Part shown: positions 1-64,000 of the stretch, piece by piece
Layout of the letters: every line of letters starts with the position of its first letter
Numbering within the stretch: the stretch's first letter is position 1
Assembly (NCBI RefSeq): GCF_009372235.1
Contig: NZ_SULL01000006.1
Coordinates: 248,001 to 312,000 of the forward strand
Reading direction: 5' to 3'
DNA from: Dickeya oryzae
GTDB taxonomy: Bacteria; Pseudomonadota; Gammaproteobacteria; Enterobacterales; Enterobacteriaceae
Length of the DNA stretch: 64,000 nucleotides
Notes under the pieces: generated by a model
What the model was told of the DNA's origin: nothing
Databases searched by the model: none
What the model saw: the letters and a program-made list of their open reading frames with translations, nothing else
Translations under genes and position numbers: made by a program

Positions 1-676
1 CACGGGCCAGTCCACCCCAGTCGGCGGTGGGCGGCTGGATCCCTAACCCCAGAAACGACAACGCCGACAGGAACAGCAAAATAAAGATGAAACGCAGCGC
101 GAATTCCGCCACCAGCGTGTTGCGCGCATTCGGCAAAATCTCGCGCCACAAGATCCACCCCATCGACTCACCGCGCAGTCGCGCAACCTCAATGAATTCC
201 TGCGTGGCGATATCCACCGCCAGCGAGCGCGCAACCCGCAGCACGCGAGTAGCTTCCAACACGCCCAGAACCAGAATGATGATGAAGGTGCTTTTCGGCA
301 GCATCGCCAATACCACCAAAGCCAGAATCAGCGTCGGGATCGCCATCAGCACGTCATTAACGCGGGAAATCAGTTGGTCCACCCAACCGCCGCACACCCC
401 GGCCAGGAAACCCAACCCGGCTCCCAGCGCAAACGCCAACGCGGCCGCCAGTGCAGTCACCGCCAGCGAGGTACGCGTTCCCCAAATCAGGCGGGAAAAC
501 AGGTCGCGACCGATATTGTCGGTACCCAGCCACGCCTGCGGCATGGGCCCCAACCAGGCACCCGCCACCACCTTATCGGCCGGATAAGGCGCAATCCAGG
601 GGGCGAACAGCGCCACCCCAATAAACAGCCCCAGCCCCAACAGACCGAGCACCACGGAAGGTTTTACAGCAGGCAT
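1..676 (-). CDS. Peptide-type ABC importer permease, DppC/OppC family (partial)
   Basis: Inner-membrane subunit of a peptide/nickel-class ABC importer. Read on the minus strand from an ATG at 676, the frame stays open for 225 codons and leaves the window on the left, so the C-terminus is missing. Seen: one hydrophobic segment near residues 7-29, the family motif GTDNIGRDLFSR, several further membrane segments, and a cytoplasmic EAA-type loop (EVARLRGES) that in this family docks on the ATPase. It starts 27 bp after the stop of the DppB-like permease, so the two are surely co-transcribed. The ATPase genes are not in the window and would be expected beyond the left edge. Substrate not predictable from the permease. 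Confidence 0.85.
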   Translation of the reverse strand, partial: MPAVKPSVVLGLLGLGLFIGVALFAPWIAPYPADKVVAGAWLGPMPQAWLGTDNIGRDLFSRLIWGTRTSLAVTALAAALAFALGAGLGFLAGVCGGWVDQLISRVNDVLMAIPTLILALVVLAMLPKSTFIIILVLGVLEATRVLRVARSLAVDIATQEFIEVARLRGESMGWILWREILPNARNTLVAEFALRFIFILLFLSALSFLGLGIQPPTADWGGLAR

Positions 677-703
677 GTACAGATATCCATTCGGTTGACG
701 GCA

Positions 704-1726
704 TTACCGCCGGGCATGGCGCAGACGCGGGTTCGCCATCAGCGAGACCACATCTGCCAGCAAATTCAGCAGGATGTAAATCGTCGCCAGCACCAGCGCG
801 CAGCCCTGAATCACCGGCATATCGCGTTTACTGATGCTATCGACCATGTACTGACCCAGCCCAGGGTAAACAAACACGCTTTCGACAATCACCACGCCTA
901 CCATCAGGTACGCCAGGTTAAGAACAATCACGTTGATGATTGGCCCCCAGGCGTTGGGCAACACGTGGCGCAGCAGGATAACCGAAGGCGACATCCCTTT
1001 CAGCAATGCCGTGTCGACATAGGCAGCATTTTGCGCGCCTATCAACGCCGCACGGGTCATATTGCTCATGTGGCCCAGCACGGCCAGCACCAGCGTCAGG
1101 CAGGGTAGCGCGATGGCTGTCAGATGTGCCCCAAGCGGCATATGATCGCTCACGTTGCTGTTGCTCGGCAGCCAGAACAGGCTGATGGAAAAAATCAAAA
1201 TCAGCAGGTAGCCGGAGAAAAACTCCGGCAACGCCACCGCGACGCGGGCAAGCAGATTGAGCAGCCGGTCAAGCCAACTGCCCTGATAACGCACCGATAA
1301 AAAGCCTATCAGCAGCGCCAGCGGCACCGCCACCACAGCGGTGCACCCGGCCAGAAACAGCGTATTTTCCAGCCGCCATGCCAGCACCGGCGCAATCGCC
1401 TGACGACTGGTAAAACTCTGACCGAAATCGCCGCCGATCATGCCCCATAGCCAGCTGAGATAACGCGATACCGCGGGTTGATCCAGCCCTAACTGGGCAT
1501 TCAGCGCGCGTACTGCTTCCGGCGTTGCCGTCTGCCCCAGAATAGCGGTAGCGGCATTGCCCGGCAGCAGTTGAATACCGGCAAAAATCAGTACCGATAC
1601 CACGGCAACCATCACCACCCCCGCCAGCAAACGCCGCAGAATCAACATCAGCAGCGGGTAGCGATCAGCCCATTGTTCAAGCACCGTCCATCGGCGAAAC
1701 AGTATTCCTCGGCAAAACATCGTCAC
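704..1726 (-). CDS. Peptide-type ABC importer permease, DppB/OppB family
   Basis: Partner permease of the DppC-like protein, forming the membrane channel of a binding-protein-dependent importer. About six hydrophobic segments are visible; the first follows the typical ILRRLLAG entry, and an EAA-like loop (DTALLKGMSP) lies around residue 240. The 340-residue frame starts at 1726, but the family usually begins just before ILRRLL, so a start at about 1648 is also possible. It lies 43 bp downstream of the binding-protein gene in the same orientation, so an operon is likely. Confidence 0.85.
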   Translation of the reverse strand: MTMFCRGILFRRWTVLEQWADRYPLLMLILRRLLAGVVMVAVVSVLIFAGIQLLPGNAATAILGQTATPEAVRALNAQLGLDQPAVSRYLSWLWGMIGGDFGQSFTSRQAIAPVLAWRLENTLFLAGCTAVVAVPLALLIGFLSVRYQGSWLDRLLNLLARVAVALPEFFSGYLLILIFSISLFWLPSNSNVSDHMPLGAHLTAIALPCLTLVLAVLGHMSNMTRAALIGAQNAAYVDTALLKGMSPSVILLRHVLPNAWGPIINVIVLNLAYLMVGVVIVESVFVYPGLGQYMVDSISKRDMPVIQGCALVLATIYILLNLLADVVSLMANPRLRHARR

Positions 1727-1769
1727 ATTACCTGCCTTTTACCCGCATCTTACCCGCCCTTTATCTCTC

Positions 1770-3311
1770 TCAGGCCAGCCACACTTTTTCCGCTGCACGG
1801 TTGCCACTGAGCGGGAAGCCTGGAATGGCATTCAATCCTTTCACTTTGGTACTGCAGGCGTCGAGCGCGTCAGCGTACAGCGGAATGATTTCGCTGCTAT
1901 TATCCACCAACATCACCTGAATATCGTGGTAAATCTGACGGCGCTTGTCTTCGTTGACTTCACCACGTGCCGCACGCACCAACTGGTCAAAGGCATCGCT
2001 CTTCCAGCCAGATTCGTTCCACGGTGCCTGACTGGTGAACACCAGCGACAACAACGCATCAGCGGTAGGACGCACCGACCAGTTAGAGGACACAAACGGT
2101 TTTTTCATCCACACATTGTCCCAGAACGCGTCGTCCGGCACACGCTCGACATTCAGTGTAATGCCCGCTTTCTGCGCAGACGCCTGATACAACTGACCGG
2201 CATCCACCGCGCCGGGGAAACCAGCATCAGCAACAGAGAGAGTCAGCGGGCCACTGAACCCGGCTTTCTGCCAGTGCCATTTGGCTTTCTCTGGGTCGTA
2301 AGGGCGCTGGGGAATGTCTTTGGCGAAATAGCGGTTGGACGGGAAAATCGGGTTATCGTTCGCCACGCTGGCATAGCCACCCAGCACCGTATCGATAATC
2401 TGCTGGCGATCGATCGCGTATTTCAGCGCCAGTCGGCCGTCTTCGTTATTAAACGGTGCGACATTGCTCAAACCTGGGAAGGTGAAAATCTGGCTGTCAC
2501 GCGAGCGCAGCAGTTGCAGCGTCGGCATGTTCTGAATGCGCCCGACAATACGCGGGTTCACACGGTTGATAATGTGTGCGGAGCCACTCACCAGCGCTGC
2601 TACACGGGCAGTAGAGTCGTTCATCGCCAGCGTTTCAACCGAGTCGACATGGCCGCGTGCGCTGTTCCAGTGATTCGGATTGCGTTTCACTAACGTGCGC
2701 ACGCCAGGCTGGAAGCTCTCCAGAATAAAGGCACCGGTGCCGATACCTTTGTCGAAATTCTCGTTTTCCGGGGTAATAGCAAAGTGCACATCGCTCAGCA
2801 GTGCGATGAACTCTACGTTCGGTTCGCTCAGGCGAATGGTGACTTCGTGGCTACCGGTGGCGTCCATCGCCACGACCGGGTCGAGATACCCTTTCACCGA
2901 TGAACTGGATTTCTCACCACGGTGGTGATTGAGCGAATAAATAACGTCTTTCGCGCTGAGCGTGCGGCCATCATGGAACTGAACACCTTTGCGGATAGCC
3001 AGCACCCAGGTGCGCCCGCCGTCTTTGCTCTCCCAGGATTCGGCCAGTGACGGCACCAGCTCGCCTTTTTCATCCAGCTCCAGCAGGTTATTAAACAGCT
3101 GGGACCCCACGAAGTACATGTAGGTTTCAAACCAGAATGCCGGGTCGAGACGGTCGGTGCTGGAGGCGTTATCCACCCCGACTATCAAATGACCGCCTTT
3201 TTTCGGTTGTTCTGCGGCATCGGCACCCCAGGCGGCGCTCAACGGCCAGCCGGTAGCGGCCGCTGCGACGGATAAGGCGCAGGCACTTTTAATAAAATGA
3301 CGACGATTCAT
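1770..3311 (-). CDS. ABC transporter substrate-binding protein (SBP_bac_5), Tat-exported
   Basis: Periplasmic solute receptor of the peptide/nickel class, 513 residues, the usual family length. The N-terminus carries a twin-arginine signal (NRRHFIK followed by an Ala-rich hydrophobic stretch ending AAWGA), so it is probably exported folded through Tat rather than Sec. Family features include KGGHLIVGVD at the start of the mature protein, FHDGRTLSAKDV near residue 110 and an RLALKYAIDR motif near the middle. It is the first gene of the transporter operon and lies 193 bp behind mmuM, with a palindromic repeat between. Substrate unknown; a link to methionine metabolism is only suggested by the neighbour. 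Confidence 0.88.
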   Translation of the reverse strand: MNRRHFIKSACALSVAAAATGWPLSAAWGADAAEQPKKGGHLIVGVDNASSTDRLDPAFWFETYMYFVGSQLFNNLLELDEKGELVPSLAESWESKDGGRTWVLAIRKGVQFHDGRTLSAKDVIYSLNHHRGEKSSSSVKGYLDPVVAMDATGSHEVTIRLSEPNVEFIALLSDVHFAITPENENFDKGIGTGAFILESFQPGVRTLVKRNPNHWNSARGHVDSVETLAMNDSTARVAALVSGSAHIINRVNPRIVGRIQNMPTLQLLRSRDSQIFTFPGLSNVAPFNNEDGRLALKYAIDRQQIIDTVLGGYASVANDNPIFPSNRYFAKDIPQRPYDPEKAKWHWQKAGFSGPLTLSVADAGFPGAVDAGQLYQASAQKAGITLNVERVPDDAFWDNVWMKKPFVSSNWSVRPTADALLSLVFTSQAPWNESGWKSDAFDQLVRAARGEVNEDKRRQIYHDIQVMLVDNSSEIIPLYADALDACSTKVKGLNAIPGFPLSGNRAAEKVWLA

Positions 3312-3357
3312 GTTGTGTTCCCTTCGTGAGTGCTTATCCGTTACGGATAGTTATTAT

Positions 3358-3478
3358 CCCCGTCATACTTCAAGTTGCAGGTGCGTTGGCTTTCCTCGCT
3401 CACCCCAGTCACTTACTAAAGTAAGCTCCTGGGGATTCGCTGCGTCGCCGCCTTCCTGCAACTCGAATTATTTAGGGG
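3358..3478. repeat. MITE-like palindromic intergenic repeat
   Basis: About 120 bp with imperfect inverted ends: the left end contains CTTCAAGTTGCAGG and the right end CCTGCAACTCGAATTATT. Nested inside are CCCCAGTCACTTAC and GTAAGCTCCTGGGG, so the transcript could fold into a long hairpin. It fills most of the gap between mmuM and the transporter genes. A truncated relative is seen near 8778-8812. I recognise this as a type of dispersed repeat found in several enterobacterial genomes; it could affect mRNA stability between mmuM and the downstream operon. Confidence 0.65.
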
Positions 3479-3504
3479 ACATATTGTTATATTTTTCGCC
3501 ACCA

Positions 3505-4413
3505 TCAGGACTGACGGTGGAATGCCTGTGCCAGACGGGCAATATGTTCCGGGCCGATACCACAACAGCCCCCAACCAGCGATGCTCCCTGCGATACCCA
3601 TTCTTGCGCCCATTGCAGGTAGCCTTCCGGGTGCGTATCAGTGCGCAGTCGGCTCAACCCTTCGTTCGCACCGCGCTGGTTATCATCCGGCTCGAACGCG
3701 TTGGCGTACACGCCCACACCAATCGGTGCTGACAACGCACTTAACGTCGCACTGGCCTGTGCCACGGCAGGGGCCATCACTTCCGGGCGGCTACAGTTGA
3801 ACAACAGGTTCGCAGCCCCCAGACGAGCGGCCTCCTGTGCGGCGGCAGCCACGGTTTCACCGGAGCGCAGTCGGGCATGACCGTCAGCATCCAGTTCATC
3901 CTGCAACGTAAATGACAGCCACAGCTCACGCGGGTCATTCGCCAGCAGTTCACGCACCAGCGCCACTTCCGCCAGCGAGCTTTGGGTTTCCGCCAGCCAG
4001 ACATCCACATAAGGGTTAAGGGCATCGATCAACGTTTTCAGGATCGGCGTCGCCGCCTCGGCGTTAAAAAGATCAGGACGATATGAGCCCAATACCGGCG
4101 GCAGTGAACCGGCAACCCGCACCGGATGTGAGGCGGTATCCGCCGCCTGACGCGCCAGTTGGCCGGCCAATTCGGCCAGAGCCTGGCCCCGTGCGCTAAA
4201 TACCGCTTCACCGATATGGAAAGGCACCACGGCATAACTGTTGGTGGTAATCACCTGTGCACCGGCAGCAATAAAGCTGTCATGCACCTGGCGCACATGC
4301 TGCGGCGACTCCATCAGCGCCAGCGCCGACCACTCCGGCTGACGAAAGGGAGCACCGATGCGTGCCAGTTCACGCCCCATTCCTCCGTCCAAAATCAGAA
4401 CGTTGTCTGCCAT
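3505..4413 (-). CDS. mmuM: Homocysteine S-methyltransferase
   Basis: Cytoplasmic zinc enzyme that moves a methyl group from S-methylmethionine (or S-adenosylmethionine) to homocysteine, giving methionine. The 302-residue protein has the family start LILDGGMGRELARIG, a central FNCS cysteine, and the paired zinc-binding cysteines in GGCCGIGPEH near the C-terminus. S-methylmethionine is a plant metabolite, so the enzyme suits a plant-associated host. The usual partner permease mmuP is not next to it; instead a peptide-type ABC transporter follows on the same strand. A tandem MetJ-box-like site lies 65-80 bp upstream of the start. Confidence 0.92.
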   Translation of the reverse strand: MADNVLILDGGMGRELARIGAPFRQPEWSALALMESPQHVRQVHDSFIAAGAQVITTNSYAVVPFHIGEAVFSARGQALAELAGQLARQAADTASHPVRVAGSLPPVLGSYRPDLFNAEAATPILKTLIDALNPYVDVWLAETQSSLAEVALVRELLANDPRELWLSFTLQDELDADGHARLRSGETVAAAAQEAARLGAANLLFNCSRPEVMAPAVAQASATLSALSAPIGVGVYANAFEPDDNQRGANEGLSRLRTDTHPEGYLQWAQEWVSQGASLVGGCCGIGPEHIARLAQAFHRQS

Positions 4414-4477
4414 TGTCTTTCCTCAATCAGGTCATCGTATAAAAGAGAGTTCCCGCCACCATACAAAAAGCCTATAT

Positions 4478-4493
4478 GGATGTCTAGATGCCT
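4478..4493. promoter_or_regulatory. Candidate MetJ operator upstream of mmuM
   Basis: Two adjoining 8-bp units, GGATGTCT and AGATGCCT, each match the MetJ met-box AGACGTCT at 6 of 8 positions. MetJ binds tandem met boxes as neighbouring dimers, and methionine genes are its usual targets. Placement 65-80 bp before mmuM fits. Found by eye. Confidence 0.45.
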
Positions 4494-4656
4494 TGATAGC
4501 TAAAAATACAGACGGCCATCAACGCAGTGATGACGGGACTGTGCCCCCCCACCGAGTTTTGATCATTATTTAACCAAGACTGATTTCTCTACGATGCTCA
4601 AATTTCCTTGAGCCAGGTCAATTTTAGCGCAATAAAACTGCCCCACCTTATAGGTG

Positions 4657-4704
4657 AATTCAATATATAGTGTCTATCCTTTTACAGAAACCTACATATT
4701 GTGT
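4657..4704. promoter_or_regulatory. Paired NrdR boxes upstream of nrdD
   Basis: AATTCAATATATAGTGT (4657-4673) and AAACCTACATATTGTGT (4688-4704) both resemble the NrdR box (acaCwAtATaTwGtgt) in their right halves. The two sites are 31 bp apart, about three helical turns, which is the arrangement known for NrdR repression of ribonucleotide reductase genes. Found by eye. Confidence 0.6.
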
Positions 4705-4767
4705 TTATCCACAAACCATCCACAGCCTCCACGTCCGTGGTCAGACGTGGTTTTTGCCTGTGGATAA
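4705..4767. promoter_or_regulatory. Inverted pair of DnaA-box matches with intervening hairpin
   Basis: TTATCCACA at 4705-4713 and its exact reverse complement TGTGGATAA at 4759-4767 both match the DnaA box TTATNCACA. A 7-bp-stem hairpin lies between them (4729-4750). They sit within the 100 bp before the nrdD start, directly after the second NrdR-like box. DnaA control of the aerobic reductase nrdAB is known in E. coli; control of nrdD would be inference. Confidence 0.5.
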
Positions 4768-4798
4768 CCCCAACAAAGGAAACACACCGAGGAATAAC

Positions 4799-6937
4799 AT
4801 GAAACCAGTAGTGATTAAGCGGGACGGATGTCAGGTACCTTTTGACGAAAACCGAATCAATGACGCGGTCATCAAAGCGGCTAGTGCTGCAGGTGTGGAT
4901 GATGCAGACTACTGTGCCACCGTCGCCGCTGCCGTCGCTCAGCAAATGCAAGGAAAAGCGCGCGTTGATATCCGTGAGATCCAAAACGCGGTAGAAAACC
5001 TGCTGATGGCCGGCCAATACAAACAACTGGCGCGCACCTATATCGAATACCGCCACGATCGTGATGTCGCTCGCGAGCGTCAGGGCCGGTTAAATCAGGA
5101 AATTCGTGGGCTGGTAGAACAGAGTAATATGGCGCTGCTCAACGAAAACGCCAATAAAGACAGCAAGGTTATTCCCACCCAGCGCGATCTGCTGGCGGGG
5201 ATCGTCGCCAAGCATTACGCCAAACAGCACATCCTGCCACGCGACGTGGTACTGGCACACGAACGCGGCGAGATTCACTACCACGACCTCGACTATTCGC
5301 CGTTCTTCCCAATGTTCAACTGCATGCTGATAGACCTCAACGGCATGCTGACGCAAGGGTTCAAGATGGGTAACGCGGAAATCGAGCCGCCGAAGTCCAT
5401 CTCCACCGCCACAGCGGTTACCGCGCAGATCATCGCGCAGGTCGCCAGCCATATTTACGGCGGCACCACCATCAACCGTATTGATGAAATTCTGGCACCG
5501 TTCGTTACCGCCAGCCATGAAAAACACTGCGCCGTGGCTCGCGAATGGCAGATTCCCGATGCCGAAGGTTATGCCCGTAGCCGTACGGAAAAAGAGTGCT
5601 ACGACGCCTTCCAGTCACTGGAATATGAAGTGAATACGCTGCATACCGCCAATGGCCAGACGCCGTTCGTCACCTTCGGTTTCGGGTTGGGTACCAGTTG
5701 GCAATCGCGGCTGATTCAACAGTCCATCCTGCGTAATCGTATCGCCGGACTGGGTAAAAACCACAAAACGGCGGTGTTCCCGAAACTGGTGTTCGCCATC
5801 CGCGACGGCCTCAACCACAAACCGGGTGACGCGAACTACGACATCAAGCAACTGGCGCTGGAGTGTGCCAGCAAGCGCATGTACCCGGATATCCTCAATT
5901 ACGATCAGGTGGTGGAAGTCACCGGTTCGTTCAAAACGCCGATGGGTTGCCGCAGCTTCCTTGGCGTATACGAAGAAAACGGTGAGCAGGTCCACGACGG
6001 GCGTAATAATCTGGGCGTGATCAGCCTCAACCTGCCGCGCATCGCGCTGGAAGCCCAGGGTGACGAAGCGCGTTTCTGGCAATTGCTGGACCAGCGCTTA
6101 CTGTTAGCTAAAAAAGCGCTGATGACGCGAATTGCCCGGCTGGAAAATGTAAAAGCGCGTGTAGCGCCTATACTTTACATGGAAGGGGCATGCGGAGTAC
6201 GCCTGAAGGCGGACGACAATATCGCCGAGATTTTCAAGAACGGCCGCGCGTCTATTTCGCTGGGTTATATCGGGGTGCATGAAACCATCAACGCGTTGTT
6301 CAGCAATCAGGTCCATGTGTTTGATGATGAAACCCTGCGCCAGAAAGCGGTGGAGATTGTCGCCCGCTTGAAGGCCGCCACCGAAAGCTGGAAAGAGGAG
6401 ACCGGTTACGGTTTCAGCCTGTACAGTACGCCAAGCGAAAACCTGTGCGACCGCTTCTGCCGTCTGGATACTGCTGAGTTCGGTGTTGTAGCTGGCGTGA
6501 CTGACAAAGGTTACTACACCAACAGCTTCCATCTCGACGTGGAGAAAAAGGTCAATCCGTACCAGAAGATCGATTTTGAGGCCCCTTACCCGCCGCTGGC
6601 GAATGGCGGTTTTATCTGTTACGGCGAGTATCCTAACTTGCAGCACAACCTCAAGGCGCTGGAAGACGTATGGGACTACAGCTACACCCGGGTTCCTTAT
6701 TACGGCACCAATACACCGATAGACGAGTGCTACGAGTGCGGCTATACCGGTGAATTCACCTGCACCAGTAAAGGCTTTACCTGCCCGCAGTGCGGTAACC
6801 ATGACGCGGCACGCGTGTCGGTCACACGTCGGGTGTGCGGTTATCTGGGTAGCCCGGATGCACGTCCGTTTAACGCCGGTAAGCAGGAAGAAGTCAAACG
6901 CCGGGTAAAACACCTTGCCAGTGGGCAACTGGGCTGA
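4799..6937 (+). CDS. nrdD: Anaerobic ribonucleoside-triphosphate reductase
   Basis: Large glycyl-radical enzyme that reduces ribonucleoside triphosphates to deoxy forms without oxygen. The ATG at 4799 is chosen because it follows a GAGGA ribosome site and gives MKPVVIKRDG and 712 residues, exactly the E. coli length; the frame stays open further upstream. Residues 1-95 form the ATP cone. A zinc site is seen as CYECGYTGEF with CPQCGN near residues 644-665, and the glycyl radical is Gly681 in RVCGYLG. NrdG, the activase, is encoded 100 bp downstream. Confidence 0.97.
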   Translation: MKPVVIKRDGCQVPFDENRINDAVIKAASAAGVDDADYCATVAAAVAQQMQGKARVDIREIQNAVENLLMAGQYKQLARTYIEYRHDRDVARERQGRLNQEIRGLVEQSNMALLNENANKDSKVIPTQRDLLAGIVAKHYAKQHILPRDVVLAHERGEIHYHDLDYSPFFPMFNCMLIDLNGMLTQGFKMGNAEIEPPKSISTATAVTAQIIAQVASHIYGGTTINRIDEILAPFVTASHEKHCAVAREWQIPDAEGYARSRTEKECYDAFQSLEYEVNTLHTANGQTPFVTFGFGLGTSWQSRLIQQSILRNRIAGLGKNHKTAVFPKLVFAIRDGLNHKPGDANYDIKQLALECASKRMYPDILNYDQVVEVTGSFKTPMGCRSFLGVYEENGEQVHDGRNNLGVISLNLPRIALEAQGDEARFWQLLDQRLLLAKKALMTRIARLENVKARVAPILYMEGACGVRLKADDNIAEIFKNGRASISLGYIGVHETINALFSNQVHVFDDETLRQKAVEIVARLKAATESWKEETGYGFSLYSTPSENLCDRFCRLDTAEFGVVAGVTDKGYYTNSFHLDVEKKVNPYQKIDFEAPYPPLANGGFICYGEYPNLQHNLKALEDVWDYSYTRVPYYGTNTPIDECYECGYTGEFTCTSKGFTCPQCGNHDAARVSVTRRVCGYLGSPDARPFNAGKQEEVKRRVKHLASGQLG

Positions 6938-6946
6938 TGAGTCCGC

Positions 6947-6972
6947 GCCGTGCGCCTGATTAAGCGCACGGC
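6947..6972 (+). terminator. Hairpin between nrdD and nrdG
   Basis: GCCGTGCGC pairs with GCGCACGGC around an 8-base loop, followed by CTTATT. The weak T-run suggests partial termination or mRNA end protection, which would lower nrdG expression relative to nrdD. Confidence 0.45.
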
Positions 6973-7037
6973 CTTATTCGCGACTGCAGCCTGAGGCTGA
7001 TGCCGCCCGGCGGGCGGCCTTTTGGACGGTCATCGCT

Positions 7038-7502
7038 ATGAACTACCATCAATACTACCCGGTGGATGTGGTCAATGGTCCGGGAACACGCTGCACCCTG
7101 TTTGTGGCAGGTTGCGAGCACCAGTGCCCCGGTTGTTATAACCAGAGTACCTGGCGTCTGAATTCAGGGCACCCATTCACACAGGAAATGGAAGATCGCA
7201 TCATCGCCGATCTGCAAAATACCGACCTGCCGCTACAGGGGCTGTCGCTGTCAGGCGGCGATCCGCTGCACCCGCAGAATGTGCCTGACGTACTACGGCT
7301 GGTACAACGGGTACATAATGAGTGTCCCGGCAAGGATATCTGGATGTGGACAGGCTACCAGTTGGATGAACTGACGCCAGAACAGCACCAGGTCGTTGAT
7401 TTGATTAACGTACTGGTGGACGGGCGTTTTATCCAGGAACAGCGGGATTTAACGCTGGTGTGGCGCGGCAGCCGCAATCAGGTGATTCACCATCTACGCT
7501 GA
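7038..7502 (+). CDS. nrdG: Anaerobic ribonucleotide reductase activating protein
   Basis: Radical S-adenosylmethionine enzyme that puts the glycyl radical on NrdD. At 154 residues it has the family length. The 4Fe-4S ligands are Cys26, Cys30 and Cys33 (GCEHQCPGCYN), and the glycine-rich SAM site LSLSGGDPLHP follows. It lies 100 bp downstream of nrdD on the same strand, the normal nrdDG arrangement. Confidence 0.96.
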   Translation: MNYHQYYPVDVVNGPGTRCTLFVAGCEHQCPGCYNQSTWRLNSGHPFTQEMEDRIIADLQNTDLPLQGLSLSGGDPLHPQNVPDVLRLVQRVHNECPGKDIWMWTGYQLDELTPEQHQVVDLINVLVDGRFIQEQRDLTLVWRGSRNQVIHHLR

Positions 7503-7583
7503 TAACTGGCATCTACGCTAATAACTGACGTCTGGGCTGATAGCAGGCACCGGCGCAGGCAAACCGTGTGGCGCCTTCGCGCC

Positions 7584-7616
7584 ACCGGCAACCGGCAACC
7601 GGCAACCGGCAACCGA
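7584..7616. repeat. Short tandem repeat, 7-bp unit
   Basis: Four perfect copies of ACCGGCA in a row plus a partial fifth, in the non-coding gap after nrdG. Confidence 0.8.
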
Positions 7617-7684
7617 GGTCACTGCACCGATATCCCTATATCAACGAACCCACATCAACACGCCTTTATTGACGCACTCTCATT

Positions 7685-7712
7685 GATGCGTCCTCAATGA
7701 TGCGTCCTCAAT
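7685..7712. repeat. Short tandem repeat, 14-bp unit
   Basis: Two perfect copies of GATGCGTCCTCAAT followed by the start of a third, just beyond the 3' end of yhbP. Confidence 0.75.
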
Positions 7713-7721
7713 GATGAATAG

Positions 7722-8931
<1,210 letters not shown>

Positions 8932-10611
8932 ATGAAAAACTACAAAATCGGTACTCGGTTATCCATAGGGTTTGGGATACTTATCGCGTTTTCGTTGATT
9001 ATGCTTGCCAGCGGTATTTATCAACTCAACCAGATAACCCGGAACGCAGAACAAATCATGCTGGTACCACTGCGCAAAGAACGACTGGTAGCCGACTGGG
9101 CAGCGACGCTCTCCGCCGGGATACAGCGGACCACCGCCACAGCACGCAGCAGCGACCCTTCGCTGGCACAGGTGTTCGCGGCAGATAACGCCAATGCCAC
9201 CAAAGAGAACAACGAACGTGTGGCAAAATTTACCGAGCTGGTGTCGTCAAAAGAAGAACAGGGGCTATTGGATCAACTCAACGCCGACCGTCAGGCCTAT
9301 ATCAAAGCGCGCGATGAAATTTTCAGTGCGAAATCTTCGGGCAACGCGGAACAGGCCAAACAGGTCTTTGAGCAGAGATTATTGCCGTTCTCCGTTCAAT
9401 ACCAAAAAAGCATGACCACCCTGCGTGACTACCAACGTACCAATATTGACCGCATGCGGGAGGAGATTTCAGCACGGGCGCAGAGCAGTTACCTGTTCCT
9501 CGGCGTGCTCGGCTTGTTGATTACCCTGGTCGGCTCCCTGCTTGCCTGGATGCTAACCCGCAGTATTGTGCGACCGCTGCAAACCTCAGTACAGGTGACA
9601 AATTCTGTTGCCAGAGGGGATCTCACCGCAGAGATTTCTCCACAAGGCCGTGATGAACTGGCACAGTTGCAACACGCGTTACAGGACATGACCGGCCAGT
9701 TACGCACCGTCGTCGGGGAAGTACGCGAAGGGGCTGAAGCCATTGCCGGGGCGTCATCTCAGCTCGCTGCTGGCAATCAGGATCTCTCCAACCGTACTGA
9801 CGAGCAGTCCAGTGCGTTGCAGGAAACCGCAGCATCGATAGAGCAGCTGACCTCCACCGTTCGGCAAAACGCCGATAACGCCAGACAGGCAAACCAACTG
9901 GCGCAGGATACCGCCAGTCAGGCGCAAGCCGGCGGGCAACTGGTTAGCGAAGTGGTGCAAACCATGGGCGCTATCGACAGTTCCTCCAAGAAAATTGTCG
10001 ACATCATCGGTGTTATCGACAGTATCGCGTTTCAAACCAATATTCTGGCGCTTAACGCCGCGGTTGAAGCCGCCCGTGCTGGTGAACAAGGCCGCGGGTT
10101 TGCGGTGGTAGCAAGCGAAGTGCGTAACCTGGCGCAACGCAGTGCTTCCGCAGCCAGAGAAATCAAGGAACTGATCGGCCATTCGGTAGAAACGGTGGAC
10201 GCCGGGAACCGGCTGGTGGAAAAAGCCGGGGTCTCCATTCAGGGGATTGTGGATGGCGTGCGCAAAGTCAGTGAACTGGTCGGCGAAATCAGCGTCGCCA
10301 GTCAGGAGCAGTCACTGGGTATCGAGCAGGTCAACCAGGCGATTAATAAAATGGAACAAACCACACTGCAAAATGCTTCGCTGGTCAGAGAAGGCTACAA
10401 CGCCACGCAATCCCTGCAACAGCAGGCTGAACAGTTAAAACAGGTGGTCAGTATTTTCCATCTCGAAGAAGCAAGAGGCGGGTCTTACAATCTGGCAGGC
10501 AACCGACCGATGATTTCCCCTTCATCGGCACCGGCCGCGAAAACACTGGCACTCAAAAAACCCGCCGCCGCCAAAACCTCAGCCAGCGCAGACGACTGGC
10601 AGTCGTTTTAA
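8932..10611 (+). CDS. Methyl-accepting chemotaxis protein
   Basis: Transmembrane chemoreceptor of 559 residues, Tsr/Tar-like. Order: first membrane segment (about 11-31), periplasmic four-helix ligand domain (about 32-188), second membrane segment (about 189-210), HAMP (about 211-265), then the long signalling coiled coil with the hairpin-tip motif [20 protein letters not shown]. It ends DDWQSF, which fits the xWxxF tether that recruits CheR and CheB in major receptors. A GGGAG ribosome site precedes the ATG, and a strong terminator follows. The ligand cannot be told from sequence; plant-associated enterobacteria carry many such receptors. Confidence 0.95.
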
Positions 10612-10630
10612 CGCTGTCTGACGGTCCAAC

Positions 10631-10663
10631 ATCGGGCACGCGTAATCACACCGCGTGCCCGAT
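10631..10663 (+). terminator. Rho-independent terminator after the chemoreceptor gene
   Basis: A perfect 12-bp stem (ATCGGGCACGCG with CGCGTGCCCGAT) with a 9-base loop, followed by TTATTTA. It sits 7 bp from the first CRISPR repeat and may insulate the array from the chemoreceptor gene. Confidence 0.8.
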
Positions 10664-10670
10664 TTATTTA

Positions 10671-11921
10671 TGCCTTATCCCCGCTGGCGCGGGGAACACC
10701 CAGCAGGTTCAAATTTGCTGGTGTCGATGCCCGGTTTATCCCCGCTGGCGCGGGGAACACTGTTGGCCTTGCGAGTACGACCAGAACTGAATCGGTTTAT
10801 CCCCGCTGGCGCGGGGAACACGGGCAGAGCGGTATAACGTCAAAGTCGCTCGCCGGTTTATCCCCGCTGGCGCGGGGAACACAAATCTGACAGTTGTTTC
10901 TCTGCCTCTCGGTACGGTTTATCCCCGCTGGCGCGGGGAACACTCTGAATAATCGTTGCCGATTTTTGCATTTGTCGGTTTATCCCCGCTGGCGCGGGGA
11001 ACACTCCTTCCAGCTTGTCCAGGCGGGCAATGATGGCGGTTTATCCCCGCTGGCGCGGGGAACACTTCTACAGCCGCGTCGATGCGAGATTGAATGTCGG
11101 TTTATCCCCGCTGGCGCGGGGAACACCGGCCAACATCCGGAGCTGGTTAAAGCGCTGTCGGTTTATCCCCGCTGGCGCGGGGAACACGGATGGGGCGAGT
11201 AACCGCGTCACAGGCGGCCCGGTTTATCCCCGCTGGCGCGGGGAACACGTGGGTTTTTCTTTATCTGCTACTCAATACAACGGTTTATCCCCGCTGGCGC
11301 GGGGAACACGCCAGCGCCCCCTTTCCGTGCCGATACACTTTACGGTTTATCCCCGCTGGCGCGGGGAACACCCGCCGTCCTTACCTGTCACCTCGTGATC
11401 CTGCGGTTTATCCCCGCTGGCGCGGGGAACACCAGCGCATACGAAGCGCCCATGACGCCTGTGCCGGTTTATCCCCGCTGGCGCGGGGAACACCCTGTAT
11501 CAACTGGTGTACCCGTTGGTGGCTCACGGTTTATCCCCGCTGGCGCGGGGAACACGATCAGCAGTGCATCGGTAACAACGCCTGTTGCGGTTTATCCCCG
11601 CTGGCGCGGGGAACACATCACCTCGGGTTGCATCGATCAGTTCCTGACCGGTTTATCCCCGCTGGCGCGGGGAACACAACAATATCTATGAACTCATGTA
11701 CGCCAATTACGGTTTATCCCCGCTGGCGCGGGGAACACCACCGCGCGGCGGTCAGTTAAACCGCGCCAGACGGTTTATCCCCGCTGGCGCGGGGAACACA
11801 TAGGGAGCATAGAAATAGACAGAGTTTATATCGGTTTATCCCCGCTGGCGCGGGGAACACAAATGGAGCTGGTAGACCGGGCGCGGGTAGTGCGGTTTAT
11901 CCCCGCTGGCGCGGGGAACAC
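10671..11921 (-). CRISPR. Type I-E CRISPR array, 21 repeats and 20 spacers
   Basis: Repeats are 29 bp, reading CGGTTTATCCCC then GCTGGCGCGGGGAACAC on the plus strand, with the hairpin-forming core CCCCGCTGGCGCGGGG typical of type I-E. They start at 10671, 10732, 10793 and onward every 61 bp to 11893. Eighteen spacers are 32 bp; the spacers at 11310-11342 and 11494-11526 are 33 bp. The repeat at 10671 differs at three of its first four bases, marking it as the old, leader-distal end. The leader and cas2 lie at the right, so transcription is leftward and new spacers enter near 11921. The other 20 repeats appear identical. Confidence 0.99.
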
Positions 11922-12005
11922 TCTAAAAGTATATACCTGTTTTATAAGGCATTTTAAAGGCAGGAAAATTCTACCGATTTTTCCCGGTTGTTAAAGAGCG
12001 CTAAC
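11922..12005 (-). promoter_or_regulatory. CRISPR leader
   Basis: An 84-bp AT-rich stretch between the cas2 stop and the newest repeat. In type I-E systems this region holds the array promoter and the IHF site used in spacer integration. I did not assign individual boxes. Confidence 0.7.
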
Positions 12006-13219
<1,214 letters not shown>

Positions 13220-13235
13220 AGCAGCCTCCCGCTGA

Positions 13236-13883
13236 TTATGCCCGACGCAACAGCAACAACCCGCATCCCAACGCGCGGCTTTTCCCCAACCCCTCGCTGA
13301 CTGCCTGCGCAAAGCGTTCAGCGTCAGTGATGCGTAGCAGGCCGTCAAAATCCACCGAACTGAAGCTGACCGGCTCGCTCTGCTGCGGCTTATACCACCG
13401 CTGGCGCTGATAACCGTCAACACGACAGGCATTGACCTCAAACCCCCACTGCTCGCCCTGACGCACCAGCCAGTCGGCTGCCGCCTGCTGCTGGCGCGGC
13501 CAAATCTCCACCGCGTCCGCTCCTTGTGCTTTGGCCTGATACTTGGCATCCATCAGCACATCGCTACGCTTTTTCTGGCGCGTCACCACCGGGTTAGCGC
13601 GCAGGGAAAACGCCAGTTGCATCCCGGCGTTCAGTTGCGGTTGCCACGGTTTGGTTTCCACCTCGAACAGGTTGTGATCCTGCCGGGGTGCACAGGCCGA
13701 GAGCAGGTAATAGCGGCTGACATCAGCATGGGCGTCCTGCCGAAACAAAAAGCGGCGCTGCTGCTCCTGCGGGAACAACTGCCACAACCACTGGTGGCTG
13801 GCATACACTGGCGATGTCAGCCATTTCTCCGCCATCGCCGACGGCAGCACCGCCGGTTGCAGCGTGACACGGGAAAAGAACAT
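13236..13883 (-). CDS. cas6e: CRISPR RNA endonuclease Cas6e
   Basis: Cuts the repeat hairpins in the precursor crRNA and stays bound to the 3' handle as a Cascade subunit. The start is the ATG at 13883 (MFFSRVTLQP), giving 215 residues and a TAATG overlap with the cas5e stop. A histidine in YASHQWLWQLFP lies where the catalytic His of E. coli Cas6e sits, and the C-terminal glycine-rich loop GLGKSRALGCGLL is present. Confidence 0.95.
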   Translation of the reverse strand: MFFSRVTLQPAVLPSAMAEKWLTSPVYASHQWLWQLFPQEQQRRFLFRQDAHADVSRYYLLSACAPRQDHNLFEVETKPWQPQLNAGMQLAFSLRANPVVTRQKKRSDVLMDAKYQAKAQGADAVEIWPRQQQAAADWLVRQGEQWGFEVNACRVDGYQRQRWYKPQQSEPVSFSSVDFDGLLRITDAERFAQAVSEGLGKSRALGCGLLLLRRA

Positions 13884-14620
13884 TACTGACCTCCTTTCAG
13901 TACGCCGTGGCACTGTACCCGAGTGGTGAACTGCCAGCGCCGACGGCTGGTGGGCTGGTCGCTACGCTCCACCGCCATCATCGCATCACTTTCAGCAACA
14001 TCCTCACCCGGTTCCCAGTAACAACTGCCGTCAGGTTGGTTGATAAACTCCAATGCCGGGTCGTTGAGCAATGGCGTATCGTCAACCTGTCGCCACACCT
14101 CGGCCAGAGACCCACACAGCAGATGCGGTGCCAGCGGCAACGCCAGCGGGCAACTTTTGCGGCCGAGATAGAGCGGGAACACCGGGGTGTGCAACGCCTG
14201 CAACAATTGTGAAAGGGTGACGGGTGCGCCCTCAGTCGCACTCACCGCCACGTGGTAATACGCATCACAGCGGTATTCACGGGCGGTCAGCAGCGTTTCC
14301 AGCCCTTGTTCCGGGTCAGAACACAGCTCATCACGCCGGGTATAGCGCACCCGTTTGCGCTCTTCACGCGGCATCTGCACGGTATGGTAATCACGCAGCC
14401 AGCCTTCCCGGCGAGAAAGTGCTCGCACCGCAAAACGGTAGTGTGCGTTAAATTGAACCAACCGCGCTTCTTCATCGCGGCGGATACCGAGTGCCGCTGC
14501 CAGCAACCCCAGCAGTGCAGAACGGCTCGGTACGGGTGAGGTATGGCGCACCTCACCCACCGCCGGTTCCCCCCAGGAAGCCAGCGGCGCATACAGTTGA
14601 AATACCAGATACTCGGTCAT
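13883..14620 (-). CDS. cas5e: Cascade subunit Cas5e
   Basis: Caps the 5' handle of the crRNA in Cascade. The start is set at the ATG at 14620 (MTEYLVFQLYAPLASWGEPA), which aligns with the family and gives 245 residues; an upstream extension of the frame lies in cas7e. SRSALLGLLAAALGI is the glycine/leucine-rich helix typical of Cas5e. Seven bases separate it from cas7e, and its stop overlaps the cas6e start. Confidence 0.95.
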   Translation of the reverse strand: MTEYLVFQLYAPLASWGEPAVGEVRHTSPVPSRSALLGLLAAALGIRRDEEARLVQFNAHYRFAVRALSRREGWLRDYHTVQMPREERKRVRYTRRDELCSDPEQGLETLLTAREYRCDAYYHVAVSATEGAPVTLSQLLQALHTPVFPLYLGRKSCPLALPLAPHLLCGSLAEVWRQVDDTPLLNDPALEFINQPDGSCYWEPGEDVAESDAMMAVERSDQPTSRRRWQFTTRVQCHGVLKGGQ

Positions 14621-14627
14621 GCCACCC

Positions 14628-15685
14628 TCACTGGCTGATGAAATCCAACAGTTGCGGCAGGCTGCCAACACCGGCTTCAACATTCAGCACGTAATCGCTC
14701 ATGCCGTCAGCGCCGTAAGCACGGTTGAACTTCTCCTGTTGGCTTTTCAGCGCGGTGATGGCGGTTTCCAATGGTTCATCGCCACTCACCGGTTTGAAAA
14801 ACGCCACCGACAGCGCCCGTGGCTGTGCGGAGCCTCGCTCTGCCAGCACGTAAGAGGCATAGGCACGGGAAGCAAAGCTATTCTGCTTGCCCGTCGGCGA
14901 CACGGTAAGCGCCGTTTCGCCCAGCGCCCGCAATGTGCGCTGCACCAGCGCTTCATCACCGCTGAGGTTTTCCAGCAACCGATCGCGGTCGATACAGATG
15001 TACTGATAGAACAACGCCGAGGCAAAGCCCTGCTCGCCCATGTGACCAGAACCGCTGTTGTCATCACCAGTGTTAAGGTCATCGACCGCGGTGAAAAAGT
15101 CATCCTCCACCGTGACCGCACTGACACCCAGCGCATGTGCCACCTGACAGGCCGCTTCTACGTTGAATTCCGGGCTGGAAGCCAGCATGCGGCCAAACAG
15201 CGCGATATCGACGCTCGCCACCTCTTTGCGCAGCAGTTTCAGCTCTTCGCTGTTGGGTTTGCGATTTTCGGCAATCAACGTCGCCACCAGTTGGTCTATC
15301 CGCGCCCGTTCCGGCACGCTGATGTGCGCCAGTTGCTCGATGTCGTATTTTTCCAGCGGATCCTTGCTGTTTTTTTCTTCTTTTTTCAGTTTGCCAAACT
15401 GCCCGGCAATCTCTTTCGCCGCCTCTTCGGCGGTTTTGGTGGTTACGCCACCATCAATCAGTTGCTGATACACCTCACGCCCCAGCCGCCGGGTGCGCTT
15501 GCCGATGTGCTCGCCCAGCGCGTTTTCAAACACCGCCGAGGTGCGCCAGGCGCGCTTAAGGCTCTGGGATGATACCCGCAACCGCTCCACGCCGCCGACC
15601 AGCGCGGTTTTCGGGCGACCGGCGTCGTCGCGGTTAAGGTTAGCGGGTGCGTAAGCCGTCAAAAAATGCAGTTGAATAAAAGTGG

Positions 15686-15689
<4 letters not shown>
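14628..15689 (-). CDS. cas7e: Cascade backbone subunit Cas7e
   Basis: Forms the six-copy helical backbone that holds the spacer part of crRNA. The 353-residue protein begins FIQLHFLTAYAPANLNRDD and contains GRPKTALVGGVERLRVSSQS and the RRLGREVYQ region expected of CasC/Cse4 proteins. It overlaps cas11 by 4 bp (ATGA) and is followed after 7 bp by cas5e. Confidence 0.96.
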
Positions 15690-18195
<2,506 letters not shown>

Positions 18196-20961
18196 CTACT
18201 GTGCTATCAAATCTGCTGCAACCAACCCAGTATCAGCACGGTAGTAATGCACCATCTCACCCGGCGTCAGCAGCAATACCTCCGCGCCGGGGCGGTGCAG
18301 TTGTTGCCGGAAACGTTCCAGTAAATCGCCCTGTAGCGTCGGCCACCCGTTTTGGTGTTGCTGCCACCAACGCTTGCGTACCGACAGGCGGCTTCTCTCC
18401 CAGCTAAACTCGCCGTCGCCAGCATAGGGCTGCGGTAGTGCATCATCACTCTCAGCACGCCAGGCCAGATAGACATCCTGCGATTCCTCGCCTGTGCGGG
18501 TAAACAGCTCAGCGTCATCGCTCCAGCCGCGCTGTGCTGCGGCCACGCAGTACCCCAATGAAAACGTCAGCGAGGATTGCGCCGCAACGGTGCGATCACC
18601 CAGTTGCTTGCCTTGCGCCTGATAATCCCCCTCCTCCAATGCGATGGGTGCCGCAATACGTTGCTCATACACACTGTCTATCAGCAAACGCGCCTCGTCC
18701 GGCATGCGTAACGCCCCTCGCTCACGCAATATCGCCTGAGTGCGCCACAACACCGCCTGATGCGCGTACACCGCGCCGGTGCCACGTAGTTCTGCTCCCA
18801 GCCAGTCACGCCCAGCATCTGGTTGCCACGCTGGTGCCAGCACCCACAACACCGGCGCGGCGCGATCGTCCCGCTCTGGCGCGTCATCCCCCGGCTGTTT
18901 ACCGCTACCGTCTGCCCGGCGAATATGCCGTTGCAACCGTCCCGCACGCTGGATCAAGAGATCCACCGGTGCCAGGTCGCTTATCATCACGTCCACATCA
19001 ATATCCAGCGACTGTTCTACCACCTGTGTGGCAATCAGCACCTTGCCACGCCGTGTCTCGCCGTCGCTGTGTTTGCCAAAACGCTCAATCGCCGTGTCTT
19101 CAATCGCCATACGGTCACAAAACGCAAACCGGCTGTGGAACAGCAAGACGTCGTCTGCGGCTATCTCACCGTTCTGACACAGTTGTTGCCAGGCGGCTAT
19201 CGCGTCATCCACCGTGTTGCGGATCCAACACACGCACTGCCCACTCGCCACCGCCTGACGAATTCGTTCAATGGCGTCAGTACGGTGGGATAACCACGCC
19301 ACCTCAACGGTACGGCGAACCTCTGCACGGGTTTCGACTGGCCATTCATGCAACGCCTGCGCATTAACATGGGTAAACCACGGATAACCGGCTTGCCCGG
19401 CCAGTTCACCGGCGGGCTGCTGCATACCCCGGTAAAATGCCTGAACTAACCGCTCCCGCTGCGATGCCGCTAGCGTGGCAGTCAGAATGATCGCGCTGCC
19501 GCCCTGACTGGCGTGGAAAGTCAGCAGGTTTTCCAGCAAGCGGCTGGTGTAGGCGTCGTACGCATGCACCTCATCCAACAGCAGGATTTTGCCGCTCAAC
19601 CCCAACAAACGCAGCGACTGGTGCCGAAACGGCATCACCGCCATCAAAGCCTGATCGAGTGTGCCGACGCCCACATCCGCCAACAACGCTTTCTTGCGCG
19701 AATCAGCAAACCACTGGTTGCATGCGGCACTGGCGCTACGCTCATCCGAGCCATAGCGCACCGGACCGCTCTGCTCTGGTCCCCATAGCGACAAGCGGAA
19801 ATCCGACACCATATCGCGCGCGCCGTGCGCCAGCATTAGCGATGGCAAACCGGATTCGCTAAACACGGTGCGATAGGCTTTCGATAACCGTCGGTACATG
19901 GCGTTAGCGGTCGCCATGGTCGGCAGGCCGACATACAGCCCGTCACCATACCCGGCGCTTAATAAGCGGTGTGTCAGTACTAGCGCCGCCTCGGTCTTAC
20001 CTGCTCCCGTGACATCTTCCAGCAAAAAAAGCTGTGGGCCGGGCGTACTGATATCCACTGTCATTGCCTGCTGCTGCAACGGTGTTGGCTGGGTAATAAA
20101 AGGAAACAGGGCCTGCATTCCCTGAAACGGCGCAACACCACAGGCGTCGGGCAGGCGCAATACGGCGTTTTCCGCCTGCGGTAAGGCGTATTCACGCCAG
20201 TAATCCGCCAGTGCCATCGGCTGTGAGCAATAAGGGAAATCGGCCTGGGACGAGCCTCCCCAGTCTGCCAGCACCACACAACCCGCCAACGACCAGCTCC
20301 GCTGTTGCAGCAAGGCTCGCCAGCTTCTATCGCTAAATGCATCGGGAAACGCGGTTAATTGCGGGAAAACTGTGCGCAAATCGGTCAGGTAAGCCTGCGC
20401 GGCCACAATGTCGTCCGGGTGAAACGCCAGCGCACCGTTATCGTCTTCCAACGGCGGCTGTCCGTGGTGACCACACATCAACCGTAACCACAGGTCCATC
20501 ACATAATGAAATTTGTCAGAGCGGGAAACTTCAGGTAACCAACTGGCGTCATGCTCCCAACGCTCATAAAGTCGATAACGCCACAGCCATAACCCTAACG
20601 AATCATGTCGCACTGGCGATGCCTGCCCTGCGGCACGCACCAGCGGCGCATCAGGGTTCTGGTATAACTGTTGGAAACTGCGGGCAAATTTACCGATATC
20701 ATGCCAGGCAAGAAACCATGCCAGCCATAATGCCGCACTCTCTTCCTCTAATCCGAGCGACTGCATGTGATCGCGGACATGAAAACGATTATGTTTCACC
20801 AGCCAATACCCACAAGCCGCCACATCCAGACAGTGATAGGGCAACAAATGATACGGCGCATCGTTTTCATTTTCAGAAGACGATTGTGCCTTACCCCAAT
20901 AATGAAAATAGGGCGCAGTTAACCGTTCCAACTGGACTGCCTCAGGCATGGCATACCTCAT
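18196..20961 (-). CDS. cas3: CRISPR nuclease-helicase Cas3 (type I-E)
   Basis: Single-strand nuclease and 3'-5' helicase that degrades DNA marked by Cascade. It has 921 residues. The HD nuclease domain comes first, with His43 in LLPYHCLDVA and His88-Asp89 in AWHDIGKFARS. The SF2 helicase follows: Walker A VTGAGKTEAA (around residue 315), DEVH box LLLDEVHAYD, motif III ILTATLA, and QRAGRLQRH as motif VI. It is separate from the Cascade genes and is preceded by an AT-rich region with its own candidate promoter. A start at the second Met (MPEAVQLERL) is equally possible. Confidence 0.97.
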   Translation of the reverse strand: MRYAMPEAVQLERLTAPYFHYWGKAQSSSENENDAPYHLLPYHCLDVAACGYWLVKHNRFHVRDHMQSLGLEEESAALWLAWFLAWHDIGKFARSFQQLYQNPDAPLVRAAGQASPVRHDSLGLWLWRYRLYERWEHDASWLPEVSRSDKFHYVMDLWLRLMCGHHGQPPLEDDNGALAFHPDDIVAAQAYLTDLRTVFPQLTAFPDAFSDRSWRALLQQRSWSLAGCVVLADWGGSSQADFPYCSQPMALADYWREYALPQAENAVLRLPDACGVAPFQGMQALFPFITQPTPLQQQAMTVDISTPGPQLFLLEDVTGAGKTEAALVLTHRLLSAGYGDGLYVGLPTMATANAMYRRLSKAYRTVFSESGLPSLMLAHGARDMVSDFRLSLWGPEQSGPVRYGSDERSASAACNQWFADSRKKALLADVGVGTLDQALMAVMPFRHQSLRLLGLSGKILLLDEVHAYDAYTSRLLENLLTFHASQGGSAIILTATLAASQRERLVQAFYRGMQQPAGELAGQAGYPWFTHVNAQALHEWPVETRAEVRRTVEVAWLSHRTDAIERIRQAVASGQCVCWIRNTVDDAIAAWQQLCQNGEIAADDVLLFHSRFAFCDRMAIEDTAIERFGKHSDGETRRGKVLIATQVVEQSLDIDVDVMISDLAPVDLLIQRAGRLQRHIRRADGSGKQPGDDAPERDDRAAPVLWVLAPAWQPDAGRDWLGAELRGTGAVYAHQAVLWRTQAILRERGALRMPDEARLLIDSVYEQRIAAPIALEEGDYQAQGKQLGDRTVAAQSSLTFSLGYCVAAAQRGWSDDAELFTRTGEESQDVYLAWRAESDDALPQPYAGDGEFSWERSRLSVRKRWWQQHQNGWPTLQGDLLERFRQQLHRPGAEVLLLTPGEMVHYYRADTGLVAADLIAQ

Positions 20962-20983
20962 CGGCTGATGAGTGATTTACTAT

Positions 20984-21013
20984 AAAGTATGGAAAATTAA
21001 TCTTCTGTGACAA
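20984..21013 (-). promoter_or_regulatory. Candidate cas3 promoter
   Basis: On the minus strand TTGTCA (21013-21008) and TACTTT (20989-20984) are separated by 18 bp, a sigma-70-like pair ending about 23 bp before the cas3 ATG. That leaves a very short leader. Found by eye. Confidence 0.35.
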
Positions 21014-21595
21014 GATAATTTTTATAAATAAAAAAGCGACTTAACAACACCGTCATTTAAGTTAGCGAAGAAATAATATCTTTAAGTTATATTTTACACG
21101 CTTCTTTTCTCGGCTCCGTTGACTGCATTATTCGTTTTACAGATATGGCTCTTCGATCAGAGAGCTATCTAAAAAATTTAGTGCTAATGCCACAGCACAT
21201 TGCCTGCCACTATCAAAACGATCCCCCTCGATTTTTGATGTTGCTCATCTGGTAGCAAGTAAGGTCCAACTCAGCATTGGCAAGAGATAAACCCAAAAAC
21301 CAGGATTGTTTATCAACCGATTCGCTCTCTGTGGGTGAATCCTATAAACGATGGCATCAGGTCATCCTCTGGGAAAGAATAGGCTTACTAACGTGTAGTA
21401 GTATTAGAAAGGCTGTTTAAACGTTCTTTTAAAAGAATGCCATTCCTGAACAACGTCATATCAGACTCATGGTAATAAAACCGACAAGAAATATAATCAC
21501 AAAAAAAACCACTTCATATAAATTAATTACGAAATTGCACATCATAACTCTTAAAAACCGCTTCTAATCATTTTTCTTATTCATAAATTTCTTTA

Positions 21596-21623
21596 TTGAC
21601 AGTTTAGATTAACCAATGATAAC
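21596..21623 (+). promoter_or_regulatory. Strong sigma-70-like promoter of the small-protein gene
   Basis: A perfect TTGACA at 21596-21601 is followed after 16 bp by GATAAC (4 of 6 matches to TATAAT). The expected transcript would have about 80 nt of leader before the ATG at 21711. Confidence 0.55.
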
Positions 21624-21710
21624 TATGTTATCGAGATGATGCTGACATACATCTCATTAACAATTCACCTGCATTTATTAAAACCATTCAACTAGGAAGT
21701 GAGGTTTTTT

Positions 21711-21974
21711 ATGAGCAAAGCTAACGAAATTGCGAGTCTGTATAAAACACCGAAAATGGTTAATAGCAACGATGTAGAAGGTAATAGCTTTACCGATATG
21801 CTTTTACAGACGAAAGCAACCGCATCGGCCGCTTTTGATAAACTCGCTTATTTAGCTGGCATCAAAAATGCGCCTGCAGACGATAAATATGCACAACTGA
21901 ATACCAGCAGTCTCAGCGAACTGATGGAGAGCGCTAAAAGTGCCGGGTACGATGTTGAGATCGTAAGTATCTAA
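21711..21974 (+). CDS. Unknown 87-residue small protein, possible precursor peptide
   Basis: I do not recognise a family. The ATG at 21711 is chosen because GGAAGTGAGG stands 6-7 bases before it; a GTG four codons earlier overlaps that ribosome site. The protein has no Cys, His, Trp or Arg, is acidic, and is rich in Ser, Ala and Asn. The N-terminal third is polar, the middle (TASAAFDKLAYLAGIK, about 37-52) looks helical, and it ends with a helix SLSELMESAKSAGYD and a hydrophobic tail VEIVSI. The AKSAGYDVE ending vaguely recalls the end of Nif11-type leader peptides, which is not proof. A strong promoter precedes it and a terminator-like hairpin follows, so it should be made in excess over the two downstream genes. 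A secreted or modified peptide is my inference. Confidence 0.75.
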   Translation: MSKANEIASLYKTPKMVNSNDVEGNSFTDMLLQTKATASAAFDKLAYLAGIKNAPADDKYAQLNTSSLSELMESAKSAGYDVEIVSI

Positions 21975-21981
21975 TGACCGG

Positions 21982-22009
21982 GGGGCAATCTTTATGATTG
22001 CCCCAATTT
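21982..22009 (+). terminator. Terminator-like hairpin between the small-protein and cupin genes
   Basis: GGGGCAATC pairs perfectly with GATTGCCCC around TTTAT, followed by AATTTTATT. It lies 7 bp past the stop of the small-protein gene and 18 bp before the start of the cupin gene. Partial read-through would give many copies of the small protein per copy of the downstream proteins. Confidence 0.75.
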
Positions 22010-22027
22010 TATTGGAGAGGCCGTTAA

Positions 22028-23323
22028 ATGAACAATGAAATTGATGCGATTAACCAGAAAATAACTATCGATGGACTTCGTTGGGTTCCTCGCTGGAGAG
22101 TTAACAACGGTAAGTCGGATTCATTTGTCGTACCTTTTGCAACAACCTACCCAATAAATATTGTATTTCACGGTGAGAGTGAGTTTAAATATGGACAATA
22201 TGGAATTCACTTAGGACAACAAGATACGCTCACATTCCTGGGACATGAAGAGCAGGTCATTTTGGCCAAATTTATTGATTGTCGAGAGAGTTCGCCAACA
22301 TTCAGACAAGCCTTAACATTTAACATCAATCCATCGTCCTCAAAAACCCTTATCATTCCACCCGGTGTTGCCCATACCTTCCATAATCTGGAAAATGTCT
22401 TCACGCTAAATTCATATACACTTTTCCTTCCAGATATTGACATCTTATCCAGTGCTAACCTGAGCTGGTCACCAGGAAATGACGTGATTAACATCCCTGA
22501 AGATATTTCTCCAGCAGAGGTACATGGTTATCACCCAATGACCGAGGAAGCATCCAGCATTGTCTATTATCGTATCGGAGAGTTTCAAGAGGAAAACCTT
22601 AAAAAACATAAATTCCAACACTCAGAAACCAGAGAGTTTATATTAGATGATGGAAGTAAAATCAATCTGAGGATAAGAGAAAAAATTGATGGTAGTGCAA
22701 CAGTAAAGCTTCCTCAATCAAAAATTACTGGTGTAGAATTCAGAGAAATTCCATCGATAAAGACGGGAAAAGAGAGTTGTATTGTGCCGCTGACCCGAAA
22801 ATCCCCAATGTATATTGTTGAGCATGGTAATGAGCATTATGACTTTGATTCTTATGGTCTACATTTGGGTCAGGAGGACCACCTAACCTTTTTAGGAAAA
22901 ATGGGGCATGAAATAAAATTAAAACTGGTTGATATGAGGAAAGGCTCTGATACCCTTTTCGTTGAAGAAGAGTTAACATTCACACCTCACCCTAATGTAG
23001 AATTAGTCATACCCTGTGGGGTTGCACATGCCTTATTCAACATGGCAAATATCATTACCATCAACCGGCCTATCATATTTCTCAGCCGCGACAAAGAGTA
23101 CATCCCCGGTCATGATGTTATTGACTGGCCAATCAATAATAGAGAATACATGAGCTACAGCGTGAATGATGTAGAGGCTGATACCGCGTACTATGAGTTT
23201 CTGGTTTCTCAACAAAAAGAAATTGCTCGTGAAAAACCCACACATAACACGCCAAAGTCTGTCATTGTTTTTGATGAAAGCTCAGGAAAGCATGTTAAGG
23301 TACTCTTAAAGGAAAAAGTATAA
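22028..23323 (+). CDS. Tandem RmlC-like double-cupin protein, function unknown
   Basis: A 431-residue protein of two similar units of about 215 residues. Unit A (about 14-220) has YGIHLGQQDTLTFLG (58-72), CRESSPTF (85-92), IPPGVAHTF (110-118) and SPGNDVINIPED (148-159). Unit B (about 230-431) repeats these as YGLHLGQEDHLTFLG (276-290), MRKGSDTLF (303-311), IPCGVAHALF (328-337) and IPGHDVIDWPIN (359-370). The D-x-R-SPTF and IP-x-GVAH motifs and the GLH histidine are those of dTDP-4-dehydrorhamnose 3,5-epimerase (RmlC) and related cupins. No nucleotide-sugar genes are nearby, so a sugar substrate is doubtful. GGAGAGG precedes the ATG. AT-rich; next to an unknown small protein and an exporter. 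It may modify or bind the small product of the cassette. Confidence 0.85.
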   Translation: MNNEIDAINQKITIDGLRWVPRWRVNNGKSDSFVVPFATTYPINIVFHGESEFKYGQYGIHLGQQDTLTFLGHEEQVILAKFIDCRESSPTFRQALTFNINPSSSKTLIIPPGVAHTFHNLENVFTLNSYTLFLPDIDILSSANLSWSPGNDVINIPEDISPAEVHGYHPMTEEASSIVYYRIGEFQEENLKKHKFQHSETREFILDDGSKINLRIREKIDGSATVKLPQSKITGVEFREIPSIKTGKESCIVPLTRKSPMYIVEHGNEHYDFDSYGLHLGQEDHLTFLGKMGHEIKLKLVDMRKGSDTLFVEEELTFTPHPNVELVIPCGVAHALFNMANIITINRPIIFLSRDKEYIPGHDVIDWPINNREYMSYSVNDVEADTAYYEFLVSQQKEIAREKPTHNTPKSVIVFDESSGKHVKVLLKEKV

Positions 23324-23332
23324 AGGTCACCT

Positions 23333-24547
23333 ATGAACGCCCCATTCTTTTTTATGTTGTTTTTGGTTTTAACAGCAGATGGACTAATGGTTTTTCTGAC
23401 TCCCGTTATTGTCTATCAACTCACCGGAAGTATTGGATATTCAGGATTATCATATGCTCTATGGTGGTTACCTAGGGTGATTATTATTCCGTTAGTTGGG
23501 ACGTTTATTGATAAACTGGGCATTCGTCCATTATCTATCATGTCTGATGTCATTAAATCAGCGGGGTGTATTTTTCTGGCACTAACAGAATTCTCGTCCA
23601 ACTTGATGATAGCAGTCTCATTTGGAATCATTGGGAGCATCATATCCATCGGTAATTCACAAACGATTATCACATACGAAAAATTAGTGTCATCACTCAG
23701 TAAGACTAAAGATCATCACGCCAACCTGATTTCAAGAATGGATTTTTTAGGCATGATAGTCGGCCCGTTGATGGGTATGTTATTAATTGACTACGGATTC
23801 AAGATAGCACTTATCTTACCCTGTGTTTTTTATACTATGAACGCAGTTTTCTTTTTCTTTGAAAAGAAAAACCTCAGGACCTCATTCATTGATATTAAAC
23901 AGAATGACACTATACCAAGTGATAGTAAAAACAACATAAAAGATTGTGCACTCTATCTGCTTTCAACACCGATACTTATCTTTACCATTTTTTTGGCAGT
24001 AGGTAATAACATGTTTGATGGTCTGGTGGAATCAAGCGGTGCAGCCTTAATTGAAAGAGGGATGAACCTTCCCGTCAAATATTTCGGTTTGATAGATGTT
24101 GCTGCTGGTCTCTGCGGCGTTTTAGGCACTTATTGTTATAGTTATTTAAGACCACTAATCGGTAGAAAGGTGCTTTTACTACTTGCTATTATGATTATAG
24201 TTTCCAGCTCAATATCATTGATAGCATTTAAAGAATCGTTTATCGTCTTTATTGGTTGTTATGCATTATCAATTGTAGGTAAAGTTTTTACCGGAAATAT
24301 TTGTCGCATGATACGTATTGAAGTTATCAATCCGGCCATGTTTGCCAGTACATCGTCATTGATTGTTTTATTAAACCAGTCAGTGCTCCCACTTATAGGT
24401 TTGATCTTATATATCGCAGGCGATTCAACACAGTTTGTTTATCTCTTAATGGCTATTGGCATCGTTATTTCCTCAGGGGCAGGATTTTTTCTATATAGAA
24501 GAATGATGTTACCTGAAGCGAAACCAGACGCTCCTCAAGCTACCTAA
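23333..24547 (+). CDS. Major facilitator superfamily transporter, probable exporter
   Basis: Integral membrane protein of 404 residues with about 12 hydrophobic segments, resembling the drug/siderophore exporter branch of the MFS (EntS/MdtH-like layout). The loop after the second segment reads GTFIDKLGIRPL, a variant of the G-x-x-x-D-R-x-G-R/K MFS signature. It starts 9 bp after the cupin gene and shares its AT-rich composition, so the two are one transcript. Export of whatever the cassette makes, or self-protection against it, is the likely job. A good terminator follows. Confidence 0.85.
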   Translation: MNAPFFFMLFLVLTADGLMVFLTPVIVYQLTGSIGYSGLSYALWWLPRVIIIPLVGTFIDKLGIRPLSIMSDVIKSAGCIFLALTEFSSNLMIAVSFGIIGSIISIGNSQTIITYEKLVSSLSKTKDHHANLISRMDFLGMIVGPLMGMLLIDYGFKIALILPCVFYTMNAVFFFFEKKNLRTSFIDIKQNDTIPSDSKNNIKDCALYLLSTPILIFTIFLAVGNNMFDGLVESSGAALIERGMNLPVKYFGLIDVAAGLCGVLGTYCYSYLRPLIGRKVLLLLAIMIIVSSSISLIAFKESFIVFIGCYALSIVGKVFTGNICRMIRIEVINPAMFASTSSLIVLLNQSVLPLIGLILYIAGDSTQFVYLLMAIGIVISSGAGFFLYRRMMLPEAKPDAPQAT

Positions 24548-24618
24548 ATAGCGTTGTATACTCGTAGCACTACACAACCCTTATTAAGTAGAAAGCCTGC
24601 CATATGATCAACGTTGAT

Positions 24619-24655
24619 AAACCCGTACCAGATTTCAGTGTGGTATGGGTTTATT
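24619..24655 (+). terminator. Terminator after the MFS gene
   Basis: AAACCCGTACCA pairs with TGGTATGGGTTT (one G-T pair) around a 10-base loop, followed by ATTT. It closes the cassette before the sucrose regulon. Confidence 0.65.
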
Positions 24656-24765
24656 TGACACAAATACGCTTCCGTTTCATCCACCTGACTGATAAAGCCT
24701 ACCGGACATCCTGCTCATAACGCTCTTGGTCTTACTTTAGCGCATTATTATCTATCCACAAGTTG

Positions 24766-24781
24766 ATTAGCTAAACCGTTT
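24766..24781. promoter_or_regulatory. Candidate ScrR operator upstream of scrK
   Basis: ATTAGCTAAACCGTTT lies about 50 bp before the scrK start. Its core TAAACCG recurs inverted as CGGTTTA in the site before scrY at 25887-25900, as expected for a shared LacI-family operator. Confidence 0.55.
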
Positions 24782-24829
24782 CTTCTATGTTAGCTAGCAG
24801 TTTAGTAATCCCCGAGAAAGAGTGTAACT

Positions 24830-25753
24830 ATGTCTCACAAAGTATGGGTAATGGGTGATGCAGTGGTCGATCTCATTCCAGAAGGCGAAGACCGCTATCT
24901 GAAATGCCCGGGTGGTGCCCCTGCCAATGTTGCCGTAGGCGTTGCCCGATTGGGCGGCCACAGCGGCTTTATCGGCCGTGTCGGTGACGATGCATTTGGT
25001 CACTTCCTGCGAGATGTACTGGCTCGTGAGCAGGTGGACATCCGCCACATGCGGCCGGATACGGAGCATCGCACCTCCACGGTGGTGGTCAGTCTGGATG
25101 CACAAGGCGAGCGTACTTTCACTTTTATGGTGCGCCCAAGTGCTGACTTGTTCCTTCAACCCACTGATCTGCCTGAATTTAAACAAAGTGAATGGCTGCA
25201 CCTGTGTTCTATCGCGCTGTCTCGCGAGCCCTCACGCAGCACGGCGATCGACGCGATACACCGAATACGCGCAGCACAAGGCTGGGTGAGTTTTGACCCG
25301 AATATCCGCGTCGATTTATGGAGTAGCGAGCAGGCGCTGAGGGAGAGCCTGGATCAGGTGCTGGCGCTGGCGGATGTGGTCAAGCTGTCACAAGAGGAAT
25401 TTGTATTTCTGAGCGGCAGCGATGATATCCGCCAGGGTAGCAGCACGTTAATGGCCCGCTACCCTATCAAGCGATTGCTGATTACTCAGGGCGGCGACGG
25501 CGTCTGGCTGCATGACGGCCACCAGTTGCACCACTTTCTGGCGCAGCGCGTCACCCCCATCGACACCACCGGTGCCGGTGATGCCTTCGTTGCCGGTATG
25601 CTCGCAGCACTGGCTGGTTACGATAGCCTGTATCAGGTTGATGACTGGGACGCCGTACTGGCGCAGGCACAACGCTGCGGTGCACTGGCAACGACCGCCA
25701 AAGGCGCGATGACCGCCCTGCCCTTCACTCATCAGCTCACTTCCGCGTTATAG
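24830..25753 (+). CDS. scrK: Fructokinase of the sucrose regulon
   Basis: PfkB-family sugar kinase that phosphorylates the fructose released when sucrose-6-phosphate is cleaved. The 307-residue protein has the two family signatures, PGGAPANVAVGVARLGG (about 30-46) and DTTGAGDAFVAGML (about 245-258) with the catalytic Asp in GAGDAF. It has its own candidate ScrR site and is separated from scrY by about 190 bp with a second regulatory region, matching the two-transcript layout of the Klebsiella-type scr regulon. Confidence 0.94.
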   Translation: MSHKVWVMGDAVVDLIPEGEDRYLKCPGGAPANVAVGVARLGGHSGFIGRVGDDAFGHFLRDVLAREQVDIRHMRPDTEHRTSTVVVSLDAQGERTFTFMVRPSADLFLQPTDLPEFKQSEWLHLCSIALSREPSRSTAIDAIHRIRAAQGWVSFDPNIRVDLWSSEQALRESLDQVLALADVVKLSQEEFVFLSGSDDIRQGSSTLMARYPIKRLLITQGGDGVWLHDGHQLHHFLAQRVTPIDTTGAGDAFVAGMLAALAGYDSLYQVDDWDAVLAQAQRCGALATTAKGAMTALPFTHQLTSAL

Positions 25754-25804
25754 CGCCACCGAGACCGTTCCCGACAACCATACTTCGCCGTCGGGAATAG
25801 GTTT

Positions 25805-25820
25805 TGTTGTCACGATCACA
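25805..25820. promoter_or_regulatory. Candidate CRP site upstream of scrY
   Basis: TGTTG, six bases, then TCACA: the right half matches the CRP consensus exactly and the left half at 3 of 5. It lies about 125 bp before scrY. Catabolite control of scr genes is known in other enterobacteria. Confidence 0.4.
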
Positions 25821-25886
25821 GTTAGCACAGCAAGAAAACAAAATTCCTTGTCAATTTGTGCCCTCCCCATTTAGCTTTCTTTGCAT

Positions 25887-27562
<1,676 letters not shown>

Positions 27563-27646
27563 CAGTGAAGGCTACCGTCACCGACATGACACATAAAAGT
27601 CGGTGGCGGTAAGACGCCTGCCTGTTATTGATAAATGAGGAATATT

Positions 27647-29017
27647 ATGGACATTCGTGCCATTGCGGTATCACTACTCCCCTTGCTGGGCGGCAGGGAA
27701 AATATCGCCAGCGCCGCGCACTGCGCCACCCGTCTGCGGTTGGTGCTTAACGACGACAGCCTGGCGGACAAAGCCGCCATTGAATGCGTCGAGGGTGTTA
27801 AAGGCTGCTTCCAGAACGCCGGTCAGATGCAGGTTATCTTTGGCTCCGGGCTGGTGAACAAGGTTTACGCCGAATTCATCACTGTCGCTGGTATCAGTGA
27901 AGCCAGCACCAGCGAAGCGGCCACGCTGGCAGCGCAAAAGCTCAATCCACTGCAGCGTCTGGCTCGGTTGCTGTCGAATATTTTCGTTCCGATCATCCCG
28001 GCGATTGTCGCCTCCGGCCTGCTGATGGGCCTGCTCGGTATGATCAAGACCTATGGCTGGGTGGATGCCGGTAGCGCCATTTTCGTGATGCTGGACATGT
28101 TCAGTTCCGCCGCGTTCATCATTCTGCCAATCCTGATAGGGTTTACCGCCGCACGCGAATTTGGCGGTAACCCTTATCTGGGCGCGACGCTGGGTGGCAT
28201 TCTCACCCACCCAGCGCTCACCAACGCCTGGGGCGTGGCAGGCGGCTTCAAGACCATGCATTTGTTTGGTCTGGAATTCGCGATGATCGGCTATCAGGGC
28301 ACCGTATTCCCGGTGTTGCTGGCGGTATGGTTCATGAGCCTGGTGGAAAAGCGCCTGCGTAAAGTGGTGCCAAACGCGCTGGATATCATCGTCACGCCGT
28401 TCCTGACCGTGATCATCTCCGGTTTCGTCGCCATGCTGGTTATCGGCCCAGCGGGCCGCATGTTAGGTGACGGTATTTCCTTCGTGCTGAGTACGCTGAT
28501 TACTCATGCAGGCTGGCTGGCCGGGTTGCTGTTTGGTGGGCTTTATTCCGCCATCGTCATTACTGGCGTACACCACAGCTTCCATGCTATCGAAGCCGGG
28601 TTGTTGGGCAACCCTGCCATTGGCGTCAATTTCCTGTTGCCTATCTGGGCAATGGCGAATGTGGCGCAGGGCGGTGCCTGTCTGGCGGTATATTTCAAAA
28701 CCCGCGACGCCAAAATTCGGGCTATCGCCGTGCCGTCAGCGTTGTCCTGCCTGCTCGGTATTACCGAAGCAGCAATCTTCGGGATTAACCTGCGCTTCAT
28801 CAAACCGTTCCTGGCCGGGCTGTCGGGTGGCGCGTTGGGGGGAGCCTGGGTCGTTGCCAATCACGTCAACATGACGGCAGTCGGGCTGACCGGTATCCCA
28901 GGACTGGCTATCGTGCAGGCAGGGTCTATCCTGAACTATTTGATTGGTATGGTGATAGCCTTTGGCGCCGCCTTCCTCATTTCCCTGTTGCTAAAATACA
29001 AAACGGATAACGCATAA
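27647..29017 (+). CDS. scrA: Sucrose-specific PTS enzyme IIBC
   Basis: Membrane permease that imports sucrose and phosphorylates it to sucrose-6-phosphate. The ATG at 27647 is preferred over one four codons earlier because GAGGA, which serves as ribosome site, overlaps the earlier one; it gives 456 residues. The IIB domain comes first, with the phosphorylated Cys in SAAHCATRLRLVL (around residue 25), followed by the IIC domain with about ten membrane segments, including GVHHSFHAIEAGL. There is no IIA domain, so a host glucose IIA must supply phosphate. Its stop overlaps the scrB start (TAATG). Confidence 0.95.
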   Translation: MDIRAIAVSLLPLLGGRENIASAAHCATRLRLVLNDDSLADKAAIECVEGVKGCFQNAGQMQVIFGSGLVNKVYAEFITVAGISEASTSEAATLAAQKLNPLQRLARLLSNIFVPIIPAIVASGLLMGLLGMIKTYGWVDAGSAIFVMLDMFSSAAFIILPILIGFTAAREFGGNPYLGATLGGILTHPALTNAWGVAGGFKTMHLFGLEFAMIGYQGTVFPVLLAVWFMSLVEKRLRKVVPNALDIIVTPFLTVIISGFVAMLVIGPAGRMLGDGISFVLSTLITHAGWLAGLLFGGLYSAIVITGVHHSFHAIEAGLLGNPAIGVNFLLPIWAMANVAQGGACLAVYFKTRDAKIRAIAVPSALSCLLGITEAAIFGINLRFIKPFLAGLSGGALGGAWVVANHVNMTAVGLTGIPGLAIVQAGSILNYLIGMVIAFGAAFLISLLLKYKTDNA

Positions 29018-30429
29018 TGAAGGAAATCCATCTGGTAAAACGCATGGCGTGTGCCCTGATGTCTGCCTCCACCAAACAGACTTATGATCCGCACCGGCCA
29101 CAGTGGCATCTGTCGCCCCCCGTCGGATTGCTGAACGACCCCAATGGGTTCATCCAGCATAAAGGGCGTTACCATCTGTTTTATCAGTGGAATCCGCTTG
29201 CCTGTGCTCATGGTGCCAAATTCTGGGGGCACTGGAGCTCGGCGGACCTGGTGCACTGGCGTCATGAGCCGGTGGCGCTGGTACCGGCTGAAAGCTATGA
29301 AAGTCATGGCTGTTATTCCGGTTCCGCCGTGGCAGACAACGATACCCTGACGCTTATCTACACCGGCAATGTGAAATACGATAACGGCACACGCACGGCG
29401 TACCAATGTCTGGCACGCGCTAACGAAGAGGGCGAATTCGATAAATTCGGCCCGGTGCTGCCATTACCGGACGGGTACACCGGTCATGTGCGCGACCCGA
29501 AAGTCTGGCGCTATCAGGACAGTTGGTACATGGTGCTGGGCGCACAGGATCTGGATTTGCAAGGCAAAGTGCTGTTGTACCGGTCGCCTGACCTGCTGCA
29601 ATGGCAGGCGCTGGGCGAAATCGCCGGTTCTCGCCTCAATGGACTGGGCGACTTCGGTTACATGTGGGAATGCCCGGATTTGTTCACGCTGGAAAACCGT
29701 GAGGTGTTGATCTGTTGTCCGCAAGGGTTGCCCGCTGAAGAAGAGCGTTATCTGAATACCTATCAGTCCGGTTATTTCGTTGGTTCGCTCGATTATGACA
29801 ACGCCCGTTTCCCTCATCAGGCGTTCCATGAGCTGGATCTGGGCTTCGAATTTTACGCGCCGCAGACCACGCAAAGCGAAGATGGTCGTCGGTTGCTGTT
29901 CGGCTGGATGGGCGTACCGGATCAGAACGAGTTTTTCCAGCCAACACTCTCTCACGGCTGGATCCACACCATGACCTGTCCGCGTGAGCTAACGCTCTGC
30001 AATGACCGCGTGTATCAACAACCCGCACGCGAGCTGCAAAGCCTGCGTCATCTGGAACATCTGTGGCAGGGCGTCGCCGATTATGCGCCCACCTTGCCCG
30101 CCAGCAGCACAGAGCTGGGGCTGGACACACAAGGCGAATTTCAGATCAATTTTGCCGACATTCTGGTGCTATGTTGGGACGGCGAGCGCCTGACATTAAG
30201 CCGCCGTAATCGTCGTACCAACGAGCCAGAACACCGTTACTGGCATGAAGGCAAGCTGCACCATCTGCAAATTCTGTGCGACCGTTCCAGTGTGGAAATC
30301 TTTATCAACCACGGCCAGGCGGTGATGTCATCACGCTACTTCCCCACCAGCGACGCGATGGTGCATTTTAGTGGTTCCGGGCGCATCACGTTGCGGCACT
30401 GGTTGTTGGCAACGTGCGTGATAGAATGA
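29017..30429 (+). CDS. scrB: Sucrose-6-phosphate hydrolase
   Basis: Cytoplasmic GH32 invertase that splits sucrose-6-phosphate into glucose-6-phosphate and fructose. The 470-residue protein shows the nucleophile motif LLNDPNGFI (about residue 45), the VRDPKVW motif that carries the transition-state Asp, and MWECPDLF with the acid/base Glu. It overlaps scrA by one base, so translation is coupled. Confidence 0.95.
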   Translation: MKEIHLVKRMACALMSASTKQTYDPHRPQWHLSPPVGLLNDPNGFIQHKGRYHLFYQWNPLACAHGAKFWGHWSSADLVHWRHEPVALVPAESYESHGCYSGSAVADNDTLTLIYTGNVKYDNGTRTAYQCLARANEEGEFDKFGPVLPLPDGYTGHVRDPKVWRYQDSWYMVLGAQDLDLQGKVLLYRSPDLLQWQALGEIAGSRLNGLGDFGYMWECPDLFTLENREVLICCPQGLPAEEERYLNTYQSGYFVGSLDYDNARFPHQAFHELDLGFEFYAPQTTQSEDGRRLLFGWMGVPDQNEFFQPTLSHGWIHTMTCPRELTLCNDRVYQQPARELQSLRHLEHLWQGVADYAPTLPASSTELGLDTQGEFQINFADILVLCWDGERLTLSRRNRRTNEPEHRYWHEGKLHHLQILCDRSSVEIFINHGQAVMSSRYFPTSDAMVHFSGSGRITLRHWLLATCVIE

Positions 30430-30477
30430 GTTTCCTTTTCATGCCGTTAGCGGCCATGGCGTTCTAAAGATATTACG

Positions 30478-31497
30478 GTGAAACCAACCAAACGCGTCAC
30501 AATCAGCGACATCGCGCGACTGGCAGGGGTATCAAAATCCACTGCCAGTCTGGTTCTCAATGGCCGCAGCAAAGAGTTCCGTGTTTCGGACGAAACCCGT
30601 GATCGGGTGCTGGCGCTGGCGCAACAGCAGCGCTATCAACCGAGCATTCATGCTCGCTCGTTACGTTCGAGCCGCAGCAACACGCTGGGGTTGGTGGTGC
30701 CGGAAATGACCAACTACGGTTTCGCGGTCATTTCCCGTGAACTGGAATGTCTGTGCCGGGAAGCCGGGTTACAGCTCCTGATCGCCTGTACTGATGAGAA
30801 CGCCAGTCAGGAAATGATGGCGGTCAACAGCCTGATTCAGCGTCAGGTGGATGGCCTTATCGTCGCGTCCAGTATGCTGAGCGACGCCGAATACCAGAAG
30901 ATTAACCAGCAGTTACCGGTATTGCAGTTCGACCGGGTGATTGGTGATTCAACCCTGCCGATGGTGGTGTCTGAAGCGGTGGAGTCCACCGCTACGCTGG
31001 TGGAAAACATCGCCCGTCAGCATCAGGACGAGTTCTATTTTATCGGCGGGCAATCGCGCATATCACCGACCCGTGATCGGCTGGCCGGTTTCCAGCTTGG
31101 GCTGGAGCGCGCCGGTGTGACGTGCAACCCGGAGTGGATTATCCACGGCCACTACCATTCCAGCGCCGGTTATGAAATGTTCGCACAGTTATGCGCCCGT
31201 CTGGGTCGCCCCCCACGCGCTTTATTTACCGCGGCCTGCGGCCTGCTGGAAGGGGTGCTACGCTACCTGAATCAACACAACCTGATGGACTGCGATATGC
31301 GGTTGTGCAGCTTTGACGATCACTACCTGTTCGACTGTCTGCCGATGAAAATCGATACCGTAGCGCAGGATTGTGAAACGCTGGCGCGCAACAGCTTTGA
31401 GATGATCAACGCGCTGATTGAAGGGCAACCGCTCGCGGAAAGCCGCGTGTACGTGCCGACCCGGCTGCACTGGCGTCACCCCGACTCCCGCGCCTGA
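30478..31497 (+). CDS. scrR: LacI-family repressor of the sucrose regulon
   Basis: DNA-binding regulator of 339 residues. The start is a GTG at 30478, which gives [20 protein letters not shown], the LacI-type helix-turn-helix, directly at the N-terminus; a sugar-binding periplasmic-type domain follows. It lies 48 bp after scrB on the same strand and should respond to fructose or fructose-1-phosphate as other ScrR proteins do. Probable targets are the two sites before scrK and scrY. Confidence 0.92.
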
Positions 31498-31534
31498 ATA
31501 CGGCATCGACCATCACGCCCGGTGAGGTTTTTCG

Positions 31535-31612
31535 CCAATAAAAAAACCGTCCACCAATAAAAAAACCTTTCACCAATAAAAAACCACCGTTTGCGCGGTG
31601 GTTCTTTATTGG
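31535..31612. terminator. Bidirectional terminator with three direct repeats between scrR and exbD
   Basis: Copies of CCAATAAAAAA begin at 31535, 31554 and 31573, a 19-bp period. The third copy pairs with TTTATTGG at 31605-31612 as the base of a long hairpin whose inner stem is CCACCG/CGGTGG. The A- and T-rich flanks would terminate both convergent transcripts. Confidence 0.7.
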
Positions 31613-31640
31613 TAGTTCGATGCTATTAGTACCCCGTTTA

Positions 31641-32060
31641 TCAGCGTACTTTCTCCGCCCCCACCAGGCCGATTTTGAGATACCCGGCATCACGCAACGA
31701 GTCCATCACCCGCATCAGGGTTTCATAATCCACGCTTTTATCTGCCTGGAAAAAGACAGTGGTGTCTTTATTACCTTGTGTTTTGATTTCCAGCGCCTGC
31801 GCCAGCGTCGCTTCGGTTACCGCATCGTCACCCAAATACAACTGCTTATCCGCCTTCACCGTCAAAAACACCGGCTTTTGCGGGCGTGGCTGCGGCGTGG
31901 CGCTGGACGCAGGCAGGTTAACGCGCACGTCTACTGTCGCCAGCGGTGCCGCAACCATAAAGATGATTAACAACACCAACATGACATCGATAAACGGCGT
32001 CACGTTAATGTCGTGCATTTCACCGTTTTCACTCTGCCCGTCGTTCAGATGCATCGCCAT
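31641..32060 (-). CDS. exbD: TonB-system energy transducer ExbD
   Basis: Inner-membrane partner of ExbB and TonB that couples the proton gradient to iron-siderophore and vitamin uptake across the outer membrane. 139 residues; one membrane segment (about 20-42) starts with the conserved Asp in VTPFIDVMLVLLIIFMV, and a periplasmic domain follows. It begins 4 bp after exbB. Confidence 0.95.
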   Translation of the reverse strand: MAMHLNDGQSENGEMHDINVTPFIDVMLVLLIIFMVAAPLATVDVRVNLPASSATPQPRPQKPVFLTVKADKQLYLGDDAVTEATLAQALEIKTQGNKDTTVFFQADKSVDYETLMRVMDSLRDAGYLKIGLVGAEKVR

Positions 32061-32064
32061 CGAC

Positions 32065-33000
32065 TTACCCTACCCGCAGTTGGTGCGCCGGTGAAGGAGA
32101 AGGCTTGCCGACGCTGGCAGCAATATCCAGATCGCGGCTTTGCAGCAATAGAATCTGTGCGGCCACATCGCCAACCATCGCCTTGTAGCTGGCCGTCCAG
32201 CGTGCAAACACGTTGTAAATCACCACCGCAGGGATTGCCGCCACCAACCCGATGGCGGTCGCCAGCAGTGCTTCGGCGATACCGGGGGCTACTACTGCCA
32301 GATTGGTCGTCTGCGATTGGGCAATGCCAATGAAGCTATTCATGATGCCCCACACCGTACCAAACAGACCGATAAACGGTGCGATAGCGCCGACGGTCGC
32401 CAGATAACCGGTTCCGCGTCCCATTTGACGCCCGGTTGCGGCAACACGGCGCTCAAAGCGAAACGCAGTACGTTCTTTGATGCCACCGTTGTCGTCAGAG
32501 CGTTCGGACAGTTCCTGCTCATTGCGGGCATCCGTCAGCAGTTGTAGCGACACGCTACCCGGTTTGAACACCGCCGCGATATCCGCCGCATCATCCAGTG
32601 TGCGGGCGTCTTCCAGTGCCTGATATTCACGGCGGATGCGCTTTTTCGCCCCCATCAGGCTCGCGCTCTTACTGAAAAAAATCGCCCAGGTGACCACGGA
32701 TGCCAGTAACAGGCCAATCATTACCGTTTTTACCACGACATCAGCGTGCTGATACATGCCCAGAACGGACAAGTCGGAATTCATCAGGCCACCGACCGCA
32801 CCCGTCGGTGGCAGTACCGACGGCGTAGCAACAGCCGATGCCGTATCCGCCGCAACTGACGCCGGTGCGGCCAGCGTGCGCCCCGTTATTCCCAACAACG
32901 CAAACGCCATCAGGCGATACATCACGCCCCCGAACACCCCGACAGACTTACGCCAGACCGATGACGCCCGTAGGTCACTCTTCTTCTCAGCCGTATACAC
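32065..33000 (-). CDS. exbB: TonB-system proton channel ExbB
   Basis: Pentameric inner-membrane channel that powers TonB. Residues from about 75 on match E. coli ExbB closely (LSVLGMYQHADVVVKTVMIG, GTVWGIMNSFIGIAQSQTTN, EALLATAIGLVAAIPAVVIY). Compared with E. coli it carries an extra N-terminus with a signal-like stretch (FALLGITGRTLAAPASVAA) and a Pro/Ala-rich linker, a form known in other genera. The start is uncertain: 33000 or an ATG at about 32922. A Fur box lies upstream and exbD follows at once. Confidence 0.93.
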   Translation of the reverse strand: MYTAEKKSDLRASSVWRKSVGVFGGVMYRLMAFALLGITGRTLAAPASVAADTASAVATPSVLPPTGAVGGLMNSDLSVLGMYQHADVVVKTVMIGLLLASVVTWAIFFSKSASLMGAKKRIRREYQALEDARTLDDAADIAAVFKPGSVSLQLLTDARNEQELSERSDDNGGIKERTAFRFERRVAATGRQMGRGTGYLATVGAIAPFIGLFGTVWGIMNSFIGIAQSQTTNLAVVAPGIAEALLATAIGLVAAIPAVVIYNVFARWTASYKAMVGDVAAQILLLQSRDLDIAASVGKPSPSPAHQLRVG

Positions 33001-33067
33001 GCTGTGCCTCCACCCTCATGCTTACACCACCGTAATCTGGCGAAAATGATACCAAACCTGAAATTAA

Positions 33068-33092
33068 TTGATAGTCGTTCTCATTATTATTT
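33068..33092 (-). promoter_or_regulatory. Fur box upstream of exbB
   Basis: Read on the minus strand, AATAATAATGAGAACGACTA closely follows the Fur consensus of GATAAT repeats. It lies about 70 bp before exbB, in the usual place for iron repression. Confidence 0.65.
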
Positions 33093-33271
33093 GCGTATTG
33101 ATGACCTTCGCTATTCGAGATACCCCTGTCCAGACTCGCTGCCGTGCCGTGTGACTCCTGTGCCATCCTGAGACATCTTCATCCAGATAAGAAAAGCCGC
33201 CCCCTGCCCCCCCAGCCGTGATAACGTACAAGGATGAACGCAAGGAATGTTTGAGCTACAGGTAACGCCGA

Positions 33272-34465
33272 ATGACGAGTAAAAAAATCGCCACCACGCT
33301 GGTGGCCGCAGGGCGCAGCAAACGCGTCACCCAGGGTGCGGTAAACCCGGTTATCCAACGTGCTTCTTCATTGATATTCGATAGCGTACAAGAGAAACAT
33401 CACGCCGCCGTTAACCGGACCCAAGGTGCCTTGTTTTATGGCCGCCGCGGCACGCTGACCCATTTCGCGTTTCAGGATGCGATGACAGAACTGGAAGGCG
33501 GCGCAGGCTGTGCGCTCTACCCCTGTGGTGCTGCCGCGATAGCCAACGCCATTACCTCGTTTGTCTCAGCAGGCGATCATCTTTTGGTTACCGGCTCAGC
33601 CTATGAACCAACGCAGGATTTTTGTAACAAAGTGCTGAGTCGGATGAACATCAGCACGACCTTTTTTGATCCCATGATAGGCGGTGATATCGCCAGCCTG
33701 ATCCAACCCAACACCCGTGTGGTCTTCCTGGAATCGCCCGGCTCCATCACCATGGAAGTGCATGATGTGCCAGCGATTGTCGCGGCGGTTCGTCGCGTTA
33801 ACCCGGATATTGTCATCATGATCGACAACACCTGGGCTGCCGGTGTGTTGTTCCGTCCGCTTGATCTTGGCGTGGATATTTCGATCCAGTCCGGCACCAA
33901 ATATATCGTCGGCCATTCCGATGCGATGATCGGTACCGCCGTTGCCAACGCACGTTGCTGGGATCAATTGCGCGAACAATCCTACCTGATGGGACAGATG
34001 GCTGACGCAGACAGCGCCTATCTGGCCAGCCGTGGACTGCGCACACTCGGTGTCAGATTGCAGCAGCATCAGGAAAACGGCCTGCGCGTAGCACGCTGGC
34101 TGGCGCAGCGTCCGGAAGTCGCGACAGTCAATCACCCTGCACTGCCCGGCTGTAAAGGGCATGAATTTTTCGTGCGGGATTTTAGCGGCAGTAACGGCCT
34201 GTTCTCGTTTGTGCTAAAAGAAACACTCAGTCGCCAACAACTGGCCCATTACCTTGATCATTTCAGCCACTTCCGTATGGCTTACTCCTGGGGTGGCTTC
34301 GAATCATTGATTCTGGCGAACCAACCGCAAGAACTGGCGGCGATTCGTCCGACAGGTGGCGTCGACGTGACCGGTACGCTGGTTCGACTGCACATCGGTC
34401 TGGAAGATGTTGAGGACCTGGAAGCCGATTTGGAAGCCGGCTTTAGGAGATTGCAGGAAATGTGA
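33272..34465 (+). CDS. metC: Cystathionine beta-lyase
   Basis: PLP enzyme that splits cystathionine into homocysteine, pyruvate and ammonia in methionine synthesis. 397 residues. The PLP lysine is in [14 protein letters not shown] (about residue 210), with the conserved [13 protein letters not shown] and [13 protein letters not shown] segments. It is divergent from exbB and followed by yghB, as in E. coli. A single met-box-like AGACATCT lies at 33171-33178, about 95 bp before the start, but a second unit is poor. Confidence 0.95.
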
Positions 34466-34653
34466 CGCCATTATCCCTCTGGCCCCGTGAAGCTGCTGTG
34501 GTAAGTCAGGCAAAGCGTATATGATGAGCAGTTACAACGATGACAAAACGTTTACCTTTTTTACCCTATCCTGATGCTCGTATTTTGAAGCTCAGCGCAC
34601 GCAGTGTATTTACGCGGCCACAGGGTTTATAGCAAAACCAGACAGGATGCAAT

Positions 34654-35313
34654 ATGAGTGTTGTTCATGAAATAATACGGGCGCTGTGGCAGCAGGACTT
34701 CAGCGTCCTGTCCGATCCACAGGTAATATGGGTGATCTATGGCATGCTTTTTACCACCCTGTTTCTGGAAAATGGCCTGCTCCCCGCATCCTTTTTGCCA
34801 GGTGATAGCCTGCTATTGCTGACTGGTGCGATGGTCGCCAAAGGCGTAATGAACTTCCTTCCTGCCACGGTGTTATTGACGATAGCGGCAAGCCTTGGCT
34901 GCTGGTTAAGCTACCTGCAAGGGCGCTGGCTGGGCGACACCCAGTTGGTGAAGAAATGGCTGCATCAGTTACCCGCTCACTACCACCAGCGCACTCACAA
35001 TTTGTTCCACCAGCATGGGCTGTCCGCACTGTTGGTAGGCCGTTTTCTGGCGTTTGTCCGCACCCTGCTACCCACCATCGCTGGGATCTCCGGGTTCAGC
35101 AGCACCCGCTTTCAGATTTTCAACTGGCTCAGTGGTTTTCTGTGGGTCAGCGGTATCATCACGATGGGTTATGCGCTCAACCAGATTCCACTGGTCAAAC
35201 GTTATGAAGATCAGTTCATGGCCGTATTGTGTATCCTGCCGCTGGTGCTGCTGGTGAGTGGGCTGGTGGGAATGCTGTTGGTATTGTGGCGTAAAAGACG
35301 GGCCATGGCCTGA
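34654..35313 (+). CDS. yghB: DedA family inner-membrane protein
   Basis: Membrane protein of 219 residues with about five to six hydrophobic segments and the DedA signature, seen as [20 protein letters not shown] and [16 protein letters not shown]. In E. coli YghB and YqjA together support membrane potential, cell division and Tat export; recent work links DedA proteins to lipid carrier recycling. Position between metC and yqhC supports the orthology. Confidence 0.93.
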
Positions 35314-35351
35314 AACTCACCAGAAATCTTATCTATCCCCATTAATTCCCT

Positions 35352-35380
35352 GAGTGGGCGGGCATACCGCCCACTCGGTT
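35352..35380. terminator. Bidirectional terminator between yghB and yqhC
   Basis: GAGTGGGCGG pairs perfectly with CCGCCCACTC around GCATA, followed by GGTTTAATT on the plus strand. The two genes converge here. Confidence 0.65.
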
Positions 35381-36294
35381 TAATTACTCTCAACCACCTC
35401 AGCGCCTGAACGCAAGCGAGCGACCTCATCGCCCGGTGTTGCACCAAAAAAGCGCTTAAACTCCCGACTGAACTGAGAAGGGCTTTCATAACCGACCCGC
35501 ATTGACGCTGCATTCGCTTTCAACCCGTCATGCACCATTAGCAAACGCGCCTTATGCAACCGATAAGACTTCAGATACTGTACCGGTGACGTATTGGTGA
35601 CAGTTTTGAAGTTATGGTGAAACGCTGACACACTCATGTTCACTTCCATAGCCAGCCGCTCTACACTCAAATTATCCGCGTAATGGTTTTCGATATAGCG
35701 CAGCGCACGGGCAATCTGGCTGAAATGGCTATAGCGGTTCATCAATGCCTGTAGTGAATCACCGCGCGGCCCGCACAGCACGTAATAAAGGATTTCACGC
35801 ACAATCCACGGCCCCAGTACCCTCGCGTCGCGGGCATTTTCCATCGTTTCCAGCAACCGCTCTGTCGCACACAGGATGGCCTCGTTCAACGGTACGCTGT
35901 TGATACCGGCGGCTTCAGGCCGCCGTTTCTCGCCCGCGTTGTCATCGCCCATCTCAATCAGCAGATCTTGCAGCATTGGGATATCCACCCGAATGGAAAT
36001 CCCCACCAGCGGGTTTTCCGGGCTGGCAAAATTTTCACACTCGAACGGCATCGGCACCGTCATCAGCAGGTAATTGTCAGGGCCATACTGAAAGACTTTG
36101 TCCCCCACATACCCCACTTTATGTCCCTGAAAAATGATCACGATACACGGGTCGTACAACACCGGAGCCCGCGCCGTATGTCGATCGGCATAAATCACCC
36201 TCACCTGCTCAATCGGTGTCTGGCTGACGCCACTGCCGCGGGTGTGCGGCATCGCCAGTTTGACCAGACGCTGGCGTGAATCGAGGTTCTGCAT
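35380..36294 (-). CDS. yqhC: AraC-family regulator YqhC
   Basis: Transcription activator, 304 residues, with an AraC N-terminal sensing domain and a C-terminal pair of helix-turn-helix motifs ([20 protein letters not shown] and [20 protein letters not shown]). In E. coli YqhC senses reactive aldehydes and activates yqhD and dkgA; both lie downstream here. A nitroreductase gene, read divergently, stands between yqhC and yqhD. Confidence 0.93.
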
Positions 36295-36610
36295 AATATT
36301 TATCTCTTACTGACAACGGAAATAAAGTGACATAGATAGGCAGCAGAATCACCCTTTTCTCCTGAATTTTGCAGAAACGGGCAATACACAGCGAGAAATA
36401 AGCATTGCTGGAGTACCGGGAGAAGCCGAGAATGAAGTCCATCACCACACCATCATGGTCAGCATGGTTTATCCTCTGCCATGTATCCCCTGAGTCATTC
36501 ACGTTGCAGGACAAAACACGGCGGCCCGCAAGGCAACATCAGTTACGGGCCGGTACTCAAGCCAACGCCGCAGCAACCTGAAAGACGACGGGAATATAAA
36601 AGGAATCCGC
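36295..36610. other. Divergent regulatory region between yqhC and the nitroreductase gene
   Basis: 316 bp with no gene seen. It should hold promoters for both directions. A stretch near 36496-36520 (TTCACGTTGCAGGAC) weakly resembles the end of the dispersed palindromic repeat. I see no unambiguous YqhC box. Confidence 0.4.
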
Positions 36611-37351
36611 ATGAATCACACTATTGAGCTACTTAAACAGCACCGTAGCGAGCGCAGTTACCTGGATAAACCTATCCCGGAAGAGGTGCTGTCCGCCATT
36701 ATCGACAGTGCACATCTGGCACCCACCTCGGTAAATTCGCAGCAGGTTTCCATCGTCGTCGTCCGCGATCCGGCACGCCGCGCTCGTATCGCTGAACTGG
36801 CGGGCGGGCAGTCCTGGATTGCGCAGGCGCCGGTATTCCTCACGCTGGTGCTGGATATGCACAAAAGCGCAACCGGCATTGCTATGAGCGGCAATACCCA
36901 ACATGCGCACGAAAGTGTTGAAAGCATTATTTCCGGCGCGACCGATGTGGGCATTGCGCTGGGTACGTTGATCGCCGCAGCGCATTCCTTTGGTCTGGGC
37001 ATCGTGCCGATAGGCGGTGTGCGCCGTAATCCACAAGCGATGATCGACCTGTTGGAACTGCCAGCACTGACGTTTCCGGTGGCAGGGCTGGTCCTGGGTT
37101 ATGTCGACAGCCCTGCGCACCAAAAACCACGCCTGCCGCTGGAAACCTTCCGTCATGAAGAGGTTTACCATACCGAACCGCTGGCCGCTGCCATTGAACA
37201 ATACAACCACACTCTGATGAACCACTGGAAGCAAACGGGACGCAGCGATGGCGAGGCCTGGGGGAGTAATACCGCCAGCTACTATCAACGCGTCTATTAC
37301 CCCTATGTCCTGCCTGCGCTGTTACAGCAAGGTTTTAAACTGGATCAGTAA
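36611..37351 (+). CDS. NfsA/Frp-type nitroreductase
   Basis: Probable NADPH-dependent FMN oxidoreductase of 246 residues. HRSERSYLDKPIPEEVL near the N-terminus is the typical FMN-phosphate site, followed by APTSVNSQQVSIVVV and GLGIVPIGGVRRNP. The length and C-terminal YYQRVYYPYVLPALLQQGF fit the NfsA/flavin-reductase branch. It sits between yqhC and yqhD, a slot empty in E. coli, with 59 bp to yqhD and no obvious terminator, so it may be co-transcribed with yqhD and induced by YqhC. The substrate is not predictable. Confidence 0.9.
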   Translation: MNHTIELLKQHRSERSYLDKPIPEEVLSAIIDSAHLAPTSVNSQQVSIVVVRDPARRARIAELAGGQSWIAQAPVFLTLVLDMHKSATGIAMSGNTQHAHESVESIISGATDVGIALGTLIAAAHSFGLGIVPIGGVRRNPQAMIDLLELPALTFPVAGLVLGYVDSPAHQKPRLPLETFRHEEVYHTEPLAAAIEQYNHTLMNHWKQTGRSDGEAWGSNTASYYQRVYYPYVLPALLQQGFKLDQ

Positions 37352-37410
37352 CATTTATCCGGGTCAATCATGCCTCGGTGGCCCGGCAACCCTCTATCAA
37401 GGAACGTACC

Positions 37411-38574
37411 ATGCAGAACTTTACGCTTCACACCCCGACTAAAATCCTGTTCGGCGAAGGGCAAATCGCGGCTCTGGCCGACCAAATCCCCGCTGACGCC
37501 CGCATTCTTATCACCTACGGCGGCGGCAGCATCAAGAAAAACGGCGTACTCGACCAGGTCATTAACGCGCTGAAAGGCCGTAACGTCGTGGAGTTCTCAG
37601 GTATTGAGCCTAACCCCACCTACGAAACGCTCATGAAAGCGGTTGAGATAGTGCGCAAGGAAAACATCGACTTTCTGTTGGCGGTCGGTGGTGGTTCGGT
37701 TGCCGATGGCACCAAGTTCATCGCGGCAGCGGTGAACTACAAGGCAGCCGAAGACCCGTGGCATATTCTGCAAACCTGGGGAGCACACGTAGAAAACGCC
37801 CTCCCTCTGGGTGTGGTGCTGACGTTGCCTGCAACCGGTTCCGAATCCAACAACAGTGCGGTTATTACCCGTAAGAGCACCGGCGACAAACAAGTGTTCA
37901 TGAACCCGCTGGTATGCCCACGCTTTGCCGTGCTTGACCCGGTCGTGACCTATACCCTACCTGAACGTCAGATTGCCAACGGCGTGGTCGATGCCTTCGT
38001 CCATACCGTCGAGCAGTATCTGACCTACCCGGTTGACGCCAAAGTTCAGGACCGCTTCGCCGAAGGGCTGTTGCTGACGTTGATCGAAGAAGGCCCACGT
38101 GCCCTCAAAGAGCAGCATAACTACAATGTTCGTGCCAACGTGATGTGGAGTGCCACCATGGCGCTCAACGGCCTGATTGGCGCAGGGGTGCCGCAAGACT
38201 GGTCAACCCATTGCTTGGGCCATGAAATCACGGCGATGCACGAACTGGACCATGCGCAGACGCTGGCTATCGTACTCCCGGCGATGCTCAATGAACGCCG
38301 TGTCCAGAAGCGTGAGAAATTGCTGCAATACGCTGATCGTGTGTGGAACCTGCGTGACGGTTCAGAAGACCAGCGTATTGATGGTGCGATCGCCGCCACC
38401 CGCGCCTTCTTCGAGCAAATGGGCGTACCGACTCGTCTGTCAGACTACCAGTTAGACGGCAGCTCTATTCCGGCGTTGGTCGCGAAGCTCGAAGAGCACG
38501 GCATGACAGCGTTGGGCGAACACAAAGACATCACGCTGGACATCAGCAAACGCGTGTACGAAGCAGCCCGCTAA
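37411..38574 (+). CDS. yqhD: NADPH-dependent aldehyde reductase YqhD
   Basis: Iron-type alcohol dehydrogenase family enzyme that reduces short-chain and reactive aldehydes such as methylglyoxal and glyoxal. The ATG at 37411 follows AAGGA and gives 387 residues, the E. coli length. Seen: cofactor loop LAVGGGSVADGTKF and metal ligands Asp and His in NGVVDAFVHTVEQY and two His in GHEITAMHELDHAQ. Followed by dkgA, as in E. coli. Confidence 0.96.
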   Translation: MQNFTLHTPTKILFGEGQIAALADQIPADARILITYGGGSIKKNGVLDQVINALKGRNVVEFSGIEPNPTYETLMKAVEIVRKENIDFLLAVGGGSVADGTKFIAAAVNYKAAEDPWHILQTWGAHVENALPLGVVLTLPATGSESNNSAVITRKSTGDKQVFMNPLVCPRFAVLDPVVTYTLPERQIANGVVDAFVHTVEQYLTYPVDAKVQDRFAEGLLLTLIEEGPRALKEQHNYNVRANVMWSATMALNGLIGAGVPQDWSTHCLGHEITAMHELDHAQTLAIVLPAMLNERRVQKREKLLQYADRVWNLRDGSEDQRIDGAIAATRAFFEQMGVPTRLSDYQLDGSSIPALVAKLEEHGMTALGEHKDITLDISKRVYEAAR

Positions 38575-38779
38575 TCCCCCAGACTGACTTTTCGACTACA
38601 CTTGAGACAGTGCCGCGACAGGCGTGCTGGCACTGTCTTGAATGAAAGATCATTTTGGTGTGAAAACAGTCCCGATACGCCGCCGTTCTGGCGGCGTTGT
38701 TGTCTCATCGCTACCTTGCCGCCATGCCGCCAGAATCCTCCACGGCCGGGCGCTGGAGGCGCACAATAAGGAGAATGAC

Positions 38780-39625
38780 ATGACGATGCAACCTCTGGTC
38801 AAACTGGCTGACGGTACTATCATGCCCCAACTGGGGCTTGGCGTCTGGCAAGCCAGCAATGAACAAGCCACTGCCGCAGTGACCGAAGCGCTGAATGTCG
38901 GCTACCGTTCAATTGATACTGCCGCTATCTACAAAAACGAAGTGGGTGTCGGCAAGGCCTTGCAGGAAACGGCCATCCCGCGCAGTGATATCTTCATCAC
39001 CACCAAGCTATGGAACAGCGATCAGGCACATCCGCGTCAGGCGCTCGAAGAAAGCCTGCGAAAACTACAACTGGAGTACGTTGACCTGTATCTGATCCAT
39101 TGGCCGCTGCCGGAACAGAACACCTACGTTGAAGCCTGGCGTGGGTTACTCAATCTCAGAGAGCAGGGGCTGGCAAAAAGCGTCGGTGTGTGCAACTTCA
39201 ACCCACACCATCTGCAACGCCTGAAAGAAGAAACCGGGGTGATGCCGGTCATCAATCAGGTGGAATTACACCCGCTTTTCCAGCAGCGCATGCTGCAAAC
39301 CTGGAATACCACCCATCATATCCAGACCGAATCCTGGAGCCCGCTGGCGCAGGGAGGCGAAGGCGTATTTGACCACCCGGTTATCCACACGCTGGCGAAG
39401 AAATACGGCAAGACACCGGCACAGATTGTGATTCGCTGGCATCTGGACAGTGGTTTAATCGTCATCCCCAAATCTGTTACGCCAGCGCGTATCCGGGAAA
39501 ATTTTGCAGTGTTTGATTTTAGGCTGGAAAAAGAGGAACTGAGCGACATCGCCACGCTGGATTGTGGCAAGCGGCTGGGGCCAGACCCTGACCAACCGCG
39601 TACCGACGCGCCGCGCAAAGACTAA
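38780..39625 (+). CDS. dkgA: 2,5-diketo-D-gluconate reductase A (aldo-keto reductase)
   Basis: NADPH-dependent aldo-keto reductase that reduces methylglyoxal, beta-keto esters and 2,5-diketogluconate. The start is the ATG at 38780 (MTMQPLVKLADG), behind AAGGAG; it gives 281 residues. The catalytic tetrad is visible: Asp in SIDTAAIYKNE, Tyr in the same motif, Lys in ITTKLWN and His in YLIHWPLP. The cofactor motif IPKSVTPARI is near the C-terminus. Likely co-regulated with yqhD by YqhC. Confidence 0.96.
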   Translation: MTMQPLVKLADGTIMPQLGLGVWQASNEQATAAVTEALNVGYRSIDTAAIYKNEVGVGKALQETAIPRSDIFITTKLWNSDQAHPRQALEESLRKLQLEYVDLYLIHWPLPEQNTYVEAWRGLLNLREQGLAKSVGVCNFNPHHLQRLKEETGVMPVINQVELHPLFQQRMLQTWNTTHHIQTESWSPLAQGGEGVFDHPVIHTLAKKYGKTPAQIVIRWHLDSGLIVIPKSVTPARIRENFAVFDFRLEKEELSDIATLDCGKRLGPDPDQPRTDAPRKD

Positions 39626-39680
39626 TATTCACCAGACATATCTTCACTGTATCCGGCTTCCCGCACCGCTGGCGCGGGTG

Positions 39681-41090
39681 TCAGGGCTGCACCACCAGTT
39701 GGGCGGTAGAACCACGATCCGCCATTTCCAGTGTGTGGCTGTAATACAGGAACGGAAATTGTGGCGTGGAGAACTGGCCGAAATACACCAGCAGTTCCAC
39801 ATTATTTTCCACCCACACCGTGTCTTTCCAGCCGCTGTCTTCCGGCGGCGTCAGGCCACCGTTCACGCTGCGCACCAGAAATGCCGCCCCTTGAATATGG
39901 AAGGGCTGCGCTTGATCAGCATGCACTATCCAGCGTTCATAACGCCCGACCTGCGTTTGCACATCCACACGGTTGATATCCCACATGGCACCATTGATAC
40001 CGGGCAGGCTGTCACCCAGGCGGAATTCGCGCGTCCGGCTGACCGCGCCATCAATAATATTGTCGCTCAAAAGGCGCATCGGCAGAGTATTGGTCACCAG
40101 CGGCAACAAACCAGTGGGTCGCAGGGTTAACACCACCGATGACACCAAAATCGTCGATGGCTCGAACAAGCCGCGTAACCGCTGCATGAGGGTCGCGGAC
40201 TCCCCTGCGGTCAGCGTCGCTTCATTGCCCTGCGACATATCAACCAGCACCTCACGGCGTTCGCCGGGTGCCAGTGAAAGCTGATTCAATGCCATCGGCG
40301 CAGGCAGGAAACCTTGATCGTTGGCGATAAGATGCAACGGGCGACCATCACTCATGCGCATCACATAGCGACGGGCGTTAGAGGCGTTGAGCAGGCGCAA
40401 ACGCACCCAACCGCGCGACACTTCCACATACGGGTTCTGTGCGCCATTCACCAGTAATGTATCCCCGATGAAACCACCACTGCTGGGCGGGCTGTACAGC
40501 GGCGCACCGAAGTTATCCAGCCGTTTATCCTGAATAATCAGTGGGAAATCATCCACACCATAGTGGTTGGGGATCGGCAGCGATTTACTGAGACTATCTT
40601 CTATCAGCCACATGCCCGCCAGCCCATTATAGACGTGCGGTGCCATACGATTGGGCGTATTGGCATGGTACCAGCAGGTCGCTGCCGCCTGCCGCATCGG
40701 CAACACCGGCGACCAGTCCATATTCGGCTGAATCATGCGACCCGCGCCGCCCATCAGCGACCCCGGCACCTGCAAGCCGCTCACGGTCATCGACACCGGC
40801 TCACTAAGACGGTTGCTATAGACCAGCTTCACGTCACCATCACTGAACACCCGCACAGTCGGGCCAAGATAACGGCCATTAAATCCCCATACCGGGTTTT
40901 TACGCTCACCAGAAAACGCCCAGTGCGCCCGCTGCATGGTCAGAAAAACCGGCTGTCCACGACGAGACTCCAGCAGTGGCGGCACAGGCAGCGGATTCTT
41001 CCCGCTATCAGCTCTGGCCGTCAACGGCATTGCACCCGCACAGAGCGCAACCCCAGAGGCCTGAAGAAACTGACGCCGACTCAATGACAT
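39681..41090 (-). CDS. ftsP: Cell division protein FtsP (SufI)
   Basis: Periplasmic multicopper-oxidase-like protein that protects the divisome under stress and lacks bound copper. 469 residues with a strong twin-arginine signal, SRRQFLQASGVALCAGA. Three cupredoxin-type domains follow, with WYHANTPNRMAPHVYNGLAG in the first and last parts lacking the usual His-rich copper motifs. Lies after plsC on the same strand, as in E. coli. Confidence 0.94.
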   Translation of the reverse strand: MSLSRRQFLQASGVALCAGAMPLTARADSGKNPLPVPPLLESRRGQPVFLTMQRAHWAFSGERKNPVWGFNGRYLGPTVRVFSDGDVKLVYSNRLSEPVSMTVSGLQVPGSLMGGAGRMIQPNMDWSPVLPMRQAAATCWYHANTPNRMAPHVYNGLAGMWLIEDSLSKSLPIPNHYGVDDFPLIIQDKRLDNFGAPLYSPPSSGGFIGDTLLVNGAQNPYVEVSRGWVRLRLLNASNARRYVMRMSDGRPLHLIANDQGFLPAPMALNQLSLAPGERREVLVDMSQGNEATLTAGESATLMQRLRGLFEPSTILVSSVVLTLRPTGLLPLVTNTLPMRLLSDNIIDGAVSRTREFRLGDSLPGINGAMWDINRVDVQTQVGRYERWIVHADQAQPFHIQGAAFLVRSVNGGLTPPEDSGWKDTVWVENNVELLVYFGQFSTPQFPFLYYSHTLEMADRGSTAQLVVQP

Positions 41091-41177
41091 AACGACTCCG
41101 AAAACCGATCCAATCCCTTACTCCCACCGGGTCGTACCGCCACCCGTAAGGCCACACAGCACATCCTGGCGCTGACG

Positions 41178-41915
41178 TTAGCGTTTTTCCGCCGCTTCGC
41201 GTTGTGCAACTTCGGCATCCAACTGGGCGATTTTCTCCGCCATCAGGTCATGGCAATAAGTAGCCAGTTCACGCACCTGATCCTTGCCATAACCGCTGCA
41301 GTCGATCGGCGGCAACACTTCAACAATCACATGACCATTGTTCCAGCGGTTCAGCTTCACTTTTTTATGCGTGCTGGAGACACAGATCGGGACGACCGGC
41401 ACCCCGGCGGCAATCGCGGCATGGAACGCACCGGTTTTGAACGGCAACAGACCGCGCCCGCGGCTGCGCGTCCCTTCTGGAAACATCCACACCGAAATGT
41501 TGCGCTTTTTAATGTGATCCACCACCTGTGAGATGGTGCCATGGGCCTTCGCTTTATTATCCCGATCAATCAACAGATTCCCCGCCAGCCAGTACAGCGG
41601 GCCGAAAAACGGGATCCACACCAGACTCTTCTTACCAACCGTGACGGTACCCGGCATCACCACTTTAGCCGCCGTCACCATATCGTAGTTGTTCTGATGG
41701 TTGGCGATATAGATACAGTTGCCCTCAAAATGGGACGCCTGGGGATAGCGAATGTCCACCTTAAGACCAAACACCACCGATAAACGGCCAAACAAACGAC
41801 CAAACCGGGAAACATGGCGAGGGTCTTTTGGACTAAACAGGCAGTACACGAAGCCAACCAGAGACACCACGACAGAAAAGATGATCACCACCAAAAAGCG
41901 GAGAATGAATAACAT
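41178..41915 (-). CDS. plsC: 1-acyl-sn-glycerol-3-phosphate acyltransferase
   Basis: Inner-membrane enzyme that adds the second acyl chain to lysophosphatidic acid, giving phosphatidic acid. The start at 41915 (MLFILRFLVVIIF) matches E. coli and gives 245 residues; a TTG six codons earlier is also in frame. The HX4D catalytic motif is NHQNNYD, and FPEGTRSRGRG is the glycerol-phosphate-binding block. An N-terminal membrane anchor precedes them. Confidence 0.95.
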   Translation of the reverse strand: MLFILRFLVVIIFSVVVSLVGFVYCLFSPKDPRHVSRFGRLFGRLSVVFGLKVDIRYPQASHFEGNCIYIANHQNNYDMVTAAKVVMPGTVTVGKKSLVWIPFFGPLYWLAGNLLIDRDNKAKAHGTISQVVDHIKKRNISVWMFPEGTRSRGRGLLPFKTGAFHAAIAAGVPVVPICVSSTHKKVKLNRWNNGHVIVEVLPPIDCSGYGKDQVRELATYCHDLMAEKIAQLDAEVAQREAAEKR

Positions 41916-42180
41916 AGCAACCTCATTAGCCAACAGCCGCCGCTAGTATAGCGGCTTCGCGTTAAAACACACGGCGAACCTTGCCGCAGCAAACCGTACA
42001 GCCCCACCCAAAAACAGCCATCGGACGTACAGGAAAAAATGACAAAAGAGAATCGTCTCGGGGATGACGCTTATCCGCCCATCCCCGACAAGGCAGGGAC
42101 CGTGTTGACGACCCTCCACACACAACGGCGGGCCGTCTGCCTTCATTAAAGGCACTCTTCTTCGCGATTCTTCTTCACGA

Positions 42181-44457
42181 CTACTCTTCGCTGCTACCGA
42201 CGTTTGCGATACCAGCAGGCACATCCACCTCGATGCGCTCGACCCGTTGCAAACCGCGCGGCAACGATGTGCCTTTACAGCCTCGGCTGGCCTGATACTT
42301 CTGCAGTTCTTCCGGACGCAAGGAGTACTTGCGCTTACCGGCGTATAGCGTGACGGAAGATTGCGGCGCAATCGCCATCAGCCACAGTATCCGATCGTCA
42401 CCGCTAGCCAGTTGCGCCGCCGGAATCGAGACTATCTTATTGCCCTTGCCTTTTGATAAGGCTGGCAGGTCAGCAACCGGGAACAACAACATGCGTCCTG
42501 CTGCGGTGATCGTGAGCAGCAAGTCATCGTCACGCTGCAACTCCAGCGGTGGCAACACACGCGCATTATCTGGCAGGGTTATCACTGCTTTCCCCACCCG
42601 GTTACGGGCAACCAAATCGGCAAAGGTACAGATAAAACCGTAACCGGCGTCAGAGGCCAGCAGTAGCCGCTGGTTATCTGATGCCATCAACACCCGTTCA
42701 ATGGAAGCCCCTGGCGGCAAGGTCAATTTACCGGTCAACGGTTCACCTTGCCCACGCGCCGACGGCAGCGTGAGTGGGTCGAGCGCATAGCTGCGTCCGG
42801 TCGAATCCATGAACACCACCGGCTGGTTGCTCTTGCCACGGGCAGCGGCGCGATAGGCATCACCTGCCTTGTAACTCAGGCCAGACGGGTCGATATCGTG
42901 CCCCTTGGCACTGCGCACCCAGCCCATTTCCGACAGCACGATGGTCACGGGTTCAGACGGCGACAGGTCATGTTCGCTCATGGCTTTAGCTTCACCGCGT
43001 TCATGCAGCGGCGAACGGCGATCATCGCCATAGGCTTTGGCGTCTTCCTGAATCTCTTTCTTCAGCAGGGTGTTCATCTTGCGCTCTGAGGCCAGCAACG
43101 CCTGAATCTGATCGCGCTCTTTGGCCAGATCGTCCTGCTCACCACGGATCTTCATCTCTTCCAGTTTGGCCAAATGACGCAGTTTCAGTTCCAGAATGGC
43201 TTCAGCCTGGGTATCGCTCAGGCCGAACTTCGCCATCAGAACCGGCTTCGGTTCATCTTCGTTGCGGATGATATGGATGACTTCATCGATATTCAGGAAC
43301 GCAATCAGCAAGCCTTCCAGGATATGCAGGCGCTTGAGAACCTTATCCAGCCGGAAGTTCAACCGACGGCGCACCGTATCGCGGCGAAACGCCAGCCATT
43401 CAGTCAGGATTTCCCGTAGCCCTTTTACCGCAGGGCGACCATCCAGACCGATCATGTTCATGTTGATGCGGTAGCTCTTTTCCAGATCGGTGGTGGCGAA
43501 CAAATGGTTCATCACCTGATCCAGATCGATACGGTTGGAACGCGGCACCAGCACCAGCCGGGTCGGGTTCTCATGGTCGGACTCATCACGCAGATCGTCG
43601 ATCATCGGTAACTTTTTGGCCCGCATCTGACTGGCTATCTGCTCCAACACGCGCGCCCCCGAGACCTGATGCGGCAATGCGGTGATCACCACGCTGCCAT
43701 CTTCTTTCTTCCACACCGCACGCATGCGCACCGAGCCACGACCGCTTTCGTACATTTTGCGGATCTCATCACGCGGGGTGATGATTTCTGCTTCGGTCGG
43801 GAAATCCGGCCCCTGCACGTAACGCAGCAACGCTTCCAGCGGTGTCTCCGGCTCATCGATCAACGCCATGGCCGCCGCGGCCACTTCACGCACGTTATGT
43901 GGCGGAATATCCGTCGCCATACCGACAGCGATACCGGTGGTGCCGTTAAGCAGGATATTAGGCAGGCGGGCAGGCAGCATCTTCGGCTCCTGCAATGTGC
44001 CGTCAAAGTTCGGCACATAATCCACCGTACCCTGCCCCAGTTCGCCCAGCAGCACCTCAGCATACTTCGACAAACGGGACTCGGTATAACGCATGGCGGC
44101 GAACGATTTGGGATCATCCGGCGCCCCCCAGTTCCCCTGACCGTCTACCAACGGGTAGCGGTAGGAGAAAGGCTGCGCCATCAGCACCATCGCCTCGTAA
44201 CAGGCACCGTCACCGTGCGGATGATATTTACCCAGCACGTCACCCACCGTACGGGCGGATTTTTTGAATTTGGCACTGGCGCTCAGCCCCAGTTCGGACA
44301 TCGCATACACGATACGACGCTGAACCGGCTTGAGGCCATCGCCAATAAAGGGAAGCGCCCGGTCCATGATGACGTACATGGAATAATTGAGGTAGGCGTT
44401 CTCAGTAAATGTGTGCAGCGCAAGACGCTCTGCGCCGTCATGAGTCATGTCACTCAT
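42181..44457 (-). CDS. parC: Topoisomerase IV subunit A
   Basis: DNA-cleaving subunit of topoisomerase IV, which decatenates daughter chromosomes. 758 residues. The catalytic Tyr124 is in [10 protein letters not shown] (Tyr120 in E. coli; four extra residues lie near the N-terminus). The C-terminal beta-pinwheel follows from about residue 500. In the quinolone-resistance-determining segment the protein reads [13 protein letters not shown]: Gly84 stands where E. coli has Ser80, while Glu88 (E. coli Glu84) is kept. parE lies further upstream on the same strand, separated by mdaB and a LysR gene. Confidence 0.97.
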
Positions 44458-44740
44458 TGATAATCCTTAAACCGTGGCGTATCGCCATGTTCAAAAAACT
44501 CGCTTATTGTTGCGCGATGAACCACAACGTGGCAAATCGACCGGACAACACTGACCGGATAGTAACGCAAGTTGTATCTCTCTTCACGGCATCCTGCTGG
44601 CGCAATGCATTGTTCGATCCCAAACCCGCGATTATTGACTACTCAGCAACAGTGTTGTGCGTCACAGCACGTTTTTCCCCATCACGCTATCAGCTAGACT
44701 GCCTTTCAACGCCTGTTTATACCATTTGAGGTCATCAGCC

Positions 44741-45322
44741 ATGCAAAACGTACTCATCATCAATGCTGGAAAAGCCTTCGGCCATTCCAAAGGGGAACTC
44801 AACCGTACCCTGACGGATGTCGCCGCCACGTTCCTGCGTGACAAAGGTCGCCAGGTCCGCGTCACCACGGTCGATGACGGCTACGACATCGAACAGGAAG
44901 TACAGAATATCCTGTGGGCCGACACCATCATCTACCAAATGCCAGGCTGGTGGATGGGTGCCCCCTGGACCCTGAAAAAATACATCGACGACGTCTTCAC
45001 CGCCGGACACGGCTCTCTGTACGCCAGTGATGGCCGCACCCGCGCGGACGCCAGCAAAAAATACGGTTCTGGCGGCTTATTACAGGGCAAACACTACCTG
45101 CTGTCGCTGACCTGGAACGCCCCGCTGGAGGCCTTCACCGACCCGGACCAGTTCTTCCATGGTGTCGGCGTAGACGGCGTCTACCTGCCGTTTCACAAGG
45201 CCAACCAGTTCATCGGTCTGGCACCGCTGCCCACCTTCATCTGCAACGATGTCATCAAACAACCGGACGTCGAGCGGGACATTGCCCGCTACCGCGCCCA
45301 CCTTGACAAGGCTTTCGCCTGA
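44741..45322 (+). CDS. mdaB: NADPH:quinone oxidoreductase MdaB
   Basis: FAD-dependent two-electron quinone reductase of the flavodoxin-like family; keeps quinones reduced and limits oxidative damage. The start at 44741 (MQNVLIINAGKAFGHSKGEL) matches E. coli, 193 residues. YQMPGWWMGAPWTLKKYID is the FAD-binding core. It sits between parC and parE, as in E. coli, but its usual partner ygiN is absent. Confidence 0.95.
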   Translation: MQNVLIINAGKAFGHSKGELNRTLTDVAATFLRDKGRQVRVTTVDDGYDIEQEVQNILWADTIIYQMPGWWMGAPWTLKKYIDDVFTAGHGSLYASDGRTRADASKKYGSGGLLQGKHYLLSLTWNAPLEAFTDPDQFFHGVGVDGVYLPFHKANQFIGLAPLPTFICNDVIKQPDVERDIARYRAHLDKAFA

Positions 45323-45362
45323 TTCACGGTTTGCTACCCTCGGCGCGGCATTCACTTCACCA

Positions 45363-46259
45363 CTACAGTGGATGCTGCGCCACTTTCTCGCTAAGAAAAT
45401 CCAGAAAACAGACAATCCGGCTGGCCAGTTCCGTATTGCGGTAGTACACCGCATTCACCGGCAGACGCCGGTCTAACGTCTCTTGCGCTAACACCTGCAC
45501 CAGTCGACCTGCCGCCACATCATCCCGGGTCATAAAATCCGACAGCCGGACAATGCCTTCCCCACACAACGCCAGTTGACGCAACATTTCACCATTAGAC
45601 GCAGCGATCGTCGGCGAAATAGGATAATCATCGCCAAATGCGTTGCGTAACGGCCAGAGATTTAACGACTCGGACTGGGTAAACCCCAGCAAAGTGTGGC
45701 CCACCAGCGCGTCCACACTCAGTGGCGTGCCGTGACGGTTCAGGTAGGCAGGACTTGCCAGAAGACGCAGCCGAGTGGCACCCAGCGGCCGGGCATGGAT
45801 GCTGGAGTCACGCAATTCACCGATGCGAATCGCGATATCGGTTTGCTGTTCCAGCAAATCGATAATCAGATCATCGCTATTTAATTCCAGCAAAATGCAG
45901 GGATAACGGCGGCGAAACTCCGGGATTATCGGCACGATCACATGCTGCATAAACGAGGCGGCAGCGTTAATGCGTAACCGCCCGCAGGGTTTACTGCGGC
46001 GCAACGCCATTTGCTCTTCCGCCAGCTCGACCGCATACAGCGCGTCACGCGCATGTTGTAAAAAGATCTGCCCTTCTTCCGACAACGCCAGCCGACGGGT
46101 AGTACGGTGCATCAGCGTCATGCCGAGCTTGCTTTCCAGACGACTCAACGCCCGGCTGATCCCCGAGGTGGTTTGCCCCAGTTGTCCAGCCGCGGCGGTG
46201 ACAGACCCACAGTCCACCACCACCACGAATGCCTGCATCTCTTCCAGCGTGACTTTCAT
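45363..46259 (-). CDS. LysR-family transcription regulator
   Basis: 298 residues: N-terminal winged helix-turn-helix (VTAAAGQLGQTTSGISRALS, about 20-39) and a substrate-binding domain from about 90. It converges with mdaB, is 13 bp after the end of parE on the same strand, and occupies the place of ygiN in E. coli. Target and inducer unknown; control of mdaB, a quinone-responsive gene, is possible from position only. It resembles the large cluster of LysR proteins that act on neighbouring redox genes. Confidence 0.88.
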   Translation of the reverse strand: MKVTLEEMQAFVVVVDCGSVTAAAGQLGQTTSGISRALSRLESKLGMTLMHRTTRRLALSEEGQIFLQHARDALYAVELAEEQMALRRSKPCGRLRINAAASFMQHVIVPIIPEFRRRYPCILLELNSDDLIIDLLEQQTDIAIRIGELRDSSIHARPLGATRLRLLASPAYLNRHGTPLSVDALVGHTLLGFTQSESLNLWPLRNAFGDDYPISPTIAASNGEMLRQLALCGEGIVRLSDFMTRDDVAAGRLVQVLAQETLDRRLPVNAVYYRNTELASRIVCFLDFLSEKVAQHPL

Positions 46260-46271
46260 CGTACCCGGGCG

Positions 46272-48212
<1,941 letters not shown>

Positions 48213-48368
48213 TCAGACAGTATCCCGCGATTATACGTGGCGCAGGCACCACGCCAAGCGTTGATTATCAGGGTGAAAGTCCCCATCAACACGGGTTTGA
48301 CCAACCTGACAAACGGGATAGGGGTGATGAGGAGCGCCGTCCGTTCATCGCGGCGACGCCAGGATGAG

Positions 48369-48950
48369 TCAGTCCACCGTTAATCCAAGAAAATCGATCA
48401 TCGGCGCAAAATAGTGCTCAAACCCTACAAACGCATGATTACCGCCGGACTCTACCGTCTGACGACAGGCCGTGTAGTAAGCGACGGCCTGACGGTAATC
48501 CAGCACCTCATCCCCAGTCTGCAGCAGGCACCACAGTAAATCCGGAGATTCCAGCGGTTCGACCTGCATCACCTTGAGATCGTAAATGTGCCGAGACTCT
48601 AACACATATTGCTCGCCGGTGTAGGGGTTCTGCTGTTCACCCAGGAAATCCTGCAGCAATTCGTAGGGCCGTACCGCGGGGTTAACCACTACCGCTGGCA
48701 GGCGAAAACACTGTGACAGCCAGGTCGCGTAATAGCCACCCAGCGATGAACCAACCAGGCCGAGCGGCCTTCCAGCTCGCTCCATGACCAGTTGTTCTAT
48801 CATTTCCGCCGCTTGTGCCGGGTAAGGCGGCAATTGCGGCACCAGCATATCAATCTGGGGATGGTGCTGCGCCAGCCACTGCTGCAACGCCGTGGCTTTC
48901 GCCGACAACGGCGAGCTATTGAAACCGTGAAGATAAAGCAGGGTGGGCAT
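48369..48950 (-). CDS. yqiA: Esterase YqiA
   Basis: Small alpha/beta-hydrolase of 193 residues, nearly co-linear with E. coli YqiA. The oxyanion/early motif [11 protein letters not shown], nucleophile Ser in [12 protein letters not shown], and the C-terminal His in GGNHAFVGF are visible. Its start overlaps the cpdA stop by one base. E. coli YqiA hydrolyses short esters and palmitoyl-CoA; the physiological role is unclear. Confidence 0.94.
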
Positions 48951-49777
48951 CAGTAACCGTCCGAATCCATATCTGGCAGGAATTCATTTCCTTCAAGGCG
49001 ACAGACCCGGGTTTCCACTCCGCCATCCGGCAACAATTCCAGATAGCGCCAGCCGGGCGCGACATTATCAATGGTAAAGTTAGTGCAGTGCGGCTTGAAT
49101 TGCACGCAGGTCGACGGCGTCGCCAGCAGGCGGCGGCCGTTCCAGTCCAGATCCATTTCCTGATGAATATGGCCGCACAACACGGTACGCACATGCGGGA
49201 AACGGGACAACAACGCATCCAGACTGTGAGCATTACGCAGACTGTGTTGATCAAGCCAGGTACAACCCGATGATAACGGATGATGATGCAGCATCAGCAA
49301 TGTATGGCGTTCTGGCTGACTTTGCAGGCTGCGATCCAGCCACTCCAGTTGGTATTCACTCAATTCGCCATGCGGTACGCCGAATACCTGACTATCCAGC
49401 AAAATAACCTGCCAGTGCTCACCCAGTAGCACATGTTTGGACGGTGCAATCCCCGAACGGGCCAGCACATCCACCATCGCGGGCTGAAAGTCATGGTTGC
49501 CGGGCAACCAGACGCAAGGTGCGCCAAGACGACGAATACCCGTCGCAAAATGCGTGTACGCGTCCTGCGTATGGTCCTGCGCCAAATCTCCGGTAGCGGT
49601 AATCAGATCGACATTCATTTGCTGAGCTGCGATAGCATTCAGCACCGCCTGATAGCTGCGGTTAGTATTCACACCGAGCAGGGTCCCCTGCTCGTCGGCA
49701 AAAAGGTGGGTATCTGTTATTTGTAAAATCCTGACTCTGGCCCCACACGCCACAGGAAGTGTCAACAGGCTTTCCAA
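48950..49777 (-). CDS. cpdA: 3',5'-cyclic-AMP phosphodiesterase CpdA
   Basis: Metallophosphoesterase that hydrolyses cAMP, lowering CRP activity. Metal motifs are [25 protein letters not shown] and GHIHQE. The best start is a TTG at 49777: it follows AAGGAC at a 6-base spacing and gives 275 residues beginning [10 protein letters not shown], the same length as E. coli. The frame continues 24 codons further to an ATG at 49849, but that extension has no family match. Weak TTG initiation would keep the level low. Confidence 0.93.
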
Positions 49778-49885
49778 ATAGTGTCCTTGGGTCTTTGCAA
49801 TCTGCCTAACAAATCGATCCACACCCTTAAATAGCCAGGATTGCAGCAAAGCGGCTCACGCTCTGTACTTTAAAGGTGGATATGT

Positions 49886-50308
49886 CTAACACACAGGAAC
49901 CGACATTGAACCACACGCCAGGCAATATCTCAGCCAGTCGGCAAGAAACTGATTAATCTGATGCTTTTCGTCACGTTGATGTAACTTCTTGTTCGGATAA
50001 TCATAACGTGCCTTAAAGCGGAAGATCTGCTGACTGGAACACACTTCCGCAACCATCGCATCGTAGTAGAGCCGTACCGACAGCGTCGGCAGGCTCCAGT
50101 AACTGACCGACGGGGCTATCTGCTGGATCTCCACCAGCGCCGTATACCGCGTAGACTCCAGAATAGTTAAACGGTAACTGGCGTTATGGACCTGATACAC
50201 CACCGCAGCGCCCACTTCCTCATTGCGAGGCAGCAGACGGCGTAGCTGCGCGAAGTTCATTTCGCTCAGCCGCATCATTTCCGGGAAATCCGGGGTATAG
50301 CGCTTCAT
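49886..50308 (-). CDS. yqiB: YqiB family protein (DUF1249)
   Basis: 140 residues, matching E. coli YqiB in [20 protein letters not shown] and [22 protein letters not shown]. Function unknown. Overlaps the nudF end by 4 bp and precedes cpdA, the conserved nudF-yqiB-cpdA-yqiA-parE order. Confidence 0.92.
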
Positions 50309-50943
50309 TGTCCGTCCACCCAGGCTTTTTTCAATGTATCATGGTGCAATGCCAACCATTGCAAGGCAATGACAGAAGCGGCGTTATCAATAATCCCCTG
50401 TTCCACCCACTGGTAGCTCTGCTCGCGGCTAACGACATGCACGCGGATATCTTCGTTTTCTTCTGCTAAGCCGTGAATACCGCTGGCAGCGCTGGCATCC
50501 ACCTCGCCAACCCAAATAGCCAGACGTTCACTGGTGCCGCCAGGGCTTGCCAGATAACTGAGCGCCGGACGGCAGCGCTTCACGACCAGCCCGGCCTCTT
50601 CCTTCGCTTCCCGGCGCGCCACCTCTTCCTGACTTTCACCAGGTTCGATCATGCCAGCCACCAGCTCGAACAACCACGGTGACGGACTGGTGTCATAAGC
50701 GGCAATGCGAATTTGTTCTATCAACACCACTTCGTCGCGCACCGGGTCATAAGGCAGCAACACAACGGCATGGCCGCGCTCCAGAATTTCCCGGCTGACT
50801 TCATCGCTCATACCGCCGTTAAACAGGCGATGACGAAAGCGGTAGCGCTGCAGTGAAAAAAAACCCTTGTAGAGGGTTTCACGTGCAATAATTTCTACAT
50901 CATCTTTGGCAAAAGTACCGGGATGTGTATCTGAGGACGCCAT
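50305..50943 (-). CDS. nudF: ADP-ribose pyrophosphatase
   Basis: Nudix hydrolase that cleaves ADP-ribose to AMP and ribose-5-phosphate. The start at 50943 ([18 protein letters not shown]) has AGGAG upstream and gives 212 residues; the open frame runs on for 28 codons. The Nudix box reads [12 protein letters not shown] followed by [11 protein letters not shown] (about 96-118). First gene of the nudF-yqiB-cpdA-yqiA-parE run. Confidence 0.95.
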
Positions 50944-51346
50944 AAACTCAACTCCTGTGGACAACAAAACAGGTAAGCCATTTTTTCTGTGGTGAAAACG
51001 TGGACAGGTGCTCACCATTTTGTGCAATATTCATCGTGCAATCGTGCCAGCCCGATACGGATAATCGGGTGCGGGAAAGTCTACCAGCAAGGATGAGGCG
51101 TTCCAGGCCTCAGTGCAATGTCTTTGCACGTCTGAAACGGCGCTCCTGCCAAGGCAGTGTCTGACACATTGCCGGGTAGCGAGCCCAAACCCAAGGCGTT
51201 AAGTAAAATAGGCTTTGGGGATAACCGCAAGGAAAAGATGGCACGTTCAGCCACCTAATTCGATTAGCCAATTCTGATAGAATCGGTAGATATATCGTCT
51301 CAAGATGGCGCAACCAAAAAACTTTGCTGCACAACAAGGAATGAAA
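50944..51346. other. Divergent promoter region between nudF and tolC
   Basis: 403 bp without a gene. A small hairpin CCCGAT/ATCGGG lies near 51052-51070. The right end holds a marbox-like site and a TAGAAT -10 candidate (about 51277-51282) for tolC. Confidence 0.5.
51238..51256 (+). promoter_or_regulatory. Candidate mar/sox/rob box upstream of tolC
   Basis: ATGGCACGTTCAGCCACCT matches most positions of the marbox consensus AYnGCACnnWnnRYYAAAY and resembles the known tolC box of E. coli (GCACGT then GCCAAC). It lies about 20 bp before a TAGAAT -10 candidate, suiting activation by MarA, SoxS or Rob. Confidence 0.5.
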
Positions 51347-52747
51347 ATGAAGAAACTGCTACCACTTCTCATCAGTCTGGGTCTGGTTGGCTTTAGCGCC
51401 ACAAGTCAGGCCGAAGACCTGCTACAGGTTTACCAACAGGCCAAAACGACCAATCCAGATTTACGCAGTGCTGCCGCCAACCGAGACGCCGCTTTCGAGA
51501 AAATTAATGAAGCCCGTTCGTCCTTGCTGCCCCAGTTGGGTCTAGGTGCAGACTATACCTACAATAACGGCTATCGTGACCGCAAAGACATTAACAATAA
51601 TGTGACCAGTGCTTCATTGCAGTTAACCCAGTCCATCTTCAATATGTCGTTGTGGCGTGCCCTGACCCTGCAGGAAAAACAGGCTGGTATTCAGGACGTC
51701 AGTTATCAGACTTCCCAACAAACCTTGCTGCTCAATACCGCGACCGCCTACTTCAACGTACTACGCGCCATTGACTCGCTGTCTTACGTTAGTGCCCAGA
51801 AACAGGCTATCTACCGTGAACTGGACCAGACTACACAGCGTTTCAATGTTGGCCTGGTTGCCATCACCGACGTACAAAACGCCCGCGCCCAGTATGACAG
51901 CGTGCTGGCAAATGAAGTGACCGCACGCAACAATCTGGATAACGCGATGGAAACCCTGCGTCAGGTGACCGGGCAATTCTATCCGCAGCTCGCCGGGCTG
52001 AATATCGATCGTTTCGCCCCGCAACAGCCTGGTGCCGTGAATGGCCTGCTGAAAGAAGCAGAAAACCGCAACCTCAGCTTGTTGTCTGCCCGTTTGAGCC
52101 AGGACCTGGCGCGCGAGCAGATTCGTTCGGCGGAAAGTGGTCACCTGCCTACCCTTAATCTGACGGCGGCCACCGGCGTCACCAATACCAACTACTCTGG
52201 TTCACGTGCTGTAGGCGACAATTTCAACAATACCTATGTGGGCCAGAATCAGGTTGGCCTGAGCTTCTCGTTGCCGATTTACAGCGGCGGCGGTACCTCA
52301 TCCAAGGTGAAACAGGCGCAATACGGATTTGTAGCATCCAGTGAGAGTATGGAAAGTGCTCACCGCTCGGTCATCCAGACGCTACGCTCTGCGCATAACA
52401 ATATTTCTGCCTCGATCAGTAGCGTCAACGCTTACAAGCAGGCGGTGATATCAGCACAAAGCTCGTTGGATGCCATGGAAGCCGGTTATCAGGTGGGTAC
52501 CCGGACCATTGTTGATGTGTTGAGTGCCACCAGTACCCTGTACAACGCTAAGCAGCAGTTGTCCGGTGCACGTTATGATTACCTGGTCAACCAGCTGAAC
52601 CTCAAGCAAGCGCTCGGTACGTTAAATGAAGACGACCTGCGTACACTGAACGCCATGTTGGGCAAACCGGTCTCCACCTCTGCGAGCGTCAGCGAAGACA
52701 TTCCGCCTGCGGTCGCCGTTAAAACCACCACCAAAGCCAGACCGTAA
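51347..52747 (+). CDS. tolC: Outer-membrane efflux channel TolC
   Basis: Trimeric outer-membrane channel-tunnel used by RND and ABC efflux pumps and type I secretion. The ATG at 51347 has AAGGA six to seven bases upstream; an ATG two codons earlier abuts that site. It gives 466 residues. Signal peptide MKKLLPLLISLGLVGFSATS then QA before mature EDLLQVYQQA. Internal duplication typical of TolC is visible, and EARSSLLPQLGLGADYTYNN is conserved. Any exporter in this window could use it. A strong terminator follows. Confidence 0.97.
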   Translation: MKKLLPLLISLGLVGFSATSQAEDLLQVYQQAKTTNPDLRSAAANRDAAFEKINEARSSLLPQLGLGADYTYNNGYRDRKDINNNVTSASLQLTQSIFNMSLWRALTLQEKQAGIQDVSYQTSQQTLLLNTATAYFNVLRAIDSLSYVSAQKQAIYRELDQTTQRFNVGLVAITDVQNARAQYDSVLANEVTARNNLDNAMETLRQVTGQFYPQLAGLNIDRFAPQQPGAVNGLLKEAENRNLSLLSARLSQDLAREQIRSAESGHLPTLNLTAATGVTNTNYSGSRAVGDNFNNTYVGQNQVGLSFSLPIYSGGGTSSKVKQAQYGFVASSESMESAHRSVIQTLRSAHNNISASISSVNAYKQAVISAQSSLDAMEAGYQVGTRTIVDVLSATSTLYNAKQQLSGARYDYLVNQLNLKQALGTLNEDDLRTLNAMLGKPVSTSASVSEDIPPAVAVKTTTKARP

Positions 52748-52757
52748 TCACATCATC

Positions 52758-52787
52758 AGGGGAACCAGAACGGTTCCCCTGATTTTG
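52758..52787 (+). terminator. Terminator after tolC
   Basis: AGGGGAACC pairs perfectly with GGTTCCCCT around AGAAC, followed by GATTTTGCTT. Confidence 0.8.
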
Positions 52788-52923
52788 CTTCTTTGCAGGG
52801 CGCGCACCCGCCGCCGATGCTTTACAAGCCATTCCCCCTTCTCCTATGCTTAAGTACACCTTATATCTGCATACTTATTATTAACATGATGGGCATGATG
52901 CCCTGTTTCCCTGGGATTCACCG

Positions 52924-53652
52924 ATGAAAAGAACGTCAGACATTAACCACGCACGTTTTCGTAAACGCTGGAGTTACCGTATTGCTCCAATCGCACTGGC
53001 TGTCAGCGCCACGTTTATTCTCTCTGGTTGCGAGAAAACCGACGAAACCGTTTCGCTCTACCAAAACGCGGATGATTGCTCTCGCACTAATCCGTCCATG
53101 AAAGACCAGTGCACCACCACCTATAACAATGCGCGGAAAGAAGCGGAAAGAACCGCACCCAAATTCGCGACCCGTGAGGAATGCGTAGCAGCGTTCGGCG
53201 AAAGCCAGTGCACCCAGTCAAGTGCAGGGGCAACGACTGCCAGCGCAGCGCCACAGCAAAGCGGCAGTTTCTGGATGCCGCTCATGGCGGGATTCATGAT
53301 GGGTAAGCTGATGGGAGGCAATAATTTTGCCCAACAGCCGGTGTTCCGCCCGAATACCCCCAATAGCCCGGCCAACGGCAGCTATGTGGATGCCAGCGGT
53401 AAGAGTTACGGTTCCACCACCGGGCGCACCATCACCGTTCCGAAAGACGCCATGACGCCCAAACCGACGTCCAGCATTACCACCACCCGTGGCGGCTTTG
53501 GCGATACCGTGAACCGACTCAACAACGCACCGGCGGCTAACATGACGGACAACCGGGATAAATCCAGTAGCACCGCGGGCTATGCGACAGGTACCGGTAC
53601 ACGCTCAAGTGGCGGTAGTGAAACCCCAATTCGCCGCTCCTTCGGGGGATAA
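52924..53652 (+). CDS. ygiB: YgiB family lipoprotein-like protein (UPF0441)
   Basis: 242 residues. An N-terminal hydrophobic stretch ends in a lipobox-like LSGCEK (Cys about residue 36). Conserved cysteines follow ([27 protein letters not shown]), then a Gly/Met-rich segment and a low-complexity Ser/Thr/Gly tail ending PIRRSFGG. The gene leads directly into ygiC and its usual neighbour tolC lies upstream, as in E. coli. Function unknown, probably envelope-linked. Confidence 0.9.
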
Positions 53653-53663
53653 GGTCGCCAGCC

Positions 53664-54824
53664 ATGAAACGTATTGCGATTAACGAACGCCCGAACTGGC
53701 GGGAAAAAGCGGCCGAATATGGTTTTCAGTTCCATACCTTGTATGGCGAACCCTACTGGTGTGAAGACGCTTGCTACCAGTTTACGCTGGCGCAAATTGA
53801 AGAGCTGGAAGAGACCACCGCCGAGCTAAACCAGATGTGTTTGCAGGTCGTCGATAAAGTGGTCAACAGCGAAGCGCTGTTGACCAAATTTCGAATTCCC
53901 CGCCATACCTGGGACTTCGTGCGCAGTTCATGGCTATCGCGCCAGCCAGCGCTCTATGCACGTCTCGATCTGGCTTACGACGGCAAAAGCCCCGCCCGGT
54001 TACTGGAAAACAATGCGGATACCCCGACGTCATTGTACGAATCCGCATTCTTTCAGTGGATCTGGTTGGAAGATCAGATCCAGGCCGGTCTGCTGCCGTC
54101 GCACGCGGATCAGTACAATAGCTTGCAGGAAAGACTGATCGAGCGTTTTGAATACCTGCGAACCCACCACGGTTTCGGTGCACTGTATTTCACCTGCTGC
54201 CGGGATACGGAGGAAGATCGGGGAACGGTGCAGTATTTGCAGGATTGTGCACAGGAAGCGGGTATTCCAAATCAATTCCTGTACATCGACGAGATAGGCT
54301 TAGGCGATCGTGGGCAATTTACCGATTTGCAGGACAACACCATCGGTAACCTGTTCAAACTCTATCCGTGGGAGTTCATGCTACGCGAAACCTTCTCCAC
54401 CAAACTGGCGGATGCGGGGGTACGCTGGCTGGAACCGGGCTGGAAAAGCGTGCTTTCCAACAAGGCGCTGTTGCCGATGTTATGGCACATGTTTCCTAAC
54501 CATCCCAATCTGCTGCCAGCCTATTTCACCGAAGACAATCCACCGGCTATGAGTGACTACGTGGTCAAGCCACTGTTTTCGCGCGAAGGTGCCAACATCC
54601 AGATTTATCGACAAGGCCAGCAAATCGCCGCCGTGGATGGCCCTTATGGTGAAGAAGGTTCCATCGTGCAGCAATTCCACCCACTACCGCGATTTAATGA
54701 TAGCTATACGCTTATCGGCAGTTGGCTGGTAGGCGATACCCCTTGCGGTATCGGACTGCGGGAAGACCGGGAGCTGATCACTCAGGATTTATCCCGCTTC
54801 TATCCGCATATCATTCTGGATTAA
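53664..54824 (+). CDS. ygiC: Glutathionylspermidine-synthase-family ATP-grasp protein YgiC
   Basis: 386 residues, homologous to the C-terminal synthetase domain of glutathionylspermidine synthase. [51 protein letters not shown] and [11 protein letters not shown] are characteristic. It lies 11 bp after ygiB. E. coli YgiC has peptide-ligase architecture but no settled substrate. Confidence 0.92.
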
Positions 54825-54848
54825 CGCCAGAGCACTGCTGCACAACCA

Positions 54849-54880
54849 CAGGTATCGCCCTGACACGCGATACCTGTTTT
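54849..54880 (+). terminator. Terminator between ygiC and ygiD
   Basis: CAGGTATCGC pairs with GCGATACCTG around an 8-base loop, followed directly by TTTT. It ends the ygiBC transcript before the convergent ygiD. Confidence 0.75.
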
Positions 54881-54891
54881 CGACTGGTGAC

Positions 54892-55680
54892 TCACCCCAC
54901 CTGTACCGACATCATGCTGAGCGACCCCATCACAATACCGTCTGTCGGCGTCGATATCGGCTCCTGACCATTCCAACTGCCCAGAACATACAGCAATGGC
55001 AGAAAATGATCCGGCGTCGGGTTAGACAGCGCGGCATCATTGTGTTGCATGAAATTCACCAGTGGGTGTTCCGCCTCATCCCCCTGCCAGCGCAGATTGC
55101 TGCGAACAAAATCGTTAAACGAGGTTGCCCAGCTATAAGGCGAACCATCGCCGCTCCACTTAATCATCCGCAGGTTGTGCACCACGTTGCCGCTGGCGAC
55201 GATCATAATGCCTTCATCACGCAACGCAGCCAGTTTACGGCCCAACTCATAGTGGTAAGCCGGTGGCTTAGTACCATCGACGCTGATCTGTACAACCGGG
55301 ATATCCGCTTGCGGATACACCTTGATCAGTACCCCCCAGGTGCCGTGGTCCAACCCCCATTCCTGATGATCCGCGTAGACCTCAACCGGCGACAGGACCT
55401 CTTGTACCCGTTTCGCCACATCCGGGGCACCAGGTGCAGGGTAGCGAGTATCGAACAATGCCTGTGGGAAGCCACCGAAATCATGAATCGTTCGCGGCTG
55501 ACTCATCGCCGTTACCGCCGTCACGCGGGTATACCAGTGTGCGGATACCGCTACTATTGCCTTCGGACGTGGCAGGGTTTCACCCAGTTTATGCCAGGCC
55601 TGTGTGTGTTCATTGTCTTCCAGCGCATTCATCGGGCTCCCGTGGCCCAGAAACAGTGCCGGCATCCGGGAAATACTCAT
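54892..55680 (-). CDS. ygiD: Extradiol ring-cleavage dioxygenase YgiD (LigB family)
   Basis: 262 residues. Family motifs LFLGHGSPMNALEDN, VSAHWYTR and DHGTWGVLIKVYP carry the metal-binding His residues. E. coli YgiD is a zinc-type 4,5-DOPA extradiol dioxygenase; the natural substrate is unclear. It converges with ygiC, as in E. coli. Confidence 0.92.
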   Translation of the reverse strand: MSISRMPALFLGHGSPMNALEDNEHTQAWHKLGETLPRPKAIVAVSAHWYTRVTAVTAMSQPRTIHDFGGFPQALFDTRYPAPGAPDVAKRVQEVLSPVEVYADHQEWGLDHGTWGVLIKVYPQADIPVVQISVDGTKPPAYHYELGRKLAALRDEGIMIVASGNVVHNLRMIKWSGDGSPYSWATSFNDFVRSNLRWQGDEAEHPLVNFMQHNDAALSNPTPDHFLPLLYVLGSWNGQEPISTPTDGIVMGSLSMMSVQVG

Positions 55681-55822
55681 AACGATATCCTTAGTAACAG
55701 TATGGGTAGCGAGTACCGATAGTGACTACTTTACCCCTCCTGTTTCGTCGATACAGTCGGATAACCATGATGATGATTGTCAATAAATTTGACGATTTAG
55801 CTGTATCACCGGAGAAAGACAT

Positions 55823-55852
55823 AAAAAAACCCCGCCGATTGGCAGGGTTCTG
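55823..55852 (-). terminator. Terminator of rnpB
   Basis: On the minus strand GAACCCTGCC and GGCGGGGTTTTTTT form a GC-rich hairpin followed by a T-run, just past the 3' end of the RNase P RNA. Confidence 0.8.
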
Positions 55853-55856
55853 AAAG

Positions 55857-56234
<378 letters not shown>

Positions 56235-56259
56235 GGCGCGGATAATAGGACAAATTGTC

Positions 56260-57147
56260 CTACTTGTCATCTTCCGATGCACCGTCACCGTTTTCTTGTT
56301 CCAGCCCATAACGGTAAAGCGCGTTCTTTTTCACACCGTGAATCTCTGCCGCCAGCGCCGCCGCTTTCTTCAGCGGCAATTCTGCCCGCAACAGTTGCAG
56401 AGTGCGCAACACCGCCGCAGGCAAGGCATCGTCGTCAGGCTGATGCCCTTCCACAATCAATACCATCTCACCTTTACGGCGGTTCTCGTCTTCCTGTACC
56501 CAGGCCAACAACGCCCCCACCGGCGCGCCGTACAGCGATTCCCAGGTTTTGGTCAGTTCCCGTGCCAGCACCACGTAGCGATCCGCCCCCCACACCTCAA
56601 CCATATCCTGCAAGCTATCCAGCAGCCGGTGGGTTGATTCGTAGAAAATCAGCGTGCGCGTCTCTTCCTGCAAATCACGCAATGTGTCTTTACGCGCTTT
56701 AGTTTTTGCTGGCAGGAAACCTTCATAACAAAAGCGGTCCGATGGCAAACCGGCGGCAGACAGCGCTGTGATAGCCGCACACGGCCCCGGCAACGGCACA
56801 ACGCGCACGCCAGCCTCGCGGCATCGCCGAACCAGATGGTAACCGGGGTCGTTAATCAACGGCGTCCCCGCATCCGACACCAGCGCAATACTCATGCCTT
56901 GCTGCAATCTGGCTAGCAATTGTTCTGCCTTTTGCTGCTCATTGTGGTCATGGAGTGCGAACAGGCGCGCATTAATTGCGAAATGTTGTAACAATAAACC
57001 AGTATGCCGGGTATCTTCTGCTGCAATAAGATCAACCTGTTGCAGTACCGTCAACGCTCGCTGCGTGATATCCGCCAGATTGCCGATAGGCGTGGGAACA
57101 ATGTACAGCGTAGAGGCGGAAATCTGAGCTTGTTGGTCTTGATTCAT
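56260..57147 (-). CDS. rsmI: 16S rRNA 2'-O-methyltransferase RsmI
   Basis: Methylates the 2'-O of C1402 in 16S rRNA using S-adenosylmethionine. 295 residues, tetrapyrrole-methylase fold. Characteristic blocks are [38 protein letters not shown] and [20 protein letters not shown]. It is divergent from lpoA, the usual enterobacterial layout, and sits just upstream of rnpB on the same strand. Confidence 0.96.
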
Positions 57148-57206
57148 TGTTTCATCCGGTTTGCCGATTTAATATTGAGCATCGTTAAAACATCACTGGA
57201 TACAGT

Positions 57207-59293
<2,087 letters not shown>

Positions 59294-59297
<4 letters not shown>

Positions 59298-59650
59298 ATC
59301 GGCGTAACACCGGCGATCGCTACGAACAATTAGCCCGACGCCACCTCGAACGCGCCGGGCTGATTTTTGTCGCCGCTAACGTGACAGTACGCGGCGGCGA
59401 ACTGGATTTGATCATGCGCGATGGCAACAGTTGGGTATTTGTCGAGGTGCGTTATCGCCGTAACAGCAATTTTGGCGGTGCAGCGGCCAGTATCACCCGG
59501 CAAAAACAGCGATCGTTGCTACACGCCGCGTCAGTCTGGTTGGCCCGTCAGGGTACCAGTCTCGACTCCACGGATTGCCGCTTTGATGTTCTGGCGGTGA
59601 CCGGCTCGCAGGTGGAATGGTTGCCTAATGCGTTTGGGCAACCTGATTAA
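59294..59650 (+). CDS. yraN: YraN family endonuclease-like protein (UPF0102), probable CTG start
   Basis: Protein of about 118 residues with a restriction-endonuclease-like fold; catalytic-type residues are in [22 protein letters not shown]. Family members begin with a helix like [19 protein letters not shown], which is present here upstream of the first usual start (GTG at 59381). Between the in-frame stop at 59246 and 59381 there is no ATG, GTG or TTG; only CTG at 59255 and 59294. The CTG at 59294 makes a CTGA overlap with the lpoA stop, so I choose it. A coupled, weak start is likely. The function of YraN is not settled. Confidence 0.8.
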
Positions 59651-59723
59651 CACCATGAATATTCAACACACGATGAATGTTCAACACACCACGATTTTCA
59701 ACTTCAAAACAGGTTAACAGAAC

Positions 59724-60314
59724 GTGCTGGAGAGAATTAAAGTCTGTTTCACGGAAAGCATCCAAACCCAGATTGCTGCGGCAGAAGCACTGCCGGACGC
59801 CATTTCACGCGCGGCGCTGGCCATGGTGCAATCACTGCTCAATGGCAACAAAATCCTGTGCTGTGGTAACGGTACCTCTGCCGCCAACGCACAGCATTTT
59901 GCCGCCAGTATGATTAATCGTTTTGAAACCGAACGGCCTAGTCTGCCTGCGATTGCACTTAATGCTGATAACGTGGTCTTAACCGCTATCGCCAACGATC
60001 GCTTGCATGAAGAGGTCTATGCCAAGCAGGTGCGGGCGCTGGGTCAGGCTGGCGATGTCTTGCTGGCGATATCTACGCGCGGCAACAGCCGCGATATCGT
60101 CAAAGCGGTAGAAGCCGCCGTTACGCGTGACATGACTATTGTAGCGCTGACCGGCTACGATGGTGGTGAGCTGGCGGGTTTACTGGGGCAGCAGGATGTG
60201 GAAATTCGCATCCCGTCGCACCGTAGCGCCCGTATTCAGGAAATGCATATGCTAACTGTCAATTGTTTGTGCGATTTGATTGATAACACGCTTTTTCCAC
60301 ACCAGAACGATTAA
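59724..60314 (+). CDS. diaA: DnaA initiator-associating protein DiaA
   Basis: SIS-domain tetramer that binds DnaA and helps assemble it at oriC for timely initiation. 196 residues from a GTG start at 59724. SIS motifs [20 protein letters not shown] and [20 protein letters not shown] are clear. It lies between yraN and dolP, the usual order. Confidence 0.95.
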
Positions 60315-60324
60315 GGAGCACCCC

Positions 60325-60900
60325 ATGAGGATCTACCCTTGTATTGCCCTGCTGTCTGCTTGTCTGATGCTGCAAGGCTGTATTGGTGCTGTCGCGATTG
60401 GTAGCGCGGCGGTTGCAACCAAATCCGCGACCGACCCCCGGACTGTCGGCACCCAGGTAGACGACGGAACGCTGGAGGTCAGGGTATCTAACGCGCTGAG
60501 TAAGGATGCGCAATTAAGCAAAGAAGCGCGGGTCTCCGTCACCGCTTATCAGGGCAAGGTTCTGCTGACCGGTCAGGCACCCACTACCGAACTGGCAAGC
60601 AGAGCGAAACAGATAGCGATGGGCGTGGAAGGTACCGTCGAAGTGTATAACGAAATTCGTAAGGGTACGCCGATCTCACTGGGCACCGCCTCCATGGATA
60701 CCTGGATAACCACCAAAGTGCGCTCTCAGTTGCTAACCAGCGACCTGGTGAAATCCTCCAATGTGAAGGTCACCACCGAAAATGGCGAAGTCTTTTTGCT
60801 GGGTATGGTGACTCGCCGTGAAGCGACGTCAGCCGCCCAGATAACCAGTAAGGTCGGTGGCGTCAAACATGTAACGACCGCGTTCAGCTATCTCGACTAA
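60325..60900 (+). CDS. dolP: Outer-membrane lipoprotein DolP (YraP)
   Basis: Dual BON-domain lipoprotein that supports outer-membrane integrity and BAM function. The ATG at 60325 follows AAGGAGC and gives 191 residues with lipobox LQGC (Cys about 19). BON1 spans about 45-110 and BON2 about 120-190. It starts 10 bp after diaA, so it is co-transcribed. A palindromic hairpin follows. Confidence 0.95.
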   Translation: MRIYPCIALLSACLMLQGCIGAVAIGSAAVATKSATDPRTVGTQVDDGTLEVRVSNALSKDAQLSKEARVSVTAYQGKVLLTGQAPTTELASRAKQIAMGVEGTVEVYNEIRKGTPISLGTASMDTWITTKVRSQLLTSDLVKSSNVKVTTENGEVFLLGMVTRREATSAAQITSKVGGVKHVTTAFSYLD

Positions 60901-60914
60901 CCCATAACGCTTTA

Positions 60915-60941
60915 CATGGCGGCCACGTACTGGCCGCCATG
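60915..60941. terminator. Hairpin after dolP
   Basis: CATGGCGGCCA pairs perfectly with TGGCCGCCATG around CGTAC. No T-run follows, so it may act as an mRNA end structure more than as a terminator. Confidence 0.45.
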
Positions 60942-61036
60942 ACCATTCGACATAAAACCTTCGGTAAACACCGCTTCGATATTCTGCTGACAGCACGTTC
61001 TTGTCAGTCATTCTTTCTTGCTTAATGATGATGTCA

Positions 61037-62335
61037 TTACCTGTCTCCCAAAGGGGGCAACGCCAATAACCAAAGACTTCGCCGGGCATCTACACTGGCG
61101 GGGACATCGGTTTTCGCCTCCGCGTCGCCGGTCAACAATGGCGTAAACCCGGCCTGTTGGATAACAGCCCGATAACGGAGAGCACCGATAGCCCGTTCGG
61201 CCTGCAGCATCAGTGGAATTAACGGACTACCGTCGCGACGTTCACGTCCTATCGTCTTATAAGGCCAGGATCTGGACGCATCCAAATAAGGGGCCACGAA
61301 ATCGAGCGCAGACAGCAGACTCTCCCCTTGAGGTGTCTGATACCGCCACAGATTTTCGCCATATTTCTCTGCGAGGATCGCCATCCCACTGACAGCCTGC
61401 AAATTGAACACGCTATAATGGAACGACCGGGTTCGTGCCAGTTCCTCTGGTTGCGCCCCGCCAGCCGCCAATTGATGGTCGAGCTTTTGTCGCTGTAATG
61501 CCACCATGGCCTTTACTGTTTCCGTCTGCCCCAGATAGGCCGCGATACCCGCCACCTGCACCGCATACCAGCTACCGTGATTATTCTTTGCTGCCGCTTC
61601 CTGCTTGCCGTGATGGCTTGTCAGCAGCCAGTGCAGGTACTCCGTCATCCACTGACGCATCAGCTTATCGTCATTGGCACTCCACCCCGGAGCCTGCTGC
61701 ACGATGGCTAACGCATCCACAATACGGGTAGCGAAAAAACGCCCATCAAGGACACCCGCGCCGCGCCCCTCATTCCTGCCCGGAATCGCTTGTGCATAAT
61801 TCAGGTTAGGGTTCATCCGCGTATCAGGCGTGATAAACCAGGTACGAATCATGGAAATGGCTTTATTGGCATATTCAGGTCGTTCCGAGAAATACCAGGC
61901 CAGTGCCAGCACATGTACCCTATCGGTAAACGTCGCCAGACGGACAGCATCGGTCTGTTCACCCTTGGTCGCCGGATTCACCTTACCGTCATGTCGCACC
62001 CAAGGCAGGCCGTCCTTTTGCTGGGGAGAAGGCCACCAGTATGCCGCCAGACTCAGATAGTCGTGACGGTCACCCCCCGGCGGTATTGAAAGTTTTTGAG
62101 TAACCGTCAGGTCAGGTTTTTTCATCGCGCTGTCCGCTGCCCGCAACAATTGCTGATAAGCAAGTTGCCGCTGTGCCGGTACCGTCTGATTGCGCAATCG
62201 CTGTTTTACCTGAGCAAGACTATCCGCATGCAAAAATACATAAGCAGAATTATCGTTTTTGACAGAAGCGGCGTCGGCAGACACCATCAGTCCCCCCAGC
62301 AACAGCGATATCAAAAAAGCCATGCCATACCGCAT
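61037..62335 (-). CDS. Alginate-lyase-family periplasmic protein
   Basis: 432 residues with a Sec signal peptide (FLISLLLGGLMVSADAAS). The motifs LAAYWWPSPQQKDGLPWVRHDG, NLNYAQAIPGRNEGRGAGVL, and KNNHGSWYAVQVAGIAAYLG (Asn-His-x-x-Trp-Tyr) are those of the alginate lyase / PL5-like superfamily with an (alpha/alpha) toroid fold. The exact sugar substrate cannot be read from sequence; alginate is uncommon in the plant setting, so another uronate-rich polymer is possible. It lies between dolP and mtgA, where E. coli has other genes, so it is an insertion in a conserved region. Confidence 0.82.
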   Translation of the reverse strand: MRYGMAFLISLLLGGLMVSADAASVKNDNSAYVFLHADSLAQVKQRLRNQTVPAQRQLAYQQLLRAADSAMKKPDLTVTQKLSIPPGGDRHDYLSLAAYWWPSPQQKDGLPWVRHDGKVNPATKGEQTDAVRLATFTDRVHVLALAWYFSERPEYANKAISMIRTWFITPDTRMNPNLNYAQAIPGRNEGRGAGVLDGRFFATRIVDALAIVQQAPGWSANDDKLMRQWMTEYLHWLLTSHHGKQEAAAKNNHGSWYAVQVAGIAAYLGQTETVKAMVALQRQKLDHQLAAGGAQPEELARTRSFHYSVFNLQAVSGMAILAEKYGENLWRYQTPQGESLLSALDFVAPYLDASRSWPYKTIGRERRDGSPLIPLMLQAERAIGALRYRAVIQQAGFTPLLTGDAEAKTDVPASVDARRSLWLLALPPLGDR

Positions 62336-62427
62336 CTTCTATCTCCATTCAGGCTGTTATAATTTCCGAACAGGCCCCTGAAAACGGAAACGGCCTGAGA
62401 AAAACACCTGCCGGTTAATCAGGTTTG

Positions 62428-63177
62428 TTAATAGAGTTTATTCGCTTCCAGAAAGTGCTCTGCGCCGATCCGACCCATTTGACGCAAGATCCATTGCTGG
62501 CGTCGTATGACATAACCCGTGGGCTTATTGACGCGATAACGGATAGGATTCGGCAACACTGCCGCCAACAACGCCGCTTCTGACGCTGTTAACCGGCTCG
62601 CCGGTTTATTAAAAAATTGCCGCGAGGCCGCTTCAATACCAAAAATTCCAGGCCCGAACTCAGCAATATTCAGGTAAACCGTCAGAATACGACGCTTAGT
62701 CCACACCAGTTCCATCGCAACCGTCAAACCAGCTTCAAGGCCTTTACGCAACCAACTGCGCCCATCCCATAACAAGAGATTTTTTACTGTCTGCTGCGAC
62801 AACGTCGATGCGCCGCGAATACGGTTTTCATACTGCTCGTTATGTTTGAGTGCCGCCGAAATCGCATCGAAATCGAACCCCCAATGCTGGGGAAATTTCT
62901 GATCTTCTGCGGCAATCACGGCCAGGGGCGCGACAGCGGCAATGTCATCCATCGCAACCCAATCAGAATGGGCCACATAGCTGAAATCACCACTCAACCA
63001 GGCGCTAAGTTGCCTGTCGACCATCACGGCGGAAAAAGGGACCGGCAAAAACGCAAACAGCAGAATTGCCGCCAGCCATATGGCGACGACACCCAGTAAG
63101 ATACGCCCCACCCAGCGACGTATCGAAACAGCCATGCGTGCCAATCCCCCTTTCTCTGGACGCCCGCCTTGCCTCAT
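62428..63177 (-). CDS. mtgA: Monofunctional peptidoglycan glycosyltransferase
   Basis: GT51 enzyme that polymerises lipid II into glycan strands. 249 residues; one N-terminal membrane anchor (about 23-48), then the GT51 motifs [16 protein letters not shown] with the catalytic Glu, [16 protein letters not shown], and [17 protein letters not shown]. Start uncertain by about 14 codons ([10 protein letters not shown] is an alternative). Its start overlaps the elbB stop by 4 bp. Confidence 0.95.
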
Positions 63178-63830
63178 TCAGCCAGTTCCAAAACACGTGC
63201 CACCAGTTTCTCAATTCCGCTGGCCGCTTCGCTAATCGAGTTAGCCAGCATATAGGCCGGCGTCGTCACAACCTTGTGTGCAACGTCAACAACAATGTCA
63301 TCCACCGGGCATTCAACATGTACACCACCCATCGCTTCTATCACCTGAGCGGCTCCCATATCGTTACCAATTGTAAGCCGCACAGAGGTATCGAGTAGCT
63401 TTGGTAACATGGCCGGCGCGATGCAAATGAAGCCAATTGGTTTATTTTTCTTATGAATTTCACGTGTCAGTATTTTCAGCTCTTTATCAATCTTGCAGTC
63501 CGCCCCACGGGTGGCAAAATCACTCAAATTTTTTGCTGCACCGAATCCGCCAGGCACAATCAGCGCATCAAGCTGTTGGGGATCGGCACTGGATAGTGGA
63601 TGGATTTTTCCGCGTGCAATACGCGCCGACTCCGCTAAAACATTGCGTTTCTCACCACTCACCTCACCGTTCAAGTGATTAACAACGTGCAGCTGTTCTT
63701 TATCCGGCGCAAAGCAGACAGCTTCTGCACCAGCGCGATCGATTGCAAGCAGAGTCAAGACAGCTTCGTGAATTTCTGAACCATCATAAACACCACACCC
63801 ACAGAGTACGACGCCCACTTTTTTCATCAA
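63174..63830 (-). CDS. elbB: Glyoxalase ElbB (isoprenoid biosynthesis-linked)
   Basis: DJ-1/PfpI superfamily protein of 218 residues. [35 protein letters not shown], and the reactive Cys in [13 protein letters not shown] are typical of ElbB. E. coli ElbB has weak glyoxalase activity. The start at 63830 has ATGAGGAATAATTG (GAGGA) on the minus strand upstream. Overlaps mtgA by 4 bp, the usual elbB-mtgA pair. Confidence 0.94.
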
Positions 63831-63946
63831 TTATTCCTCATTTCATTACATCAACTAATTGATTTTTTGATTGACAAACACTAATCTACATCACACATTT
63901 TAATGATTCTTGTAACAAACAGCGCCATATTTGCTATGGTGTGTGT

Positions 63947-64000
63947 TGCCAGATGATGGGATTTCAAAAACGCTTGCGTACCAATGACATCTGAGAGCGA
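63947..64000 (+). ncRNA. arcZ: Possible 5' end of the sRNA gene arcZ
   Basis: In E. coli ArcZ is encoded divergently from elbB, in the gap towards arcB. Here a plus-strand extended -10 promoter (TGCTATGGT, 63932-63940) with a TTGTAA -35 candidate (63910-63915, 19-bp spacer) points into the same place, and no protein frame continues from it (the ATG at 63953 meets a stop after 12 codons). The conserved 3' half of ArcZ would be outside the window, so this rests on position only. Confidence 0.35.

Follow-up and report, generated by a model that had tools for sequence, protein, structure and literature searches.

A mobile three-gene unit pairing an unclassified small protein with a tandem RmlC-like cupin and a predicted MFS exporter

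Several described systems resemble the locus examined here in part. RmlC, the dTDP-4-dehydrorhamnose 3,5-epimerase (PF00908, TIGR01221), is a cupin that carries the DxR..SPTF and IPxGxAH motifs. Minimal RiPP clusters consist of a precursor, a modifying enzyme and an exporter, and a short gene made in excess, an enzyme and an exporter is the usual layout of ribosomal peptide clusters. In the crocagin pathway, CgnB and CgnE are peptide-handling proteins that present a precursor for chemistry; they work with a dioxygenase and a protease, and may have evolved from Zn-dependent enzymes (PMC10070186). The cupin-like (JmjC) hydroxylases PbsQ and BpmG act on ribosomal peptides in biphenomycin-type RiPP clusters, which contain an MFS gene, and are accessory to MNIO, arginase and radical-SAM enzymes (PMC12257519). 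Bacilysin biosynthesis, a non-ribosomal dipeptide pathway, pairs the bicupin BacB with the MFS exporter BacE.

The locus lies in a 64,000-nucleotide stretch of Dickeya oryzae DNA (assembly GCF_009372235.1, contig NZ_SULL01000006.1, positions 248,001 to 312,000 of the forward strand), hereafter the window, to which all coordinates refer. Its features are as follows.

21044–24747, AT-rich insert carrying the cassette, between cas3 and the gene of a PfkB-family (scrK-type) kinase
21596–21621, plus strand, putative promoter with TTGACA (21596–21601) and an extended -10 TGnTA (21617–21621)
21711–21974, plus strand, small protein gene (ATG, 87 aa), putative precursor or scaffold peptide
21837–21890, plus strand, codons 43–60 of the small protein, DKLAYLAGIKNAPADDKY, candidate core or presented segment
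21982–22004, plus strand, intercistronic hairpin of 9 pairs, putative partial terminator or RNA-end stabiliser
22028–23323, plus strand, tandem RmlC-like cupin (431 aa), putative peptide-binding or peptide-modifying protein
23333–24547, plus strand, MFS exporter as classified by sequence (404 aa), starting 9 bp after the cupin stop codon
24616–24655, plus strand, closing hairpin with a 15-pair outer stem, without U-tract

The arrangement described in the initial annotation, namely a small gene, a hairpin, a tandem cupin gene and an MFS gene on an AT-rich block between cas3 and scrK, was confirmed. The GC content over 21044–24747 is 38.3%, against 54.8% for the window. Two congeners that keep cas3 lack the insert: the genome designated G1010 aligns at 92% up to 21043 and at 91% from 24748, with 238 bp unaligned between, and G959 likewise stops at 21046 and resumes at 24754. 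The initial annotation had described the promoter as strong. The -35 is a perfect TTGACA, but the -10 is only an extended TGnTA and a strict promoter scan did not list the site, although these positions are among the best conserved upstream columns of 13 aligned loci. The intercistronic hairpin was listed as terminator-like by the scan and gave a folding z of -2.36. The closing structure, which the initial annotation had called a terminator, was not listed by the same scan, whose loop limit is 8; the stretch 24548–24670 folds with z -3.65, and the hairpin is followed by TTGACA and hence has no U-tract.

All three genes occur in one order in 14 species, covering at least seven named enterobacterial genera, and in 10 genomic contexts including two plasmids, which is more than expected by chance. 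A second Proteus mirabilis record and the C. arupi plasmid were not counted as further species. Across 13 loci, no protein of 100 aa or more other than the cupin and the pump was shared by three or more unrelated contexts, apart from an antisense frame of the cupin gene. Neighbouring dTDP-rhamnose genes were thus not found as shared flanking genes. The distance matrices of the three proteins agreed (small–cupin r 0.92, small–MFS 0.78, cupin–MFS 0.86), with 0 of 5000 permutations as high. The cupin of an Erwinia MAG is broken across two frames; it was left out of one of the alignments (A2), and only its first 291 residues entered the distance matrix. No match was found in E. coli or among phages, and five scans of viral contigs returned no relative, arguing against phage cargo. 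None of the three proteins (0 of 3) matched a PADLOC model at E up to 0.01, so a known anti-phage defence system was also rejected.

The initial annotation had set two conditions that would count against its reading, and both were examined. The cupin gene did not occur mostly without the small gene: all 8 of 8 loci in a scan of species genomes have the small gene, as do 5 of 7 hits in a scan of the family. The remaining two, in genomes G976 and G291, lie where contigs end inside or beside the gene (that of G291 is also broken by stops) and were dropped before counting, as was a spurious hit in genome G116 (E 0.0036, 24% identity, inside a 538-aa frame). For the pump alone the condition held by half, since a sister MFS clade occurs without small gene or cupin in 5 other genomes of 188 and as a second copy in the own genome. 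The small protein, in turn, showed no convincing match to a known family. A Pfam hit to RedAm-like_C (E 0.015, 16 bits against a cut-off of 27, 1 of 11 members), a PHROG hit (E 0.14) and a PDB hit (E 0.66) were taken as chance.

The small protein contains a middle segment that hardly changes. In codons 43–60, 17 of 18 positions are invariant in 13 sequences, with more than one codon used at every position. Residues 48–60 (LAGIKNAPADDKY) are identical in all 14 copies, and an invariant run of 13 was reached by 0 of 100,000 shuffles. The initial annotation had expected a conserved core at one end; instead, the core lies in the middle and the C-terminal tail is conserved too. An AlphaFold model of the small protein was below pLDDT 50 at residues 50–57, but this is only weak evidence for a presented segment because the whole model is poor (mean 59) and the variable linker 19–24 is below 50 as well. 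The hairpin between the small and cupin genes folds at this place in 13 of 13 loci, 6 of them with a run of 5 or 6 T, and 4 of 8 consensus pairs show compensatory change, as expected if the small protein is made in excess.

The cupin belongs to the PF00908 superfamily, scoring 45.7 bits over two stretches against a gathering score of 27, and its two halves are homologous. In contrast, it reaches only 32.4 bits against the TIGR01221 equivalog cut-off of 155.75, whereas the genome has a separate true RmlC (246 bits), and it forms its own subfamily. A histidine 23 residues before the DxR aspartate (24 in RmlC), matched by motif and spacing to the histidine of the catalytic His-Asp pair of RmlC, is invariant in both halves (His61 and His279). 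The arginine R59 and lysine K71 of RmlC, which bind substrate, and the LSxKD motif are invariant in 9 RmlC rows but have no evident counterpart here by eye; hhalign covered only residues 81–151 of the N-half (93%) and part of the C-half (66%). The AlphaFold model of the cupin (pLDDT 49) was, like that of the small protein, too weak to model a complex, and a Foldseek search with it gave no match at E <= 0.001, although many of the listed matches are RmlC-type epimerases. The MFS protein scored 43.1 bits against 33.4 for PF07690. Pfam and NCBIfam searches, which did not include a dedicated recognition-element search, showed only PF00908 or RmlC and MFS families above or near cut-off, with no known RiPP enzyme or recognition element.

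Distant members of the cupin subfamily sit beside 85–97-aa ORFs and MFS genes on Streptomyces plasmids. However, homology of these small ORFs to that of the window was not significant: 60, 182 and 251 of 300 shuffles scored as high for the three nearest the cupins, and 23 and 161 for two others. A Leptolyngbya ORF scored 2.1 bits with 0 of 300 shuffles as high, but as one of six ORFs tried it gives only a hint, and sampling outside the phylum was limited.

Taken together, these results suggested a horizontally moving, self-contained cassette of RiPP or scaffold-peptide type with a new kind of peptide-handling cupin, a reading to which we give a probability of roughly 0.5. In this view, the 87-aa protein would be made in excess from one promoter followed by a hairpin, and its invariant middle segment would be presented to the tandem cupin, with the conserved C-terminal helix and tail helping recognition. 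The cupin would bind and probably modify that segment, a host protease would free the product, and the MFS protein would export it. The anatomy, linkage and mobility of the unit, the invariant segment, the conserved hairpin and the lack of a known family for the small protein come directly from the analysis, whereas excess production, a precursor role, binding, modification, cleavage and export are inferences, with no product known. The proposal of the initial annotation, a cassette that makes or handles a modified peptide with the cupin as a new maturation or binding partner, is therefore only partly supported. Several findings weigh against the reading: the cassette contains no protease, recognition-element protein or known RiPP enzyme, the Streptomyces small ORFs are not detectably homologous, invariance on both sides of the segment would also fit a binding interface, and the pump clade exists without the other two genes.

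The main alternative, possible but less likely, is that the small protein is a stable partner, activator or carrier subunit of the cupin, and that the two act on a small metabolite exported by the MFS protein without maturation of any peptide. The strict linkage and parallel divergence of small protein and cupin, the conserved middle and C-terminal tail, the absence of a protease and the pocket histidine kept in both cupin halves would fit this view. On the other hand, the hairpin suggests unequal amounts of the two proteins, and the flanks share no other biosynthetic gene that would supply a metabolite. A regulatory role, with cupin and pump as a drug-sensing or detoxification unit, appears doubtful. 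RefSeq labels two copies of the small protein as XRE family transcriptional regulator, a dyad GATAAC-TAT-GTTATC overlaps the putative -10, the pump belongs to a clade that also occurs alone, and one member has a weak NCBIfam hit to PurR (E 0.017) and another or the same to RelB antitoxin (E 0.064), 1 of 11 members each. Nevertheless, no helix-turn-helix family was found in Pfam at E up to 1 for any of 11 members, the invariant segment is predicted, at low confidence, as disordered rather than helical, and the dyad is not evident by eye in most of the other aligned loci.

An ordinary sugar epimerase with a sugar or drug exporter and an unrelated small gene is very unlikely. Although the PF00908 match and the RefSeq name (dTDP-4-dehydrorhamnose 3,5-epimerase family protein) point that way, the equivalog score, the separate true RmlC, the lack of any gene of 100 aa or more besides cupin and pump shared by three or more unrelated contexts, and the strict linkage of the small gene speak against it. 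A more far-reaching possibility, which we consider unlikely but not excluded, is a new class of ribosomal peptide pathway in which the tandem sugar-epimerase-fold protein is the sole maturation enzyme, using its RmlC-type histidine to take a proton from, and so epimerise or isomerise, a residue in the invariant LAGIKNAPADDKY segment. The result would be one nearly constant exported product or signal shared by many enterobacterial genera, with divergent versions in Streptomyces and cyanobacteria.

If the peptide reading is right, a fold for which our literature searches showed no such role would join the enzymes that handle ribosomal peptides, in a unit of only three genes. The near-identity of the candidate core across genera suggests one conserved product with one target or receptor. 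It would also replace two misleading labels, XRE regulator and dTDP-rhamnose epimerase.

Compared with RmlC, the cupin shares the DxR..SPTF and IPxGxAH motifs and a histidine at nearly the same spacing but consists of two fused units, and is linked to a small protein and a pump instead of sugar genes. As in minimal RiPP clusters, a short first gene followed by a hairpin, an enzyme-like protein and an exporter form a mobile and self-contained unit; here, however, the invariant segment lies in the middle of a longer protein with a conserved tail. Crocagin-type proteins were rejected as an identity, and the word cupin does not occur in the text on CgnB and CgnE (PMC10070186). PbsQ and BpmG share with this locus a cupin fold and an MFS gene in the cluster (PMC12257519), but here an RmlC-like cupin is the only enzyme candidate. 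Bacilysin BacB and BacE likewise place a bicupin beside an MFS exporter, but without a small conserved protein.

The three genes lie where the initial annotation placed them, and its observation of a small gene followed by a tandem cupin gene and an MFS gene holds. The features concerned are as follows.

21711-21974, + strand: small ORF, 87 aa
22028-23323, + strand: tandem cupin gene, 431 aa
23333-24547, + strand: MFS gene, 404 aa

The GC content was 38.3% over 21044-24747 against 54.8% for the window, and third-position GC was 35-42% in the three genes and 62% in scrK. The cassette is flanked on the left by cas3 (Cas3 HD and C-terminal domains) and on the right by a PfkB-family kinase gene, which the initial annotation named scrK.

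The mobility of the cassette was evaluated by alignment with congeners. In the congener genome G1010, the flanks align at 92% and 91% but stop at 21043 and resume at 24748, with 238 bp between that do not align, and in the congener G959 they stop at 21046 and resume at 24754, indicating that two congeners that keep cas3 lack the cassette. Two other congeners (G282 and G208) lack cas3 at this place, as the alignment jumps over 18116-20840, so the site is plastic apart from the cassette. Of the 9 genomes of the genus, two hold the cassette, namely the window's own and G1007, which carries it at the same site (small protein 95%, cupin 95%, and MFS 92% identical). In the other seven, a PF00908 search found only high-scoring RmlC.

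A scan of 84,980 species genomes with the cupin gave 8 loci, in Serratia nevei, Chimaeribacter arupi, Providencia rettgeri, Pantoea sp. AS-PWVM4, Proteus myxofaciens, Winslowiella iniecta, an Erwinia MAG, and Candidatus Pantoea deserta, a lower bound because the scan needs exact short peptides of one sequence. All 8 carry the small gene upstream and the MFS gene downstream. In whole genomes of the same GTDB family, the small protein gave 6 hits in 295 genomes, one of them spurious, and the cupin profile gave 7 in 392, five full length and two at contig ends. In genome G291, a remnant of the cupin gene with several stop codons lies at the end of the contig (locus L029), beside genes that by eye are phosphate-transport-like. 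In wider samples only the own genome matched (1 of 398 for the cupin in the phylum and 1 of 295 for the small protein in the order). Plasmid records added Pantoea piersonii, a C. arupi plasmid, and two Proteus mirabilis records of about 4.1 Mb, which are chromosome-sized although filed as plasmids. Searches of E. coli genomes, phages, and viral contigs found nothing.

Counting each species once, 14 species carry all three genes in the same order, including the two of the window's genus. The flanks of 13 of these loci fall into 10 contexts: three Proteus species share one, W. iniecta and a further genome, G119, share another, and the rest share only short matches (90-353 bp), most of them at the cassette edges. 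Among frames of 100 aa or more, only the cupin, the pump, and an antisense frame of the cupin gene recur across unrelated contexts in three or more loci. Moreover, the protein distances agree (small-cupin r 0.92, small-MFS 0.78, and cupin-MFS 0.86), each with 0 of 5000 permutations as high. The trio moves and diverges as a unit.

The small protein showed no convincing match in Pfam, NCBIfam, PHROGs, PADLOC, or PDB sequences. RefSeq names two copies (L019:5690-5953 and L048:5693-5956, each a locus position) an XRE family transcriptional regulator, but none of 11 members shows a helix-turn-helix family in Pfam at E up to 1, and in NCBIfam only single members have weak hits, among them PurR (E 0.017) and RelB antitoxin (E 0.064). 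Residues 13-24 vary most. In contrast, residues 43-60 are invariant in 13 sequences except position 47 (Y in 12 and W in 1), and each of these positions uses more than one codon, indicating that selection acts on the protein. The longest invariant run in 14 sequences is 13 columns (L48-Y60), which was reached by 0 of 100,000 shuffles of the 32 invariant among 89 columns. The C-terminal 25 residues are also well conserved. The AlphaFold model was poor (pLDDT 59), with predicted helices at 3-12, 26-48, and 68-77 and two stretches below 50, the variable linker 19-24 and residues 50-57 inside the invariant block. An invariant stretch without predicted structure would fit a modified core, a presented ligand, or an interface loop, although given the low confidence this is a hint only.

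Upstream of the small gene, TTGACA and TGnTA are among the best conserved columns in 13 loci, although a strict promoter scan listed no promoter there. A dyad, GATAAC-TAT-GTTATC (21618-21632), overlaps the putative -10 and is a possible operator; by eye, it is similar but not identical in a few other loci. Between the small and cupin genes, a hairpin folds in 13 of 13 loci, 4 of 8 consensus pairs show compensatory change, and z is -2.4 to -5.7 in the nine loci tested against shuffles. The spacer has a run of 5 or 6 T in 6 of 13 loci, while in the window the longest run is 4. The hairpin is therefore terminator-like in some copies and only a stem in others, and, as inferred from sequence alone, either role would give more small protein than cupin.

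The two halves of the cupin are homologous (hhalign 99.6%, 33% identity). The N-half matches RmlC over 81-151 (93%), whereas the C-half matches weakly (66%). The protein passes the Pfam PF00908 threshold (45.7 against 27 bits) but not the RmlC equivalog cut-off (32.4 against 155.75 bits), and the genome has a true RmlC elsewhere (246 bits). The subfamily profile A10 gave 254 and 218 bits for the window's two halves. In the other 146 of 147 matching genomes (398 searched), the matches inspected, with at most seven candidates scored per genome, reach at most 36 bits and mostly cover only the second part of the profile in frames of RmlC size. The histidine of GIHLGQ/GLHLGQ is invariant in both halves in 10 sequences and in all 11 rows of A10, and it lies 23 residues before the DxR aspartate, compared with 24 in RmlC. 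The RmlC arginine, lysine, and LSxKD motif, which are invariant in 9 RmlC rows, have no evident counterpart by eye. The pocket is probably used, but hardly for the RmlC reaction.

The exporter belongs to PF07690. A sister clade (366-425 bits against 610-686 for cassette copies) occurs in 5 other genomes of 188 and once more in the own genome, and none of its six loci encodes a relative of the small protein or the cupin within about 5 kb (tblastn, E up to 0.01). The copy in the own genome (L104:6046-7275, a locus on contig C3) could be a resistance or general exporter. The pump of the cassette was probably recruited from a general exporter clade.

Three Streptomyces and two Leptolyngbya plasmid records encode the cupin subfamily, of which two and one, respectively, were inspected. 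Streptomyces NBC_01351 has a 94-aa ORF, a cupin, a 92-aa ORF, a second cupin, and an MFS gene. NBC_00012 has a similar row, followed by two single-domain cupins, an 85-aa ORF, and another MFS gene. On the latter plasmid, a 100-aa ORF (L017:3029-3331, a locus of that record) with a signal-peptide-like start and three DGFGW repeats lies upstream of the relative of the cassette; it has no Pfam hit and looks like a multi-core peptide precursor. Leptolyngbya has an 88-aa ORF before a 247-aa cupin and no annotated MFS gene in the stretch shown. This ORF (L021:5436-5702, a Leptolyngbya boryana plasmid locus) has a glycine-rich middle, and its C-terminal tail weakly resembles that of the window's small protein (2.1 bits, 0 of 300 shuffles as high). 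The Streptomyces ORFs are not detectably homologous to the window's small protein, so this supports the arrangement, uncorrected for how often any gene has a neighbour of that size, and not common descent.

Taken together, these results establish a real, conserved, and mobile cassette. The best supported mechanism, with a probability of roughly 0.5, is that the small protein is a precursor or scaffold whose invariant middle is bound and probably altered by the cupin, freed by a host protease, and exported. The main rival, which we consider doubtful, is that the small protein is a partner subunit of a cupin acting on a metabolite. The analysis itself demonstrates the genes, their linkage, and their conservation and spread, whereas binding, alteration, cleavage, and export, that is, any chemistry, are inferred. 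The proposal in the initial annotation that the cassette could make or handle a modified peptide is partly supported, being plausible and unproven.

In a literature search that left out most subscription papers, no paper combined dehydrorhamnose with RiPP precursor peptides or bicupins with precursor peptides, and no description of the trio was found in what was read from searches on cupins, RmlC and RmlC-like proteins, epimerases, and MFS transporters in peptide biosynthesis, on crocagin, and on Pantoea natural products. The cassette is laid out like a RiPP cassette, but we do not classify it as one because the defining modification remains an inference. A marine Synechococcus cluster with a Nif11 domain/cupin and a putative epimerase (PMC10783134) deserves comparison with it.
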